Made by a program: the position numbers and the translations under genes. A stretch of DNA of 49,890 nucleotides from Fluviicola sp. (GTDB lineage: Bacteria > Bacteroidota > Bacteroidia > Flavobacteriales_D > Crocinitomicaceae): positions 1-49,890 of the forward strand of contig JAJTEO010000006.1 in NCBI GenBank assembly GCA_021300395.1, read 5' to 3'. Position 1 is the first letter of the stretch; each line of letters starts with the position of its first letter. Of the stretch, positions 1 to 49,890 are shown in pieces. The notes beneath the pieces are model-generated. The model did not search any database. It saw only the letters and a list, made by a program, of their open reading frames with translations, and had not been told where the DNA came from.

Positions 1-2203
1 TTCGTTTATCACTGTTTAATACAAAACCAATTTTAACATCTAAACGATAATAATTAGCGTAATATGAACCGTAAATATCAGTTGATCTTTGTTCATGTCC
101 TATCAAATTTGAAGCTTCAACATCAATTGCAGTATATGCTCTTCCGCCAGCGTTTGTGTATTTAACATCTAATGAAAATTTATTTATTTTTTTCGCTCCA
201 ACTTTCCATTCCTTACCAGCAAGGATGTTAAAAACATATCTACCAATGAATGCTGTATTTCTTTCTACACCGTCACTTCCTTTGTATTTTGAATCGTAAA
301 CTGAAGTTGTAAACAAACCATAATATCCTTTGCTGAAAAACTTTTCTACAGTTAATTCTATTCCGTAATTTGTTCCAGTTCCTTCGTTTACTAAACTATC
401 TTGTAAATCAGTTTTAAAAGTTGACCCTGTATTTAGCATTGAATAACTTCCTGAATAAGAGGTAACAGGAACATTGTATAATGATTGATAATAAGCTTCT
501 GTTTTAATTCTCCAATCCTTAGTTGGTTGGTAAGAATAACCCAATACCAAATGGTGACTTTTTGTAAAATCTAAGTTTTTATTGTTGTAAACGGTATTTC
601 CACTTGCATCTTTTGATTGAAGAAAATATACGTTGATTGGTTGTGTTTGAGAATGTAAACCGTATCCAAACGTAATATTACTTTTTTCACCAGTGATATA
701 TGTTAATCCAAATCTTGGTTCGATTGATTTTGAATTGTTCAGAGCAAAATATTGAGAATGCACTCCGATATTCATTTTAAATCTGTTAGAGATAGTATAT
801 TTTAAATGAACATAGGCTTGCGCTAAATTTGTAGAACTGTTATAATCCCAAATTTGTTTGTAACTATCATTTAAATTTTCTTTTGTTTTATAATTCAAAT
901 ACAAGCCAATAATTTCATCTTGAAGTCCAATTTTTAAGAACAATTTAGAATTTAATTTTGTATTGTATGAAGTGTTTAAATTGTAACTTGTTTTTTCAAC
1001 CGTATTTTCTTCTTTTGAGAAAGTAGTAAGGGTGAAATTATCAGTTTTATATCCAATTTGCTGCGTATAAGAATAGTTTACCCCAATTGATGAGTTAAAA
1101 TAAGAACGTTTGTTCACTTGCTTAAAATGATTGATGCCCATTATGCCTATTTTACTTGAAAAATCTACCTTATTTCCATTACCGTAAAGTGTATTATCAT
1201 TTCCACCCCCGATGTTGATGGTGCTATTTGCTAAAATTCCAAACGTAGAAAACTTACCAAATTTAGTTGTTCCACCATTTAATTTATATGATAAATCTTG
1301 ATAAGAAGGAGTGGCAGTTGTTCCAATATTTATACCGACTGCTTGTGCAACACTAGCTAATGCATGACGATAACCAATTAAGTAAGATGAACCTTTAGCT
1401 TTATTGATTGGGCCTTCAGTAGTTGCTTCAGCACCTGTAATAACTCCAATTTGTAAAGTAGTTTCACGTTTTTTATTATTACCGTTTCGCAAACCTAAAT
1501 CGAAAACACCTGAATTCGCATTTCCATATTCTGCAGGGAAAGCAGAAGTGAAAAAGTCTGAAGTTTTTAGAAGATTTGTATTTAATGCACTTACAGCTCC
1601 ACCCGTCGTTCCAACTGCTGCGAAATGATTTGGATTAGTCACATTCAAACCATCGATTCTCCATAATACTCCAACAGGTGAATTTCCACGAATAACAATA
1701 TCATTTCGACTATCATCTGGTGCACTAACACCTGCAAAATTGGCAACCAATCGAGCAGGATCACTTCTTCCTCCAGCATATCTATTGACTTCCTCCATTG
1801 AAAAAGTACGGGCACTCACAGTTGCTAATTTGTTGATTGAATTCGATTTATCATTTGCTTTCACAACAACTTCATCTAATTTATTGTTAAACAATTCTTC
1901 CATTTCAATATCAAGTATTACTTCTTTTCCTGAAGTAACAATTACATTTGGAATAAATACATCTTTATAACCAGTAAATAAAACCAAAACATCATATCTA
2001 TCAGGCAAGATTCCGTTTAATGAATAATTACCTACACTATCAGACAAAGTTGCTTTTTGAATTGAATTGATTTGAACAGTTGCACCAATAATTAGTGTTT
2101 TTGAAAGTTTATCGACAATTGTTCCTCGAATGTTTTGTTCGCTGTTTTGTGCATTTAATATCAAAGTGCACATAAAGAAAATTACGGATACTATTTTTTT
2201 CAT
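1..2203 (-). CDS. TonB-dependent outer-membrane receptor, C-terminus cut by window edge
   Basis: The frame is open from the ATG at 2203 to base 1 (about 734 codons), so only the last barrel strands are missing. The order is a signal peptide (MKKIVSVIFFMCTLILNAQ), a carboxypeptidase-like regulatory domain (about residues 24-110, IRGTIVDKLS), a plug domain (about 120-240, with DIVIRGNSPVGVLWRIDG) and then a beta-barrel rich in alternating aromatic residues. Proteins of this class import a ligand across the outer membrane using TonB energy. The substrate cannot be read from sequence. Its upstream region shares a 47-bp element with the YHYH/MORN/SCO operon immediately upstream on the same strand, which suggests common control and possibly a metal-related role. 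Family certain, ligand unknown. Confidence 0.9.
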   Translation of the reverse strand, partial: MKKIVSVIFFMCTLILNAQNSEQNIRGTIVDKLSKTLIIGATVQINSIQKATLSDSVGNYSLNGILPDRYDVLVLFTGYKDVFIPNVIVTSGKEVILDIEMEELFNNKLDEVVVKANDKSNSINKLATVSARTFSMEEVNRYAGGRSDPARLVANFAGVSAPDDSRNDIVIRGNSPVGVLWRIDGLNVTNPNHFAAVGTTGGAVSALNTNLLKTSDFFTSAFPAEYGNANSGVFDLGLRNGNNKKRETTLQIGVITGAEATTEGPINKAKGSSYLIGYRHALASVAQAVGINIGTTATPSYQDLSYKLNGGTTKFGKFSTFGILANSTINIGGGNDNTLYGNGNKVDFSSKIGIMGINHFKQVNKRSYFNSSIGVNYSYTQQIGYKTDNFTLTTFSKEENTVEKTSYNLNTSYNTKLNSKLFLKIGLQDEIIGLYLNYKTKENLNDSYKQIWDYNSSTNLAQAYVHLKYTISNRFKMNIGVHSQYFALNNSKSIEPRFGLTYITGEKSNITFGYGLHSQTQPINVYFLQSKDASGNTVYNNKNLDFTKSHHLVLGYSYQPTKDWRIKTEAYYQSLYNVPVTSYSGSYSMLNTGSTFKTDLQDSLVNEGTGTNYGIELTVEKFFSKGYYGLFTTSVYDSKYKGSDGVERNTAFIGRYVFNILAGKEWKVGAKKINKFSLDVKYTNAGGRAYTAIDVEASNLIGHEQRSTDIYGSYYANYYRLDVKIGFVLNSDKR

Positions 2204-2299
2204 AAAGGCAAAATAAAATTTAATCAATTGGATTTTCCACAATTGATCAATCAAATTTCCATTATTAGGTCTATTTACTAAAATTTAGTTTCCTTAACT

Positions 2300-2346
2300 A
2301 GTTTAAATATTGGGTTAAGTTGTAGAAAATTTATGTTGGGTTGTAT
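2300..2346 (-). promoter_or_regulatory. Shared upstream element, copy 1 (before TonB receptor)
   Basis: This 47-bp stretch aligns without gaps to 4471-4517, with 35 identical positions by hand count. The best conserved parts are GGTTAAGTTGTA and GTTGG. Inside it the tetramer GTTG recurs 16 bp apart in both copies, like a direct-repeat operator. It lies about 100 bp before the receptor start. The regulator is unknown. Confidence 0.55.
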
Positions 2347-2422
2347 AAAAAAGTGAGGTATCAAAAATCGAAGTTTTCTTCGTTATTAGTTAATTTTAAT
2401 AATGTATATGTGTTATTCTAAA

Positions 2423-3043
2423 CTATTCAACTTTCAAAACTTTTATATCATTTATTAAATTTTGCATACTATTTGGATCTAGACCATTATAAATTCCACG
2501 AATATGTCTATCCTTATCTATAAGTATAAAATTTTCGGTATGTAAAAACACATCATTTCCTTTTTTTACACCTTCATCTTCCTCAACGAAATAATATTTA
2601 CGCCCTAAATCATAGATTTCATTTTTTTCTCCAGTTAAAAGTTTCCATCTTTTGCTATTGACTTTTTTTTCTTTTGCATACTTTCTTAAAACAGATACAT
2701 TATCTTTCTCAGGAGTTACGCTATGAGATAAGAGTAATATATCATCGTCATTTATAAATTCTTTTTGTAAATCACCCATACTGTTTGTCATTTTAGGGCA
2801 AATACCCGGACAACTTGTAAAAAAGAAATCTGCAATACAAATTTTACCGTCAATATCTTTCTCAGTAAAAACTTTGTTGTCCTGATTTTTAAGTTTAAAA
2901 GGTCTAATTTGATGAAAATTTTTATCGTTCGTCATTTCCCATTTGGGAGTGAAATCAGGTGTGTTATAATAGGGAAGTTTTCTTGTATTATCAGTACAAG
3001 CCATCATTAGTAATAAAGAAAGAATAATAGAGTAATATTTCAT
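2423..3043 (-). CDS. SCO1/SenC family copper chaperone lipoprotein
   Basis: This is a 206-residue thioredoxin-fold protein of the SCO family. The N-terminus is a lipoprotein signal ending in MMAC (Cys16), so the protein should be anchored in the periplasm. The copper ligands are visible: Cys78 and Cys82 in SCPGICP, and His168 in FLHTENFILIDKD, followed by the family's RGIY segment. SCO proteins deliver copper or reduce cysteines for cytochrome oxidase and other cuproproteins. This copy is not beside oxidase genes. It is the last gene of a three-gene unit whose start overlaps the MORN gene stop (ATGA), so translational coupling is likely. A second canonical SCO lies at 21.9 kb in the oxidase cluster, which suggests that this one serves another target. 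Confidence 0.92.
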   Translation of the reverse strand: MKYYSIILSLLLMMACTDNTRKLPYYNTPDFTPKWEMTNDKNFHQIRPFKLKNQDNKVFTEKDIDGKICIADFFFTSCPGICPKMTNSMGDLQKEFINDDDILLLSHSVTPEKDNVSVLRKYAKEKKVNSKRWKLLTGEKNEIYDLGRKYYFVEEDEGVKKGNDVFLHTENFILIDKDRHIRGIYNGLDPNSMQNLINDIKVLKVE

Positions 3044-3663
3044 TTTAGTTTTTCATTTTTCAAGGTGTAACAAAGTGCAGCTTTTTGGAGACCATATTTC
3101 ACACCATCTCTTACTTCATAGTTAATATATAGCTTTCCATTCTCACGCCAAGCTTTTTGCATACCATTTTCTTTGTCATCAGAAAACGTTAATTCATAAT
3201 ATTTTTTTCCGCTTTCATACCATTGTTTTTGTATGCCTTGGCGACTGTCATCTAGATACATATAATCAAATTTCATTTTTTCATTTTCCCAAAAGCCAAA
3301 ATGTCTGCCGTAGCTTAATCCATTTTTATAGCTACGTTCTGTTTCTAATTTACCATTTGGAAAAAAAGTTTTAGTGGTACCATGTTGTTCCCCTTTATAG
3401 TAAGAACCTATGTACTTGAGTGAATCGGATATATATAATTCTTTTATAAAACCCGAATAGGGCTTATAACCAAAGTAATAAACCCCATTCTTCAATTTCA
3501 ATTTTTTATTGTTTACTAAAATAGTATCGTTTGGTATTTTCGATACATCAATATTTTCAAAAATATTCATTGCTATATCCTTTTTTGGTTGTGAGCAACC
3601 AAATGTAATACTGCAAAAAATGACGAAAATTAAACTATTTAGTGAACTTTCCTTTAGTACCAT
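3040..3663 (-). CDS. MORN/YwqK-like repeat lipoprotein
   Basis: This 207-residue exported protein has a lipobox (FGCS, Cys23). From about residue 75 it carries repeated G-x-x-x-x-W/F-x-E/P-N-G-K units (FFPNGKLE, WENEKMKF, WYESGKKY, WRENGKLY), the pattern annotated as MORN variants or YwqK-type antitoxin repeats. Repeats of this kind usually form a beta meander and mediate protein contacts. The start overlaps the end of the upstream YHYH gene by 29 bp, and the stop overlaps the SCO start by 4 bp, so the three genes are one transcript. A lone Cys sits near the C-terminus (ALCYTLKNEKLK). No antitoxin function is implied by this context. A scaffold or partner for the SCO/YHYH proteins is only a guess. 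Confidence 0.75.
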   Translation of the reverse strand: MVLKESSLNSLIFVIFCSITFGCSQPKKDIAMNIFENIDVSKIPNDTILVNNKKLKLKNGVYYFGYKPYSGFIKELYISDSLKYIGSYYKGEQHGTTKTFFPNGKLETERSYKNGLSYGRHFGFWENEKMKFDYMYLDDSRQGIQKQWYESGKKYYELTFSDDKENGMQKAWRENGKLYINYEVRDGVKYGLQKAALCYTLKNEKLK

Positions 3664-4405
3664 AGTAACTACCTGCTTTCAAAATGTAATAACCAGAATT
3701 TAAATAATTTACATTGGATGCGTGATAGTGATAAATTCCATTTGGAAAATCTTCTGTCGGTCCGTAATGACCTCCATATTCATCTAATGTAGGATACTCG
3801 CCAGTCATATCTTTTCTTCCATAAATCGGAAAACCATCACGCAAGAAACCAATCAATTTTGCATCATCTACGGATGTGTATTTACCTGTTGTATGGTAGT
3901 GATAATTTTTACCAGGAGTTGGGTGTGCACCAGAATTGTCAAAAGTTGATAATGTCATAGCATCAAGTGAAACGTTACCACCTTCTCGATCATTGTAAAT
4001 AGCTACACCATTCAACGCCATTCCAATTTCACCTAATGAAGTTTCTTCTTTTGAAGATGCTTCTGCTGGATTTGTCGGAATTTTCATTACATAAGTTTGA
4101 GATTCCATTGTCGTATTTGCGTTAGGTGCATGACCTGATGGGAAATCTTCATATAAGGCATGACCTGAACCCCAGTAGGGCGTTTTATGTTCTGGCAGTC
4201 CATTGCTTTTTAGAATAATTCTCTCCTTTCTACCAATACCTTTTGTAGAAATGGAAACGGCACTTGAGAATTTTGCTTTTACAACATCTGTAATAGATAC
4301 ATCTCCAGTTGAAACAATTTTACCTTTGTTACAAGAATAAAAAGTTGTACCCAAAACAAGCAAGCTTAAACTTACAATAGATAATTTTACTTTGTCCATC
4401 TTCAT
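3635..4405 (-). CDS. YHYH-domain exported protein
   Basis: This is a 256-residue protein with an N-terminal signal; a Cys in FYSCNKG suggests a lipoprotein. The C-terminal half is a YHYH domain: KNYHYHTTGKY near residue 167, GFPIYGRKD and GIYHYHAS near 225. The histidine-rich motifs look like a metal site, but the biochemical activity of the family is not established to my knowledge. It is the first gene of the YHYH-MORN-SCO unit. The upstream region carries the 47-bp element also found before the TonB receptor at the left edge. Pairing with a copper-type chaperone suggests periplasmic metal handling, which is inference. Confidence 0.85.
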   Translation of the reverse strand: MKMDKVKLSIVSLSLLVLGTTFYSCNKGKIVSTGDVSITDVVKAKFSSAVSISTKGIGRKERIILKSNGLPEHKTPYWGSGHALYEDFPSGHAPNANTTMESQTYVMKIPTNPAEASSKEETSLGEIGMALNGVAIYNDREGGNVSLDAMTLSTFDNSGAHPTPGKNYHYHTTGKYTSVDDAKLIGFLRDGFPIYGRKDMTGEYPTLDEYGGHYGPTEDFPNGIYHYHASNVNYLNSGYYILKAGSYYGTKGKFTK

Positions 4406-4470
4406 TTTTATTTAGTCTTTAACTAAATTCCGATTTTAGATTAACTAATTAAAATCAAATTATTCTAAAC

Positions 4471-4517
4471 AGTTTGAAAACAAGGTTAAGTTGTATGAAA
4501 TTTTAGTTGGACTGAAT
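4471..4517 (-). promoter_or_regulatory. Shared upstream element, copy 2 (before YHYH operon)
   Basis: Gapless partner of 2300-2346 (35 of 47 positions identical by hand count), again with GGTTAAGTTGTA and a second GTTG 16 bp on. It begins 66 bp upstream of the YHYH start codon. This suggests a common regulator for the receptor and the operon; its identity is unknown. Confidence 0.55.
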
Positions 4518-4589
4518 GATGAAAAATAATTAAATCAACGACTAAATGATGATTAACTTATTCTATATTTACTGAAGTAAGAGAATTTA

Positions 4590-5387
4590 TCAACCGTTAC
4601 TTCCGTCATAGAATTCAATATACCAGAGATCATTAATTTTATATAGCCAAGTTCCACTATTTAAAAATGAAACTTCTCTTTGTTTCACTCTAAAATTTTT
4701 TTCAGGGATATAATGAAGAGTATATGTTTTTCCATTTAATCTGTAGGAATTAAGAATAATTGTGTAATTCTTTAAACCATTTTGCTCATTGCTAATCCTT
4801 ATAATTTCGAATGAATTCAAAATATCAACAATTTCATTTGGGACTTCAATTTTTGGTGATGAATAACCAACACTATATTTGTTTGTTTTCTTATTAAGAT
4901 AAACCTCTGTATACTCCCAACTAAAGGATATTTTACCGTGTAAATTCTGAACACTATCAACAAAAGATATAACCTTGTTCTGATTTTCCGAAAAGTCTTC
5001 GACAAACTCTTCTGCTTTTTTTATTGCCCAAAAGTCACTGTTTGAATTATATTTAAAAACAATATTATTGAATGCTTCATTTTTTCTTTGGGCTATTAAA
5101 GTTATTAAAATTCCAAGACAAAAAATAAAAGGTAAAAATGTAAAAAGCCTATTTCTAAATGGTAATGAGTAAATTTTAGATTTCAGATTAACTATCCAGA
5201 ATGTAATTAATAATAATACTAACAAATGAATGATCAATTGCCATTTAATTATATTATAACTATAACTTGTTTGCTCCCAAGCACCATTGTCTGATAGAAA
5301 TGTTACAACTATAAAAGATATAGAAATTGCAAAAGTTAAGTAGTTTAAATAGTTGACTAATTTTTGTATTTTACTTCTTGTTTCCAA
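4590..5387 (-). CDS. Unknown membrane protein with soluble C-terminal domain
   Basis: No family recognised. The first 100 residues hold three hydrophobic segments (about 13-30 LTFAISISFIVVTF, 48-66 WQLIIHLLVLLLITFWIV and 83-99 LFTFLPFIFCLGILITLI). A charged, soluble region of about 160 residues follows, rich in Asn, Tyr and Lys and with several predicted beta strands. It starts 31 bp inside the end of the upstream secreted-protein gene, so the two genes are probably cotranscribed and coupled. Codon use looks like its neighbours. A role with the upstream protein at the envelope is possible but unsupported. Confidence 0.6.
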   Translation of the reverse strand: METRSKIQKLVNYLNYLTFAISISFIVVTFLSDNGAWEQTSYSYNIIKWQLIIHLLVLLLITFWIVNLKSKIYSLPFRNRLFTFLPFIFCLGILITLIAQRKNEAFNNIVFKYNSNSDFWAIKKAEEFVEDFSENQNKVISFVDSVQNLHGKISFSWEYTEVYLNKKTNKYSVGYSSPKIEVPNEIVDILNSFEIIRISNEQNGLKNYTIILNSYRLNGKTYTLHYIPEKNFRVKQREVSFLNSGTWLYKINDLWYIEFYDGSNG

Positions 5388-6271
5388 ATGATTTTCCCTT
5401 TTTTAATGTTAATAGCATATGTAATTGGGAAAGTGTCTTGTCCGTAGCCTGGACAAGATGCAAAATCCTCATTAAAAACAGTTACATATAAAACTTTATC
5501 ATTAATGTTTATTAATGGTGGATTATTGTAATAACTAAAAATACTGCCGTCTAATGAAATTTCCCATTTTTCGCTGGTAATTTTCCATTTGTAGCTAGCT
5601 GAATCTTTGTTTAATTCAATGTTTCTATTTGTTATTTTAACCTTTGTTTTCTCATTTAAAAATTCAAATTGTTCACTTGGTAAATTATTCAATTTATCAT
5701 ATTTCTTTTCTAAATAATTTTTGAAGAAAACATATTTTGTAAAGTCATCGTGATATTTCACTTCGTTGATAAGTCCAATTGTGTCTAGGTTATAGAGTGT
5801 ACTTTTACCATCCCCTTTTTTGTTAATGGTTATTTCGTATGCAAATTTTCTGTCACCGCATAGAAAATATTCCAAAACAGTATTATTGTTTTGAGAAAAT
5901 GGGAAATATAAAGCACATTCATTTTCGTTCGAGCATGGATAGTCAAGTTTGCTTTTTTGTCTGTAAGTTGCATTACAAGACATAAAGTCATAATACCTCT
6001 CATCCCATATTAAATTTAATGACGTATCTTTTTTGATTTTTCCGTTTTCAGAAATAAGAACATAATTTAAATCAAATTCTTTATGATTATTGAAAACGTC
6101 CATTAGTCCTCCATTAAATTCTGTTCTCAATAATATTATGTCACCATTCGAAGATAAAACCTGTCTATCAACTATTCTTGAATTTGGCCCACAAGGTTGA
6201 GCAAATACAGTTGTAAAGTTTATCAAATAAAAACTGAAAAGAATTATACTATTTATGGTTTTTCTATTCAT
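5357..6271 (-). CDS. Unknown secreted Cys-containing protein
   Basis: No family recognised. This 304-residue protein begins with a clear signal peptide (INSIILFSFYLINFTTVFAQ, cleavage likely after TVFAQ). The mature part contains about seven cysteines (PCGPN, FMSCNATY, YPCSNENEC, FLCGD, SCPGYG), an unusual number for this AT-rich genome, so periplasmic or surface disulfides are likely. The end (FPITYAINIKKGKIIWKQEV) resembles a beta-propeller-like strand, but a propeller assignment is not supported. It overlaps the start of the downstream membrane-protein gene by 31 bp. A 10-bp direct repeat, AATTAATATT, lies upstream at 6306 and 6323. Confidence 0.6.
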   Translation of the reverse strand: MNRKTINSIILFSFYLINFTTVFAQPCGPNSRIVDRQVLSSNGDIILLRTEFNGGLMDVFNNHKEFDLNYVLISENGKIKKDTSLNLIWDERYYDFMSCNATYRQKSKLDYPCSNENECALYFPFSQNNNTVLEYFLCGDRKFAYEITINKKGDGKSTLYNLDTIGLINEVKYHDDFTKYVFFKNYLEKKYDKLNNLPSEQFEFLNEKTKVKITNRNIELNKDSASYKWKITSEKWEISLDGSIFSYYNNPPLININDKVLYVTVFNEDFASCPGYGQDTFPITYAINIKKGKIIWKQEVKYKN

Positions 6272-6430
6272 TGTTGCGATGATGTCTAATTAAACGCATC
6301 ACTTGAATTAATATTTTAATCAAATTAATATTATCTCTCTTAAAAGTAAGTTAATTCTATAGATATCCAAAATTATCTTACGGACATTTCGATACAAATT
6401 CTTTTATCAAATCGATATAGATTAATTTTT

Positions 6431-6460
6431 CAGTCATCGTGTAGAAGTACACGATGACTG
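6431..6460 (-). terminator. Strong hairpin after the MarR-operon
   Basis: A perfect 13-bp stem CAGTCATCGTGTA pairs with TACACGATGACTG around the tetraloop GAAG, and the stem extends by three T-A pairs. It lies 10 bp beyond the stop of the DUF6069 gene. No uninterrupted T tract follows on either strand, so terminator is likely but not certain; a transcript-stabilising 3' hairpin is the alternative. Confidence 0.6.
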
Positions 6461-6470
6461 AAATAATAAA

Positions 6471-6884
6471 CTAAGCTTTCGCTTTCACTTTTTTCCCAAT
6501 GAAATATAACAATTCTCCTGCAACAATAATGTGCATTACATTTAATACCATTGCATAACCAAAAGTTACATTTAGAATATTTGTAAATGGACTAATTAGA
6601 GACAAAGTCACTAATACAATCGAAACGATTCTGAAAATTTTAAATCCATTAGAAGTATATTTTTCAATGAAATAAAAAACGATACTTCCAATAATAGAAG
6701 GTAAAATACTTGATATCACAATCGGTGCAATTGTTAACGGTGTATTTGGTTGAATATGAATTGTATCAACCAATACTCTTGCAGCATGGAACGTGTAAAA
6801 TAATATAGCATTAAAAATGGCAGATGCTCCTCCTGCTATTAATCCAGCTGTGATTATTTGCTTAAAAGTTAATTTTGTTTCCAT
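6471..6884 (-). CDS. DUF6069-like four-helix membrane protein
   Basis: This 137-residue protein has four hydrophobic segments (about 9-30, 50-72, 82-104 and 110-130) and short loops, matching the DUF6069 pattern. The function of that family is not known. It is the last gene of the MarR-pirin-reductase operon, 19 bp after the muconolactone-isomerase-like gene, and is followed by a strong hairpin. Membership of an electrophile-response operon suggests a small membrane protein made under the same stress, which is inference from context only. Confidence 0.7.
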   Translation of the reverse strand: METKLTFKQIITAGLIAGGASAIFNAILFYTFHAARVLVDTIHIQPNTPLTIAPIVISSILPSIIGSIVFYFIEKYTSNGFKIFRIVSIVLVTLSLISPFTNILNVTFGYAMVLNVMHIIVAGELLYFIGKKVKAKA

Positions 6885-6903
6885 ATGTATCTTTATTTAT
6901 GTT

Positions 6904-7170
6904 TTAAAACTGTTGCATTAAACTAAAGTATTCAACACTTTTTTTCAATTGATACAAAGGGAGTGTAGGCATTAACTCTCTTACTTTTGCTTCGTCAATA
7001 TCTTTAAAAATTAATATTGCTCCGTTTTTTGTTTCTCTAAGAAAAAGGTGTTCTAAAATACCTTCTGCTTTCCACTGTGCAACAACTTCTTGTTCGTGTT
7101 TGATTATTTCTTGAAAGTTACTAGGGATATTCTCCATATCCAATGTTAAAATTGCTTGAATTCTATTCAT
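6904..7170 (-). CDS. Muconolactone delta-isomerase-like small protein
   Basis: This 88-residue protein fits the ferredoxin-like muconolactone isomerase family in length and pattern: an N-terminal beta strand IQAILTLDM, a helix with HEQEVVAQWKAEGILEHLFL, then NGAILIFKDIDEAKVRELMPTLPLYQLKKSVEYFSL. True catechol-pathway neighbours are absent, so isomerase activity is doubtful. In such contexts these proteins are usually treated as small-molecule binding or modifying stress proteins. It lies 11 bp after the flavin reductase gene and 19 bp before the DUF6069 gene, in the MarR operon. Confidence 0.75.
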   Translation of the reverse strand: MNRIQAILTLDMENIPSNFQEIIKHEQEVVAQWKAEGILEHLFLRETKNGAILIFKDIDEAKVRELMPTLPLYQLKKSVEYFSLMQQF

Positions 7171-7181
7171 GATCTTGTCTA

Positions 7182-8267
7182 TTAATTGTTGTTTTCTAAA
7201 AATGGATAATCTGTAAATCCTTTTTCACCACCACCATACATCGTATTTCTATCTGGTGTATTCAATTCTGCGTTTAATTCAAAACGTTTTGGTAAATCTG
7301 GATTCGCAATAAATGCTGAACCGTAAGAAACTAAATGTGCTCTATTATTTTCTAATTCTTGTTCTCCTTTTTGTTGGTCATAACCACCATTTACGATAAT
7401 CGTTTTGTCAAATAAATGTCCAAATGTAGTTAATACATCTTTCGGCCAAGTTGGGAAAGCATCGATTGGAAACATTGGTTGCATTAATTGGATATATGCT
7501 AATGGAAGTTTGTTTAATTCAGTAATCAAATAACTGAAAAGTGCTGTTGGATCGCTGTCAATCATTCCATTGTAAGGAATACTTGGAGAAAGTTTTATCC
7601 CTGCTTTATCAGCTCCGAAAACTTCTACTAATCCTTTCATTATTTCTAACACAAATCGACTTCTGTTTTCAATTGAACCACCGAATTCATCGTTACGTTT
7701 GTTTGCTCCATCAACTAAAAATTGATTTGGCAAATATCCAAAAGCACTATGCAATTCTACTCCATCAAATCCTGCTTCTTTCGCATTGATTGCTGCTTGT
7801 TTGTAGTCTTGAATGATTTGTTTAATTTCTTCTGTAGTTAATTCTCTTGGTGTCTCATATTCTTTCGGACCTTGAGATGTGAAATGTGTTTGACCTTCAA
7901 TTGCAATCGCTGAAGCAGAAACAGGTAAAACACCATTTTTGTCGATTGAATGACCAACTCTTCCCGTATGCCATAACTGAGCGAAAATTAATCCATTCGC
8001 TTCGTGAACTGCATCAGTTACCTTTTTCCAAGCTGTAATTTGTTCTCGAGTATAAAGTCCTGGAGTCAAAGGACTTCCGATTGCTTGTTCAGAGATATTT
8101 ACAGCTTCTGTGATTAACAAACCAGCTGAAGCACGTTGAACGTAATACTTTACGATTAAGTCATTAACTTCTCCTTGAGCATTCGCTCTACTTCTTGTCA
8201 TTGGTGCCATTACAAGTCTGTTTTTCAACTCTAAATCACCAATTTTAAATTTTTCTAATAATTTCAT
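7182..8267 (-). CDS. Old Yellow Enzyme family flavin oxidoreductase (alkene reductase)
   Basis: This 361-residue FMN-dependent TIM-barrel enzyme reduces activated C=C bonds with NAD(P)H. Family signatures are KNRLVMAPMTRSRA at the N-terminus, FAQLWHTGR near residue 95, GFDGVELHSAFGYLPNQFL near 170, NDEFGGSIENRSRF near 192 and IVNGGYD near 300. The substrate-anchoring pair, usually His-x-x-His or His-x-x-Asn, is here His173 and Phe176 (HSAF); Tyr178 is present. That change may limit classic enone activation or mark a subfamily. The gene follows pirin by 21 bp and is regulated with it by the MarR protein upstream. A short AGTTAAA-type repeat sits in its leader. Confidence 0.93.
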   Translation of the reverse strand: MKLLEKFKIGDLELKNRLVMAPMTRSRANAQGEVNDLIVKYYVQRASAGLLITEAVNISEQAIGSPLTPGLYTREQITAWKKVTDAVHEANGLIFAQLWHTGRVGHSIDKNGVLPVSASAIAIEGQTHFTSQGPKEYETPRELTTEEIKQIIQDYKQAAINAKEAGFDGVELHSAFGYLPNQFLVDGANKRNDEFGGSIENRSRFVLEIMKGLVEVFGADKAGIKLSPSIPYNGMIDSDPTALFSYLITELNKLPLAYIQLMQPMFPIDAFPTWPKDVLTTFGHLFDKTIIVNGGYDQQKGEQELENNRAHLVSYGSAFIANPDLPKRFELNAELNTPDRNTMYGGGEKGFTDYPFLENNN

Positions 8268-8288
8268 CTTTTAACTTTTAATTCTTAA

Positions 8289-9128
8289 CTATAAACTTAT
8301 TTCGCCCATTTTCCCCATTTGATAATCATTCACCACTTGTTGAATTTGTTCCATTGAATTCATTACAAATGAAGCATAACCAACAATAGGTTCATTTAAA
8401 GGTAAACCTCCCAAAACGATTATTCTTGCTGGATTTTTAGTTTTGATTTGAATTTTTTCGCCTTCAAAACTCATTTTAGTCATTGAAGTTGGTTGTAACA
8501 TTTTACTATCAATTTCAATTTCTCCTTCTATCACATAAATCCCACTTGCATAATCTGTTTCTATCGGTAGTTCAAATTCTTTATTTGCTGGAATTTGAAT
8601 ATCAAATATCATCGCAGGAGATAAAGAACTTACGGGAGATTTCCCTCCTTTTAATTCGCCGACAACAATTTTGTATTCTATATCGTTTTCAACTAAAACT
8701 GGAAATTGATCTTTTGAATAATGAAAAAAGTCAGGTTCAATGAATTTATCTTTTGCAGGTAGAGAAATCCAAAATTGTAATCCGTGAACTTGTTCATTTT
8801 CCGTTCCAACTTCGTCTAGCCCTTCTGCATGAATAATTCCTTTACCTGCTTGCATCCATGCCAAATCGCCACTTTGTATCAAAGCTTCGTGACCATAACT
8901 ATCAAGATGACGGTTACTTCCTTCCAATAAATAAGTAATCGTAGCAATTCCTGCATGTGGGTGAGGAGGAACACCTTTGAAATCTGGAGATTTTTTGAAT
9001 GGGCCAAAGTGATCTAAAAATACGAAAGGATCTAAATCTCCAACGGTACTCGGTATGACTTGTCGCACATACGGTCCCATACTTTTGCTGATCGGAGCTT
9101 TGAATGATGCTATAATTTTCTTTTCCAT
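8289..9128 (-). CDS. Pirin family bicupin protein
   Basis: This 279-residue bicupin has the conserved pirin core. Metal ligands are visible: His56 and His58 in PPHPHAGIATITYLLEG, and His100 with Glu102 in GKGIIHAEG. Bacterial pirins of this type can act as quercetinase-like dioxygenases or as regulators; the activity cannot be decided from sequence. It is the first gene after marR. Its start codon lies 10 bp downstream of a copy of the MarR operator (9138-9158), so it is probably repressed together with the flavin reductase behind it. Confidence 0.93.
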   Translation of the reverse strand: MEKKIIASFKAPISKSMGPYVRQVIPSTVGDLDPFVFLDHFGPFKKSPDFKGVPPHPHAGIATITYLLEGSNRHLDSYGHEALIQSGDLAWMQAGKGIIHAEGLDEVGTENEQVHGLQFWISLPAKDKFIEPDFFHYSKDQFPVLVENDIEYKIVVGELKGGKSPVSSLSPAMIFDIQIPANKEFELPIETDYASGIYVIEGEIEIDSKMLQPTSMTKMSFEGEKIQIKTKNPARIIVLGGLPLNEPIVGYASFVMNSMEQIQQVVNDYQMGKMGEISL

Positions 9129-9137
9129 TTTCTTAAT

Positions 9138-9158
9138 TAGTTATATGTACAACTATTA
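9138..9158. promoter_or_regulatory. MarR operator copy 1 (before pirin gene)
   Basis: A 21-bp stretch identical to 9659-9679. The core TAGTTATATGTACAACTA is an imperfect inverted repeat with TAGTT/AACTA arms. It lies 10 bp before the pirin start and just after the end of marR. An exact repeat only at the two start regions of the operon supports an operator. Confidence 0.75.
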
Positions 9159-9171
9159 GTGTAATTTTTTT

Positions 9172-9624
9172 TTAACCTCTAATTTTATCTAATAATTCAT
9201 TTAATTGAATCGCTTCATTTTCCGTTAATTTGGTAATGTTATGATCGAATTTTATTAATTCAGTATCTAATACTTTTAATTTTTCTAACCCTAAATCAGT
9301 AATTGAAATTTCATATTCTCTTTTATCTTTTGAAGATTGAGCAACAGAAATTAATTGTTTAGTGACTAATTTTTTGACGATTAAAGTCAAGTTTGATTTA
9401 GGAGCAACCATTCTACTTAATACATCTTTTTGACACATACAATCAGGATGTTTTCCTCTCAATATGCGAAGTACATTAAATTGTTCATGCGTTAAATCGT
9501 AAGGTTTTAAGTAAGAAGAGATTTGATTATAGATAAAATTTGCAGTAAACAAAATATTAATGTTAGCCTTAATGACCACATTATTAAACTTTTTCTGCTG
9601 TAAATCTTGTTCTAACTTTCCCAT
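9172..9624 (-). CDS. MarR family transcriptional regulator
   Basis: This 150-residue winged-helix protein has the MarR layout: an N-terminal helix, LTHEQFNVLRILRGKHP, a recognition helix region (APKSNLTLIVKKLV) and a wing with DKREYEISITDLG. Two cysteines, Cys62 and Cys64 (PDCMCQKDV), sit at the entry to the DNA-binding domain and could sense electrophiles or oxidants; this is inference from thiol-based MarR proteins. It heads an operon with pirin, flavin reductase, a muconolactone-isomerase-like protein and DUF6069. Exact operator copies lie over its own -33 region and before pirin, so autorepression is likely. Confidence 0.92.
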   Translation of the reverse strand: MGKLEQDLQQKKFNNVVIKANINILFTANFIYNQISSYLKPYDLTHEQFNVLRILRGKHPDCMCQKDVLSRMVAPKSNLTLIVKKLVTKQLISVAQSSKDKREYEISITDLGLEKLKVLDTELIKFDHNITKLTENEAIQLNELLDKIRG

Positions 9625-9643
9625 TTTTTCACTCTAATAATTT

Positions 9644-9673
9644 CAAATTTATAAATAATAGTTATATGTACAA
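9644..9673 (-). promoter_or_regulatory. marR promoter (Bacteroidota type)
   Basis: On the minus strand TTG (9673-9671) is followed after exactly 19 bp by TAAATTTG (9651-9644), matching the TTG-N19-TAnnTTTG consensus of Bacteroidota sigma factor. The operator at 9659-9679 covers the -33 element and part of the spacer, consistent with repression by occlusion. Confidence 0.7.
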
Positions 9674-9679
9674 CTATTA
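9659..9679. promoter_or_regulatory. MarR operator copy 2 (before marR)
   Basis: Exact 21-bp copy of 9138-9158, overlapping the -33 element of the marR promoter. It also lies 43 bp upstream of the divergent AlkD-like gene, so that gene could be affected too. Confidence 0.75.
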
Positions 9680-9721
9680 TTGTGAATTTTATTTTCATTA
9701 TATTTAAAAATCAATTAATGG

Positions 9722-10408
9722 ATGATGAAAACAAGCGACTTAATAAATCTTATTGTAATTAATTTCGAACAAAAAGCAGATGAAAATCGAGCAATAAGTG
9801 CTTCGAACTACATGAAAGGAAAATTTACTTTTTATGGCGTCGATGCAACAACTCGAAAAGCAATTCAAAAAGAATGGTTTACACTTTTAAAACAAAATGA
9901 AAAGTCAATTAATCGCTGGGAGATTGTTCGTGAATTATGGGAAAAAGAATGCCGTGAACTGCATTATGTAGCGATAGACTGGATGAATTCGCGGAAAAAA
10001 GAAACGCTTCAAAAAGAAGATATCGAGCAATTTGAATGGTTCATTACAAATCATTCTTGGTGGGATTCGGTTGATAGTATTGCTAGTAATGTTTTAGGAA
10101 CCTATTTCAAACAATTTCCTGATCAAGTAGAAAATGTAATTCAAGAATGGCGCAATAATTCAAATATGTGGCTGAATAGAAGTTGTTTAATTTATCAATT
10201 GAAATATAAAAATGATGTCAATTTTGAATTATTAAAAAGTTTAATTCAGCAATATCAACCAGTGAAAGAGTTTTTTATTCAAAAAGCAATCGGTTGGGCT
10301 TTGCGTCAATATTCAAAATTTAACGCAGATGATGTTCGAGAATTTATAGAAGAAATCAATTTGCAAGGCTTAGCAAGAAGGGAAGGCGCGAAATATTTAA
10401 GTAATTGA
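9722..10408 (+). CDS. DNA alkylation repair protein (AlkD-like HEAT-repeat glycosylase)
   Basis: This 228-residue all-helical protein matches the AlkC/AlkD family, which removes bulky or cationic alkylated bases without flipping them. Typical segments are YGVDATTRKAIQKEW near residue 38, WEIVRELWEKECRELHYVAIDW, SWWDSVDSIASNVLG near 112, NMWLNRSCLIYQLKYK near 150, and FFIQKAIGWALRQYSK near 185. Trp and Arg residues in the last motifs are those expected in the DNA-binding groove. Start choice is ATG 9722 or the next codon. It diverges from marR with an operator in between. Linkage of alkylation repair to an electrophile operon fits a reactive-compound response. Confidence 0.9.
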   Translation: MMKTSDLINLIVINFEQKADENRAISASNYMKGKFTFYGVDATTRKAIQKEWFTLLKQNEKSINRWEIVRELWEKECRELHYVAIDWMNSRKKETLQKEDIEQFEWFITNHSWWDSVDSIASNVLGTYFKQFPDQVENVIQEWRNNSNMWLNRSCLIYQLKYKNDVNFELLKSLIQQYQPVKEFFIQKAIGWALRQYSKFNADDVREFIEEINLQGLARREGAKYLSN

Positions 10409-10441
10409 TTGTAGATTTGGAGATTGCAGATTATAAATTAT

Positions 10442-11461
10442 TCAGATCCAAACCTTTGCACCTTCCGAACAATTTTGACAAATGTCAATTTGATTTCGAT
10501 GGGTTAAAACAGAAGTTCTAAATTGATGATAGCGTTTATCTTTCCAAATAGTAGTGAAATCAGTTGTTTTTAATGAACCAAGTACATGTTGTGCATCTTT
10601 ATCGAAACAACATGGAACAATTGAGCCATCCCAAGTGATTACGGAGCTGCTCCACATTCTCCAGCAATGATTTCCTACTTTATATTTTAGCGTAAACGTT
10701 CCGTCTTTTAATTTCTTATAACGAGCGTACGATTCGTTTTCAGGCATTAAGACATTTCCGTTTTTGTAATCGTAGAATTGCGCCGTTTTCAAACGAACAT
10801 CTTTGATGCCTAATTCATTTGCTAATTTGTATAAATCATCAATTTCATGTTCGTTTTGCTTCACCACCAAAAATTGGAAAATCAAATGAGGAGTTTGAGA
10901 ATTGGCTTCTTTTTTAGCTTTGATAATTTCTTTTGTTCCTTCAATTACCTTATAGAGTTGACCAGAAATACGATAATTTTCATACGTTTTTTGTGTCAAT
11001 CCGTCAATGGAAATAATCAATCGATCCAAACCTGATTCAACTATTTCTTTTGCTTTTTTAGAATCAATGAAATGAGCATTTGTGGATGTTGCAGTATAAA
11101 TCTTGTGTTGTTTCGCTTCTTTAATTAAATCTAAAAATTGAGGATGTAAAAAAGGTTCACCCTGAAAATAATAATTAACGTAAAAAACCTGTTTTCCAAC
11201 TGAAACCAACATTTTTTTATGAAACTCTAAATCCAATTTTCCAGTAGCTCGTGTGAATTGCTTCAAGCCACTCGGACATTCGGGACATGCCAAATTACAA
11301 GCTGTTGTTGGTTCAATACTCAAAGCATACGGCAAACCTTTATGAAAAGATCTCTTTGAAATTTTAGAAAGGATATAGGATAACTTTAAAAGCATCAAAT
11401 TCACAATCCTCGAAAAAGAGACATGTGAAGCAATGTTTAAACTATCCTTAAATTTTGACAT
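10442..11461 (-). CDS. Radical SAM/SPASM protein
   Basis: This 339-residue protein has the radical SAM cluster motif C-x3-C-x2-C at Cys55, Cys59 and Cys62 (TTACNLACPECPSG). A C-terminal SPASM-like domain has extra cysteines (HCWRMW, IVPCCFDKD, DICQNCSEG) for auxiliary clusters. Such proteins modify peptides or enzymes, or act in cofactor routes; the substrate is unknown. No precursor peptide gene was found nearby. It is 21 bp downstream of a class I methyltransferase gene on the same strand, so the two may act on one product. The family is widespread in Bacteroidota, often without a defined role. Confidence 0.88.
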   Translation of the reverse strand: MSKFKDSLNIASHVSFSRIVNLMLLKLSYILSKISKRSFHKGLPYALSIEPTTACNLACPECPSGLKQFTRATGKLDLEFHKKMLVSVGKQVFYVNYYFQGEPFLHPQFLDLIKEAKQHKIYTATSTNAHFIDSKKAKEIVESGLDRLIISIDGLTQKTYENYRISGQLYKVIEGTKEIIKAKKEANSQTPHLIFQFLVVKQNEHEIDDLYKLANELGIKDVRLKTAQFYDYKNGNVLMPENESYARYKKLKDGTFTLKYKVGNHCWRMWSSSVITWDGSIVPCCFDKDAQHVLGSLKTTDFTTIWKDKRYHQFRTSVLTHRNQIDICQNCSEGAKVWI

Positions 11462-11482
11462 GGTTGTAAAAATACGAAATAA

Positions 11483-12106
11483 CTATATGTCTTTCCTAAA
11501 CACCCCAAATACAAAATTTTGAACAGTATCAAAAGGCGTTGGATGATCAACAAGAAATGATTCTATTTTTTCAAATCCATTCGTGAACAAATTAGAAAGT
11601 GAATCTTCAGTATATTGAGTGATTTCTATTCCACTGCATTTTAAAGGACCATTTTCTGAAAAAGTTCCAATTGATAGAATACCATTTGAATTAATTGAAG
11701 CTTGAACAAGTTGCACATAACTTTGAATTTCTTCTTTATTCGTTAAAAAATGAAAAGCAGCTCGATCATGCCAAAAGTCATATTTTTCTGTTGGTTCAAA
11801 TTTGCTGATATCACTTACAATCCAGCTGACTTTGTTAGCATTTTCACCTAAACGAATTTTAGCTCGTTCGATCGCCGCTTCTGAAATATCTAGTACACTA
11901 ATATTCGTATAGCCTAATTTTATTAAATGATCCACTAAAAAACTATCACCACCTCCAATGTCGATAATTTTAGCATCGAATGATTTTACGTACTTTGAAA
12001 TTAAATCCAAAGAAGTCTGAGGAACAGGTTGGTACCAACTAACTTCATTTAACTGTTTTGTTTGATAAATGTTTTCCCAGTGTTTTTTTCTTTCTTGATT
12101 TTCCAT
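11483..12106 (-). CDS. Class I SAM-dependent methyltransferase
   Basis: This 207-residue Rossmann-fold methyltransferase has motif I IIDIGGGDSFLVDHL near residue 46, an acidic residue in SVLDISEAA, and motif IV-like KYDFWHDRAAFHFLT near 110. The N-terminus HWENIYQTKQLNEVSWYQPVP is typical of a Bacteroidota group of small-molecule methyltransferases related to the thiopurine/thiol type. Substrate not identifiable. It precedes a radical SAM/SPASM gene by 21 bp and is the first gene of that pair. Confidence 0.87.
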   Translation of the reverse strand: MENQERKKHWENIYQTKQLNEVSWYQPVPQTSLDLISKYVKSFDAKIIDIGGGDSFLVDHLIKLGYTNISVLDISEAAIERAKIRLGENANKVSWIVSDISKFEPTEKYDFWHDRAAFHFLTNKEEIQSYVQLVQASINSNGILSIGTFSENGPLKCSGIEITQYTEDSLSNLFTNGFEKIESFLVDHPTPFDTVQNFVFGVFRKDI

Positions 12107-12210
12107 CGAATTACCAATTTAATAGACATGTATACTTTCACTAAAATTAAGATAAATACATAGAATAGAAGAAATATCTATCGTTTATTTTTGAAACAAA
12201 TAATCAATTT

Positions 12211-12732
12211 ATGAAAGCAACCAAAATTTGTCTATTAATTAGCATAGTGCTAAATTTCTATAGTTATTCGCAAGAGCTAATTGAAAAATCAGAAAAAGAA
12301 AAATTATTAGAAGCAAGGATTCCAACTTGGGTTATTCCTGTTTTGGATAAAGTCCATTTTAGTGATACATATTATATTTCTGATACTATAAATCCTTTCT
12401 ATTTGGAATCGGATTTTACAGGCGATAATGTCGATGATATTGTGCTTTTTATTATCAATAAACAAAATAATAAGTCTGGGATTGTGATCATTAATGGAAA
12501 GACCAATATCAGTTTTATTTACGGTGCAGGAAAAGATTTTGGAATGGGAGACAATATGAGCTGGGTTAAAATTTGGAATGTTTGTCGAGATAAATCGATT
12601 ACATCATTGAAAGATGGTAAAGTAGAAATGAATTTTAAAAATCCAGCCATCAAGGTTGTAAGAAATGAATCAATCGCTGCCTATTTTTATTGGACAGGAA
12701 AAAAATACAAGACCTATAATCAGGCTTTATAG
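12211..12732 (+). CDS. Unknown secreted protein
   Basis: No family firmly recognised. This 173-residue protein has a signal peptide (KATKICLLISIVLNFYSYSQ). The segment LESDFTGDNVDDIVLFIINKQ near residue 68 resembles an FG-GAP/EF-hand-like calcium loop (D-x-T-G-D-N-x-D-D) as found in VCBS/FG-GAP repeats, but only one unit is seen. The last codons form one arm of a 14-bp stem that serves as a terminator for the converging metal operon. A TATTTTTG box at 12186-12193 is a possible -7 element. Confidence 0.6.
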   Translation: MKATKICLLISIVLNFYSYSQELIEKSEKEKLLEARIPTWVIPVLDKVHFSDTYYISDTINPFYLESDFTGDNVDDIVLFIINKQNNKSGIVIINGKTNISFIYGAGKDFGMGDNMSWVKIWNVCRDKSITSLKDGKVEMNFKNPAIKVVRNESIAAYFYWTGKKYKTYNQAL

Positions 12733-12740
12733 GTCTTGTA
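12706..12740 (-). terminator. Terminator of the metal operon, embedded in a convergent CDS end
   Basis: A perfect 14-bp stem TACAAGACCTATAA / TTATAGGTCTTGTA with a 7-nt loop. On the minus strand it is followed by seven Ts, a classic intrinsic terminator for the HMA gene at 12748. Eight of the last codons and the stop of the plus-strand gene at 12211 lie inside it. Confidence 0.85.
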
Positions 12741-12747
12741 TACCAAT

Positions 12748-13098
12748 TTATTTTTCGTTCATTCCGTTTGGTTTGCAGCAATCAGGTAGTTTACTGATAC
12801 CTTCCTTATTCGCTATTACTTCATCAGCATCATATCCCAAATCACTGATTTTCTTTTTGATTTCAGTTAACGATATTTTTGATGATTTGAATTTGACAGT
12901 TACTTTTTTTGTCACTAAATCTAGTTCCGCAAATGTAATTCCTTTGGTATAATTCAACAATTCTTCAATTCGTTCTTTGCAATCACCACATTGCGCTGAA
13001 GTTTGAATAATTGCTGTTTCACTAGAAGCTTTTTTATCTTGTGCTTTTGCTGTTTGAAATCCCATCAAACAAATAAATAGAAATATAATGTTTTTCAT
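12748..13098 (-). CDS. Secreted heavy-metal-associated (HMA) domain protein
   Basis: This 116-residue protein has a signal peptide (NIIFLFICLMGFQTAKAQ) and one HMA ferredoxin-like domain with the metal site CGDC (Cys37, Cys40), then beta strands ITFAELDLVTKKVTVKF and a helix ending in SDLGYDAD. The C-terminus has an extra vicinal pair, PDCCKPNG. HMA proteins pass copper-like metals between partners. It is the last gene of the HYC_CC_PP-HMA-TonB-HMA operon, separated from the receptor by a seven-copy heptanucleotide repeat. It probably works in the periplasm with the receptor. Confidence 0.88.
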   Translation of the reverse strand: MKNIIFLFICLMGFQTAKAQDKKASSETAIIQTSAQCGDCKERIEELLNYTKGITFAELDLVTKKVTVKFKSSKISLTEIKKKISDLGYDADEVIANKEGISKLPDCCKPNGMNEK

Positions 13099-13099
13099 A

Positions 13100-13148
13100 T
13101 TTTAACTTTTAACTTTTAACTTTTAACTTTTAACTTTTAACTTTTAAC
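13100..13148. repeat. Heptanucleotide tandem repeat, (TTTTAAC)7
   Basis: Seven perfect copies of TTTTAAC fill the gap between the TonB receptor and the HMA gene. On the minus strand they read GTTAAAA and end two bases before the HMA start codon. The stop codon of the receptor lies in the first unit. Copy-number change would shift the gap and the ribosome-binding region in 7-bp steps. Confidence 0.95.
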
Positions 13149-15351
13149 TTTTTTTCTGCTTAATTGAATATCGAATACCTGCATAAACATTGATTCCCAT
13201 AATTGGTCCCCACACTCTTGTAGCGTCAAAATTTGAACCAAAAGGATTTGCTGCATCGATAATCGGATTTTTTTGTTTGAAGTTGGTTAAGTTTTCTCCA
13301 CCCAAATAGAAATCCCAACGTTTGAAAATATGTGTGATTTGCCCATTTAACATTGGAAATATTTTACTTTCATTATTGGCGGTTATTGTGCCATCTGGTA
13401 AAAATGATTCTGCTAAACGTATCTGTCCATAAACAGAGGTAGTGAAACTCATTTCCCAACGTTTATTTCTTGTTTTATAATTGGTTGTAAAAAGGAAGCG
13501 ATGTTTGGGAATCATTACTTGTTGTTGCATAATCCCACCATAAGTAGATTTTACATCTAAATTTTTATAGGCGAATCGAACATCAAAGTTTTTGATTGGC
13601 TCAATACTCCATTCAACTTGGAAACTATTTGCAATTGATTTTCCTTGTAAATTTCTAAAAACGATCGCATTTACATTTTGATCTCGATCTACGATTAACT
13701 GATTTACAAAATAGGTCGAATAGAAATCGAAAACCACACTGCTTTTTCGTTGAAACAACTTCATTTCTTGCACCAATGAACCACCAATATTCCATGAAAT
13801 TTCAGGTTTTAATGTTTGTTGAATAATCCAATTTTTCGAACTAGCCAAAAGCGATAAATTATCAATTGCAAAATTGGGAACACGCCATCCTTTACCAATT
13901 GTAAAACGAAGATCAGTTCGTTCAGTCAATGAATATTTTGAATGAATTCTGGGTGAAAATTGCCAACCGAATAAATTATGGTAATCAACTCTAGCTCCAA
14001 CTACATTTGATAAACGATTATTCATATACGTATATTCAGCAAAAGCACCTGGAACAATTTCAATTCGATCTTGTTTGATGGAATCTAAATGTTGCTGAAT
14101 GTCAGCATAAACGATATTTGCACCCAATTTGATTTTGTGATCTGTCGTACCTATTATTCCATCGAAAATAGCGTTGATATAACCTCTTTTTTCCAAACCA
14201 TTAAAATTTCGATTTCCAAATTTTGCAGTAATGTCTTGGTATTTGAAATTATATACGATACCAATTGATTGATAAGGTTTCTTTTCAAACATAAATCCAG
14301 TTTTAGCAAAAACATCCGCATGATTTGATTGAATGTAAACACCATATTTACCATCATTCACTTTTCTATCAAAACCTATTTGACCTCCTAATTTAGTATC
14401 TGAATATACATTAAAGCCAAATTGAGACTCGAACTTTTTTCCATAATATTGCCAACGATTCATAAAAGCATAATTTGTGCCTTTTGGTAAATCTCGAAAA
14501 CCGTCTTTATTTCCATCCATTTCACCTAACATAGTTGATGCATGTGCAAACCATCCAGTACTCCATTTTTCATTCAATTTTTTTCCGGAATTCAAATTCA
14601 ATTCTTCACGACCAAAAATATTTGTATAAAAATTGACAAACAACTTCTCCATGTTTGTCGGCTTTTTCAATTCCAGATTAATTAATCCAGCCATTGATTC
14701 GTAACCATTAACAACATTTCCTGTTCCTTTTGTGATTTGAATCGACTCTACCCAAGTACCCGGAATAGAATTTAATCCATACGAACTTTCTAAACCTCTT
14801 AAATAAGGAATATTCTCCAATTGAATTTGCGTATAGACTCCATCCAATCCAAGCAATTGAATTTTTTTTGCACCTGAAACGGCATCCGTCATATTCACAT
14901 CAACAGAAGCATTTGTTTCGAATGATTCTGATAAATTGCAACAAGCAGCTTTTCTTAGTTCTCCTGAACCAATCTCTTCAACTTCTAGAATTTTTAATTT
15001 TCCGATACCATGATTCTCTTTTCTATAAGCAATCACAACTTCTTCTAGAACATCGTCCGAGAATAGCAGAAAATCAATTGATTTGAAACGGTCTTCTTTT
15101 GTTACTACTAATGTATCATTATGATATCCATTCATTTGAATTACTAAAGTATCTGGTAATTCTTTTGGTAGAATTAATTCAAAGCGACCTTCAGCATCGG
15201 AGAATGTTCCCGTTTTTGCATTTAATAAACGGACATTAGCACCAATTAACGATTCTTTTTTCTTCTGATTTGTTCCGAAAACAGTTCCTTTTAATTGAGA
15301 ATATGAATATGAAATTGAAAAATGGAATAGTATAATAACTAGTATTTTCAT
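13144..15351 (-). CDS. TonB-dependent receptor, probable metal-related
   Basis: This 735-residue outer-membrane receptor has a signal peptide (LVIILFHFSISYSYSQ), a carboxypeptidase-like regulatory domain (about 20-105, LKGTVFGTNQ), a plug (about 115-225, with KIQLLGLDGVYTQIQLENI) and a beta-barrel to the C-terminus (VYAGIRYSI). The plug contains the vicinal cysteines AACCNLSESFETN. I associate this motif with a Bacteroidota receptor subgroup found beside HMA and HYC_CC_PP genes. The start codon directly follows the stop of the HMA lipoprotein gene (TAGATG), so coupling is expected. Copper or another soft metal complex is the likely ligand; this is inference from neighbours. Confidence 0.9.
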   Translation of the reverse strand: MKILVIILFHFSISYSYSQLKGTVFGTNQKKKESLIGANVRLLNAKTGTFSDAEGRFELILPKELPDTLVIQMNGYHNDTLVVTKEDRFKSIDFLLFSDDVLEEVVIAYRKENHGIGKLKILEVEEIGSGELRKAACCNLSESFETNASVDVNMTDAVSGAKKIQLLGLDGVYTQIQLENIPYLRGLESSYGLNSIPGTWVESIQITKGTGNVVNGYESMAGLINLELKKPTNMEKLFVNFYTNIFGREELNLNSGKKLNEKWSTGWFAHASTMLGEMDGNKDGFRDLPKGTNYAFMNRWQYYGKKFESQFGFNVYSDTKLGGQIGFDRKVNDGKYGVYIQSNHADVFAKTGFMFEKKPYQSIGIVYNFKYQDITAKFGNRNFNGLEKRGYINAIFDGIIGTTDHKIKLGANIVYADIQQHLDSIKQDRIEIVPGAFAEYTYMNNRLSNVVGARVDYHNLFGWQFSPRIHSKYSLTERTDLRFTIGKGWRVPNFAIDNLSLLASSKNWIIQQTLKPEISWNIGGSLVQEMKLFQRKSSVVFDFYSTYFVNQLIVDRDQNVNAIVFRNLQGKSIANSFQVEWSIEPIKNFDVRFAYKNLDVKSTYGGIMQQQVMIPKHRFLFTTNYKTRNKRWEMSFTTSVYGQIRLAESFLPDGTITANNESKIFPMLNGQITHIFKRWDFYLGGENLTNFKQKNPIIDAANPFGSNFDATRVWGPIMGINVYAGIRYSIKQKKS

Positions 15352-15735
15352 CTATTTTCGTTCATATTGACAACATTCATGTAAAGCTGAATAAGCTTCA
15401 TCATCACCTTTATATTTCACATTGTCGTATCCAACACTTGCAATGTTTTTTTCGATTTGATCTAATGAAATTTTTGATGTTTCATAACTGATTTTCATAA
15501 GTTTGGTGTCAGAGTTCCAATCAGCTTTTTGAACTCCTTCTACTTTTAATGAATTTTCAATCGTTTCTTTGCACATATCGCAATTTCCCCAAACTTTAAA
15601 AGTTGACGTTGCGATACCGTTTTCTACAACTGTTTTAGTTGCAGGTATTTTTTCTTTTGTTTCAGTTGTTGAACAAGAATTTAATGAAATAAGCGTTAAG
15701 CCTAATATGCTGAATATAAGTGTTATTTTTTTCAT
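15352..15735 (-). CDS. HMA-domain lipoprotein
   Basis: ATG 15735 is chosen because it gives a proper lipoprotein signal (KKITLIFSILGLTLISLNSC); a longer frame from 15780 adds 15 polar residues in front. The 127-residue product has an HMA domain with CDMC (WGNCDMCKETIENSL) and ends in a vicinal pair, LHECCQYERK, like the other HMA protein of this operon. It is probably a membrane-anchored periplasmic metal carrier that feeds or receives metal from the receptor encoded immediately downstream. Confidence 0.88.
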   Translation of the reverse strand: MKKITLIFSILGLTLISLNSCSTTETKEKIPATKTVVENGIATSTFKVWGNCDMCKETIENSLKVEGVQKADWNSDTKLMKISYETSKISLDQIEKNIASVGYDNVKYKGDDEAYSALHECCQYERK

Positions 15736-15822
15736 GATAATATTATTTATTGTTTTAAAAACGTTGTGCTTAATGCACAATAGTTAAAATGACCATTTTA
15801 ATAGTCTATAAATAATATTGAA

Positions 15823-16209
15823 TCAAATAATTAAAACGCGATTTTTTATAAAAAGAGGAATCTTGTAATTTGGCGGAGGGGCATGATAATTAGTAGCGAT
15901 TTCAGATTTTGAAGTTACTTCATTAATTAAAACATTAAATTCTGAAGTAATTAAAACTGAACTAATTATATTAACAGACATTTTTAAGTCTGATGATTGA
16001 ACATGTTTTTCTTTTAACTTAATAAATGTTGATTGATCGTGACAACAGCCTTTAGAGCTTTTTTTAACTCCGCAACATCCAATTTCGTTTGAAGTTTGAG
16101 CAATTGTTATGCTGATTAATTTTCCGCTACAATAATGCATGTTCAAATTCACACCTGATATTATTGTCAAGTAGAATATTGAAAAAGCAATAAGTGCGAA
16201 TTTCTTCAT
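15823..16209 (-). CDS. HYC_CC_PP family protein
   Basis: This small exported protein has the three marks of the family in order: MHYCSGKL after a signal peptide, two CC pairs (GCCGVKK and KGCCHDQ), and a proline run near the end (YHAPPPNYK). ATG 16209 is preferred over 16230 since it starts the signal peptide (MKKFALIAFSIFYL). Function has not been shown, but the genes recur beside HMA proteins and TonB receptors. It is first in the metal operon; a TAAGTTTG box on the minus strand at 16228-16235 may be its -7 element. Confidence 0.85.
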   Translation of the reverse strand: MKKFALIAFSIFYLTIISGVNLNMHYCSGKLISITIAQTSNEIGCCGVKKSSKGCCHDQSTFIKLKEKHVQSSDLKMSVNIISSVLITSEFNVLINEVTSKSEIATNYHAPPPNYKIPLFIKNRVLII

Positions 16210-16279
16210 GTTTAAAATTGAATTTATCAAACTTACTATTTTTTATCGTTAAAAATAAATTTTCAATCAATCTTTAAGT

Positions 16280-16287
16280 TAATTTTG
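16280..16287 (+). promoter_or_regulatory. Possible -7 element of the Nfu-type gene
   Basis: TAATTTTG fits the TAnnTTTG consensus and lies 17 bp before the start codon. No clear TTG is present 19 bp further upstream, so support is partial. Confidence 0.4.
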
Positions 16288-16304
16288 TGTAAAAATCAAA
16301 AACA

Positions 16305-16907
16305 ATGAACGTTCCAGTTACAGTATATGCAGAAATGACACCGAATCCGAATACGATGAAGTTTGTGGCGAACAAATATTTATTGATTACAGGTGATTCA
16401 GTAGAATTTACATCAAGAGCAGAAGCAAAAGGATTTTCACCTTTAGCTGAAGAATTATTTAATTTTCCTTTTGTAAAAGGAGTTTTTATCGCGGCTAACT
16501 TTGTTACCATTACAAAATCGGAAGATATTTCTTGGGATTTTGTTCAAATGGAATTACGTGAATTTGTGAAAGAATATCTATCTTTTGGAAAAGATGTTTT
16601 AGTAATGATGCCAGCTCCAAAACCAGTTGAAGTAAAACAAGAGGATAATCAACCAAAGAAAGTGTACGAACCGAGTGAATTTGATGAAGCGATTGTTGCT
16701 TTATTAGATGAATATGTTCGTCCAGCAGTAGAAAATGATGGTGGAGCAATCGATTTCAGAAGTTACGAAGATGGTGTTGTAACAGTTGTTATGAGAGGTG
16801 CATGTTCAGGTTGCCCTTCTTCAACTGCAACTTTAAAGGGAGGTATTGAAAACCTTCTAAAACAACATATTCCAGAAGTTAAAGAAGTGGTTGCTGAGGC
16901 AATGTAA
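16305..16907 (+). CDS. NifU-like (Nfu-type) Fe-S cluster scaffold/carrier
   Basis: This 200-residue protein has an N-terminal Nfu domain (about 1-95, with MTPNPNTMKFVAN and FVKGVFIAANFVTITK) and a C-terminal NifU domain (about 120-200) with the cluster-binding C-x2-C in ACSGCPSSTATLKGGIE. It resembles the mitochondrial NFU1 architecture and would carry 4Fe-4S clusters to client enzymes in the cytoplasm. It stands alone, diverging from the metal operon. A long inverted repeat follows its stop as a terminator shared with the converging thioesterase gene. Confidence 0.93.
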   Translation: MNVPVTVYAEMTPNPNTMKFVANKYLLITGDSVEFTSRAEAKGFSPLAEELFNFPFVKGVFIAANFVTITKSEDISWDFVQMELREFVKEYLSFGKDVLVMMPAPKPVEVKQEDNQPKKVYEPSEFDEAIVALLDEYVRPAVENDGGAIDFRSYEDGVVTVVMRGACSGCPSSTATLKGGIENLLKQHIPEVKEVVAEAM

Positions 16908-16926
16908 TTTAAATTTTAGATTATTG

Positions 16927-16968
16927 ATTTTGAATTTTGGATTAATTATTCAATCCAAAATTCAAAAT
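16927..16968. terminator. Bidirectional terminator from a 17-bp inverted repeat
   Basis: ATTTTGAATTTTGGATT pairs perfectly with AATCCAAAATTCAAAAT across an 8-nt loop. It lies between the convergent Nfu and thioesterase genes. It is almost purely AT and looks derived from a simple AT-rich repeat like other intergenic regions of this window. Confidence 0.7.
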
Positions 16969-16974
16969 TTATAA

Positions 16975-17484
16975 TTAAATAAAGAGTGCTTTTAATTCTG
17001 ATGCATCGCTTGGATTCATTTTTCCAGCTAAAATCAAACTCAATTGTTTTCTTCTTAATGCACCTTCGTATCTAGATTTTTCTTCCTCAGTTTCAGGTAT
17101 TAATTCAGGTACTTGTATTGGTCCACCGTGTTGATCTACAGCAACAAATGTGTAGATCGCCTCATTAGATTTACGTTTATTACCTGTTACTTGATCTTCT
17201 ACAAAAACATCAACAAAAACTTCCATTGAAGAGTTAAATGCGCGAGAAACTTTAGCTTCCAAAGTTACAATTGCTGAATGAGCAATAGGTTCTTGAAAAG
17301 AAACGTTGTTTACTGAAGCTGTAACTACAACTCTTCTGCAATGTCTATGAGCAGAAACACTTGCGATGACATCCATCCAAGCTAATAGTTGACCACCAAA
17401 TAAATTTCCTAAAGTGTTTGTGTCATTAGGTAAAACAACTTTCGTTGTCACAGATAAAGTTTCAGATGCTTTTCTCGCTTTCAT
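16975..17484 (-). CDS. Acyl-CoA thioesterase (hotdog fold)
   Basis: This is a single hotdog domain hydrolysing acyl-CoA to free acid and CoA. Family residues are visible: NTLGNLFGGQLLAWMDVIASVSAHRHC near residue 28 with the conserved Asn/Asp active-site positions, VNNVSFQEPIAHSAIVTLEA, and NEAIYTFVAVD. ATG 17484 is chosen over the in-frame GTG at 17502 because the MKARKASETL start is the normal one. Cytoplasmic. The C-terminal tail (RRKQLSLILAGK) is typical of bacterial members. Convergent with the Nfu gene. Confidence 0.92.
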   Translation of the reverse strand: MKARKASETLSVTTKVVLPNDTNTLGNLFGGQLLAWMDVIASVSAHRHCRRVVVTASVNNVSFQEPIAHSAIVTLEAKVSRAFNSSMEVFVDVFVEDQVTGNKRKSNEAIYTFVAVDQHGGPIQVPELIPETEEEKSRYEGALRRKQLSLILAGKMNPSDASELKALFI

Positions 17485-17616
17485 TTTGATAAAATTTAAC
17501 ACCTCAAAATTACTTATTCTAGATGCAATAAATTCAATTGGTCTAACAATAATTAAATTTTCTTTTGAAAGGATAAAATTATGACCTTAAAAAAATCATT
17601 CAGGATGAATATTGCT

Positions 17617-17624
17617 TACATTTG
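17617..17624 (+). promoter_or_regulatory. Probable -7 element of the oxidase-accessory operon
   Basis: TACATTTG matches TAnnTTTG and lies 31 bp before ctaB. A TTG at -33 is not evident, so the call rests on the -7 box and position at the head of the operon. Confidence 0.45.
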
Positions 17625-17654
17625 TATCCAAAATTTCAATACGGTTAGTAAAAT

Positions 17655-18545
17655 ATGTCAATCGGAGCAAAAATTAAGACGTATATTGTTTTTACAAAAT
17701 TTCGTTTATCTGCATTAGTTATTCTTTCAGCTTTGTCAGGATATTTATTTGCAAATGGAAATGATACGAAAGAAATAATTTTACTTTTAGTAGGTGGGTT
17801 ATTGGTAACGGCAGCTTCAAATGGTTCAAATCAAATTTGGGAAAAAGAATTAGATAAATTGATGAAGCGAACTGAAAATAGACCGCTTCCTCAAGATAAC
17901 ATGTCAGTAAATGAAGCAGTTGCAGTTGTGATTATTTGTTTACTAGTAGGTACATATATGTTGTACTTAATTAATTTACCATCTGCTGTTTTAGGGTTGT
18001 TTGCTTACATCATGTATGTTTTTATGTACACCCCTTTAAAGCGAATCACTTCATGGGCAGTATTTGTCGGAGCGTTTCCAGGTGCTATTCCTCCAATGTT
18101 AGGAGCTGTTGCGGCTACAGGAAAATTTGGTTATTTACCAGGTGTTTTGTTCTTTGTACAATTTATCTGGCAATTCCCTCATTTTTGGGCGATTGCATGG
18201 GTTGTTTACGATGATTACAAAGCCGGTGGTTTTTCGTTATTACCTTCTAAACATGGAAAGTCGAAAAACTCTGCGTATCAAATTGCGATTTACTCATTAC
18301 TTTTAATACCTTTTAGTTTATTGCCTTGGTTATTGAATTGGACAAGCGATATTACACTATATGTTGGAGTTGTGATGGGAACACTTTTCTTCCTTCAATC
18401 CTATAAATTATTAATTTCTTTAGAAGATAAAGATGCAAAAAGATTGATGTTTGCGTCGTTTATATATTTACCAATCATGCAGTTTTTGTATGTGTTTGAT
18501 CGTAATTCAGATGCAATTGCTGCTTACATTAAAACGCTCGTATAA
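17655..18545 (+). CDS. ctaB: Protoheme IX farnesyltransferase (heme O synthase)
   Basis: This 296-residue integral membrane prenyltransferase of the UbiA family has about nine hydrophobic helices. It adds the farnesyl group to heme b to give heme O, which heme-copper oxidases need. The active-site loop is NGSNQIWEKELDKLMKRTENRPLP near residue 58, and the second conserved region lies in PHFWAIAWVVYDDYKAGGF near 175. It leads the oxidase assembly cluster; its stop codon overlaps the next start by one base (TAATG). Confidence 0.95.
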   Translation: MSIGAKIKTYIVFTKFRLSALVILSALSGYLFANGNDTKEIILLLVGGLLVTAASNGSNQIWEKELDKLMKRTENRPLPQDNMSVNEAVAVVIICLLVGTYMLYLINLPSAVLGLFAYIMYVFMYTPLKRITSWAVFVGAFPGAIPPMLGAVAATGKFGYLPGVLFFVQFIWQFPHFWAIAWVVYDDYKAGGFSLLPSKHGKSKNSAYQIAIYSLLLIPFSLLPWLLNWTSDITLYVGVVMGTLFFLQSYKLLISLEDKDAKRLMFASFIYLPIMQFLYVFDRNSDAIAAYIKTLV

Positions 18546-19603
18546 TGAAACAAGAGTTTGATAATGAACTTTCTCCAGAGGTAAAAGAGAAAATGAGAAA
18601 AAACCTGATTTATCTTTTGATGTTCAGTGTTTTCATGGTGTTTGCAGGATTGTCTTCAGGATACATCGTATCAATGGGCGATACTTTTTGGCTGAAATAT
18701 ACGATGCCACCAGCATTTTGGATAAGTACAGCTGTTATTGTTTTGAGTAGTTTATTTGTTCATATTGGAATAAAATATGCTAAAAAAGACAATTTGAAAA
18801 TGGCGAAGATTTTTGTTGTGACTTCATTTCTATTAGGTTTATCTTTTGTTTATTTTCAATTTAAAGGGTATAATCAATTATCTGAACAAGGAATTCATGC
18901 TGTAAATAATCACATTATTGTTACAGAAGGAAGATATGGAGATTACTTCGAAGTAAAATATAAAGGTCAATTCGTAGATGTAAATTGCAATGATTATTAT
19001 GTAAGTGGACACAAAATGTCAGTTTCACAATTTTCTGAATTGCAAAATTTCATGGCGCAATTTGAAGGATATGAAAGAGGTAAAAATCTTACTATCTCTA
19101 ATTATGGTAAAGATTTCATTCTATATTTTAAACAACAGCCTTTAGCTTTAATCAATGGTAAATTGACAACAGTTGATGGAAAAGAATTACAATTTGTTGA
19201 TTTATATCGTTTACAGACTTTAGCTGTAAATATTGGTGATTCAAGAGGTGATTTCTTTGTTAAAGGAGAAATTGGTAAAGATTTCCATATCTATTACAAA
19301 GGAAAAGAATTAGATTACAAAAACAGAGAGCTTTATTACAAAGGAAGAGTCTTATCAAAATACTATCAAATTAAAGTAATGGAAACAGCTGATACAGCTA
19401 CTTCATATTTATATATCATTACTGTTTTACACTTATTACATATTATTTTTACTTTAATGTATACTGGTAAAATGACAGTATTAACGTTAAGAGATAAATT
19501 CAATTCTCAAGATACATTGAACTTAAGAGTTGGTGCTATTTTTTGGCATTTCTTAGGTTTACTTTGGATTTATTTATTGGTTTTCCTTATTTATATTCAT
19601 TAA
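18545..19603 (+). CDS. Cytochrome c oxidase subunit III (short type) with a large insert
   Basis: Helices at about residues 21-45, 55-78, 86-106, 287-308 and 328-350 match a heme-copper oxidase subunit III of the first Bacteroidota type (WHFLGLLWIYLLVFLIY at the end). Between the third and fourth helix there is a hydrophilic stretch of about 170 residues (113-284). My recollection of flavobacterial homologues is about 15 residues there. The insert is rich in Tyr, Lys and Gly with recurring G-K-D-F and Y-Y-K-G units (GKDFILYF, GKDFHIYYKGKEL, ELYYKGRVL), suggesting internal beta repeats. It starts one base inside ctaB. Confidence 0.85.
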   Translation: MKQEFDNELSPEVKEKMRKNLIYLLMFSVFMVFAGLSSGYIVSMGDTFWLKYTMPPAFWISTAVIVLSSLFVHIGIKYAKKDNLKMAKIFVVTSFLLGLSFVYFQFKGYNQLSEQGIHAVNNHIIVTEGRYGDYFEVKYKGQFVDVNCNDYYVSGHKMSVSQFSELQNFMAQFEGYERGKNLTISNYGKDFILYFKQQPLALINGKLTTVDGKELQFVDLYRLQTLAVNIGDSRGDFFVKGEIGKDFHIYYKGKELDYKNRELYYKGRVLSKYYQIKVMETADTATSYLYIITVLHLLHIIFTLMYTGKMTVLTLRDKFNSQDTLNLRVGAIFWHFLGLLWIYLLVFLIYIH

Positions 19604-19755
19604 AAATAAGCTTGATTTGTTAATAAAATCAATAAATAAAAACTAGTATAATCCTTTAGAAGAATGATTTTATTAAATTAAATTGATTATTTTTCAACAA
19701 AGATTTACTAAATTTTAAATTTTATTCATTAAACTTGCACAAAATATTTATAACA

Positions 19756-20781
19756 ATGTCAGGACACGCTACAAAAGAAATTGATTCGGCAACATTATGG
19801 GGAGGGAAAGTTTCTCCTTTTAGTACGAGTTATGGGAAATTGATGATGTGGTTCTTCCTTGTGTCAGATGCTTTGACGTTTGGAGGGTTACTAATTGCTT
19901 ACGGTTTTACTAGATTCAACACGCTAGATGCATGGCCAATTGGTGAAGAAACATTTAATTCTATGCCTTTCTTAGGTCATGGATATCCATTATTATATGT
20001 TGCATTAATGACGTTCATTTTGATCGTTTCTTCTGTAACGATGGTATTAGCTGTTGAGGCTGGACATAGAATGGACAAAAAAGGAGTTATCAAATGGATG
20101 ATTGCTACTATCATTGGTGGTTTTTTCTTCGTTGGTTCTCAAGCATGGGAATGGTCTCACTTTATTCATGGTTCTGAATTTGGAAAAGTTGAATTAGCTG
20201 ATGGATCTCAAGCAATTGTTCATGGTGAATTTGGTGCACTTCAAAACTTTACTGTAACTGAAGCAGGTAAACATCATAAAAAAGGAGAAGTTATTACGGA
20301 AGATTTAATGCACCAATACCAACATGCTGTTGTTGCTGGTCATGTTGAAAACGGAATGATTACTTTACATGATGGATCTGTTGCTAAAGTGAACAAAGCT
20401 GCAGACAAAGACATGACTTTAATTATTAAAGTAAAAGGTGCTAAATATAAATTGAATGATCGTATTGAAGGAGCTGATGCTTCAAAACAATATTATGCTT
20501 CAATTAATTCAGGTGAGGCTCATAAAGTAATTTATGGTGCTAACTTGAAAGAAAACGAATACGGTACTCAACAATATGCTCAATTCTTCTTCTTTATTAC
20601 TGGTTTCCACGGTTTCCACGTATTTTCAGGAGTTTGTATCAATATCATTATATTAATTGGTGTATTGAGAGGTTTATATCACAAAAGAGGTCATTACGAA
20701 ATGGTTGAAAAAACAGGTTTATATTGGCACTTTGTCGATTTAGTTTGGGTTTTCGTTTTCACATTCTTCTACCTTGTATAA
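19756..20781 (+). CDS. Cytochrome c oxidase subunit III (second, long type)
   Basis: ATG 19756 is chosen; the in-frame TTG at 19735 adds seven residues with no support. The protein has the conserved subunit III segments MMWFFLVSDALTFGGLL, SSVTMVLAVEAGH, FVGSQAWEWSHFIHG, FFFFITGFHGFHVFSG and LYWHFVDLVWVFVFTFFYLV. Between the HGS and GANL segments is a hydrophilic region of about 110 residues, known in other Bacteroidota members. It forms part of the proton-pumping oxidase. A 150-bp gap with no clear signal separates it from the preceding gene. Confidence 0.92.
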   Translation: MSGHATKEIDSATLWGGKVSPFSTSYGKLMMWFFLVSDALTFGGLLIAYGFTRFNTLDAWPIGEETFNSMPFLGHGYPLLYVALMTFILIVSSVTMVLAVEAGHRMDKKGVIKWMIATIIGGFFFVGSQAWEWSHFIHGSEFGKVELADGSQAIVHGEFGALQNFTVTEAGKHHKKGEVITEDLMHQYQHAVVAGHVENGMITLHDGSVAKVNKAADKDMTLIIKVKGAKYKLNDRIEGADASKQYYASINSGEAHKVIYGANLKENEYGTQQYAQFFFFITGFHGFHVFSGVCINIIILIGVLRGLYHKRGHYEMVEKTGLYWHFVDLVWVFVFTFFYLV

Positions 20782-20800
20782 TTATTAAAAAGAAACAATC

Positions 20801-21169
20801 ATGGAAAGAGACGATATTTATGAGTACTCATTAGATACTCACCATAGCGAAGAAGAAGGAAAAGTTCTTCGTAAGAAAATTTGGAAAGTAACTGCTATCT
20901 TAACTGCTATTACAGTTGTAGAAGTTATGTTAGGTGCTTTCATTAAACAACATGATTCTATTTGGCCTTTAGTTAAATATTCATTCATTGCAATGACTTT
21001 AGTTAAAGCTGGATACATCGTATTGTCATTCATGCACTTAGGTGATGAGAAAAAAGCTTTAAAGTATGTGATTTTAGTTCCTTACATTATTTTTATTGTT
21101 TATTTGATTTTTATCTTATTAACAGAGTCTAATTATGTTAGATCTATCTGGGAATCTCACGCTATTTAA
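20801..21169 (+). CDS. Cytochrome c oxidase subunit IV family protein
   Basis: This 122-residue protein has three hydrophobic helices (about 32-50, 60-82 and 88-108) and a charged N-terminus. The signature KYSFIAMTLVKAGYIVLSFMHLGDEKKALK is that of the caa3-type CtaF/subunit IV family. It stabilises the oxidase. It lies 19 bp after subunit III and before two Sco genes, the usual order in Flavobacteriales. Confidence 0.92.
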   Translation: MERDDIYEYSLDTHHSEEEGKVLRKKIWKVTAILTAITVVEVMLGAFIKQHDSIWPLVKYSFIAMTLVKAGYIVLSFMHLGDEKKALKYVILVPYIIFIVYLIFILLTESNYVRSIWESHAI

Positions 21170-21183
21170 AAATTTTATTGCTC

Positions 21184-21867
21184 ATGGCAAGTAAATATTC
21201 TGCCGGTCTAACAAAAGTTGTGGTAACACTTCTTTTAATAGGGCCGGCTTTTTTATTAGTATTCATTTCTTCTAGAGGATGTGAACACAAATTCAAAGAA
21301 TTGGATGATTATGGTAAAGTAATCAACTATTCTTTTGAGGATGGAGATGGAAAGCATTTTACATCGAAAGATTTTAAAAACGAAGTTGTTTTAGTGACAA
21401 CCTTGCAAACTACTTGTCCTGATACATGTGCTGTTTCCTCTTGGCATTTAGATCAATTGATTTATCAGCACATACGTAAGAATCGTAAGAAGATGAAGCA
21501 AGTTCGTATTATTTCGTTTATTACAGATACGAAAGGTAATTCTGTCAACGATTTATCAGCGATAAAAGCTTCTATGTATGATAACATTGTTGGTTACGAT
21601 CCAAAAATATGGATTTTAGCAAAAGGCGATGCAAAGTCTTTGTATTCAATTAAACACAATGGACATTCTTTACTTCAAAAAGGTGAAAAATATTTTGGAG
21701 GTGAGGCTTATACAGAATTGATGTTATTGTTAGATAAATCAAATCATTTAAGAATGGTTGGTAGAGGAAGCAATGAAGGCGAAATTCGTCGTATGAATCA
21801 ACATATTGCTTTGTTACAAAAACAATACGCTAAAGAGCGTAAATTAAAGTTGAGTAAAAACAAGTAA
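21184..21867 (+). CDS. Sco-like thioredoxin-fold protein lacking the copper His
   Basis: ATG 21184 is chosen over the in-frame TTG at 21178. This 227-residue protein has one N-terminal membrane anchor (VVVTLLLIGPAFLLVFISS) and the Sco fold. The cysteine pair is present (Cys78 and Cys82, TTCPDTCAVSS). At the position of the copper-ligand histidine there is Tyr166 (EAYTELMLLLDKSNHLR). It therefore probably cannot bind copper like Sco1 and may act as a thiol reductant for the oxidase CuA site or for its neighbour Sco. It is directly followed by the canonical Sco gene, with one base between them. Confidence 0.85.
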   Translation: MASKYSAGLTKVVVTLLLIGPAFLLVFISSRGCEHKFKELDDYGKVINYSFEDGDGKHFTSKDFKNEVVLVTTLQTTCPDTCAVSSWHLDQLIYQHIRKNRKKMKQVRIISFITDTKGNSVNDLSAIKASMYDNIVGYDPKIWILAKGDAKSLYSIKHNGHSLLQKGEKYFGGEAYTELMLLLDKSNHLRMVGRGSNEGEIRRMNQHIALLQKQYAKERKLKLSKNK

Positions 21868-21868
21868 G

Positions 21869-22522
21869 ATGAAAACGATTTATTTTCTTTTAAGTGTTTT
21901 AATTCTTTTTTCGTGTACATCGAAACCTTCAACTCAAAAAGTTTTACCGTATGTTGGTAATTTTGATATTGAATATCGAATGGTTGATGGAAAAGAGGTT
22001 GCAGATACAGTTTATCCAAAAATAATTGATTTTGCTTATTTGAACCAAGATTCTGTAATGATAAAATCTACTTCAATGAAAGGCAAGGTTTGGATTGCTG
22101 AATTTTTCTTCACGAGTTGTCCAACGATTTGCCCGACAATGACTAAACAAATGATTCGGTTAAATAATGACACAAAAGATATTGGTCAATACCTTCAATT
22201 TATGTCTTTTAGTATCAATCCAAAAAATGATACACCTTCTGAATTGAGAAAATACATTGCAAAAAATAAGATTACTGCTAAAAATTGGCAATTTTTTACT
22301 GGAAATGAAGCTGCAACTCATGACCTTGGTATTAATTATTTTCAGATATTTGCAGGACAAGATGCTGAATCAGCTGGTGGATATGCGCATTCAGGTGCAT
22401 TTACGTTAGTTGATAGAGAAGGGTATGTTCGAGGAGTTTATCTAGGAACAGATCCAAAAGAAGTAAATAGATTAAAAATAGATTTAAGAAAATTATTGAA
22501 ATATGAGTACAATGTTAACTGA
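21869..22522 (+). CDS. SCO family copper chaperone lipoprotein (oxidase cluster)
   Basis: This 217-residue lipoprotein (LFSC, Cys16) has all three copper ligands: Cys84 and Cys88 in SCPTICPTM, and His174 in YAHSGAFTLVD. It would insert copper into the CuA site of cytochrome oxidase in the periplasm. The end overlaps the DUF420 start by 20 bp. Compared with the other SCO at 2.4 kb it has the same length and motif, so the two are paralogues with different operons. Confidence 0.94.
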   Translation: MKTIYFLLSVLILFSCTSKPSTQKVLPYVGNFDIEYRMVDGKEVADTVYPKIIDFAYLNQDSVMIKSTSMKGKVWIAEFFFTSCPTICPTMTKQMIRLNNDTKDIGQYLQFMSFSINPKNDTPSELRKYIAKNKITAKNWQFFTGNEAATHDLGINYFQIFAGQDAESAGGYAHSGAFTLVDREGYVRGVYLGTDPKEVNRLKIDLRKLLKYEYNVN

Positions 22523-23039
22523 TCCGAAAAAGCTTAAAAATGCTAAAATTGCAATTTATGCTGCTTCTATTGCAATACCTGTAGTAGTTGCAATTTTGTT
22601 TGGGGTAAAAGTTGAAGGTGTTGATTTAACTTTCTTACCTAAATTTTACGCAACAATTAATGGAGTTACAGCTGTTTATTTGATTATGGCTTTAATTGCT
22701 ATTAAAAGAAAGAATCAAATGGCTCACAGACGTTATATTCGTCTTTCATTGCTATTGTCTTTATTGTTTTTGGTTTGTTATGTTGCTTATCATATGACAA
22801 GTGATCCAACGCATTATGGTGGTTCTAATCCAGGTTTGTACTATTTCCTTTTAATCTCTCATATTATTTTGAGTATTGCAGTAGTTCCTTTAGTTCTTTT
22901 CACTTATTTATTTGCTTGGCAAGGAAATTTTGAAAAACATAAAAGATGGACGCGTTTTGCTTGGCCTTTATGGTTTTATGTTGCGGTAACAGGTGTTGTT
23001 GTTTATTTGATGATTGCTCCTTACTATTCTTTTAGTTAA
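22503..23039 (+). CDS. DUF420 membrane protein (CtaM/YozB-like)
   Basis: This 178-residue protein has five hydrophobic helices and conserved histidines (MAHRRYIRLS, AYHMTSDPTHYGG, HIILSIAV, EKHKRWTRFAWPLW). DUF420 includes Bacillus CtaM, needed for aa3 oxidase maturation, so a role in oxidase assembly is likely. It closes the ctaB-subunit III-subunit III-subunit IV-Sco-Sco series and overlaps the Sco gene. Confidence 0.9.
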   Translation: MSTMLTDPKKLKNAKIAIYAASIAIPVVVAILFGVKVEGVDLTFLPKFYATINGVTAVYLIMALIAIKRKNQMAHRRYIRLSLLLSLLFLVCYVAYHMTSDPTHYGGSNPGLYYFLLISHIILSIAVVPLVLFTYLFAWQGNFEKHKRWTRFAWPLWFYVAVTGVVVYLMIAPYYSFS

Positions 23040-23088
23040 TTTTAATTGCAGATTGGAAGATTACAAATTACAAATTTGTAGATTTGTT

Positions 23089-23484
23089 TTAGAAGTTTGT
23101 TGTCATTTCTGATGTATTTGTTTTTAGATTTTCAAAGTAACTTTTACGGTGTTTTAATCCCCATTCAAGCATTGAATCTAAAACTGATTGAAATGAATGT
23201 CCAGCTTCGGTTAGTTCATATTCCACTGTAATTGGAGCTGTTTCTAACACTGTTCTTCTTATTATTCCGTTCATTTCAAGATCTTTTAATTCTTTAGAAA
23301 GCATACGTGGAGTAATCTTAGATATTTCACGTTCCAGTTCTTTAAATCGTTTTTTACCATAGAATAATGATCCAATAATTGGTAGTTTCCATTTACCACT
23401 CATTACATTTAAGGTGTCATTGATAGCTAAAATATATTGTTTTGAGCAACTTTTGACTTCTTCAAATTCATTTTTATTTTCCAT
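23089..23484 (-). CDS. HxlR family transcriptional regulator
   Basis: This 131-residue winged-helix protein has the HxlR core: LNVMSGKWKLPIIGSLFYGKKRFKELEREI and TPRMLSKELKDLEMNGII, then PITVEYELTEAGHSF. A single N-terminal cysteine, Cys13 (KSCSKQYIL), is placed like the redox-active Cys of HypR and related thiol sensors. It diverges from two YceI genes. A near-perfect 22-bp palindrome (23502-23523) lies in the shared region and is the likely operator, so control of the YceI pair and of itself is expected. Confidence 0.92.
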   Translation of the reverse strand: MENKNEFEEVKSCSKQYILAINDTLNVMSGKWKLPIIGSLFYGKKRFKELEREISKITPRMLSKELKDLEMNGIIRRTVLETAPITVEYELTEAGHSFQSVLDSMLEWGLKHRKSYFENLKTNTSEMTTNF

Positions 23485-23501
23485 AAGTATTTGATAATTA
23501 A

Positions 23502-23523
23502 TTAGTATACAATTGTATATTAA
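23502..23523. promoter_or_regulatory. Candidate HxlR operator
   Basis: The core GTATACAATTGTATAT is part of a 22-bp inverted repeat with 20 symmetric positions; ATACAATTGTAT is fully symmetric. It lies 18 bp upstream of the HxlR start in the divergent region. Confidence 0.6.
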
Positions 23524-23552
23524 TTTTTTTTAATACGATTACTTTTATATAG

Positions 23553-23571
23553 CAAATATACATTATATTTG
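23553..23571. promoter_or_regulatory. Back-to-back -7 elements for HxlR and YceI genes
   Basis: CAAATATA (minus-strand TATATTTG) and TATATTTG lie 3 bp apart and form an exact inverted repeat. Each matches TAnnTTTG, one for each direction. The start regions of both operons would overlap, so one bound regulator could control both. Confidence 0.5.
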
Positions 23572-23616
23572 TCTAGTAAATATATTACTGGGTAAATAAA
23601 TAATAAATTAATAAAA

Positions 23617-24195
23617 ATGAAAAAAGTAACAATTTTTGCAGTAGCAGCTTTCGCATTATTTTCTTTTGTGAAATTAGAAACTAGTACATGGTCTTCAGAT
23701 AATGTTCATTCAACAATCGGATTTTCAATTAACCATTTAGGGATTAATGATGTTCAAGGTAGCTTCGTGAATTATGAATCAAAAATCTCAAATACTAAAG
23801 AGGATTTTTCAGATGCTAAAATTGAATTTTCTGCAGATGCTGCTTCAGTAAACACTGGAAATACAATGAGAGATGATCATTTAAAAACAGCTGAGTTTTT
23901 TGATGCTGAGAAATTCCCAAAATTATCTTTTGTTAGTACTTCATTAACGAAAGTAAAAGGAAATGTTTTTAAATTAGTTGGAGATTTAACGTTTCATGGT
24001 GTAACTAAACCAGTTACTTTAGAAGCAGTTTACAATGGTTCAACAATTCACCCAATGAATAAAAAATCAATTGCAGGTTTCAAAATTACAGGTTCTATCA
24101 AACGTTCTGAATTCAATTTCGGTGCTGGTATGCCAACTGCTGTATTAAGCGACGAAGTAAAATTAATTGCAAACTTAGAGTATGCTAAAAATTAA
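23617..24195 (+). CDS. YceI family protein (first of a tandem pair)
   Basis: This 192-residue exported lipocalin-like protein has a signal peptide (KKVTIFAVAAFALFSFVKL) and the YceI beta-barrel: HSTIGFSINHLGINDVQGSF near residue 30, NTGNTMRDDHLKTAEFFDAEKFPKLSF near 85, GDLTFHGVTKPVTLEA near 128. Members bind polyisoprenoid-like lipids in the periplasm. It is divergent from HxlR and overlaps the next YceI gene by 14 bp, so the pair is translated together. Confidence 0.93.
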   Translation: MKKVTIFAVAAFALFSFVKLETSTWSSDNVHSTIGFSINHLGINDVQGSFVNYESKISNTKEDFSDAKIEFSADAASVNTGNTMRDDHLKTAEFFDAEKFPKLSFVSTSLTKVKGNVFKLVGDLTFHGVTKPVTLEAVYNGSTIHPMNKKSIAGFKITGSIKRSEFNFGAGMPTAVLSDEVKLIANLEYAKN

Positions 24196-24724
24196 GAATA
24201 AAAGTTCTTTAATAATTGCAACGCTGTCCATTTTATGGGTGGCGTTTGCTTTTATGACGAGTCAAGAATGGAAATTGACTAAAGACTATGCGATAGAATT
24301 TTCAAGTAATGATGTAGCTGGTGTTTTCAAAGAAGTAAAAGGAAATGTGACTTTTGATAAAGATCAATTAGGTACTTCTAAATTTGATTTCACAGTGGAT
24401 TTATCAAGTGTAAATACTGGAAATGAAGTTCAAAATGGACATCTAAAAAATGCAGATTGGTTTGATGTTAAAAATTATCCAAATGCTACTTTTACAACTT
24501 CTTCCATTGTTAAAGCTGAAACAGGATTTTTAGCAAATGGAACTTTTCAATTACATGGAGTAAAGAAAGAGTTATCTATTCCAATTTCATTTGAAGAATC
24601 GGAAGGGAATGCAATTATTAAAGCAACATTTACTTTTGATAGAACTGACTATAAAGTCGGTAAAAAAGGGGATGGTGTTGACGAAATCATGAAAATTAAT
24701 GTATCAATTCCAGTAACTAAGTAG
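24182..24724 (+). CDS. YceI family protein (second of a tandem pair)
   Basis: This 180-residue protein has an N-terminal hydrophobic signal (SSLIIATLSILWVAFAFM) and a diverged YceI barrel (AIEFSSNDVAGVFKEVKGNV, NTGNEVQNGHLKNADWFDVKNYPNATF, GTFQLHGVKKELSIPI). It begins inside the last codons of the first YceI gene. Its own last codons form one arm of the terminator stem. The two copies differ too much for a recent duplication. Confidence 0.92.
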   Translation: MLKIKNKSSLIIATLSILWVAFAFMTSQEWKLTKDYAIEFSSNDVAGVFKEVKGNVTFDKDQLGTSKFDFTVDLSSVNTGNEVQNGHLKNADWFDVKNYPNATFTTSSIVKAETGFLANGTFQLHGVKKELSIPISFEESEGNAIIKATFTFDRTDYKVGKKGDGVDEIMKINVSIPVTK

Positions 24725-24740
24725 TTACTGGAATTTTTTT
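24706..24740 (+). terminator. Terminator embedded in the end of the YceI gene
   Basis: The arms AATTCCAGTAACTA (coding, before the stop) and TAGTTACTGGAATT (stop codon onward) pair perfectly and are followed by a run of T. The convergent GLPGLI gene ends inside the T run. Confidence 0.85.
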
Positions 24741-25471
24741 TATAACCATCTAAACAAATCGGAGAACAATCTTTTTCCCCAAGGTGTATTCCCATATTCT
24801 TCTTCTAATTTCGTTTTCAATTCTTTGTAGGTATACATCTTCTTTTTCTTTGTATTGATATTGAAAACTTCAGGTTTTGGATCAATTATTTCAACTGATT
24901 TTGCGAAGTATATAATTCCACCATCTTCTGTTGCTAAACCTAAGATTGTACCTGGTAAACCTGAAAATCCTTCTGGACCAACTGATGGGACAATTGCATC
25001 CGTAAACCAAGCGTAAATTCTTGTAGAATCATTTTTTTGCCAAATTGCTTTACGACATTCATATTTACTGATTGTTCTTTTGTTATCGGTTACTTTCCAT
25101 GCTCTTTTAGATAACGAATCTGAAACAAAAATTTCTTGCCCCATTAAATTCAGGATGATTAAATTTTCACCTGTATTTGCATTTTGGTATACGGTATTCT
25201 TAGAAGTTGCCCAACTTAATGGATCAGCTTCATCGCTAATGATAGGTTTAAAAATAGAGCATGTATCCGTAAAATACAATTCAAACATATCTGTTTTAGA
25301 TTTTGTAGTTTGCAAATCTTTCATCATAGGTCCACGCATTGGTGAATCTTTGAATTTTTTCTCCAAATTTGTTTTACGTTCAAAGACAATTTTACCAGCC
25401 GAAATTTGTCCGAATGTTTTCCCACTTATCGAAATAAGTAAAAGGATAAGTAATTTATTAATGCCAGCCAT
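24740..25471 (-). CDS. GLPGLI family protein
   Basis: This 243-residue secreted protein (signal INKLLILLLISISGKTFGQ) has the family signature near residue 178 as GFSGLPGTILGL, where the last two letters of GLPGLI are altered. WFTDAIVPSVGPEGF precedes it, as usual. The function of these proteins is unknown; they are Bacteroidota-specific and usually sit beside a carboxypeptidase-domain outer-membrane receptor, as here. The start overlaps the receptor gene end by 14 bp. Confidence 0.92.
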   Translation of the reverse strand: MAGINKLLILLLISISGKTFGQISAGKIVFERKTNLEKKFKDSPMRGPMMKDLQTTKSKTDMFELYFTDTCSIFKPIISDEADPLSWATSKNTVYQNANTGENLIILNLMGQEIFVSDSLSKRAWKVTDNKRTISKYECRKAIWQKNDSTRIYAWFTDAIVPSVGPEGFSGLPGTILGLATEDGGIIYFAKSVEIIDPKPEVFNINTKKKKMYTYKELKTKLEEEYGNTPWGKRLFSDLFRWL

Positions 25472-27497
25472 GGAAATCTTCTTCTTTAGTTTTGTTATTG
25501 TTGAATTTGAATGTTAATTTTAGTAACATGTAACGAGAAATAATTTTCGTTTTATTATCAGTTATAACATTACCGTTCACTTGTCTTTGTGCATTGATAT
25601 TTTGATTTAACATATCATTTGCTTGTAAGCTTAAAATCAAGTTTTCTGTTTTTAAGAATGTTTTGCTAATGTCTGCATTCCAAATCAAGTAAGCTAAATT
25701 ATATCCATCAGCTCTTTGTCCATTGATGGTATATGTTGCATCAGTGTTAATTTTTAAATGCATCCAAGGTAATGTCCATTGAAAAGTAGCTTTATACTCT
25801 TGCATTGTATAAGGTGTGCTAGAGAATGAACTTATCGTACTTTTTGGACTGTTGTATGATACATCTCCGCTGATTGAAAGATACAATGAATCAAATTTGA
25901 ATTCTACTTCTAAATTAGGTGTTATCGATTGATTTACTGTAACGTTTTTAGCACCGTTAATAAAGTTAGAATATTGAGAATATCCAGCGTTGAAACTTGG
26001 AGAAATTTCTATGATTTTTTTGAATAATGGAAATCCAGAACCAAAGTTAGCATTGATGTTATAATTTCCATTTACATTGACTGTCTGAGAAGTTTGACGA
26101 CCATAGTTATCAAAATTAGTTGAGTTTCCAAAACCATTATTCGTATAGTTCATACTTAAACCTGTCCATAAATATTTACCTGATAAAGCATTCCAAGTAT
26201 TGAAATTAACATTAGCAGAATGACTAAATGAAGGTTTTAAATTGGGGTTACCAATTGAAATTTTGTTCGGATTCGTGTTGTCTGGAACTGGTTGTAAATC
26301 ATTTATAGAAGGTTGATTTGCATTGGTGTTGTAATTAAATTTAAATCGTTTTGTCATACTTGGTTTGTATTGGTAAACAAAACGGGGAAGTAAATTTGTA
26401 AAATTTTGATTAATGACTGAATCAGTAATCAAATTGGTATTCACGATGTCAATATTTCTTAGTCGAGCACCAGCAGTAATAGTATGTTTTCTTGATTCGT
26501 ATATAAACATTGTACTGAATCGGTTCTGATTCTTTATGTTACTGAAATTATTTGATAAAGTATAATCAAAAGTTGAAGCTGTTCCGAAAATATTTCGCGT
26601 TTCTTTTCTTTGAGAGTTTATCCCGTTCTCATACATATATTCAAATTCCGCTTTAATTTTCTTTGTTAAAGGTTCGGTATACGTTAATTTCCCGTTATTA
26701 TTAGTTGTATAATTTGCGTTTACTTTTGATTGATCAGTTGTATCATTCAAACTTAAACTATTGTAATATATGTTTTTATAATTCAGATTTCCATTTGAAT
26801 TATTTCCTGTATAATTTAAATCATAAACAAATTTAATTTGTCTTCTTGGTTTCATGAATTTATGCAAATATGTCATTTCGGTTTGCACATTTGTACTTGC
26901 TGATTTCGTTGAATTATTAATAGAGTTTAAACGAGATAAATTTTCTGCTTCAGTTAAGAAAGAAGAATAATCTTTATTTTCAGAAGTCCCAGTTGTATAA
27001 GTGATTTTAGGTTTAATTTCAAAAGTTGTCAACGAATCTATTTGTGTCAATAAATTAAAATTGAACGTATGTGATTCATTTACAGTGATTGTTCTTGTTG
27101 AATCATCTGAGTAATAACTTGTATCACTTAAAAAGTATTGTGAGCGACTTTTTGATAAAGCATTTAATTGATAATTGTTATAACTATAATTAAATCCAAT
27201 TTTAGTCTGTTTTTTCTTTCCTATTTTATCAGTGAAATATACACCAGCTTTGAATGTCTTCGGAATACCATTTTTACTATTTCCAGAGCTGAATCGAACC
27301 ATCTCTCCATCTTGATTCATGAAATTTCCACCTTCGTTATCTAATCCAAACTTATTTAAATCACCGTTTCCAAAATTTGATCGTGGAGTATTTGATCCTA
27401 AAGCAAAAACCGAAATTTTCTGAGTTTTATTAAAGTTATTGAGAAGTAACTCAGTCTCATAAAATTGCATCGGTTGCGTTTTCATTTTTTTTCTCAA
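25458..27497 (-). pseudogene. C-terminal fragment of a frameshifted outer-membrane beta-barrel receptor
   Basis: This frame of 679 codons starts without a signal peptide and reads from QFYETELLLNNFNKTQKISVFALGSNTPRSNFG to a normal beta-barrel end. It is the continuation of the protein whose N-terminal 218 residues are encoded in another frame at 27457-28113. Compared with the family as I remember it, about 30 residues (the conserved DLKLKDDAKKGYFGK-type region) are missing at the junction. An A8 run at the junction could allow slippage, but the fused product would still lack that region. The rest is open, so the event is recent, tolerated or an assembly error. Confidence 0.8.
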
Positions 27498-28113
27498 AAA
27501 CTTCTACTGTTTCAACACCTTTTGCTCCTAAATTTTTGGTGGCTACAGTAGGATCTGACCCGAAAAATTCATCTCCATCTACTAAAACTTGAGTTATTTC
27601 TTTTCCTTGAGAAGTAATTTTTCCATCTTGATCAACTTTAACACCTGGTAATTTCTTTAATAAATCTTCTACGACGGCATTTTGGCCAACTTTAAATGAA
27701 TCAGCAACATAGACTAACGTATCACCTCTGAAATAGATAGGATTTCGATTAGCATAAATGACCACTTCATCAATTGATTTTGATTTATAGGTCATTTTGA
27801 TGATTGGGATATTTACTTCTTTATTGTCTTTACTACCAAAAATAAAAAATGATTTATCATCAAATCTTGGATGTGCAATTACCAACGTAAATGTATCAAT
27901 TGGTACATTTTTGAAATTGAATTCACCTTTTTCATTGGAACGTGTAAAATCTAATAGAAGCGAATCTTTTATTCGAATCGCCATGGCCATTGCTTTAGGT
28001 AGGGGAGTTGTTCCTGTAGAATCGAATACAGTACCTGAAATTTTCATATTCTGAGAAATTCCAGACAAAGATGTAACCAATAATAAAAGAAAAACAGCTA
28101 TTAACTTTTTCAT
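27457..28113 (-). pseudogene. N-terminal fragment of the frameshifted outer-membrane receptor
   Basis: This 218-codon frame has a signal peptide (KKLIAVFLLLLVTSLSGIS), a carboxypeptidase-like regulatory domain (about 25-110, MKISGTVFDSTGTTPLPK) and the plug start (VEDLLKKLPGVKVDQDGKI, VLVDGDEFFGSDPTVATKNLGAKGVETVEVFEKKNEN). It ends at a stop right after ENATDAIL. The barrel is in another frame downstream (25458-27497), overlapping by 41 bp. The gene is normally a single reading frame; the downstream GLPGLI gene is its usual partner. Confidence 0.8.
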
Positions 28114-28215
28114 TTTGTAGTTTTTTACGTTTCAAGTTTAAGGATACTTTCTTAAATCTGTAACATAAAAAGTATTATTGGTTAAAAATATAAGATAGGT
28201 GGTAGCTAAAAGGAA

Positions 28216-30462
28216 TTAATAATGCTCCATATAAAAATCTTCGTATTCCTGTAATTTTTTCGTTTCGAAAAGAATACGCATATTTTCTTGAGTAATAACC
28301 AAAATTTTAGCTTTTTGTAATTCAAACAAGTGTTTACGCGTGTTTTGGAATACACGAACATAATCTTTTGCTTTTAAGTCAGTATCAAACTCTTGAATCA
28401 AGACTAAACTTTCTTCATCAGTATAAATTTTTGAGCTAATTTTTAATTTATCTCTACTGTAAAACTCACGGTTGAAATCTGAAATTTTCGTTTTTGCTGC
28501 ACTTGATGTTTCATCTTTACCTACAAACACAATGACCCATTGTTTCACTTTGTCATTGTAGTTATATAATGATTTTTTATTAAAATCTATTGCTTCATTT
28601 TTAGAGAAACCATCTTTTAATATTTTTAATAATTCTTGGCCTCTTGCAGCTTCTGGTGTTTGAGGATATTCCGCAATCAAACGGTTTAAAACAGGAACCA
28701 TTTCTTCCTTGTTATCAGAAATTTCACCGATGCACATTGCTTTCAATAATAAGTATTTCGAACGATATATATTGTTTCTCTCGTTTTCGATGACAATATC
28801 AGCTTTAGCGATTACAGGATAATATAATTTTCTATTATAACGATCTAAAATGCTTAAATACTCCTTTTCAGACAACGCATCCATTTCTTTTTTCTTAATG
28901 AAGAAATCAGGATCTCTTAAGAAATTTGCATAATCTGAATTTGGAAAATGATTCATTATATAATCCTTGTATTCAGAAGCTTTTGGTTCGTTGGTTTTCT
29001 CGTTTATTCTGTACAATTGGAAAGCAGATAATAAGTCAACATTACTTTTTGTTTGACGATCCAAAACGATATTAAACTCTGTAACAGCCATCGGAACTTC
29101 AAAAAGCTGATCTTTGTAGATAACTCCAGCATCGTAATGTGATTGTAAAGAAAGTTCTATTGAAGCAGCCATTGCTGAATCAGTTAATGGAAGTTTACTC
29201 ATTAAGTTTTCTACTGTTAAGGTATCTTTTTTCTCCTCAACATCAGAAACTAATGTATCACCATTTTCATTTACTTTAATGTTGATGGCCATTACGATTT
29301 TCTCACTTCTTCTCCAGTCGTCTTCGTTTTCACGCGTTCCCCAAATCTTTTTAAACTCTTCAAATCCTTCAGTCCTCGCTTTCGTATTTGTGAAATACCA
29401 TTTACTTCCGTTTCCATTATCGGTAGCAACAGTTTGATTTTGTTGTAATTCTCGAAGTCTTTCAGCTTCTAGTTTTTTACGTTTTTCTTCGTCTTCTTTT
29501 GTTTTCTTAATTACATATTTGACGAAATCTTCACGCTCACTTTCTGGCATTTTAGCCACTTTTTGAATACTATCTTGATAATTAGCCGTTTCAACAGCTT
29601 CTACTAAATCAGCTAATTTTAAGGCTTTATTTCGAATTCCTTCAGCATTTGGGTAATCATCTTTTATAACAGCTGCACATTCTTTGTAATATTTTTGTGC
29701 TTGAACGTAATCTCTTTCTTTGTAGGATAAATCACCTAATTTCTCATAAGACATTCCTTTTTGGCGAACATTGGTAGTAGAATAAAAAGTCGATTTTGTC
29801 AAGTAATCTTTAGCTTCAACTATGTTATTGTTTTGGATGTCGATTTCAGCTAAAGCATAATAAATTTGATCTTTATACTCAGCATTTTTAGCGTCCTTCA
29901 ACATTTTCATCAAATCTTTACGAAGTGATGGTGTATTTCCAAGAAAAGCTCTTTTGATTCTAGCATTAAATGCCATTTCATATTTGACATTGTATTTTAA
30001 TACTTTACCGTAATGATCAGAAGCTGCAGTTCGTTGGCCTTCTTGTTCATACAATTGACCTAAAATGAAATGAACTCTTGCTTTATCTTTTTGTTTTTTA
30101 GCATATTGAAGTGAACCTTCCAATAATATAATAGCTTCCTTATATTCTTTCTTTTTTAAGCATAAATCGGCTTTTGTAATTTCAAAATCAAAGCGAACTC
30201 TTTTAGGGAATTTTGCAGGTTTTTCTTTTTTCTTACCTTTTTTAGCTGGTTTTTCACTTTTATCAGCCTTTTCTTCTTTCTTTTTTGCGTTTTCCTCTTC
30301 TTCAGCCTTAATTACTTTATCTAATAGCATTAAGTTGAAATTCGCTTCAGTAAATTTTCCTGTTGCAATATTGATTTTCGCTAACCAAAGTTCACTTATG
30401 AAAATGGAAGGGTCATTTTCATAGAATTTTTTAACGAATTGAAATTTCTTATATGAAGTCAT
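28216..30462 (-). pseudogene. porW: C-terminal fragment of a frameshifted PorW/SprE lipoprotein gene
   Basis: This 748-codon frame has tetratricopeptide-like repeats (AEIDIQNNNIVEAKDYLTKS, YEKLGDLSYKERDYVQAQKYYKECA), a lysine-rich spacer (KKGKKKEKPAK) and the late PorW segment SKWYFTNTKARTEGFEEFKKIWGTREN. PorW/SprE is an outer-membrane lipoprotein of the type IX secretion system. This frame lacks the signal and lipobox, which are in the next frame upstream (30449-30778). Comparison with SprE, as I recall it, puts the junction after QKHSM, with about 30 residues lost and the frame changed. Confidence 0.75.
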
Positions 30463-30778
30463 TGCTAGGCATACAGTGTTTTTGAATCACTTTTGTACAT
30501 TTTGCAATAGCTGTGTCGATTGGTGAATACATACTTTTTACTTCGTCTTCATTCGGTAATGCTTCTAAAGGTAAAAGTTTGTAATAATCTTCTTTTAAGT
30601 TTGTTTGGTAATCGGTTAATGCTATTTTCAATAATTCATTTGCATTAAAATTTCCGTTATATCGAGCATTTAAACTATGATAAGAACGATTGATTAAAGT
30701 GTTTCGTTCCGTAGAACAAGCAAAAATAAGAACAAAAAGAACTGTTAACTGAGAAATGTATTTTATATGTTTTTTCAT
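30449..30778 (-). pseudogene. porW: N-terminal fragment of the frameshifted PorW/SprE lipoprotein gene
   Basis: This 109-codon frame has a lipoprotein signal (YISQLTVLFVLIFACS) and the PorW start (RNTLINRSYHSLNARYNGNFNANELLKIAL, YYKLLPLEALPNE, AKCTKVIQKHCMP). It stops at MPSNDFI, where intact homologues continue with a repeat helix; the downstream frame begins MTSYKKFQFVKKFYENDPS. The overlap with the other fragment is 14 bp. If real, type IX secretion and gliding would be impaired. Confidence 0.75.
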
Positions 30779-30864
30779 TATTACTTTTTCAATATGCTTT
30801 TCGAAACTTATACAAACTCAAAAATAGGCAATTTATTATATTTTAAACTTATATAATGTAAAAA

Positions 30865-30894
30865 ATGCTGTCTGATCGAAATCGAAGACAGCAT
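30865..30894 (-). terminator. Terminator after the YebC gene
   Basis: On the minus strand ATGCTGTCT pairs with AGACAGCAT, with a TCGATTTCGA loop region. A run of T follows. It lies 20 bp after the YebC stop codon. Confidence 0.85.
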
Positions 30895-30914
30895 CTATGC
30901 ATTATTTATCTTTA

Positions 30915-31622
30915 TTAAGCGATATTCGTAAACACTTGTTGAATATCATCATCATCTTCAATACGATCTAACATTTTTTCAATGTCAACTAATTGTTCAT
31001 CTGTAAATTCAACAGGTGAAGTAGGGATTCTTTGTAAATTCGATTTCACTACATTCACATTTAAATCTTCTAATGCTTTTGCAATCGTTCCGAAAGAAGT
31101 ATAATCTCCATAAACAAAGATTTTATCTTCAATAACTTCGATTTCTTCGCAACCTGCATCTATTAATTCTAATTCTAATTCTTCAGCGTCTAATTCAGCT
31201 TTTTCTAGTTCGAATACACATTTACGATCAAACATAAATTCTAAAGAACCATTAGGAACAACACCACCACCAGCTTTGTTGAAATACATTTTCACGTTGG
31301 CAACTGTTCTTGTTGGATTATCAGTAGCACATTCTACATATACTAAAACTCCATGAGGACCTTTTCCTTCGTAGTTTACTTCCGTAAAAGCAGCAATATC
31401 TTTTTGAGTCGCACGTTTTATTGCAGCATCGATATTGTCTTTCGGCATGTTTTCAGATTTCGCATTCTGAATAGCAGTTCTCAACTTACCATTCATAGAT
31501 GGATCGCTACCACCTTCTTTAGCTGCCATTGTAATTGCCTTTCCTAATTTAGGAAACACCTTAGACATTTTATCCCATCTTTTTTCTTTTGCCGCACGGC
31601 GATATTCAAACGCTCTTCCCAT
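30915..31622 (-). CDS. YebC/PmpR family protein (TACO1-like)
   Basis: This 235-residue three-domain protein of the YebC family has the N-terminal signature [20 protein letters not shown], then [19 protein letters not shown] and [17 protein letters not shown]. The acidic C-terminus is typical. YebC proteins have been linked to translation of proline-rich stretches and to transcriptional regulation. A TACATTTG box on the minus strand at 31645-31652 is a possible promoter -7 element. It stands alone with its own terminator. Confidence 0.95.
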
Positions 31623-31829
31623 AGAACTGTATTTTTTTCTCGCGCAAATGTAAACAAAATTTGAAATTTTGAAGGGTATATTTTGAATTTTGAATCACTT
31701 TTATTTTTATTTCTTATCACTTGAAAAGCTAATTCTAGTTAAATTTTAAACAATAGTTCGATTATTGTTAAATTTTATGTTAACTTAATCCAAAGTTTGA
31801 CTATTTTTGTTTTTGTAATACTTTTTGGA

Positions 31830-33173
31830 ATGAAAAATATATTGATTATTGGAGCGGGTATGTCATCATCTTCTCTTATTCGTTATTTATTAGACAATTC
31901 AACAGCCTATAATTGGAAAGTAAAAGTTGTTGACCAAAACTTTGATCTCGTAAAAATAAAAATCAATAATCATCCAAATGGTGAGGCGCTTTCCTTTAAC
32001 GCTTTAGATGCCGTTGAAAGAAGACCTGAAATTGAAAAAGCTGATTTGGTAATCAGTATGTTGCCTGCTCGTTTTCACGTTGAAATTGCAAAAGATTGTA
32101 TTGAGTTAAAGACTAATTTGATTACGCCTTCTTATATTTCACCGGAAATGAGAGCGCTTGATCAAGAAGCTAAAGACGCTGGTATCGTTATCATGAATGA
32201 AATTGGTGTTGATCCAGGAATCGATCACATGAGTGCAATGAAAATCATCGATCATATCAATTCAATTGGTGGGACTATTCATAGTTTTAAATCTTATTGC
32301 GGTGGATTAATTGCTCCAGAATCAGATAACAATCCATGGAATTATAAGTTCACTTGGAATCCTAGAAATGTAGTTTTGGCTGGTCAGGGTTCTGCTGCTT
32401 GTTTAAAAGAAGAAAATCAATTTAAATACATTCCTTACAATCAGGTTTTTAATCGAATTGATGTAATGTCAATACCAGGTTACGGGCAATTTGAAGGATA
32501 TGCAAATAGAGATTCATTATCTTATCGTAAAATTTACGGTTTACAAACGATTCCAACTATTTTCAGAGGAACATTGAGAAGACCAGGATATTGTAAAGCT
32601 TGGGATGTATTTGTTCAATTAGGTTTGACAGATGATTCTTATAAAATGACAGAATCAGAAACGTTTACAGCAAGAGATTTTTTAAATGCATTTCTTCCGT
32701 TCAAAACAAATATTCCAGTAGAAGATAAATTTTTACTAGTAGTTAAAAATGATCAAGAAATTTTTGAGAAAGTAAAATGGCTTGGATTGTTTGATGGTGA
32801 AACGGTAATCGGTTTCGAAAATGCTTCTCCTGCACAATTATTAGAAAAAATATTAGTCAACAAATGGACCTTAGAGCCACATGATAAAGACATGTTGGTA
32901 ATGTTCCATGAATTCGTTTATGACTTACACAACGAACGTCACAAGATCAATTCATATATGGTGAATATTGGAGAAGATTGTGTTTATACTTCAATGAGTA
33001 ACACGGTTGGATTACCAGCGGCTATTTGTGCTAAGATGATATTAAACGGAACAATCAATTTGACAGGAATACAAATGCCAATTGCATCGGAAGTTTACAA
33101 TCCAATTTTAGATGAATTAGAAGAAAATGGAATTACGTTCTTCGAAGAAGAAATGGTCTTAGAAAACCACTAA
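31830..33173 (+). CDS. Saccharopine dehydrogenase-like oxidoreductase
   Basis: ATG 31830 is chosen over the in-frame TTG at 31797, since it puts the nucleotide-binding motif ILIIGAGMSSSSLIRYLL at the normal N-terminal place. This 447-residue protein has the Rossmann domain, ADLVISMLPARFHVEIAKDC, and NEIGVDPGIDHMSAMKIID, the typical saccharopine dehydrogenase/reductase region. It may act on lysine-related amino acids, but the substrate is not certain. A TATTTTTG box is at 31802-31809. Its stop overlaps the end of convergent hflX by 4 bp. Confidence 0.9.
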   Translation: MKNILIIGAGMSSSSLIRYLLDNSTAYNWKVKVVDQNFDLVKIKINNHPNGEALSFNALDAVERRPEIEKADLVISMLPARFHVEIAKDCIELKTNLITPSYISPEMRALDQEAKDAGIVIMNEIGVDPGIDHMSAMKIIDHINSIGGTIHSFKSYCGGLIAPESDNNPWNYKFTWNPRNVVLAGQGSAACLKEENQFKYIPYNQVFNRIDVMSIPGYGQFEGYANRDSLSYRKIYGLQTIPTIFRGTLRRPGYCKAWDVFVQLGLTDDSYKMTESETFTARDFLNAFLPFKTNIPVEDKFLLVVKNDQEIFEKVKWLGLFDGETVIGFENASPAQLLEKILVNKWTLEPHDKDMLVMFHEFVYDLHNERHKINSYMVNIGEDCVYTSMSNTVGLPAAICAKMILNGTINLTGIQMPIASEVYNPILDELEENGITFFEEEMVLENH

Positions 33174-34378
33174 TACAAGAAATTATTATAAGGATAACGA
33201 ACTTTAAATATTCGTTTTACTTCTTCATAAAGAACTTCTTTTAATTCGTCAACATTGTCTTTTTCTTGCGCAGAAACGAATACACATTTTGTGTTATTCA
33301 ACTTAGACATCCATGTTTTTTTCAAATCTTCCAACGAATAATTCTCTGGTTTCATTGGACTTGGATCGTTTTCGTCTTTTTCTTCGTAATTGTAAGCATC
33401 AATCTTATTGAAAACCAAAATAACCGGTTTTTCAGAATCATCAATCTCAGCTAACGTTTCGTTGACAACATTGTAATGATCTTCAAAATTTGGATGTGAA
33501 ATATCTAAAATATGAATCAACAAATCAGCTTCACGAACTTCATCTAACGTTGACTTAAATGATTCTACTAATTGATGCGGCAATTTTCTAATAAATCCAA
33601 CAGTATCAGTCAATAAGAAAGGTAAATTTTCCAATACGACTTTACGAACGGTTGTATCTAAAGTAGCAAATAATTTATTTTCAGCAAAAACTTCTGATTT
33701 GCTTAATAAGTTCATCATCGTACTTTTACCAACATTCGTATATCCAACAAGTGCAACACGAACTAACTGTCCACGGTTTCCACGTTGAACAGACATTTGC
33801 TTGTCTATTTCCTTTAATTTCTCTTTTAAAAGCGATATTTTTTGTTGAATTACACGTCTATCAGATTCAATTTGCGTTTCCCCAGGACCTCTTAATCCAA
33901 TACCACCTTTTTGACGTTCAAGATGTGTCCATAAACCTGTCAAACGAGGAAGCATGTATTGTAATTGAGCTAATTCAACTTGAGTTTTTGCATGAGATGT
34001 TCTTGCGCGACTTGCAAAAATGTCAAGTATTAATGAATTACGATCCATCACTTTACATTCTAGAATTCTTTCAATATTTCTTAATTGAGAAGGAGAAAGT
34101 TCATCATCGAAAATAACAATATCAATTGCGTTTTGTTGAACGTAATCACGAACTTCTTCGATTTTACCTTTTCCAACAAAGGTTTTAGGATTTTCTATTT
34201 GTACTTTTTGAAGAAAAACTTTCTGAGTAATTGCTCCAGCAGTTTCAGCTAAAAAACGCAATTCTTCAATGTATTCTTTTGCTTGATCTTCAGTAATAGC
34301 TTGAGTAATAATACCAACTAATACACACGTTTCTTCAACGGCATCTACTAAAACGTGACTACTTTGTTGCTCTTCCAT
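33170..34378 (-). CDS. hflX: Ribosome-associated GTPase HflX
   Basis: This 402-residue GTPase has the HflX N-terminal domain (about 1-195, with FVGKGKIEEVRDYV and FDDELSPSQLRNIE) and the TRAFAC G domain: G1 GYTNVGKST near 213, G3 DTVGFIRKLP near 258, G4 NKID near 320. HflX rescues and splits stalled ribosomes under stress. A short Asp/Glu-rich insertion follows G4 (NYEEKDENDPSP). It ends convergent with the saccharopine-dehydrogenase-like gene; the cytochrome c gene directly precedes it and shares one base. Confidence 0.95.
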   Translation of the reverse strand: MEEQQSSHVLVDAVEETCVLVGIITQAITEDQAKEYIEELRFLAETAGAITQKVFLQKVQIENPKTFVGKGKIEEVRDYVQQNAIDIVIFDDELSPSQLRNIERILECKVMDRNSLILDIFASRARTSHAKTQVELAQLQYMLPRLTGLWTHLERQKGGIGLRGPGETQIESDRRVIQQKISLLKEKLKEIDKQMSVQRGNRGQLVRVALVGYTNVGKSTMMNLLSKSEVFAENKLFATLDTTVRKVVLENLPFLLTDTVGFIRKLPHQLVESFKSTLDEVREADLLIHILDISHPNFEDHYNVVNETLAEIDDSEKPVILVFNKIDAYNYEEKDENDPSPMKPENYSLEDLKKTWMSKLNNTKCVFVSAQEKDNVDELKEVLYEEVKRIFKVRYPYNNFLY

Positions 34379-34713
34379 TATTTTCTTAAAGAAATTACAT
34401 ATGAAACAATGCTATCCATTTGTTCCCCTTCTTGAATTATTCCTTCAAAAGAAGGCATCCCATTTTTACCGTTCTGGATTCGGTCTTTGATTTCTTCTTT
34501 TTTCAAATTACTAGTCGATAAATCTTTAGCTCCTGACATACCTAAAGTGCCATCGCATCCGTGACAAGAAGAACAATTTGATTCAAAAAGATGTTTAATC
34601 TCTGCTTTTGATATTGGTTGTTTTGATTCAGTTTCATTTTTTGAAGTATCACTTAAATTACATGATACTATAAAGCTGAAAATAAATAATATATAGCTAA
34701 ATCTTAAAACCAT
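34378..34713 (-). CDS. Small c-type cytochrome lipoprotein
   Basis: This 111-residue lipoprotein (SFIVSC, Cys18) has a heme c site CSSCH (Cys47, Cys50, His51) and a likely axial Met86 in NGMPSFE. The domain is a short class I cytochrome c. It overlaps the upstream membrane-protein gene by 10 bp, so the two form an operon; hflX follows. It may pass electrons between the membrane and periplasm; the partner is unknown. Confidence 0.88.
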   Translation of the reverse strand: MVLRFSYILFIFSFIVSCNLSDTSKNETESKQPISKAEIKHLFESNCSSCHGCDGTLGMSGAKDLSTSNLKKEEIKDRIQNGKNGMPSFEGIIQEGEQMDSIVSYVISLRK

Positions 34714-35147
34714 TTCCCTCCTAAAGCAGCTCTAAATGGCCAAGGAATTGAAGCTAATATTAAAATCAATCCGATTAAGTACCAAGTTGCGATTTTTGAA
34801 TGTTTTTGAATTGGAGCAGTAATTTTTTCTGCTTTTTTTCTTCCTAAAGTAACAATTACTAATGCAATAATCATCAAAGCGATATGTTCCATTCCAAAGA
34901 AACGGTTTACAGGACTTTTCATCCAACCGTTAGGATTTGAATAATTCACTTTACTAGAAGTAAACATCAAAATAATTCCAATTAACAATTGTGTATGAAG
35001 CATGATCATTGCAAATAAATTGATCATTTTATCTTTTTTAGAATATTCTCCTTTTCTTTTTGAAGCAATAGCATTAAAAATTGCAACAACTAATAATATA
35101 AGAGCGATCCAACGTAATCCTGAGTGTATGTGAACTAATCCTTCCAT
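34704..35147 (-). CDS. Four-helix membrane protein, cytochrome-b-like
   Basis: This 147-residue protein has four hydrophobic segments and several histidines placed at helix ends (VHIHSGLRW near the N-terminus, AMIMLHTQLL, MEHIALMII, KHSKIATWYL). The pattern resembles small cytochrome-b-like Bacteroidota proteins that could hold heme, but heme binding is inference. It is cotranscribed with the small cytochrome c (10-bp overlap). A minus-strand TATTTTTG box at 35167-35174 may be its -7 element. Confidence 0.75.
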   Translation of the reverse strand: MEGLVHIHSGLRWIALILLVVAIFNAIASKRKGEYSKKDKMINLFAMIMLHTQLLIGIILMFTSSKVNYSNPNGWMKSPVNRFFGMEHIALMIIALVIVTLGRKKAEKITAPIQKHSKIATWYLIGLILILASIPWPFRAALGGKWF

Positions 35148-35263
35148 AATTTGAATTTGTAAGCGACAAAAATAAACTAAAATCGGTTACCAACTCTTAA
35201 AATCTCAAACAATTTAAATGGATTTTGTTAATTTCACGACCCGTTAATTACATTAATATAACT

Positions 35264-38200
35264 ATGAAGTATATTTTTTCGCTTTTATTTCTATTTTCTT
35301 TCTTTGTTTTTTCACAAGAATTCTCCCCTAAAAATGGTGTTGAGGACTCAAAGACAGCCTATTACTTTTTAACTAACGCAACGATTATTGTTTCTCCAAC
35401 AAAAACGATTGATGGTGGAAGTTTATTAATCAAAGATCATGAAATTATTGAGATTGGTAAATCTATTTCTGCTCCAAAAAATGCAGTTATTGTTGATTGT
35501 CAGGGTAAAACCATTGTTGCAGCGTTTATCGAGACGTATTCTTCTGTCGGATTACCAGAGCCGACATCGAAAGGATTTAGTTTTCAACCACAAATAGAGA
35601 CTTCTAAAAAAGGAGCTTACTATTGGAATGAAAGTATACATCCAGAAACAGATCCAAGTTTAGTTTATTCAATTAACGAAAAAGCGAATGAAGAATTAAT
35701 TAAAATGGGATTTGGCATAGCAGTTACGCATATTCAAGATGGAATTGCTAGAGGTAATGGTTCTTTAATTTCATTAGGATCTTCTTCTGAAAATAAGCAT
35801 TTATTAAAGCCAGCTTCAGCGAGTTATTTCTCTTTTAAACCAGGAATTTCAAATCAAACTTATCCATCTTCACAGATGGGGAGTATAGCTTTGTTACGTC
35901 AAACATTTTATGATTTACAATGGTATTCTCATGCAACGAAGAAGGATCAAAACCTTTCATTGAATGCGCTTGAAAAACAAACAAGTCTTCCAATGATCTT
36001 TTTTACGGAAGACAAATGGGAAATATTAAGAGCAGCAAAAATTGGAAATGAATTTAATTATCATTTTACTTTTTTCGGAAGTGGTAATGAATATGCAGCT
36101 GTAAATCAACTTAAAAATTTAAAAGGTTCGTTAATTATTCCAATTAATTTCCCTGCACCATTTGATTTGAAAGATCCTTACATTGCGAAAGATGTCAATT
36201 TAAGTGATTTGAAAACATGGGATTTAGCACCTTCAAATCCATTTATTCTTAAAGAAAACAAGATTAATTTTTCAATTTCTTCCTATGGTAATAAATCACA
36301 AGATGAATTTTGGAAAAACCTCCATAAAGCAATTTCGAAAGGTTTAAGCCCTGCCGACGCATTAAATGCTTTAACTGTTGAACCTGCAAAATTGTTAAAA
36401 ATTGATCATGAATTTGGAACGTTAGATAAAGGAAAGAAAGCAAGTTTTATGATTTATGATTCAAATCCTTTTACAACTAAAGCTAAATTACTGGAAGCAT
36501 GGTTACTTGGCGAAAGAAAAGTCATCACAACTCTTCCAAAACATGATATTCGAGGAAAGTATAACTTATTTTTAGATGGGAAAAAATATCCGATGGAAAT
36601 TACGGGAACTCCGGATAAATTAAATGTAAAGATTCAAACTCTAAAAACTGGAATTTCAAAGACGGATACAATCTATCCAAACACTTTTGTTCAATTGGTA
36701 GAAAATGATTTGACTCTTCAATTTAATGTTGATGATGCGAATTTTGACGGAAGTATTAATCTTCATGCGAAAGTCAATAGTAAATTAGGAATTTTTGAAG
36801 GAGATGGATATTTACCTTCCGGAAAATGGATTCAATGGTCTGCAATCAGAAATGATAAGCCAGAAACAAAAAAGGAAGATTTATCAATTAAAATAGATAC
36901 GAATGGAATTTCAAATCCATGGTTTCCAAATGTAGCCTATGGTTTGGATTCAGTTCCAACAAAACAAACAATTGCTTTTATTAATGCGACAGTTTGGACC
37001 AATGAAGCTGAAGGGATTTTGCAAAATGCAACTGTTATTGTAAATAACGGCTTAATTGTTTATGTAGGTGATTCAAATCATTTACTTCCTCTAAATGCGA
37101 AAGTTATTAATGCAAGAGGTAAGTTTTTAACTTCTGGGATAATTGATGAACATTCTCATATTGCTATTTCGAAAGGAGTAAATGAGGGAGGTCAGGTGAT
37201 TTCTGCTGAAGTGAATATTGGAGAAGTTTTGAATTCAGATGATATTAATATTTACAGACAATTATCTGGTGGTGTTACAGCAGCTCAACTCTTACATGGT
37301 TCTGCTAATGCAATTGGAGGTCAATCTGCTTTGATAAAATTAAAATGGGGACATTCACCAGATGAATTATTAATTCCAAATGCGCCGAAATTCATCAAAT
37401 TTGCTTTAGGTGAAAATGTTAAACAATCTAATTTTGGAGATTTTAATACGACTCGTTTCCCTCAAACGAGAATGGGTGTTGAGCAAGTTTTTTATGACGG
37501 ATTTAAGAGAGCTGAAACTTATCAAAATGAATGGAAACATTCTAAAAAATCATCAGATGGTTTACATAATCATCATCTTCATAGAGATCTTGAGTTAGAT
37601 GTTTTAAGCGAGATTTTAAATGGCGAACGTTTTATTACATGTCATTCCTACGTTCAATCAGAAATTTTAATGTTAATGAAAGTTGCTGATTCAATGGGTT
37701 TTAAAATTAATACGTTTACTCATATTTTAGAAGGATATAAAGTTGCTGATAAAATGGCTTTGCATGGAGCAGCGGCTTCTACATTTGCCGATTGGTGGGC
37801 TTACAAATATGAAGTAAATGATGCCATTCCATATAATGCGAAATTAATGGCAGATAATGGATTACTTGTTTCTATTAATTCTGATGATGCAGAAATGGGT
37901 AGAAGATTAAATCAAGAAGCTGCTAAATCTGTCAAATATGGAGGTATGTCTGAAATAGAAGCATGGAAAATGGTGACTTTGAATCCTGCTAAAATTCTTC
38001 ATTTGGACAATAAAATGGGAAGTATAAAAATAGGAAAAGATGCAGATTTAGTTCTTTGGTCTGATAATCCATTAAGTATAAAAGCAAAAGTTGAGTATAC
38101 AATCATTGATGGTGAAATTTTATATTCATTGGAGCAAGATAAATTATTGCAAGCAAGAAATGAATTAGAGAAAGGTAGAATCATCTCTAAAATGATGGAA

Positions 38201-38308
38201 TCAACAGAAAATGGAGAAACTCCAAAACCTTTTGCTAAAAAAAGAAGAAAACATTTCCATTGTGATACAATTGGAGAAGAAGGAAGCGAAGGAGCAAACA
38301 CACATTAA
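35264..38308 (+). CDS. Two-domain amidohydrolase, N-terminal half degenerate
   Basis: ATG 35264 is chosen over the in-frame TTG at 35225, since it begins the signal peptide (KYIFSLLFLFSFFVFSQ). This 1014-residue exported protein has two amidohydrolase modules. The first (about 30-430) has VEPAKLLKIDHEFGTLDKGKKASF but lost the His-x-His metal motif (AAFIETYSS). The second (about 600-1000) is intact: DEHSHIAIS (His-x-His), TCHSYV, THILEGYK and NSDDAEMG, with VTLNPAKILHLDNKMG. It may cleave cyclic amides, imidazolones or dipeptides; the substrate is unknown. A second amidohydrolase gene follows 19 bp later. Confidence 0.9.
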   Translation: MKYIFSLLFLFSFFVFSQEFSPKNGVEDSKTAYYFLTNATIIVSPTKTIDGGSLLIKDHEIIEIGKSISAPKNAVIVDCQGKTIVAAFIETYSSVGLPEPTSKGFSFQPQIETSKKGAYYWNESIHPETDPSLVYSINEKANEELIKMGFGIAVTHIQDGIARGNGSLISLGSSSENKHLLKPASASYFSFKPGISNQTYPSSQMGSIALLRQTFYDLQWYSHATKKDQNLSLNALEKQTSLPMIFFTEDKWEILRAAKIGNEFNYHFTFFGSGNEYAAVNQLKNLKGSLIIPINFPAPFDLKDPYIAKDVNLSDLKTWDLAPSNPFILKENKINFSISSYGNKSQDEFWKNLHKAISKGLSPADALNALTVEPAKLLKIDHEFGTLDKGKKASFMIYDSNPFTTKAKLLEAWLLGERKVITTLPKHDIRGKYNLFLDGKKYPMEITGTPDKLNVKIQTLKTGISKTDTIYPNTFVQLVENDLTLQFNVDDANFDGSINLHAKVNSKLGIFEGDGYLPSGKWIQWSAIRNDKPETKKEDLSIKIDTNGISNPWFPNVAYGLDSVPTKQTIAFINATVWTNEAEGILQNATVIVNNGLIVYVGDSNHLLPLNAKVINARGKFLTSGIIDEHSHIAISKGVNEGGQVISAEVNIGEVLNSDDINIYRQLSGGVTAAQLLHGSANAIGGQSALIKLKWGHSPDELLIPNAPKFIKFALGENVKQSNFGDFNTTRFPQTRMGVEQVFYDGFKRAETYQNEWKHSKKSSDGLHNHHLHRDLELDVLSEILNGERFITCHSYVQSEILMLMKVADSMGFKINTFTHILEGYKVADKMALHGAAASTFADWWAYKYEVNDAIPYNAKLMADNGLLVSINSDDAEMGRRLNQEAAKSVKYGGMSEIEAWKMVTLNPAKILHLDNKMGSIKIGKDADLVLWSDNPLSIKAKVEYTIIDGEILYSLEQDKLLQARNELEKGRIISKMMESTENGETPKPFAKKRRKHFHCDTIGEEGSEGANTH

Positions 38309-38327
38309 TTTGATTAATTAAGAAGAA

Positions 38328-39593
38328 ATGAAAACAAAAATCATACTTATATACTTTTTTATTTTTCTAGGAACTAATTTATTTTCTCAAAAAAAATACA
38401 ATTCCATCCTTTTGGAAAATGGTTATTTACATGTTGGAAATGGCCAAGTTCTAGAAACATCTTTAATTGGTATTAAAAACGGGAAAATTGTTTTAGTGAA
38501 AAATGTTTTAGCTTATACTTATAACAAGTCTGATTGGGATACAATCATAGATTTAAAAGGTCAACAAGTTTATCCTGGTTTTGTAGCTCCAAATTCTACA
38601 CTAGGTTTAACAGAAATAGAAGCCGTTAGAGCTTCAAATGATTTTCGTGAGATAGGAGAGTTTAATCCTCACGTGAGAGCTCAAATTGCTTATAATGCCG
38701 AATCAAATGTTTTGAGTACAATAAAAACCAATGGAGTATTAATTACACAGCCTTGTCCTCGTGGAGAAGTTATTTCTGGATCATCTGCAGTTATGTATAC
38801 AGCTGGATGGAATTGGCAAGACGCAACTGTAAAAGCAGATGATGGAATTCATTTGAACTGGCCAAGATCAATTGAGTATAGAGGTAAAAAAAATGAAAAT
38901 TACGAAACTCAAAAAAGAGAAATCTACCAATTCTTTGAAAGTGCAAAAGCTTATTCTGAAGTTAGTGAAAGTGATAAAAATGATTTTCGTTTTGAGTCAA
39001 TGCGAAATTGTTTTAAAGGAGAAAAACGAGTTTATATTCATGCAAATTCTATTCAGCAGTTACTTGATATAATTGATTTTGCTAAAAAATTGAACCTTAC
39101 TTTTCCTGTAATCGTTGGAGGATATGATAGTTATTTAATTCTTCAAAAATTAAGAGATGCTGCTATCCCTGTAATGTTACCAAGAGTTCATAGTTTACCT
39201 GAAAATGAAGAAGATCCAACAGATTTACCTTATAAATTACCCTATTTATTGCAAGCAGGTGGTGTTAAGTTTTGTTTGCAAAATGAAGGTGATATGGAAG
39301 CGATGCAATCTAGAAATATACCTTTTTTAGCTGGAACTGCAATGGCTTATGGATTGACAGAAGAAGAGGCGATTCGATCTATTTCATTAAGTAGTTGTGA
39401 AATAATGGGAGTTGGAAAAACGAATGGGAGTGTTGAGGAAGGAAAAGATGCAACATTTTTTATTTCTTCAGGCAATGCTTTAGATATGAGAACAAACAAT
39501 ATTGTTTTAGCTTTTGTGAATGGAAAGATCATTTCATTAAACAATTCTCAAATGGAATTGTATAAAAAATATACCGAAAAGTTGAAGAAATAA
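38328..39593 (+). CDS. Amidohydrolase-like protein lacking the His-x-His metal site
   Basis: This 421-residue exported protein (signal IILIYFFIFLGTNLFSQ) has the amidohydrolase fold, with the composite beta-domain IGIKNGKIVLV and the end SVEEGKDATFFIS. Where His-x-His should be it reads VAPNSTLGLTEIEAVRASND, so the metal site is probably lost. It follows the two-domain amidohydrolase at 19 bp. In Bacteroidota such degenerate partners accompany catalytic paralogues, so a structural or regulatory subunit is likely. An active enzyme with another site cannot be excluded. Confidence 0.85.
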   Translation: MKTKIILIYFFIFLGTNLFSQKKYNSILLENGYLHVGNGQVLETSLIGIKNGKIVLVKNVLAYTYNKSDWDTIIDLKGQQVYPGFVAPNSTLGLTEIEAVRASNDFREIGEFNPHVRAQIAYNAESNVLSTIKTNGVLITQPCPRGEVISGSSAVMYTAGWNWQDATVKADDGIHLNWPRSIEYRGKKNENYETQKREIYQFFESAKAYSEVSESDKNDFRFESMRNCFKGEKRVYIHANSIQQLLDIIDFAKKLNLTFPVIVGGYDSYLILQKLRDAAIPVMLPRVHSLPENEEDPTDLPYKLPYLLQAGGVKFCLQNEGDMEAMQSRNIPFLAGTAMAYGLTEEEAIRSISLSSCEIMGVGKTNGSVEEGKDATFFISSGNALDMRTNNIVLAFVNGKIISLNNSQMELYKKYTEKLKK

Positions 39594-39631
39594 TAAACTG
39601 GTTTTTTATTTAAAATAATTCTAAACAAAGA

Positions 39632-39661
39632 TTGATTTTCCATTAGAAAAAATTAATTTTG
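39632..39661 (+). promoter_or_regulatory. Promoter of superoxide dismutase (Bacteroidota type)
   Basis: TTG at 39632-39634 is followed after exactly 19 bp by TAATTTTG at 39654-39661, a full match to the Bacteroidota TTG-N19-TAnnTTTG consensus, 38 bp before the start codon. Confidence 0.75.
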
Positions 39662-39699
39662 AGGTACATAAATTAATACTAATTAAAAATAAAATAGAT

Positions 39700-40299
39700 A
39701 TGGCATTTGAATTACCAAGTTTACCATATGCATACGATGCATTAGAGCCACATATTGATGCTAGAACAATGGAAATACACCATTCAAAACATCATCAAGC
39801 TTACATTACTAATTTAAATGCTGCTATTGCAGGAACTGAATTAGAAGGTAAAACAATTGAAGAAATTTTAAAAAACTGCAAAGATAAACCAGCTGTTAGA
39901 AACAATGGTGGTGGTTTTTGGAATCACAATTTATTCTGGGAAGTTATGGCTCCAAATGCAGGAGGTCTTCCAACAGGTGAATTAGCAGATGCAATTAATT
40001 CAGCATTTGGATCTTTTGAAGCTTTCAAAGAAGAATTTGCAAAAGCAGGTGCTACTCGTTTCGGTTCAGGATGGGCATGGTTATGTGTTGAAGGAGGTAA
40101 ATTAGTAGTTTGTTCTACTCCAAACCAAGATAATCCATTAATGGGTGAAGGTTGTACAGGTACACCAATCTTAGCAATGGATGTTTGGGAACATGCTTAC
40201 TATTTACATTACCAAAATAGAAGACCAGATTACATTAATGCATTTTTTAATGTAATTAACTGGGATGTTGTTGCTAAAAATTACGCTGTAGCGAAATAA
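39700..40299 (+). CDS. Superoxide dismutase (Fe/Mn family, Mn-like signature)
   Basis: This 199-residue cytoplasmic enzyme converts superoxide to oxygen and hydrogen peroxide. Metal ligands are His27 (EIHHSKHH), His76 (GFWNHNLFW), Asp161 and His165 (DVWEHAYYL). The second-sphere residues, the GGG before the WNH motif and Gln143 in PNQDNPLM, look like the Mn-dependent type. A cambialistic enzyme is possible. It has its own promoter and a strong terminator, so it is monocistronic. Confidence 0.95.
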
Positions 40300-40320
40300 T
40301 TAGATATTTAAAATATTTAA

Positions 40321-40354
40321 AAAGCTGAATCCAATTTTGGATTCAGCTTTTTTT
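40321..40354 (+). terminator. Terminator after superoxide dismutase
   Basis: AAAGCTGAATCC pairs with GGATTCAGCTTT around AATTTT and is followed by a run of T. It is flanked by A on the other side, so it can work in both directions. Confidence 0.9.
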
Positions 40355-40382
40355 ATGTGTTAAATCTGAAGATGTTCTAAAC

Positions 40383-40412
40383 AAAAAAGGCGAACCTTTT
40401 TAGATTCGCCTT
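40383..40412 (-). terminator. Terminator after the unknown lipoprotein gene at 40434
   Basis: On the minus strand the arms AAGGCGAA and TTCGCCTT flank a 10-nt loop and are followed by a run of T. It lies 21 bp past the lipoprotein stop codon, back to back with the dismutase terminator. Confidence 0.85.
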
Positions 40413-40433
40413 AAGCATTTGTATATGCTAATA

Positions 40434-41045
40434 TTAAGCTGTTTTAAGCGGTTTAACAGATTTAATAGACTTAGCAATCAATTCTATAATCAGTTTCTCA
40501 TAACCTTCGTCACGACTTCTAAAAACGTAAGTTACGCCATCAATTACTTTTTGAGCATATACGTGGTAAGATTTGTGAGGTATTCCAACAGTAGAAGAAG
40601 CTTTTGAACTTCCATCTACTTTTAATTCTTGTTCGTATAAGATGAAATCTTTATCATCGATTAAATAGTTGATTTTGTAGAATTCTAATTCTTTCAATTC
40701 TTTTTTTCTTGATTCAACCATATCAGTATAATCACCCCAGTCATCAATTAATAAATGATAGTTTTGTCCAACAATGATTTCCCATTTAAAATCATCTTCA
40801 GCATGAATAACTTCTGGTTTTGTCGATGCACCAATATTTGCTGTTTCATCCGGTAACATGATGATAGCAGGAATATCAAAATCTTTTAAGTTAAAACCTT
40901 GAAATTCATAATAATCATCATCAATATTTAATCCGCTTCCAGATGTTGTATCCTCTTTTTTAGAATCTCCACAAGAAGAAAAACTAAAAACTAATATAAC
41001 TAATAGGGTAGAAAATAAAGTGAATTTGAAATTAAGACTTTTCAT
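40434..41045 (-). CDS. Unknown lipoprotein
   Basis: No family recognised. This 203-residue protein has a lipoprotein signal (FTLFSTLLVILVFSFSSC, lipobox FSSC) and a flexible linker rich in Ser, Gly, Asp and Thr (EDTTSGSGLNIDDD). The mature domain of about 150 residues is mixed alpha/beta. Adjacent on the same strand are another conserved unknown protein and a serine hydrolase, but the gap of 106 bp to the next gene suggests its own promoter (TATTTTTG on the minus strand at 41088-41095). Related Bacteroidota lipoproteins probably exist. Confidence 0.7.
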   Translation of the reverse strand: MKSLNFKFTLFSTLLVILVFSFSSCGDSKKEDTTSGSGLNIDDDYYEFQGFNLKDFDIPAIIMLPDETANIGASTKPEVIHAEDDFKWEIIVGQNYHLLIDDWGDYTDMVESRKKELKELEFYKINYLIDDKDFILYEQELKVDGSSKASSTVGIPHKSYHVYAQKVIDGVTYVFRSRDEGYEKLIIELIAKSIKSVKPLKTA

Positions 41046-41151
41046 TTAAATATGTTTAATTTTCTTTTTGATCTTTTTACTAATCTACAAAAATAACTTT
41101 TTTTGCTTAGGATTTACAGTCTTTTACGTAAAAATAAGAAATTACGTATTA

Positions 41152-41562
41152 TTACATAATTATCACTCCTTTTGCTCCTAGAATAGGAATTGGTTTAATG
41201 TTTTTTTCGCAAATTGTTTCAGCCAGAAAAACAAATTTCTTGTCATACATGACATCATTTACCCAAAAACTTACCCAATATTCATTTGATAAACCAAATA
41301 CTTCTTCAACTATAGGTTCAATTTTAGCAGCTTCATTTGGCAACATTAATTCAATGCAATGACGGAGTGTTGACGTTTGTATCTTCTCTCCTGTATTTGC
41401 GTTTTGTCCGTAACCTTTACTTGTAATGATAATGCCTTCCATAATGTCTTCCCTTAAATTTAAGAGGTATACATTGTATTCCGTTTCGTTATCTTCATTT
41501 TTACCTTGTACAACAGCAACGGCAACATTTTCTACTTTAGGCCCTAATAATTCTTCTCTCAT
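41152..41562 (-). CDS. Conserved Bacteroidota protein of unknown function
   Basis: This 136-residue cytoplasmic protein has no signal or membrane segment. It has a pattern I recall as conserved in Bacteroidota: an N-terminal VENVAVAVV, YNVYLLNLREDIMEGIIITSKGYG, then EVFGLSNEYWVSFWVNDVMYDKKFVFLAETI. It could be a small alpha/beta regulator, but no function is known to me. It lies 10 bp after the serine-hydrolase gene. Confidence 0.7.
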   Translation of the reverse strand: MREELLGPKVENVAVAVVQGKNEDNETEYNVYLLNLREDIMEGIIITSKGYGQNANTGEKIQTSTLRHCIELMLPNEAAKIEPIVEEVFGLSNEYWVSFWVNDVMYDKKFVFLAETICEKNIKPIPILGAKGVIIM

Positions 41563-41572
41563 TCTAAAATTT

Positions 41573-42835
41573 CTATTTTGCTACAATTCGACCCAATTGA
41601 ATATAATCAAATAAATCTTTTGGATGTCCAATAAATGGTGCATTTTTCTTAAGATATGCTTGATCTGTAACTTTATTTTCAGGTACTGAAATGTTTTCAC
41701 TTCTTTTTTGTCCCAAACGAACAATGACTAAGTTTTCACTTGGAATGGTAATAATATATTGTCCTAAAATTCCTCTACAATACCATATTGGATTTTTTTC
41801 ACCCATAAACGACCAAATATGTAAACCATATCTTAGGTTTGGAACATGTTCATCAGTTGACATTTTAGGATTTGAGCACATTTCTGTCATATATTTTTCA
41901 GAAATTACTTGTCGGTCTCCCCATTTACCTTTGTTTAATATCAATTTTCCTAATCTACCAAAATCACGTGCACTAGCATACATACAACAGAATGATTTTT
42001 CGTCTCCATTTTCTTTATCTAAACTCCAAAATGCATTTTGTTCTGCTCCAATTTTATCCCATATTTTTTCTTGGCAATAAGCAGATAAATCTTTTTTTGT
42101 AGCTTTTTCAATAATGAATCCAAGTAATTGAGAATTTCCAGATTGGTATTCAAAACGAACTCCTGGTTTTTCTATTGCGTGTTGGCGAGTAACTAATCCA
42201 TATAAATTATTTCCATAATAGGATTCTGCATTTTCCGATAAAGGATTTTTACCGCTTTCTTGCCAATCTAAACCAGATGACATCATTAATAAGTGGCGAA
42301 TAGTAATTTTTTCTTTACCTCCTGAGTTAAATTCAGGGATATACTTTCCAACTTTTTCGTCTAATGATTTAATTTTTCCATCATCAATGGCTGCTCCAAT
42401 TAATAAAGCAACTACTGTTTTTGCAGCTGAAAAGGAATTTGAAACGGTTTCGCGTTTGTGTTCATCTAAATATTTTTCAAAAACAATTGAATCACCTTTG
42501 AATACTAAAAATGCTTTTGTATCTAATTTATCAAATAATTTTTGATATTTTGAAGGAATTTCTTTTGAATTATAATGATTGCTTTTTATCCAACCTTGAG
42601 GCTTTTCTGACTCTTGAATTGTATTGTTAAAAAACACATCTTTATCATAAATAGAAGGACCACTTCTACCTTTCAAATATGTATTTGCGATACCTTTATA
42701 AAGGTAAAAACGACCAGAAAGAATTATAAAAAGATTGGCAATTATGAGAATAGCTAAAATGAAATAGCTAATAAACTTAATTGATTTTTTTAATATTTGA
42801 AATAGTTTTTTCCCTTTAGACATATTGATATTCAA
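41573..42835 (-). CDS. Serine hydrolase of the beta-lactamase/penicillin-binding class
   Basis: This 420-residue protein has one N-terminal membrane anchor (FISYFILAILIIANLFIILSG) and a class C-like serine hydrolase domain with S136-x-x-K139 (NSFSAAKTVVALL), a tyrosine loop (FEYQSGNSQLLG) and FMGEKNPIWYCRGILGQYII near the end. Members hydrolyse peptides, esters or lactams; resistance to beta-lactams is not implied. It starts inside the lipB end (20-bp overlap from the first Met, or 8 bp from Met5), so it is cotranscribed with lipB. Confidence 0.85.
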   Translation of the reverse strand: MNINMSKGKKLFQILKKSIKFISYFILAILIIANLFIILSGRFYLYKGIANTYLKGRSGPSIYDKDVFFNNTIQESEKPQGWIKSNHYNSKEIPSKYQKLFDKLDTKAFLVFKGDSIVFEKYLDEHKRETVSNSFSAAKTVVALLIGAAIDDGKIKSLDEKVGKYIPEFNSGGKEKITIRHLLMMSSGLDWQESGKNPLSENAESYYGNNLYGLVTRQHAIEKPGVRFEYQSGNSQLLGFIIEKATKKDLSAYCQEKIWDKIGAEQNAFWSLDKENGDEKSFCCMYASARDFGRLGKLILNKGKWGDRQVISEKYMTEMCSNPKMSTDEHVPNLRYGLHIWSFMGEKNPIWYCRGILGQYIITIPSENLVIVRLGQKRSENISVPENKVTDQAYLKKNAPFIGHPKDLFDYIQLGRIVAK

Positions 42836-43508
42836 ATTGATTCGCTAATTTCTTCTTCAAAATTTGAGCTAATTCATTCATGTCAATTTCTCGACCAAGC
42901 TCTTGTTTTAATGAAGTTACTGCTTTATCATCAATTCCACAAGGAATAATATTAGAAAAATAAGATAGGTCTGAATTAATATTGAATCCGATTCCGTGCA
43001 TGGTCACCCAACGAGAACTTTTTACACCCATAGCACATATTTTACGTGCTTTTGGAGTATTTGCATCAATCCAAACACCTGTAAGTCCATTCATTCGATC
43101 GCCAATTACTCCATATTCTGCTAATGTGTCAATTACAGCTTGTTCTAAAAAACGAAGGTATTTGTGAATATCAGAAAAGAAATGATCTAAATCAAAAATT
43201 GGATACCCAACTAATTGTCCAGGTCCATGGTAAGTAATATCCCCACCTCTATTAATTTTATAAAAGTTCGCATTGTTTTCCTCTAATTGATCTTCATTTA
43301 GTAATAAGTGGTCAATACTGCCACTTTTACCTAATGTGTATACATGAGGATGTTCGCAGAATAATAAATAGTTTTTAGTAACTAATTCAGTATTTCCGTT
43401 ACGAATTTGAATTTTTTGATCAATTGTTTCCGCAAATAATTTTTCCTGATAATCCCAGGCTTCTTTGTAGTCAATTAAACCTAGGTCTTTAAAAATTACT
43501 TCGGGCAT
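42816..43508 (-). CDS. lipB: Lipoyl(octanoyl) transferase
   Basis: This 230-residue enzyme moves octanoyl from acyl carrier protein to lipoyl domains. Motifs are PHVYTLGKSGS, RGGDITYHGPGQLVGYPIFDL near residue 86 and GVKSSRWVTMHGIGFNINSDL near 160, with the catalytic Cys in NIIPCGIDDKAVTSL and Lys in MGVKSSRW. It lies 3 bp after the isomerase gene, and a serine-hydrolase gene overlaps its end. Confidence 0.95.
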   Translation of the reverse strand: MPEVIFKDLGLIDYKEAWDYQEKLFAETIDQKIQIRNGNTELVTKNYLLFCEHPHVYTLGKSGSIDHLLLNEDQLEENNANFYKINRGGDITYHGPGQLVGYPIFDLDHFFSDIHKYLRFLEQAVIDTLAEYGVIGDRMNGLTGVWIDANTPKARKICAMGVKSSRWVTMHGIGFNINSDLSYFSNIIPCGIDDKAVTSLKQELGREIDMNELAQILKKKLANQFEYQYV

Positions 43509-43511
43509 TTT

Positions 43512-44495
43512 TTAGAATTTAGAAAGTGCGTCTTTCAAGAAATCAATTACTTTGATATCCATAACATCCACTTCATTTAATTCAGATAAATAAAATGAAG
43601 ACCAATCAACAAGATGCGTTAAATAAATTGAACGTTCGATTTGATTTTCACCTTTTGATGAAATGATTCGAACATTTTCTGTTTTCTTTCTCACGTCACT
43701 AATTGTGATTTCTAATCGCTTATTATTTCTCGGATTTAAATCTTTTGTATCAAAGAAAACAGCTGCAAAGCGATTGTCTCCACCTCCCCAACCAACTAAT
43801 TCATTGTGATTCATTTCTGGAATAACATGATGCCAACACAATAATTTAGAGTTTTCATTGAATTGTTGACGCGCTCTAATAATAATCGATTCGTATTTCG
43901 TTTCAGAATAGAATACACCTACTTTTCCTTTTAAGAAATGAGCAAGTTCGATAGCTTCTTTTTTGATAAATGAATTTTCAGAAATGATTAAATCTCTTGC
44001 AGATTCTAGTTGTTTTAAGAATTTGAAGTCAATTAACCCTAACTGAACAAAAATATTAATTAATTGAACAACAGAAAAAGCTAAAGCGCTTCTTGGAGGA
44101 TTTCCACCAGGAACAATTATATAGTCATAATTGTTTTCTTCGCAAAAATCTTTCAGTTGGCCGCCTGAACAAATACCAATAATTTGAGCACCTTTTTCTT
44201 TTGCTTCTTTAACAGCAGTAATAGTTTCTTCTGTGTTTCCAGAATAAGATGAACCGATAACTAAAGTGAATTTATCAACAAAACGAGGCAATGTGTAATC
44301 TTGACAAATTTGAATAGGTAACGAAATTTCATCTTGTACCCATTGAGCAAATATTTTTCCTCCAATTCCAGAGCCTCCCATTCCGCAAATTACGATGTTT
44401 CGAATTTCGTCAGGATTGTTTTTCAGTTTAAATTCAGCTGCAATTTTTAATGCATCTGTAATATTTTGAGGAAAATCTGCTATTAATTTGTCCAT
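43512..44495 (-). CDS. Bifunctional phosphoglucose/phosphomannose isomerase
   Basis: This 327-residue protein with two SIS domains interconverts glucose-6-P or mannose-6-P with fructose-6-P. Motifs are IVICGMGGSGIGGKIFA near residue 32, TLVIGSSYSGNTEETITAVKEA near 80, IVPGGNPPRSALAFSVVQL near 130 and a late HNELVGWGGG with conserved His. The size and pattern match the archaeal-like PGI/PMI found in Bacteroidota. It leads the unit with lipB; a CAAATATA box (minus TATATTTG) at 44549-44556 may be its -7 element. Confidence 0.92.
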   Translation of the reverse strand: MDKLIADFPQNITDALKIAAEFKLKNNPDEIRNIVICGMGGSGIGGKIFAQWVQDEISLPIQICQDYTLPRFVDKFTLVIGSSYSGNTEETITAVKEAKEKGAQIIGICSGGQLKDFCEENNYDYIIVPGGNPPRSALAFSVVQLINIFVQLGLIDFKFLKQLESARDLIISENSFIKKEAIELAHFLKGKVGVFYSETKYESIIIRARQQFNENSKLLCWHHVIPEMNHNELVGWGGGDNRFAAVFFDTKDLNPRNNKRLEITISDVRKKTENVRIISSKGENQIERSIYLTHLVDWSSFYLSELNEVDVMDIKVIDFLKDALSKF

Positions 44496-44598
44496 AATAA
44501 TGTTCTAAGTTAACAATCAAGCGTGCTAAAACGATTGATTCTTTCGTACAAATATAAAATTTACTTAATAATATTTATTACGAAATAATTAAAATTGT

Positions 44599-44823
44599 TT
44601 AAGAATTACTCTTCTTTTGCTCTTCTAAATATTGTAAATGTTTCTCCATTCTTTTCATCATCCATCTTCTTGTGAAGTACATAAACAAAGCAATGATTGA
44701 AAAAACATAATAAGATCCCCACATTTTAAAGGAATCGGTGATACATAAATAGGTTACAACGATTGGAATTACAATCGCAACTATTAACCAAAATTTGAGC
44801 ATTATTTTGTTGTAAAGAGTCAT
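44599..44823 (-). CDS. Small two-helix membrane protein of unknown function
   Basis: This 74-residue protein has two hydrophobic helices (about 9-27 and 36-50) and a basic tail (RRWMMKRMEKHLQYLEEQKKSN). No family recognised. It is 9 bp downstream of lptC on the same strand, so probably cotranscribed with the LPS export gene. Confidence 0.6.
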   Translation of the reverse strand: MTLYNKIMLKFWLIVAIVIPIVVTYLCITDSFKMWGSYYVFSIIALFMYFTRRWMMKRMEKHLQYLEEQKKSNS

Positions 44824-44832
44824 GGTTTACTT

Positions 44833-45402
44833 TTATTTTCGTTTTTCTTTGTCAAAATTTATTCTTCCTTTAGGATTAATAAATTCATAAAATTCAAAAT
44901 CTTGTTGTGTTCTAATACCATCTCCGAATAAAATTCCACCTTTCGTTCGAACGATGACGGATTTATTCGTGTAAATTAAACTATCCTTTTGGTTCCAAAT
45001 TAATTCTTCTGTTTCAAGACGTTGTTGTTTTTCAATATTGTATAATTGGACAGAATCTCGAACATACATAATGCCTTTCGTATAATTAATTTCGCCGTAT
45101 AAAGCTGTTAAATAAGAAACGATTTGACCATCATCCGAAAAGAAATTTACCCTTAATCCATCTTTTAGTTTCATGATGGACTCCGGTTTCGTATAGGTTT
45201 CAGCTAATTTTGCAAACAATTGAATTTTTGCATAGCCAGAATCAGTATATTTTACCTCTAAGTTTTGAGTAACATTATCAGGTGATTTTGGATCGTAAGT
45301 TACCTTTTTAATGGTGTCAATATCATTAACACATGAATATAATACAAGTATTATTAACAAGTAAACACTGTGAAATGTTATTTTTCGAGATTGAAATATC
45401 AT
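44833..45402 (-). CDS. lptC: LPS transport periplasmic protein LptC
   Basis: This 189-residue protein has a hydrophobic N-terminus with a Cys (LIILVLYSCVND), a lipoprotein-type variant typical of Bacteroidota, and a single beta-jellyroll: YTDSGYAKIQLFAKLAETY, GLRVNFFSDDGQIVSYLTAL, GEINYTKGIMYVRDSVQLY and LETEELIWNQKDSLIYT. It takes LPS from the inner-membrane LptBFG to LptA. It lies between an outer-membrane protein gene and a small membrane protein. Confidence 0.88.
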   Translation of the reverse strand: MIFQSRKITFHSVYLLIILVLYSCVNDIDTIKKVTYDPKSPDNVTQNLEVKYTDSGYAKIQLFAKLAETYTKPESIMKLKDGLRVNFFSDDGQIVSYLTALYGEINYTKGIMYVRDSVQLYNIEKQQRLETEELIWNQKDSLIYTNKSVIVRTKGGILFGDGIRTQQDFEFYEFINPKGRINFDKEKRK

Positions 45403-45416
45403 CCAGTATTCCAGTA

Positions 45417-46769
45417 TTAGTCCAATTTTCGTTTAACAAACCAACGTTCAAATATTGAAGGCGCGAATGTTAAACCAATGTTTATGTTATAATATTTTTC
45501 TAATAATAATGTATTGTCACCTGTGCCTCTGTTACCATATGCAAAACCTAAATTCACAGATGACTGAGAACGTTGAGTTAAGATAGGGATACCTAAACCA
45601 ATTGTTAAACCTTTATCAATTATGTTTAGTTTGTTTTGTGTATAAGGAAGATTGTAACTATAGGCTCCAAATCGATATTTCGTTTTTTCTAAAATATTAC
45701 CATGGGCTGCTTTATCATTATTAAATATTTCTGGTGTGTATTGAATCCCAAAAGTTGTTTTAGTTGTTGCTTGAAAATGATAATCTTTTTCAACTCCTTC
45801 ACTTATTGATTTGAATTTAGTCCAATCTGTTGTATTTAATGAAGCGTGAACTGAAATCTCAGATTTACGTGATTGATTTCCTTTTTTGATATCAGTAAAT
45901 TGGAAACGATAATTCAAACCTAATGTAGTTGTTGGTGCAACTTTAAAGTGATTTGGAACCAATCCTGAAGATGTTAATGTAACATAAGAAAGCGGGTTTG
46001 AAATTAAAGGAGCATAATACATCGTATTTGATTGGTAACCAAAAAAGTCTTGTTTAGGTTCATAAACAGCCGAGACTGTAAATTCATTTTGCTCATTTAA
46101 TTTTTGGTTATAGTTCATTCCAAATTGGTAATGGATTGCTTGAAGTTCATTTTTAGTTATGTAAACACCACCAGAACTTGAGTCACTACCAACTAAATTA
46201 CTCATTCGAGTATTTGTGATATTTCCAAATACATAACCAATGTTTGAACCAACTGACAGTCTTATTTTTTTTAAACGTATTAAATCTGAAGAAAATCCAA
46301 TAAATGCTTCGTTTGAGTTTCCTTCACCAGAATAGCTGTGTTTTAAAGTGTCAGAACCTACTCCTTGTAAATCATAAAAATTATAACCTCTTCTTGAATA
46401 GGGTTTAAGTCCAATAGCAACTCCAAAGTATTTTCCGAAAGATAATCCGAATGCAAAATGATTTAAAGTTACAGATTTGTCAAAATGTTTGATGTCTCCT
46501 TGATGGTAATTAGAAATTCTTGATGAAAGCCCAGTAGAAAATATAGGTTGTCCTTTTCCTAAGGTATTATAAGAAGCGGGATTGTTATAGTTTAAAACGG
46601 TTGAATCAAAATAAGTTATCGTTGAGTTACCTAAAGCGCCTAATGATGCATTTTCCATGCCTTCCATTTCACCTAAACCATAGTAACTATATGGAGAAGT
46701 ACTTGTAACTTGTGCACTAGCCAATAAGCCAAAACCAACAAAAAAAGTACTTAAAATTCTATTTAGCAT
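45417..46769 (-). CDS. Outer-membrane beta-barrel protein, FadL-like
   Basis: This 450-residue protein has a signal peptide (MLNRILSTFFVGFGLLASAQ). The start resembles the OmpP1/FadL group: SPYSYYGLGEMEGMENASLGALGNSTITYFD followed by LNYNNPASYNTLG. Barrel strands with alternating aromatic residues follow to the end (GLTFAPSIFERWF). FadL-like proteins transport hydrophobic compounds; the substrate is unknown. It lies between coaX (11-bp overlap) and lptC (14 bp), a gene order that I recall from other Bacteroidota. Confidence 0.8.
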   Translation of the reverse strand: MLNRILSTFFVGFGLLASAQVTSTSPYSYYGLGEMEGMENASLGALGNSTITYFDSTVLNYNNPASYNTLGKGQPIFSTGLSSRISNYHQGDIKHFDKSVTLNHFAFGLSFGKYFGVAIGLKPYSRRGYNFYDLQGVGSDTLKHSYSGEGNSNEAFIGFSSDLIRLKKIRLSVGSNIGYVFGNITNTRMSNLVGSDSSSGGVYITKNELQAIHYQFGMNYNQKLNEQNEFTVSAVYEPKQDFFGYQSNTMYYAPLISNPLSYVTLTSSGLVPNHFKVAPTTTLGLNYRFQFTDIKKGNQSRKSEISVHASLNTTDWTKFKSISEGVEKDYHFQATTKTTFGIQYTPEIFNNDKAAHGNILEKTKYRFGAYSYNLPYTQNKLNIIDKGLTIGLGIPILTQRSQSSVNLGFAYGNRGTGDNTLLLEKYYNINIGLTFAPSIFERWFVKRKLD

Positions 46770-47493
46770 TCAATTTATGTATTAAATAAAGTCCCTTAAG
46801 GGTTAAATTTTCGTCTACAAAGATGTTGTTTTTTAAAGGGAAATCAAAATATTTTGCATCTCCACCTGTCATAAAAAAAGTTAAGTTACCAAAAAGCGCT
46901 TCGTATTGACTCATAAACCCTTGAATTTCTGACTTTATACCATTAATTACTCCAGAATGAAGAGAATCAATAGTGCTATTTCCTATTATTGAAATTGGAT
47001 TCGTTTCATTAATTAATGGAAGATTTCCTGTATAATCATTCATTGATTTATATCTTAAATTGATTCCAGGTGAAATAGACCCCCCTTGATAAACACCCAA
47101 TTTATTTACAAAATCAAATTTTATGCAAGTTCCAATATCAATTACAACAATATTTTTATCCTTCTCTTCATTGTACGCTGCAATCGCATTACAAATTCTA
47201 TCAACCCCTAAAGTTGGTGATTGATAGTTAATTTCAATAGGTAATTTGAAATTGTTTCTTTCAAATACTAAAGGATTATCAAATCTTGAACTTATCAATG
47301 TTGTTTCTTTATTATTTAAAACAGAAGAGATAAAAACGGCTGGCTTATCATATTCTTTGTATAAATTTTCAAGATTAGAAAGTTCAGAATAATCGAAACG
47401 AATCATTTTAATCAATGAATCGTCTTGAAACACCCCTAATTTTAAAGAAGTGTTACCAGCATCCAAAATAAAAACTATCTGATTTTGTTTCAT
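46759..47493 (-). CDS. coaX: Type III pantothenate kinase
   Basis: This 244-residue cytoplasmic kinase of the ASKHA fold phosphorylates pantothenate in the first step of CoA synthesis. Family motifs are ILDAGNTSLKLGVF at the N-terminus, LGVDRICNAIAAYNEEK near residue 100, VVIDIGTCIKFDFVNKLGVYQGGSISPG near 118 and FFMTGGDAKYF near 205. The start codon follows a CAAATATA box (minus TATATTTG) by 4 bp, so the leader may be very short. It is first in a coaX - outer-membrane protein - lptC unit. Confidence 0.93.
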   Translation of the reverse strand: MKQNQIVFILDAGNTSLKLGVFQDDSLIKMIRFDYSELSNLENLYKEYDKPAVFISSVLNNKETTLISSRFDNPLVFERNNFKLPIEINYQSPTLGVDRICNAIAAYNEEKDKNIVVIDIGTCIKFDFVNKLGVYQGGSISPGINLRYKSMNDYTGNLPLINETNPISIIGNSTIDSLHSGVINGIKSEIQGFMSQYEALFGNLTFFMTGGDAKYFDFPLKNNIFVDENLTLKGLYLIHKLNAK

Positions 47494-47539
47494 TTAGCAA
47501 ATATAATAGAAGAAAAATGAAAAAAAAGCAAAATATTAG

Positions 47540-47569
47540 TTTGATTTTTAAATTTAGTTATTATCTTTG
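47540..47569 (+). promoter_or_regulatory. tRNA-Phe promoter (Bacteroidota type)
   Basis: TTTG at 47540-47543 and TATCTTTG at 47562-47569 are 18 bp apart, matching the consensus closely. They lie 17 bp upstream of the mature tRNA end. Confidence 0.75.
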
Positions 47570-47586
47570 CCCCCACAAATAAGGAT

Positions 47587-47659
47587 GGTGCCTTAGCTCA
47601 GTCGGTAGAGCAATAGACTGAAAATCTATGTGTCCCTGGTTCGATTCCTGGAGGCACCA
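47587..47659 (+). tRNA. tRNA-Phe (anticodon GAA)
   Basis: A 73-nt cloverleaf: acceptor GGTGCCT / AGGCACC with discriminator A, D arm with GCTC/GAGC, anticodon stem ATAGA/TCTAT with loop CTGAAAA (anticodon GAA), and T arm CCTGG/CCTGG around TTCGATT. CCA is not encoded. It is followed by a terminator and a tyrosine recombinase, so it is a probable integration site. Confidence 0.97.
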
Positions 47660-47664
47660 CAGTA

Positions 47665-47689
47665 GGGAAGCAATAGCTTCCCTTTTTTT
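47665..47689 (+). terminator. Terminator of tRNA-Phe
   Basis: GGGAAGC / GCTTCCC with loop AATA, followed by seven Ts. Confidence 0.92.
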
Positions 47690-47700
47690 ATACCAAAACA

Positions 47701-47753
47701 TATCAAATTAAAGGGATTCAGCTAGAATACCGATTCTATCAAAGTATATCAAA
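47701..47753 (+). repeat. TATCAAA direct repeats before the integrase
   Basis: TATCAAA occurs at 47701, 47737 and 47747, the last two 10 bp apart, one helical turn. Possible arm-type recombinase sites; no function shown. Confidence 0.4.
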
Positions 47754-47784
47754 ACACAACAAATATTGAATTTTAAGTGACCTT

Positions 47785-47912
47785 TTCGGTTACCTGCTAT
47801 ATTTTTGATTTTATCAGGTAACCGAATTTTTCAAAAACCATTGAATTTACTAGGTTTCAGAACATCGACACAAAAAGAATTAAGTATTAATTAGGTAACC
47901 TCATCAGTTACC
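47785..47912. repeat. GGTAACC/GGTTACC inverted repeat boxes before the integrase
   Basis: TTCGGTTACCTG (47785-47796) and CAGGTAACCGAA (47815-47826) form a perfect 12-bp inverted repeat with an 18-bp spacer. Shorter arms GGTAAC (47894-47899) and GTTACC (47907-47912) lie 18 bp before the integrase start codon. Likely binding sites for the integrase or its regulator. Confidence 0.6.
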
Positions 47913-47929
47913 ACAAATGTTTCGAAAAA

Positions 47930-49186
47930 ATGAAATTGAATTACACCTTTAACACACTTGTTTGGATAAACAGATCCAAAGCTAAAAATGGTATCGCACC
48001 AATTTACATTAGAATTACTATTGACGGAAAAAGAGTTGAAATATCAACTGGTAAATCAGTAGCTATTGAAAAATGGAGTTCAGAAGGTCAAAACGTAAAA
48101 GGAAATAATGATGAAGCAAGAACAATTAATCAATTCATTCGATTAATGATTGGTCAAATAGAAAAGATTCATTTAAACATTTCACATCAAAATATTGTTC
48201 CAACAGTATTTATGATAAAACAAGAATTACTAAATAAAGAAGATAATAGAAAGCAAAAACAAAAAACAATCCTCGAAGCCATTTCTTATCATAATCTAAA
48301 AATGAAAGAAAAAGTAGAAATCGGACTAATCAGTAAAAACACATTGGTTCGATATACGATGGTGAAAAGCAAAGCCGAAAAATTCATTAAGCAACGATAC
48401 TATGTTGAAGATTTAGAATTAGCAGCTTTAAAACTTTCATTCATTACAGAGTTCGAGCATTACCTATTGACAAACGATAAACTTCAAACCAATTCAGCAC
48501 ATAAATACATAAAGAACATCAAAACCGTTATCAATATGGCAATTGGTTTAGATTGGATTCAGGTAAATCCATTCACTCAATTTAGATGCTCATATACTAA
48601 TCCCGATAGAGAAATTTTGAATCAACAAGAGATTAACGAAGTCATGAACAAAGATTTGAAAGTTCCGAGACTGATTAAAATAAGAGATATTTTCATTTTT
48701 TGTTGTTACACTGGCTTTGCTTATTCAGACGTTCGTTCATTCGAACGAAATTCTGTAATGGTTGGTTTAGATGGTGAATATTGGTTAAGTACAAACAGAC
48801 AAAAAACAGGAATCAAAGAAAGTGTTCCATTATTACCAAAAGCATTAGAGATCATTGAAAAGTATAAAAACGATGCATACTGCATTCGTAAAAATAAATT
48901 ACTTCCTGTAAACAGTAACCAAAAATTCAATGAGTATCTTAAAGAAATAGGTATACTTTGTAAAATCAATAAAAAACTAACTTCTCATATTGCACGACAT
49001 ACATTTGCAACAACAATAACACTTGCTAATGGTGTTCCAATCGAAACGGTAAGTTCAATGTTAGGTCATACAAGTATACGAACAACTCAAATTTATGCAA
49101 AAGTGGTTGAACAAAAAGTGAGTGATGATATGAAAAAGTTAAGAGAAAAATTAGATAGTCATTTTTCCATTTCTAAGGCAATTTAG
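47930..49186 (+). CDS. Tyrosine recombinase/integrase, Bacteroidota type
   Basis: This 418-residue protein has an Arm-type N-terminal domain (about 1-90, IRITIDGKRVEISTGKSV), a SAM-like core-binding domain (about 105-210) and a catalytic domain. Catalytic residues are His353 and Arg356 (SHIARHTFATT), His380 (MLGHTSIRTT) and Tyr389 (QIYAKV). The first catalytic Arg, usually in TGLR, is replaced (YTGFAYSDV), as known in some Bacteroidota integrases such as IntDOT. It reads away from tRNA-Phe (270 bp), which fits an element inserted at the tRNA. The element's other genes lie outside the window. Confidence 0.92.
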   Translation: MKLNYTFNTLVWINRSKAKNGIAPIYIRITIDGKRVEISTGKSVAIEKWSSEGQNVKGNNDEARTINQFIRLMIGQIEKIHLNISHQNIVPTVFMIKQELLNKEDNRKQKQKTILEAISYHNLKMKEKVEIGLISKNTLVRYTMVKSKAEKFIKQRYYVEDLELAALKLSFITEFEHYLLTNDKLQTNSAHKYIKNIKTVINMAIGLDWIQVNPFTQFRCSYTNPDREILNQQEINEVMNKDLKVPRLIKIRDIFIFCCYTGFAYSDVRSFERNSVMVGLDGEYWLSTNRQKTGIKESVPLLPKALEIIEKYKNDAYCIRKNKLLPVNSNQKFNEYLKEIGILCKINKKLTSHIARHTFATTITLANGVPIETVSSMLGHTSIRTTQIYAKVVEQKVSDDMKKLREKLDSHFSISKAI

Positions 49187-49689
49187 TCTATAGATATATC
49201 TTTAAATAATTCAATATAATCTTAATTGATCGAATTACAATTATATAAAACTAACTTTACTGCTTCCAATTATTTCTATTTTTTTATAAACTATTTTACT
49301 GTTTTTGATGCCTTAGGTATGATTACTTATTTTGTAGATTTTACTTTATTAATTTTAACTTTTTTATTCTCGAATTAAATTTTGAATAATTAGTTAATTT
49401 TTTTATATTGTTAAAGGCTTCTATTTCATATTCAATACTTATAAGTTTAATAACGACTTTTCTCTAAAGTGTTTAAAAAAATGAAAATTATATTATTTCA
49501 ATGTAATTCATTCTGAGATCAAATTTCACTTTTAAATTAATTTATGAAGTTTAATAGTTATAAATTATTTCAAATATCTTTTTGTAAATCAACATATTAA
49601 AATGGTGTGGTATTTAAATAGTATGTAGAAAATAGTTAGAATTATTTAATTTAAATAACATTGTCAAAACTTTTAAAACATTTAATTTT
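49187..49689. other. Very AT-rich spacer after the integrase
   Basis: About 500 bp without an open frame of coding quality, tRNA or clear hairpin. It is richer in A and T than its surroundings. No TAnnTTTG with a good -33 was found. It may contain the promoter of the following gene or decayed sequence of the integrated element. Confidence 0.6.
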
Positions 49690-49890
49690 ATGAAAAATTT
49701 TACACAAAAAACAGCTATTTTGCTTTGCGCTTTAGCAATAAAATTCATATCTATATCACAAATATTACCTGACACTCTAATAAAAGAAGGTTTTGAGTCG
49801 GGAATATTCCCTCCAACAGGTTGGACAAATTCATCAACTAGTACTTACGCTTGGTTTCCTTATTCTGGAACTGGTGTTTCAATACCAGAA
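49690..49890 (+). CDS. Start of a secreted protein, cut by window edge
   Basis: The first 67 codons are visible. A signal peptide (TAILLCALAIKFISISQ) is followed by EGFESGIFPPTGWTN, which resembles the start of choice-of-anchor J/cleaved-adhesin domains in Bacteroidota. Such proteins usually carry a type IX secretion tail at their C-terminus, which is not visible here. It lies after the integrase and may belong to the integrated element. Confidence 0.75.
   Translation, partial: MKNFTQKTAILLCALAIKFISISQILPDTLIKEGFESGIFPPTGWTNSSTSTYAWFPYSGTGVSIPE

Follow-up and report, generated by a model that had tools for sequence, protein, structure and literature searches.

A predicted LytTR-type operator shared by a TonB-dependent receptor gene and a YHYH-MORN-SCO cassette in Fluviicola sp.

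Introduction

Genes for TonB-dependent receptors can stand in operon with their own control genes, either of the FecR/ECF type or, for SusC, in the form of hybrid two-component systems. The locus described here displays the same linkage between receptor and control genes. It differs, however, in that the probable control genes encode a separate LytS-type kinase and a LytTR regulator, and in that a second operon lies behind the same predicted site. That operon includes a protein with the PF02630 domain, CxxxC motif and His of the SCO1/SenC copper chaperones, found here in operon with YHYH and MORN proteins.

According to the available text of PMC6193735, LytTR sites consist of two 9-bp repeats, in most cases separated by 12 bp (for example ACCACTTAC-12-ACCACTTGC), which precede autoregulated operons, and 10–13 bp is given as the canonical distance in the available part of PMC11347149. 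The window element ACAACCCAA-12-ACAACTTAA fits the sites in these texts in form, and partly in letters. Like the AgrA and HdrR/BrsR operators, as far as the available parts of PMC6193735, PMC11347149 and PMC4227749 describe them, it comprises 9-bp direct repeats, 12 bp apart, upstream of the candidate promoter of a presumably autoregulated operon. Conversely, the half-site is ACAACYYAA rather than forms like ACCACTTAC, and what follows is a candidate Bacteroidetes-type promoter with a TonB receptor and a SCO cassette downstream. In the LRS-like operons of Bacteroides, the same text of PMC6193735 places the repeats 11 bp before TGTA-19-TATCTTTG. Common to these LRS operons and the system proposed here is a feedback arrangement in which the repeats precede the operon of the regulator itself, but LRS operons combine the regulator with an inhibitory membrane protein, whereas here it is paired with a PF06580 kinase and carries a receiver domain.

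Among the matches listed from the openly licensed PMC literature, no paper was found on the combination of YHYH-MORN-SCO with a TonB receptor. The present analysis supplies a candidate regulator, binding site and regulon for this widespread set, so that its signal and cargo become directly testable, and suggests a site-prediction rule for receptor-linked LytTR systems in Bacteroidetes.

Genes of the window

The window (the whole analysed stretch, 49,890 nucleotides) is contig C123 of genome G000, which comprises 2.52 Mb in 173 contigs and is 83% complete. The following genes are considered:

2..2203, minus strand: TonB-dependent receptor, first 734 residues, running off the contig end (Pfam CarboxypepD_reg and Plug)
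2423..3043, minus strand: SCO1/SenC protein with CxxxC and a distal His (PF02630, E 2.6e-27; CxxxC and His aligned in 1xzo)
3040..3663, minus strand: MORN_2 repeat protein, its start overlapping the YHYH end (PF07661, E 1e-9)
3635..4405, minus strand: YHYH protein, gene 1 of the cassette (PF14240, E 1.9e-19)

Counting the window and 79 loci fetched with YHYH, the YHYH, MORN and SCO families occur in 77, 77 and 75 of 80 loci, respectively, and the trio is consequently a widespread unit. It is the SCO protein alone that suggests a possible role of the cassette in copper or metal handling. The copper receptor OprC carries the metal motif CxxxM-HxM (available part of PMC11213822); the 734 available residues of the window receptor contain no CxxxM, no HxM and a single Cys (residue 12). 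NCBIfam assigned no name at E 0.001 to the YHYH, MORN and SCO proteins or the receptor, nor to the kinase described below.

The AlphaFold model of the YHYH protein is confident (mean pLDDT 89.9), and its comparison with solved structures returned no Foldseek match at E 0.001, nor did any of 432 chains reach Z 2. The sequence had no match in the PDB at E 0.1, and a 56-row profile retrieved just five matches there, all at E 0.013 or worse (three to engineered proteins and two to a viral capsid). Judging from the model, the fold may be undescribed. The structure was set aside as a clue to the ligand, a solved-structure match being absent.

Upstream of the cassette, at 4590-6271, the window holds two genes without a Pfam match, where the related bin G008 (L009, L063) has other genes. 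A contig titled Candidatus Kuenenia stuttgartiensis (L062) encodes a YHYH protein 99% identical to that of the window; the next relative is titled Flavobacteriales, and the label therefore looks wrong.

A direct repeat before both operons

A sequence-only reading of the window had reported that 2300-2346 and 4471-4517 align without gaps at 35 of 47 positions. The match was reproduced; it lies above 300 dinucleotide-shuffled pairs (25 to 32 identities), and no other ungapped pair of 47-mers from the two intergenic regions matches better. The core described in that reading, GTTAAGTTGTA-N10-GTTG, stood as well, in that its exact form occurs in the window at these two places only; at ≤3 mismatches there is one further window match, with 2.44 expected by chance. 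The second GTTG 16 bp away, on the other hand, does not mark the repeat period, as the two GTTGs are out of register and the period is 21 bp.

On the plus strand, the register at the receptor site sets GTTAAGTTGT (from 2314) against GTTGGGTTGT (from 2335), at 21 bp. Because both downstream genes lie on the minus strand, the element is read towards the genes as a direct repeat with a 21-bp period, i.e. ACAACCCAAC-ATAAATTTTCT-ACAACTTAAC at the receptor and TCAGTCCAAC-TAAAATTTCAT-ACAACTTAAC at the YHYH gene:

2314..2344, minus strand: predicted LytTR-type operator of the TonB receptor, ACAACCCAAC (2335-2344) and ACAACTTAAC (2314-2323), period 21 bp
4485..4515, minus strand: predicted LytTR-type operator of YHYH-MORN-SCO, TCAGTCCAAC (4506-4515) and ACAACTTAAC (4485-4494), period 21 bp

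The operators are separated from the start codons by 110 bp (receptor) and 79 bp (YHYH). In both, the repeats are 12 bp apart (period 21), and a pair of direct repeats of about 9 bp is the form of a LytTR operator. The distal half of the window YHYH site is weak; its G008 counterpart, TCAACCCAAC, is closer to the consensus.

The sigma-A -7 consensus is given as TAnnTTTG in the available text of PMC9723704, and two low-confidence boxes of this kind were found behind the repeats:

2280..2287, minus strand: receptor promoter, low-confidence -7 box candidate TAAATTTT, 26 bp behind the repeat
4456..4462, minus strand: cassette promoter, low-confidence -7 box candidate TAATTTG, found by eye and one base short of TAnnTTTG

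When promoter boxes were compared between sites, those other than the window's having been picked with period 21, 12 of 19 sites from outside the window clade proved to have a TAnnTTT box 32-33 bp behind the repeat, as against none of five window-clade rows. Within the clade the distance is 26 bp at the window and G009 receptors and 52 bp at the G008 receptor; before the window-clade YHYH gene no TAnnTTT match was found, and a shorter box is discernible by eye at 22 bp. The window promoter spacing differs from that of its relatives. By analogy, the box at 32-33 bp would fit the Bacteroides arrangement of repeats 11 bp before TGTA-19-TATCTTTG. The main text of PMC9723704, a transcription map of F. 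psychrophilum, contains no mention of LytTR, SCO1, YHYH, copper or 'direct repeat'.

Specificity in the window genome and its close relatives

The window genome was compared with two closely related bins, G008 (96% complete) and G009 (a near-identical relative). Genome-wide, CAACNNAACNNNAATTTNNNACAACTTAAC with ≤3 mismatches matched three times in G000, twice in G008 and three times in G009, as against 0, 0 and 1 for the reversed-pattern control. Two matches with 0-2 mismatches in each bin are the receptor and YHYH promoters (0 and 2 mismatches, respectively, in G000). The third match has 3 mismatches in both G000, where it falls within an ORF, and G009. The random hits all over the genome that would speak against a shared operator did not appear, these two promoters being the only matches at ≤2 mismatches in the three related bins. 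The exact 10-mer ACAACTTAAC occurs six times in G000, and the four copies outside the two sites overlap ORFs. Both sites are kept in G008 though the far-side DNA differs; at the YHYH site the gene-side DNA is conserved as well. The specificity for two promoters in three bins supports the earlier proposal, in which one regulator reads a direct-repeat operator and thereby unites receptor and cassette in one regulon.

A kinase-LytTR pair behind the receptor in G009

On contig C194 of G009, a PF06580 histidine kinase, a LytTR response regulator, a TetR gene and an efflux gene come in this order after the C-terminus of the receptor. Pfam analysis placed a PF06580 kinase next to a PF00072+PF04397 regulator in the loci from G009 (L205), G637 (L218) and Runella (L087). 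Using the Runella L087 regulator as query, a 59% identical protein was found in G000, on contig C170, and a 58% identical one on G009:C194. Since C170 ends within the same kinase as is found on G009:C194, and the window contig ends within the receptor, the window receptor would very probably head the same receptor-kinase-regulator operon, with the contig join taken from G009. In the G008 bin, which has both sites, the search with the Runella regulator revealed no close regulator (best E 2.5e-23). Contigs end inside the receptor in G008, in the window and at G009:C230, and the receptor C-termini on C194 and C230 differ at several residues, so that a mixture of strains, or a second copy, may be involved. 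On G000:C170 (L203:177-3160), TetR, outer membrane efflux and HlyD/CusB-like genes lie directly behind the LytTR regulator, the TetR gene having been scanned in the G009 copy.

Ten LytTR matches are present in G000. A paralogous receptor-kinase-LytTR operon on its contig C60 (L204:6341-10505) has a 21-bp repeat of its own, ACAATTCATC...ACAGTTCAAC; the C60 regulator is 48% identical to that of Runella, and the C60 receptor 57% identical to the window receptor. Six regulators from operons with the ACAACYYAAC repeat cluster apart from this paralog (support 85/83 and 82/86, below the tool's 95/80 mark).

The repeat in Runella and other genomes

The 79 related loci and the window were scanned on both strands for two copies of CAACNNAAC at 20-22 bp, with 13 of 14 letters matching. 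Eight matches resulted. All six with period 21 are located at receptor or YHYH operons, namely two on the G008 contig (L063) and one each at the window receptor and in Runella L087, L101 and L125, while the two with period 20 (L073, L104) fall within ORFs. The window YHYH site was missed, its weaker distal half being under the threshold. In the three Runella loci fetched, the repeat lies upstream of YHYH-MORN-SCO followed by two genes of shared families, which in L087, the locus analysed with Pfam, are a PF06580 kinase and a receiver-LytTR regulator. In L125 the site and YHYH are separated by a 330-residue gene.

The pattern ACAACYYAAC-N11-ACAACYYAAC, with ≤1 mismatch, was then run over 617 genomes (222 of Runella's family and 395 of the phylum) and gave 11 matches (eight and three, respectively). 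The reversed pattern gave 26 in the same genomes; the number of matches is thus not above chance, and only their places speak. Seven of the 11 lie before a receptor or YHYH operon: four before the orthologous receptor (G270, G370, G637 and the window) and three before the YHYH operon (G268, G269 and G270). The other four comprise three within ORFs and one before a ClpB-like gene (by eye). Runella G270 carries the repeat before both units, in perfect form before its receptor ortholog (68% identical). Together with the kinase-LytTR pair in the G009 receptor operon, this supports the claim that one regulator reads both sites. A two-mismatch match on G268:C44, also found in G269, was rejected, with no receptor, YHYH, SCO or LytTR gene seen nearby by eye.

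Receptor orthologs and cassettes without the repeat

Searching 395 genomes of the class and 222 of Runella's family with the receptor yielded 14 orthologs outside the window clade, at 67-71% identity. The repeat is present at four of them (G637, G312, G270 and G370, scoring 14-16 of 16) and absent from the other ten, several of which have AAGG/CATCTAA-like promoters by eye. The receptors of G282, G297 and G306 adjoin apparent LTXXQ and ECF sigma factor genes. Behind the site in G637, the receptor is followed by a YHYH protein, a 208-residue protein, a polysaccharide deacetylase, the kinase and the LytTR regulator. The order in G370 is receptor, 336-residue protein, kinase and regulator, with the receptor and regulator frames broken, and in G312 it is receptor, 330-residue protein and, by eye, the start of a kinase-like gene.

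The receptor of G973 is followed by YHYH and then by MORN-like and SCO-like genes, and in both G282 and G297 receptor and YHYH share a strand within 4 kb, the intervening ECF-like genes being on the opposite strand. Receptor and cassette therefore tend to co-locate even without LytTR. A YHYH search at E 1e-10 in 13 of the 14 ortholog genomes (all except G270) gave a match in eight and none in G249, G197, G1140, G291 and G298; the sole match in G1103 is weak (E 5e-20) and to a 539-residue frame. The YHYH genes closest to that of the window in G637, G370 and G312 lie elsewhere in the genome and lack the repeat (best scores 10-11 of 16); in G370 and G312 they come after apparent ECF sigma, anti-sigma and LTXXQ genes. 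A LytTR regulon of two units is accordingly seen in the window clade and Runella G270. G268 and G269 carry the site at YHYH, with a listed receptor match of just 43% identity in either genome.

The ECF sigma family occurs in 39 of the 79 cassette loci, 26 of which also hold an LTXXQ-like family while 13 have ECF alone (Pfam was applied to L075 only). A regular expression of the AAGG-N17-21-TCTAA type, run on the 79 relative loci, matched before YHYH in 5/26 loci with both families, 0/13 with ECF alone, 0/3 with LTXXQ alone and 3/37 with neither. Against a background of 20/1580, these counts represent a weak signal for ECF-type promoters.

The predicted regulon and alternative readings

On sequence grounds, the element is very likely the operator of the LytTR response regulator encoded behind the receptor, which would activate both the receptor-kinase-regulator and the YHYH-MORN-SCO operons. 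The shared site fits one regulator, encoded behind the receptor in G009, and receptor and possibly copper-handling cassette are most likely switched together. In the proposed mechanism, the membrane PF06580 histidine kinase and the receiver-LytTR regulator are encoded directly behind the TonB receptor gene, and the kinase would phosphorylate the regulator on a signal. The regulator would then bind both repeats as a dimer and activate its own receptor-kinase-regulator operon, a positive feedback suggested by site placement and the literature, as well as, presumably, the YHYH-MORN-SCO operon. For the receptor, the model envisages import of a ligand, perhaps copper in complexed form, with periplasmic handling of the metal by SCO together with YHYH.

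The site could instead be read by another of the LytTR regulators of G000, such as that of the C60 operon. The ten LytTR matches in the genome and the 48% identity of the C60 regulator to Runella's leave room for this, but the C60 promoter has a different repeat of its own and its regulator falls, with moderate support, outside the group with ACAACYYAAC operators, which makes the reading improbable. More improbable still is that the conservation reflects an ECF sigma promoter (-35 ACAACTT, -10 GTTTAG) rather than an activator site. The family is present in 39/79 related loci, and 5/26 of those with LTXXQ have AAGG-N-TCTAA before YHYH. However, the element is duplicated at a distance of 21 bp and reappears at operons that include a LytTR pair, 12/19 of the relatives' sites have a sigma-A-like -7 box 32-33 bp behind, and no ECF factor was detected among the six window proteins scanned around the sites. 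The ECF promoter reading was dropped on the 21-bp period and the Runella kinase-LytTR operons.

Hardly more is to be said for an AraC-type, Crp-type or other regulator, which we rate slightly lower again. AraC half-sites also repeat at 21 bp, and the DNA upstream of YHYH in Runella L087 contains a cNMP-binding (Crp-like) gene whose family is also represented in L101. Against this, no AraC-type protein was found among 26 proteins scanned with Pfam, Crp sites are palindromes, unlike the direct repeat, and it is the LytTR pair rather than the Crp-like gene that is common to the operons of G009, G637, G370, G312 and Runella. Finally, chance, or a promoter copied without shared control, is barely credible: 35/47 was reached over AT-rich DNA and the gene-side DNA at YHYH is conserved in G008, yet 0/300 shuffles reach 35, G008 retains both sites amid differing far-side DNA, and a repeat of the same form exists in Runella.

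With the LytTR operator as the preferred reading, a broader proposal can be put forward tentatively, at slightly less than even confidence. A receptor with its own LytS-type kinase and LytTR regulator would use a shared repeat to govern an SCO cassette located apart from it, and in the various Bacteroidetes this receptor-cassette module would stand under either a LytTR pair or an ECF sigma/anti-sigma/LTXXQ set, i.e. two unrelated types of signalling exchanged on one pathway of outer-membrane uptake and metal handling.

Paralogous and distant receptors

Besides the C60 operon, a second tier of 14 receptors was found at 52-56% identity. Ten of the 11 with a downstream kinase score 15-16 of 16 for a 21-bp pair of ACARYTYA, a pattern that was set after viewing these promoters and is thus not blind; in the eleventh, L238, the pair sits inside a misplaced ORF start. 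None of the three receptors without a kinase reaches 15-16 (scores 10-12), and a score of at least 15 was obtained in 0/2360 shuffles. Among 31 distant receptors (41-48% identity) given loci, from longer match lists, none scores above 14. A downstream kinase is present at 16 of the 31 by the same motif test, none of them at 15 or more, and the kinase alone is therefore no predictor of the repeat. The link between repeat and kinase holds in the 52-56% tier, not beyond. In the Flavobacterium YHYH clusters L067:1-4000 and L068:600-4000, a kinase-family gene adjoins (PF06580 in L067), and some genes are preceded, by eye, by different 21-bp repeats resembling TTCACAGA...TTCACTGA.
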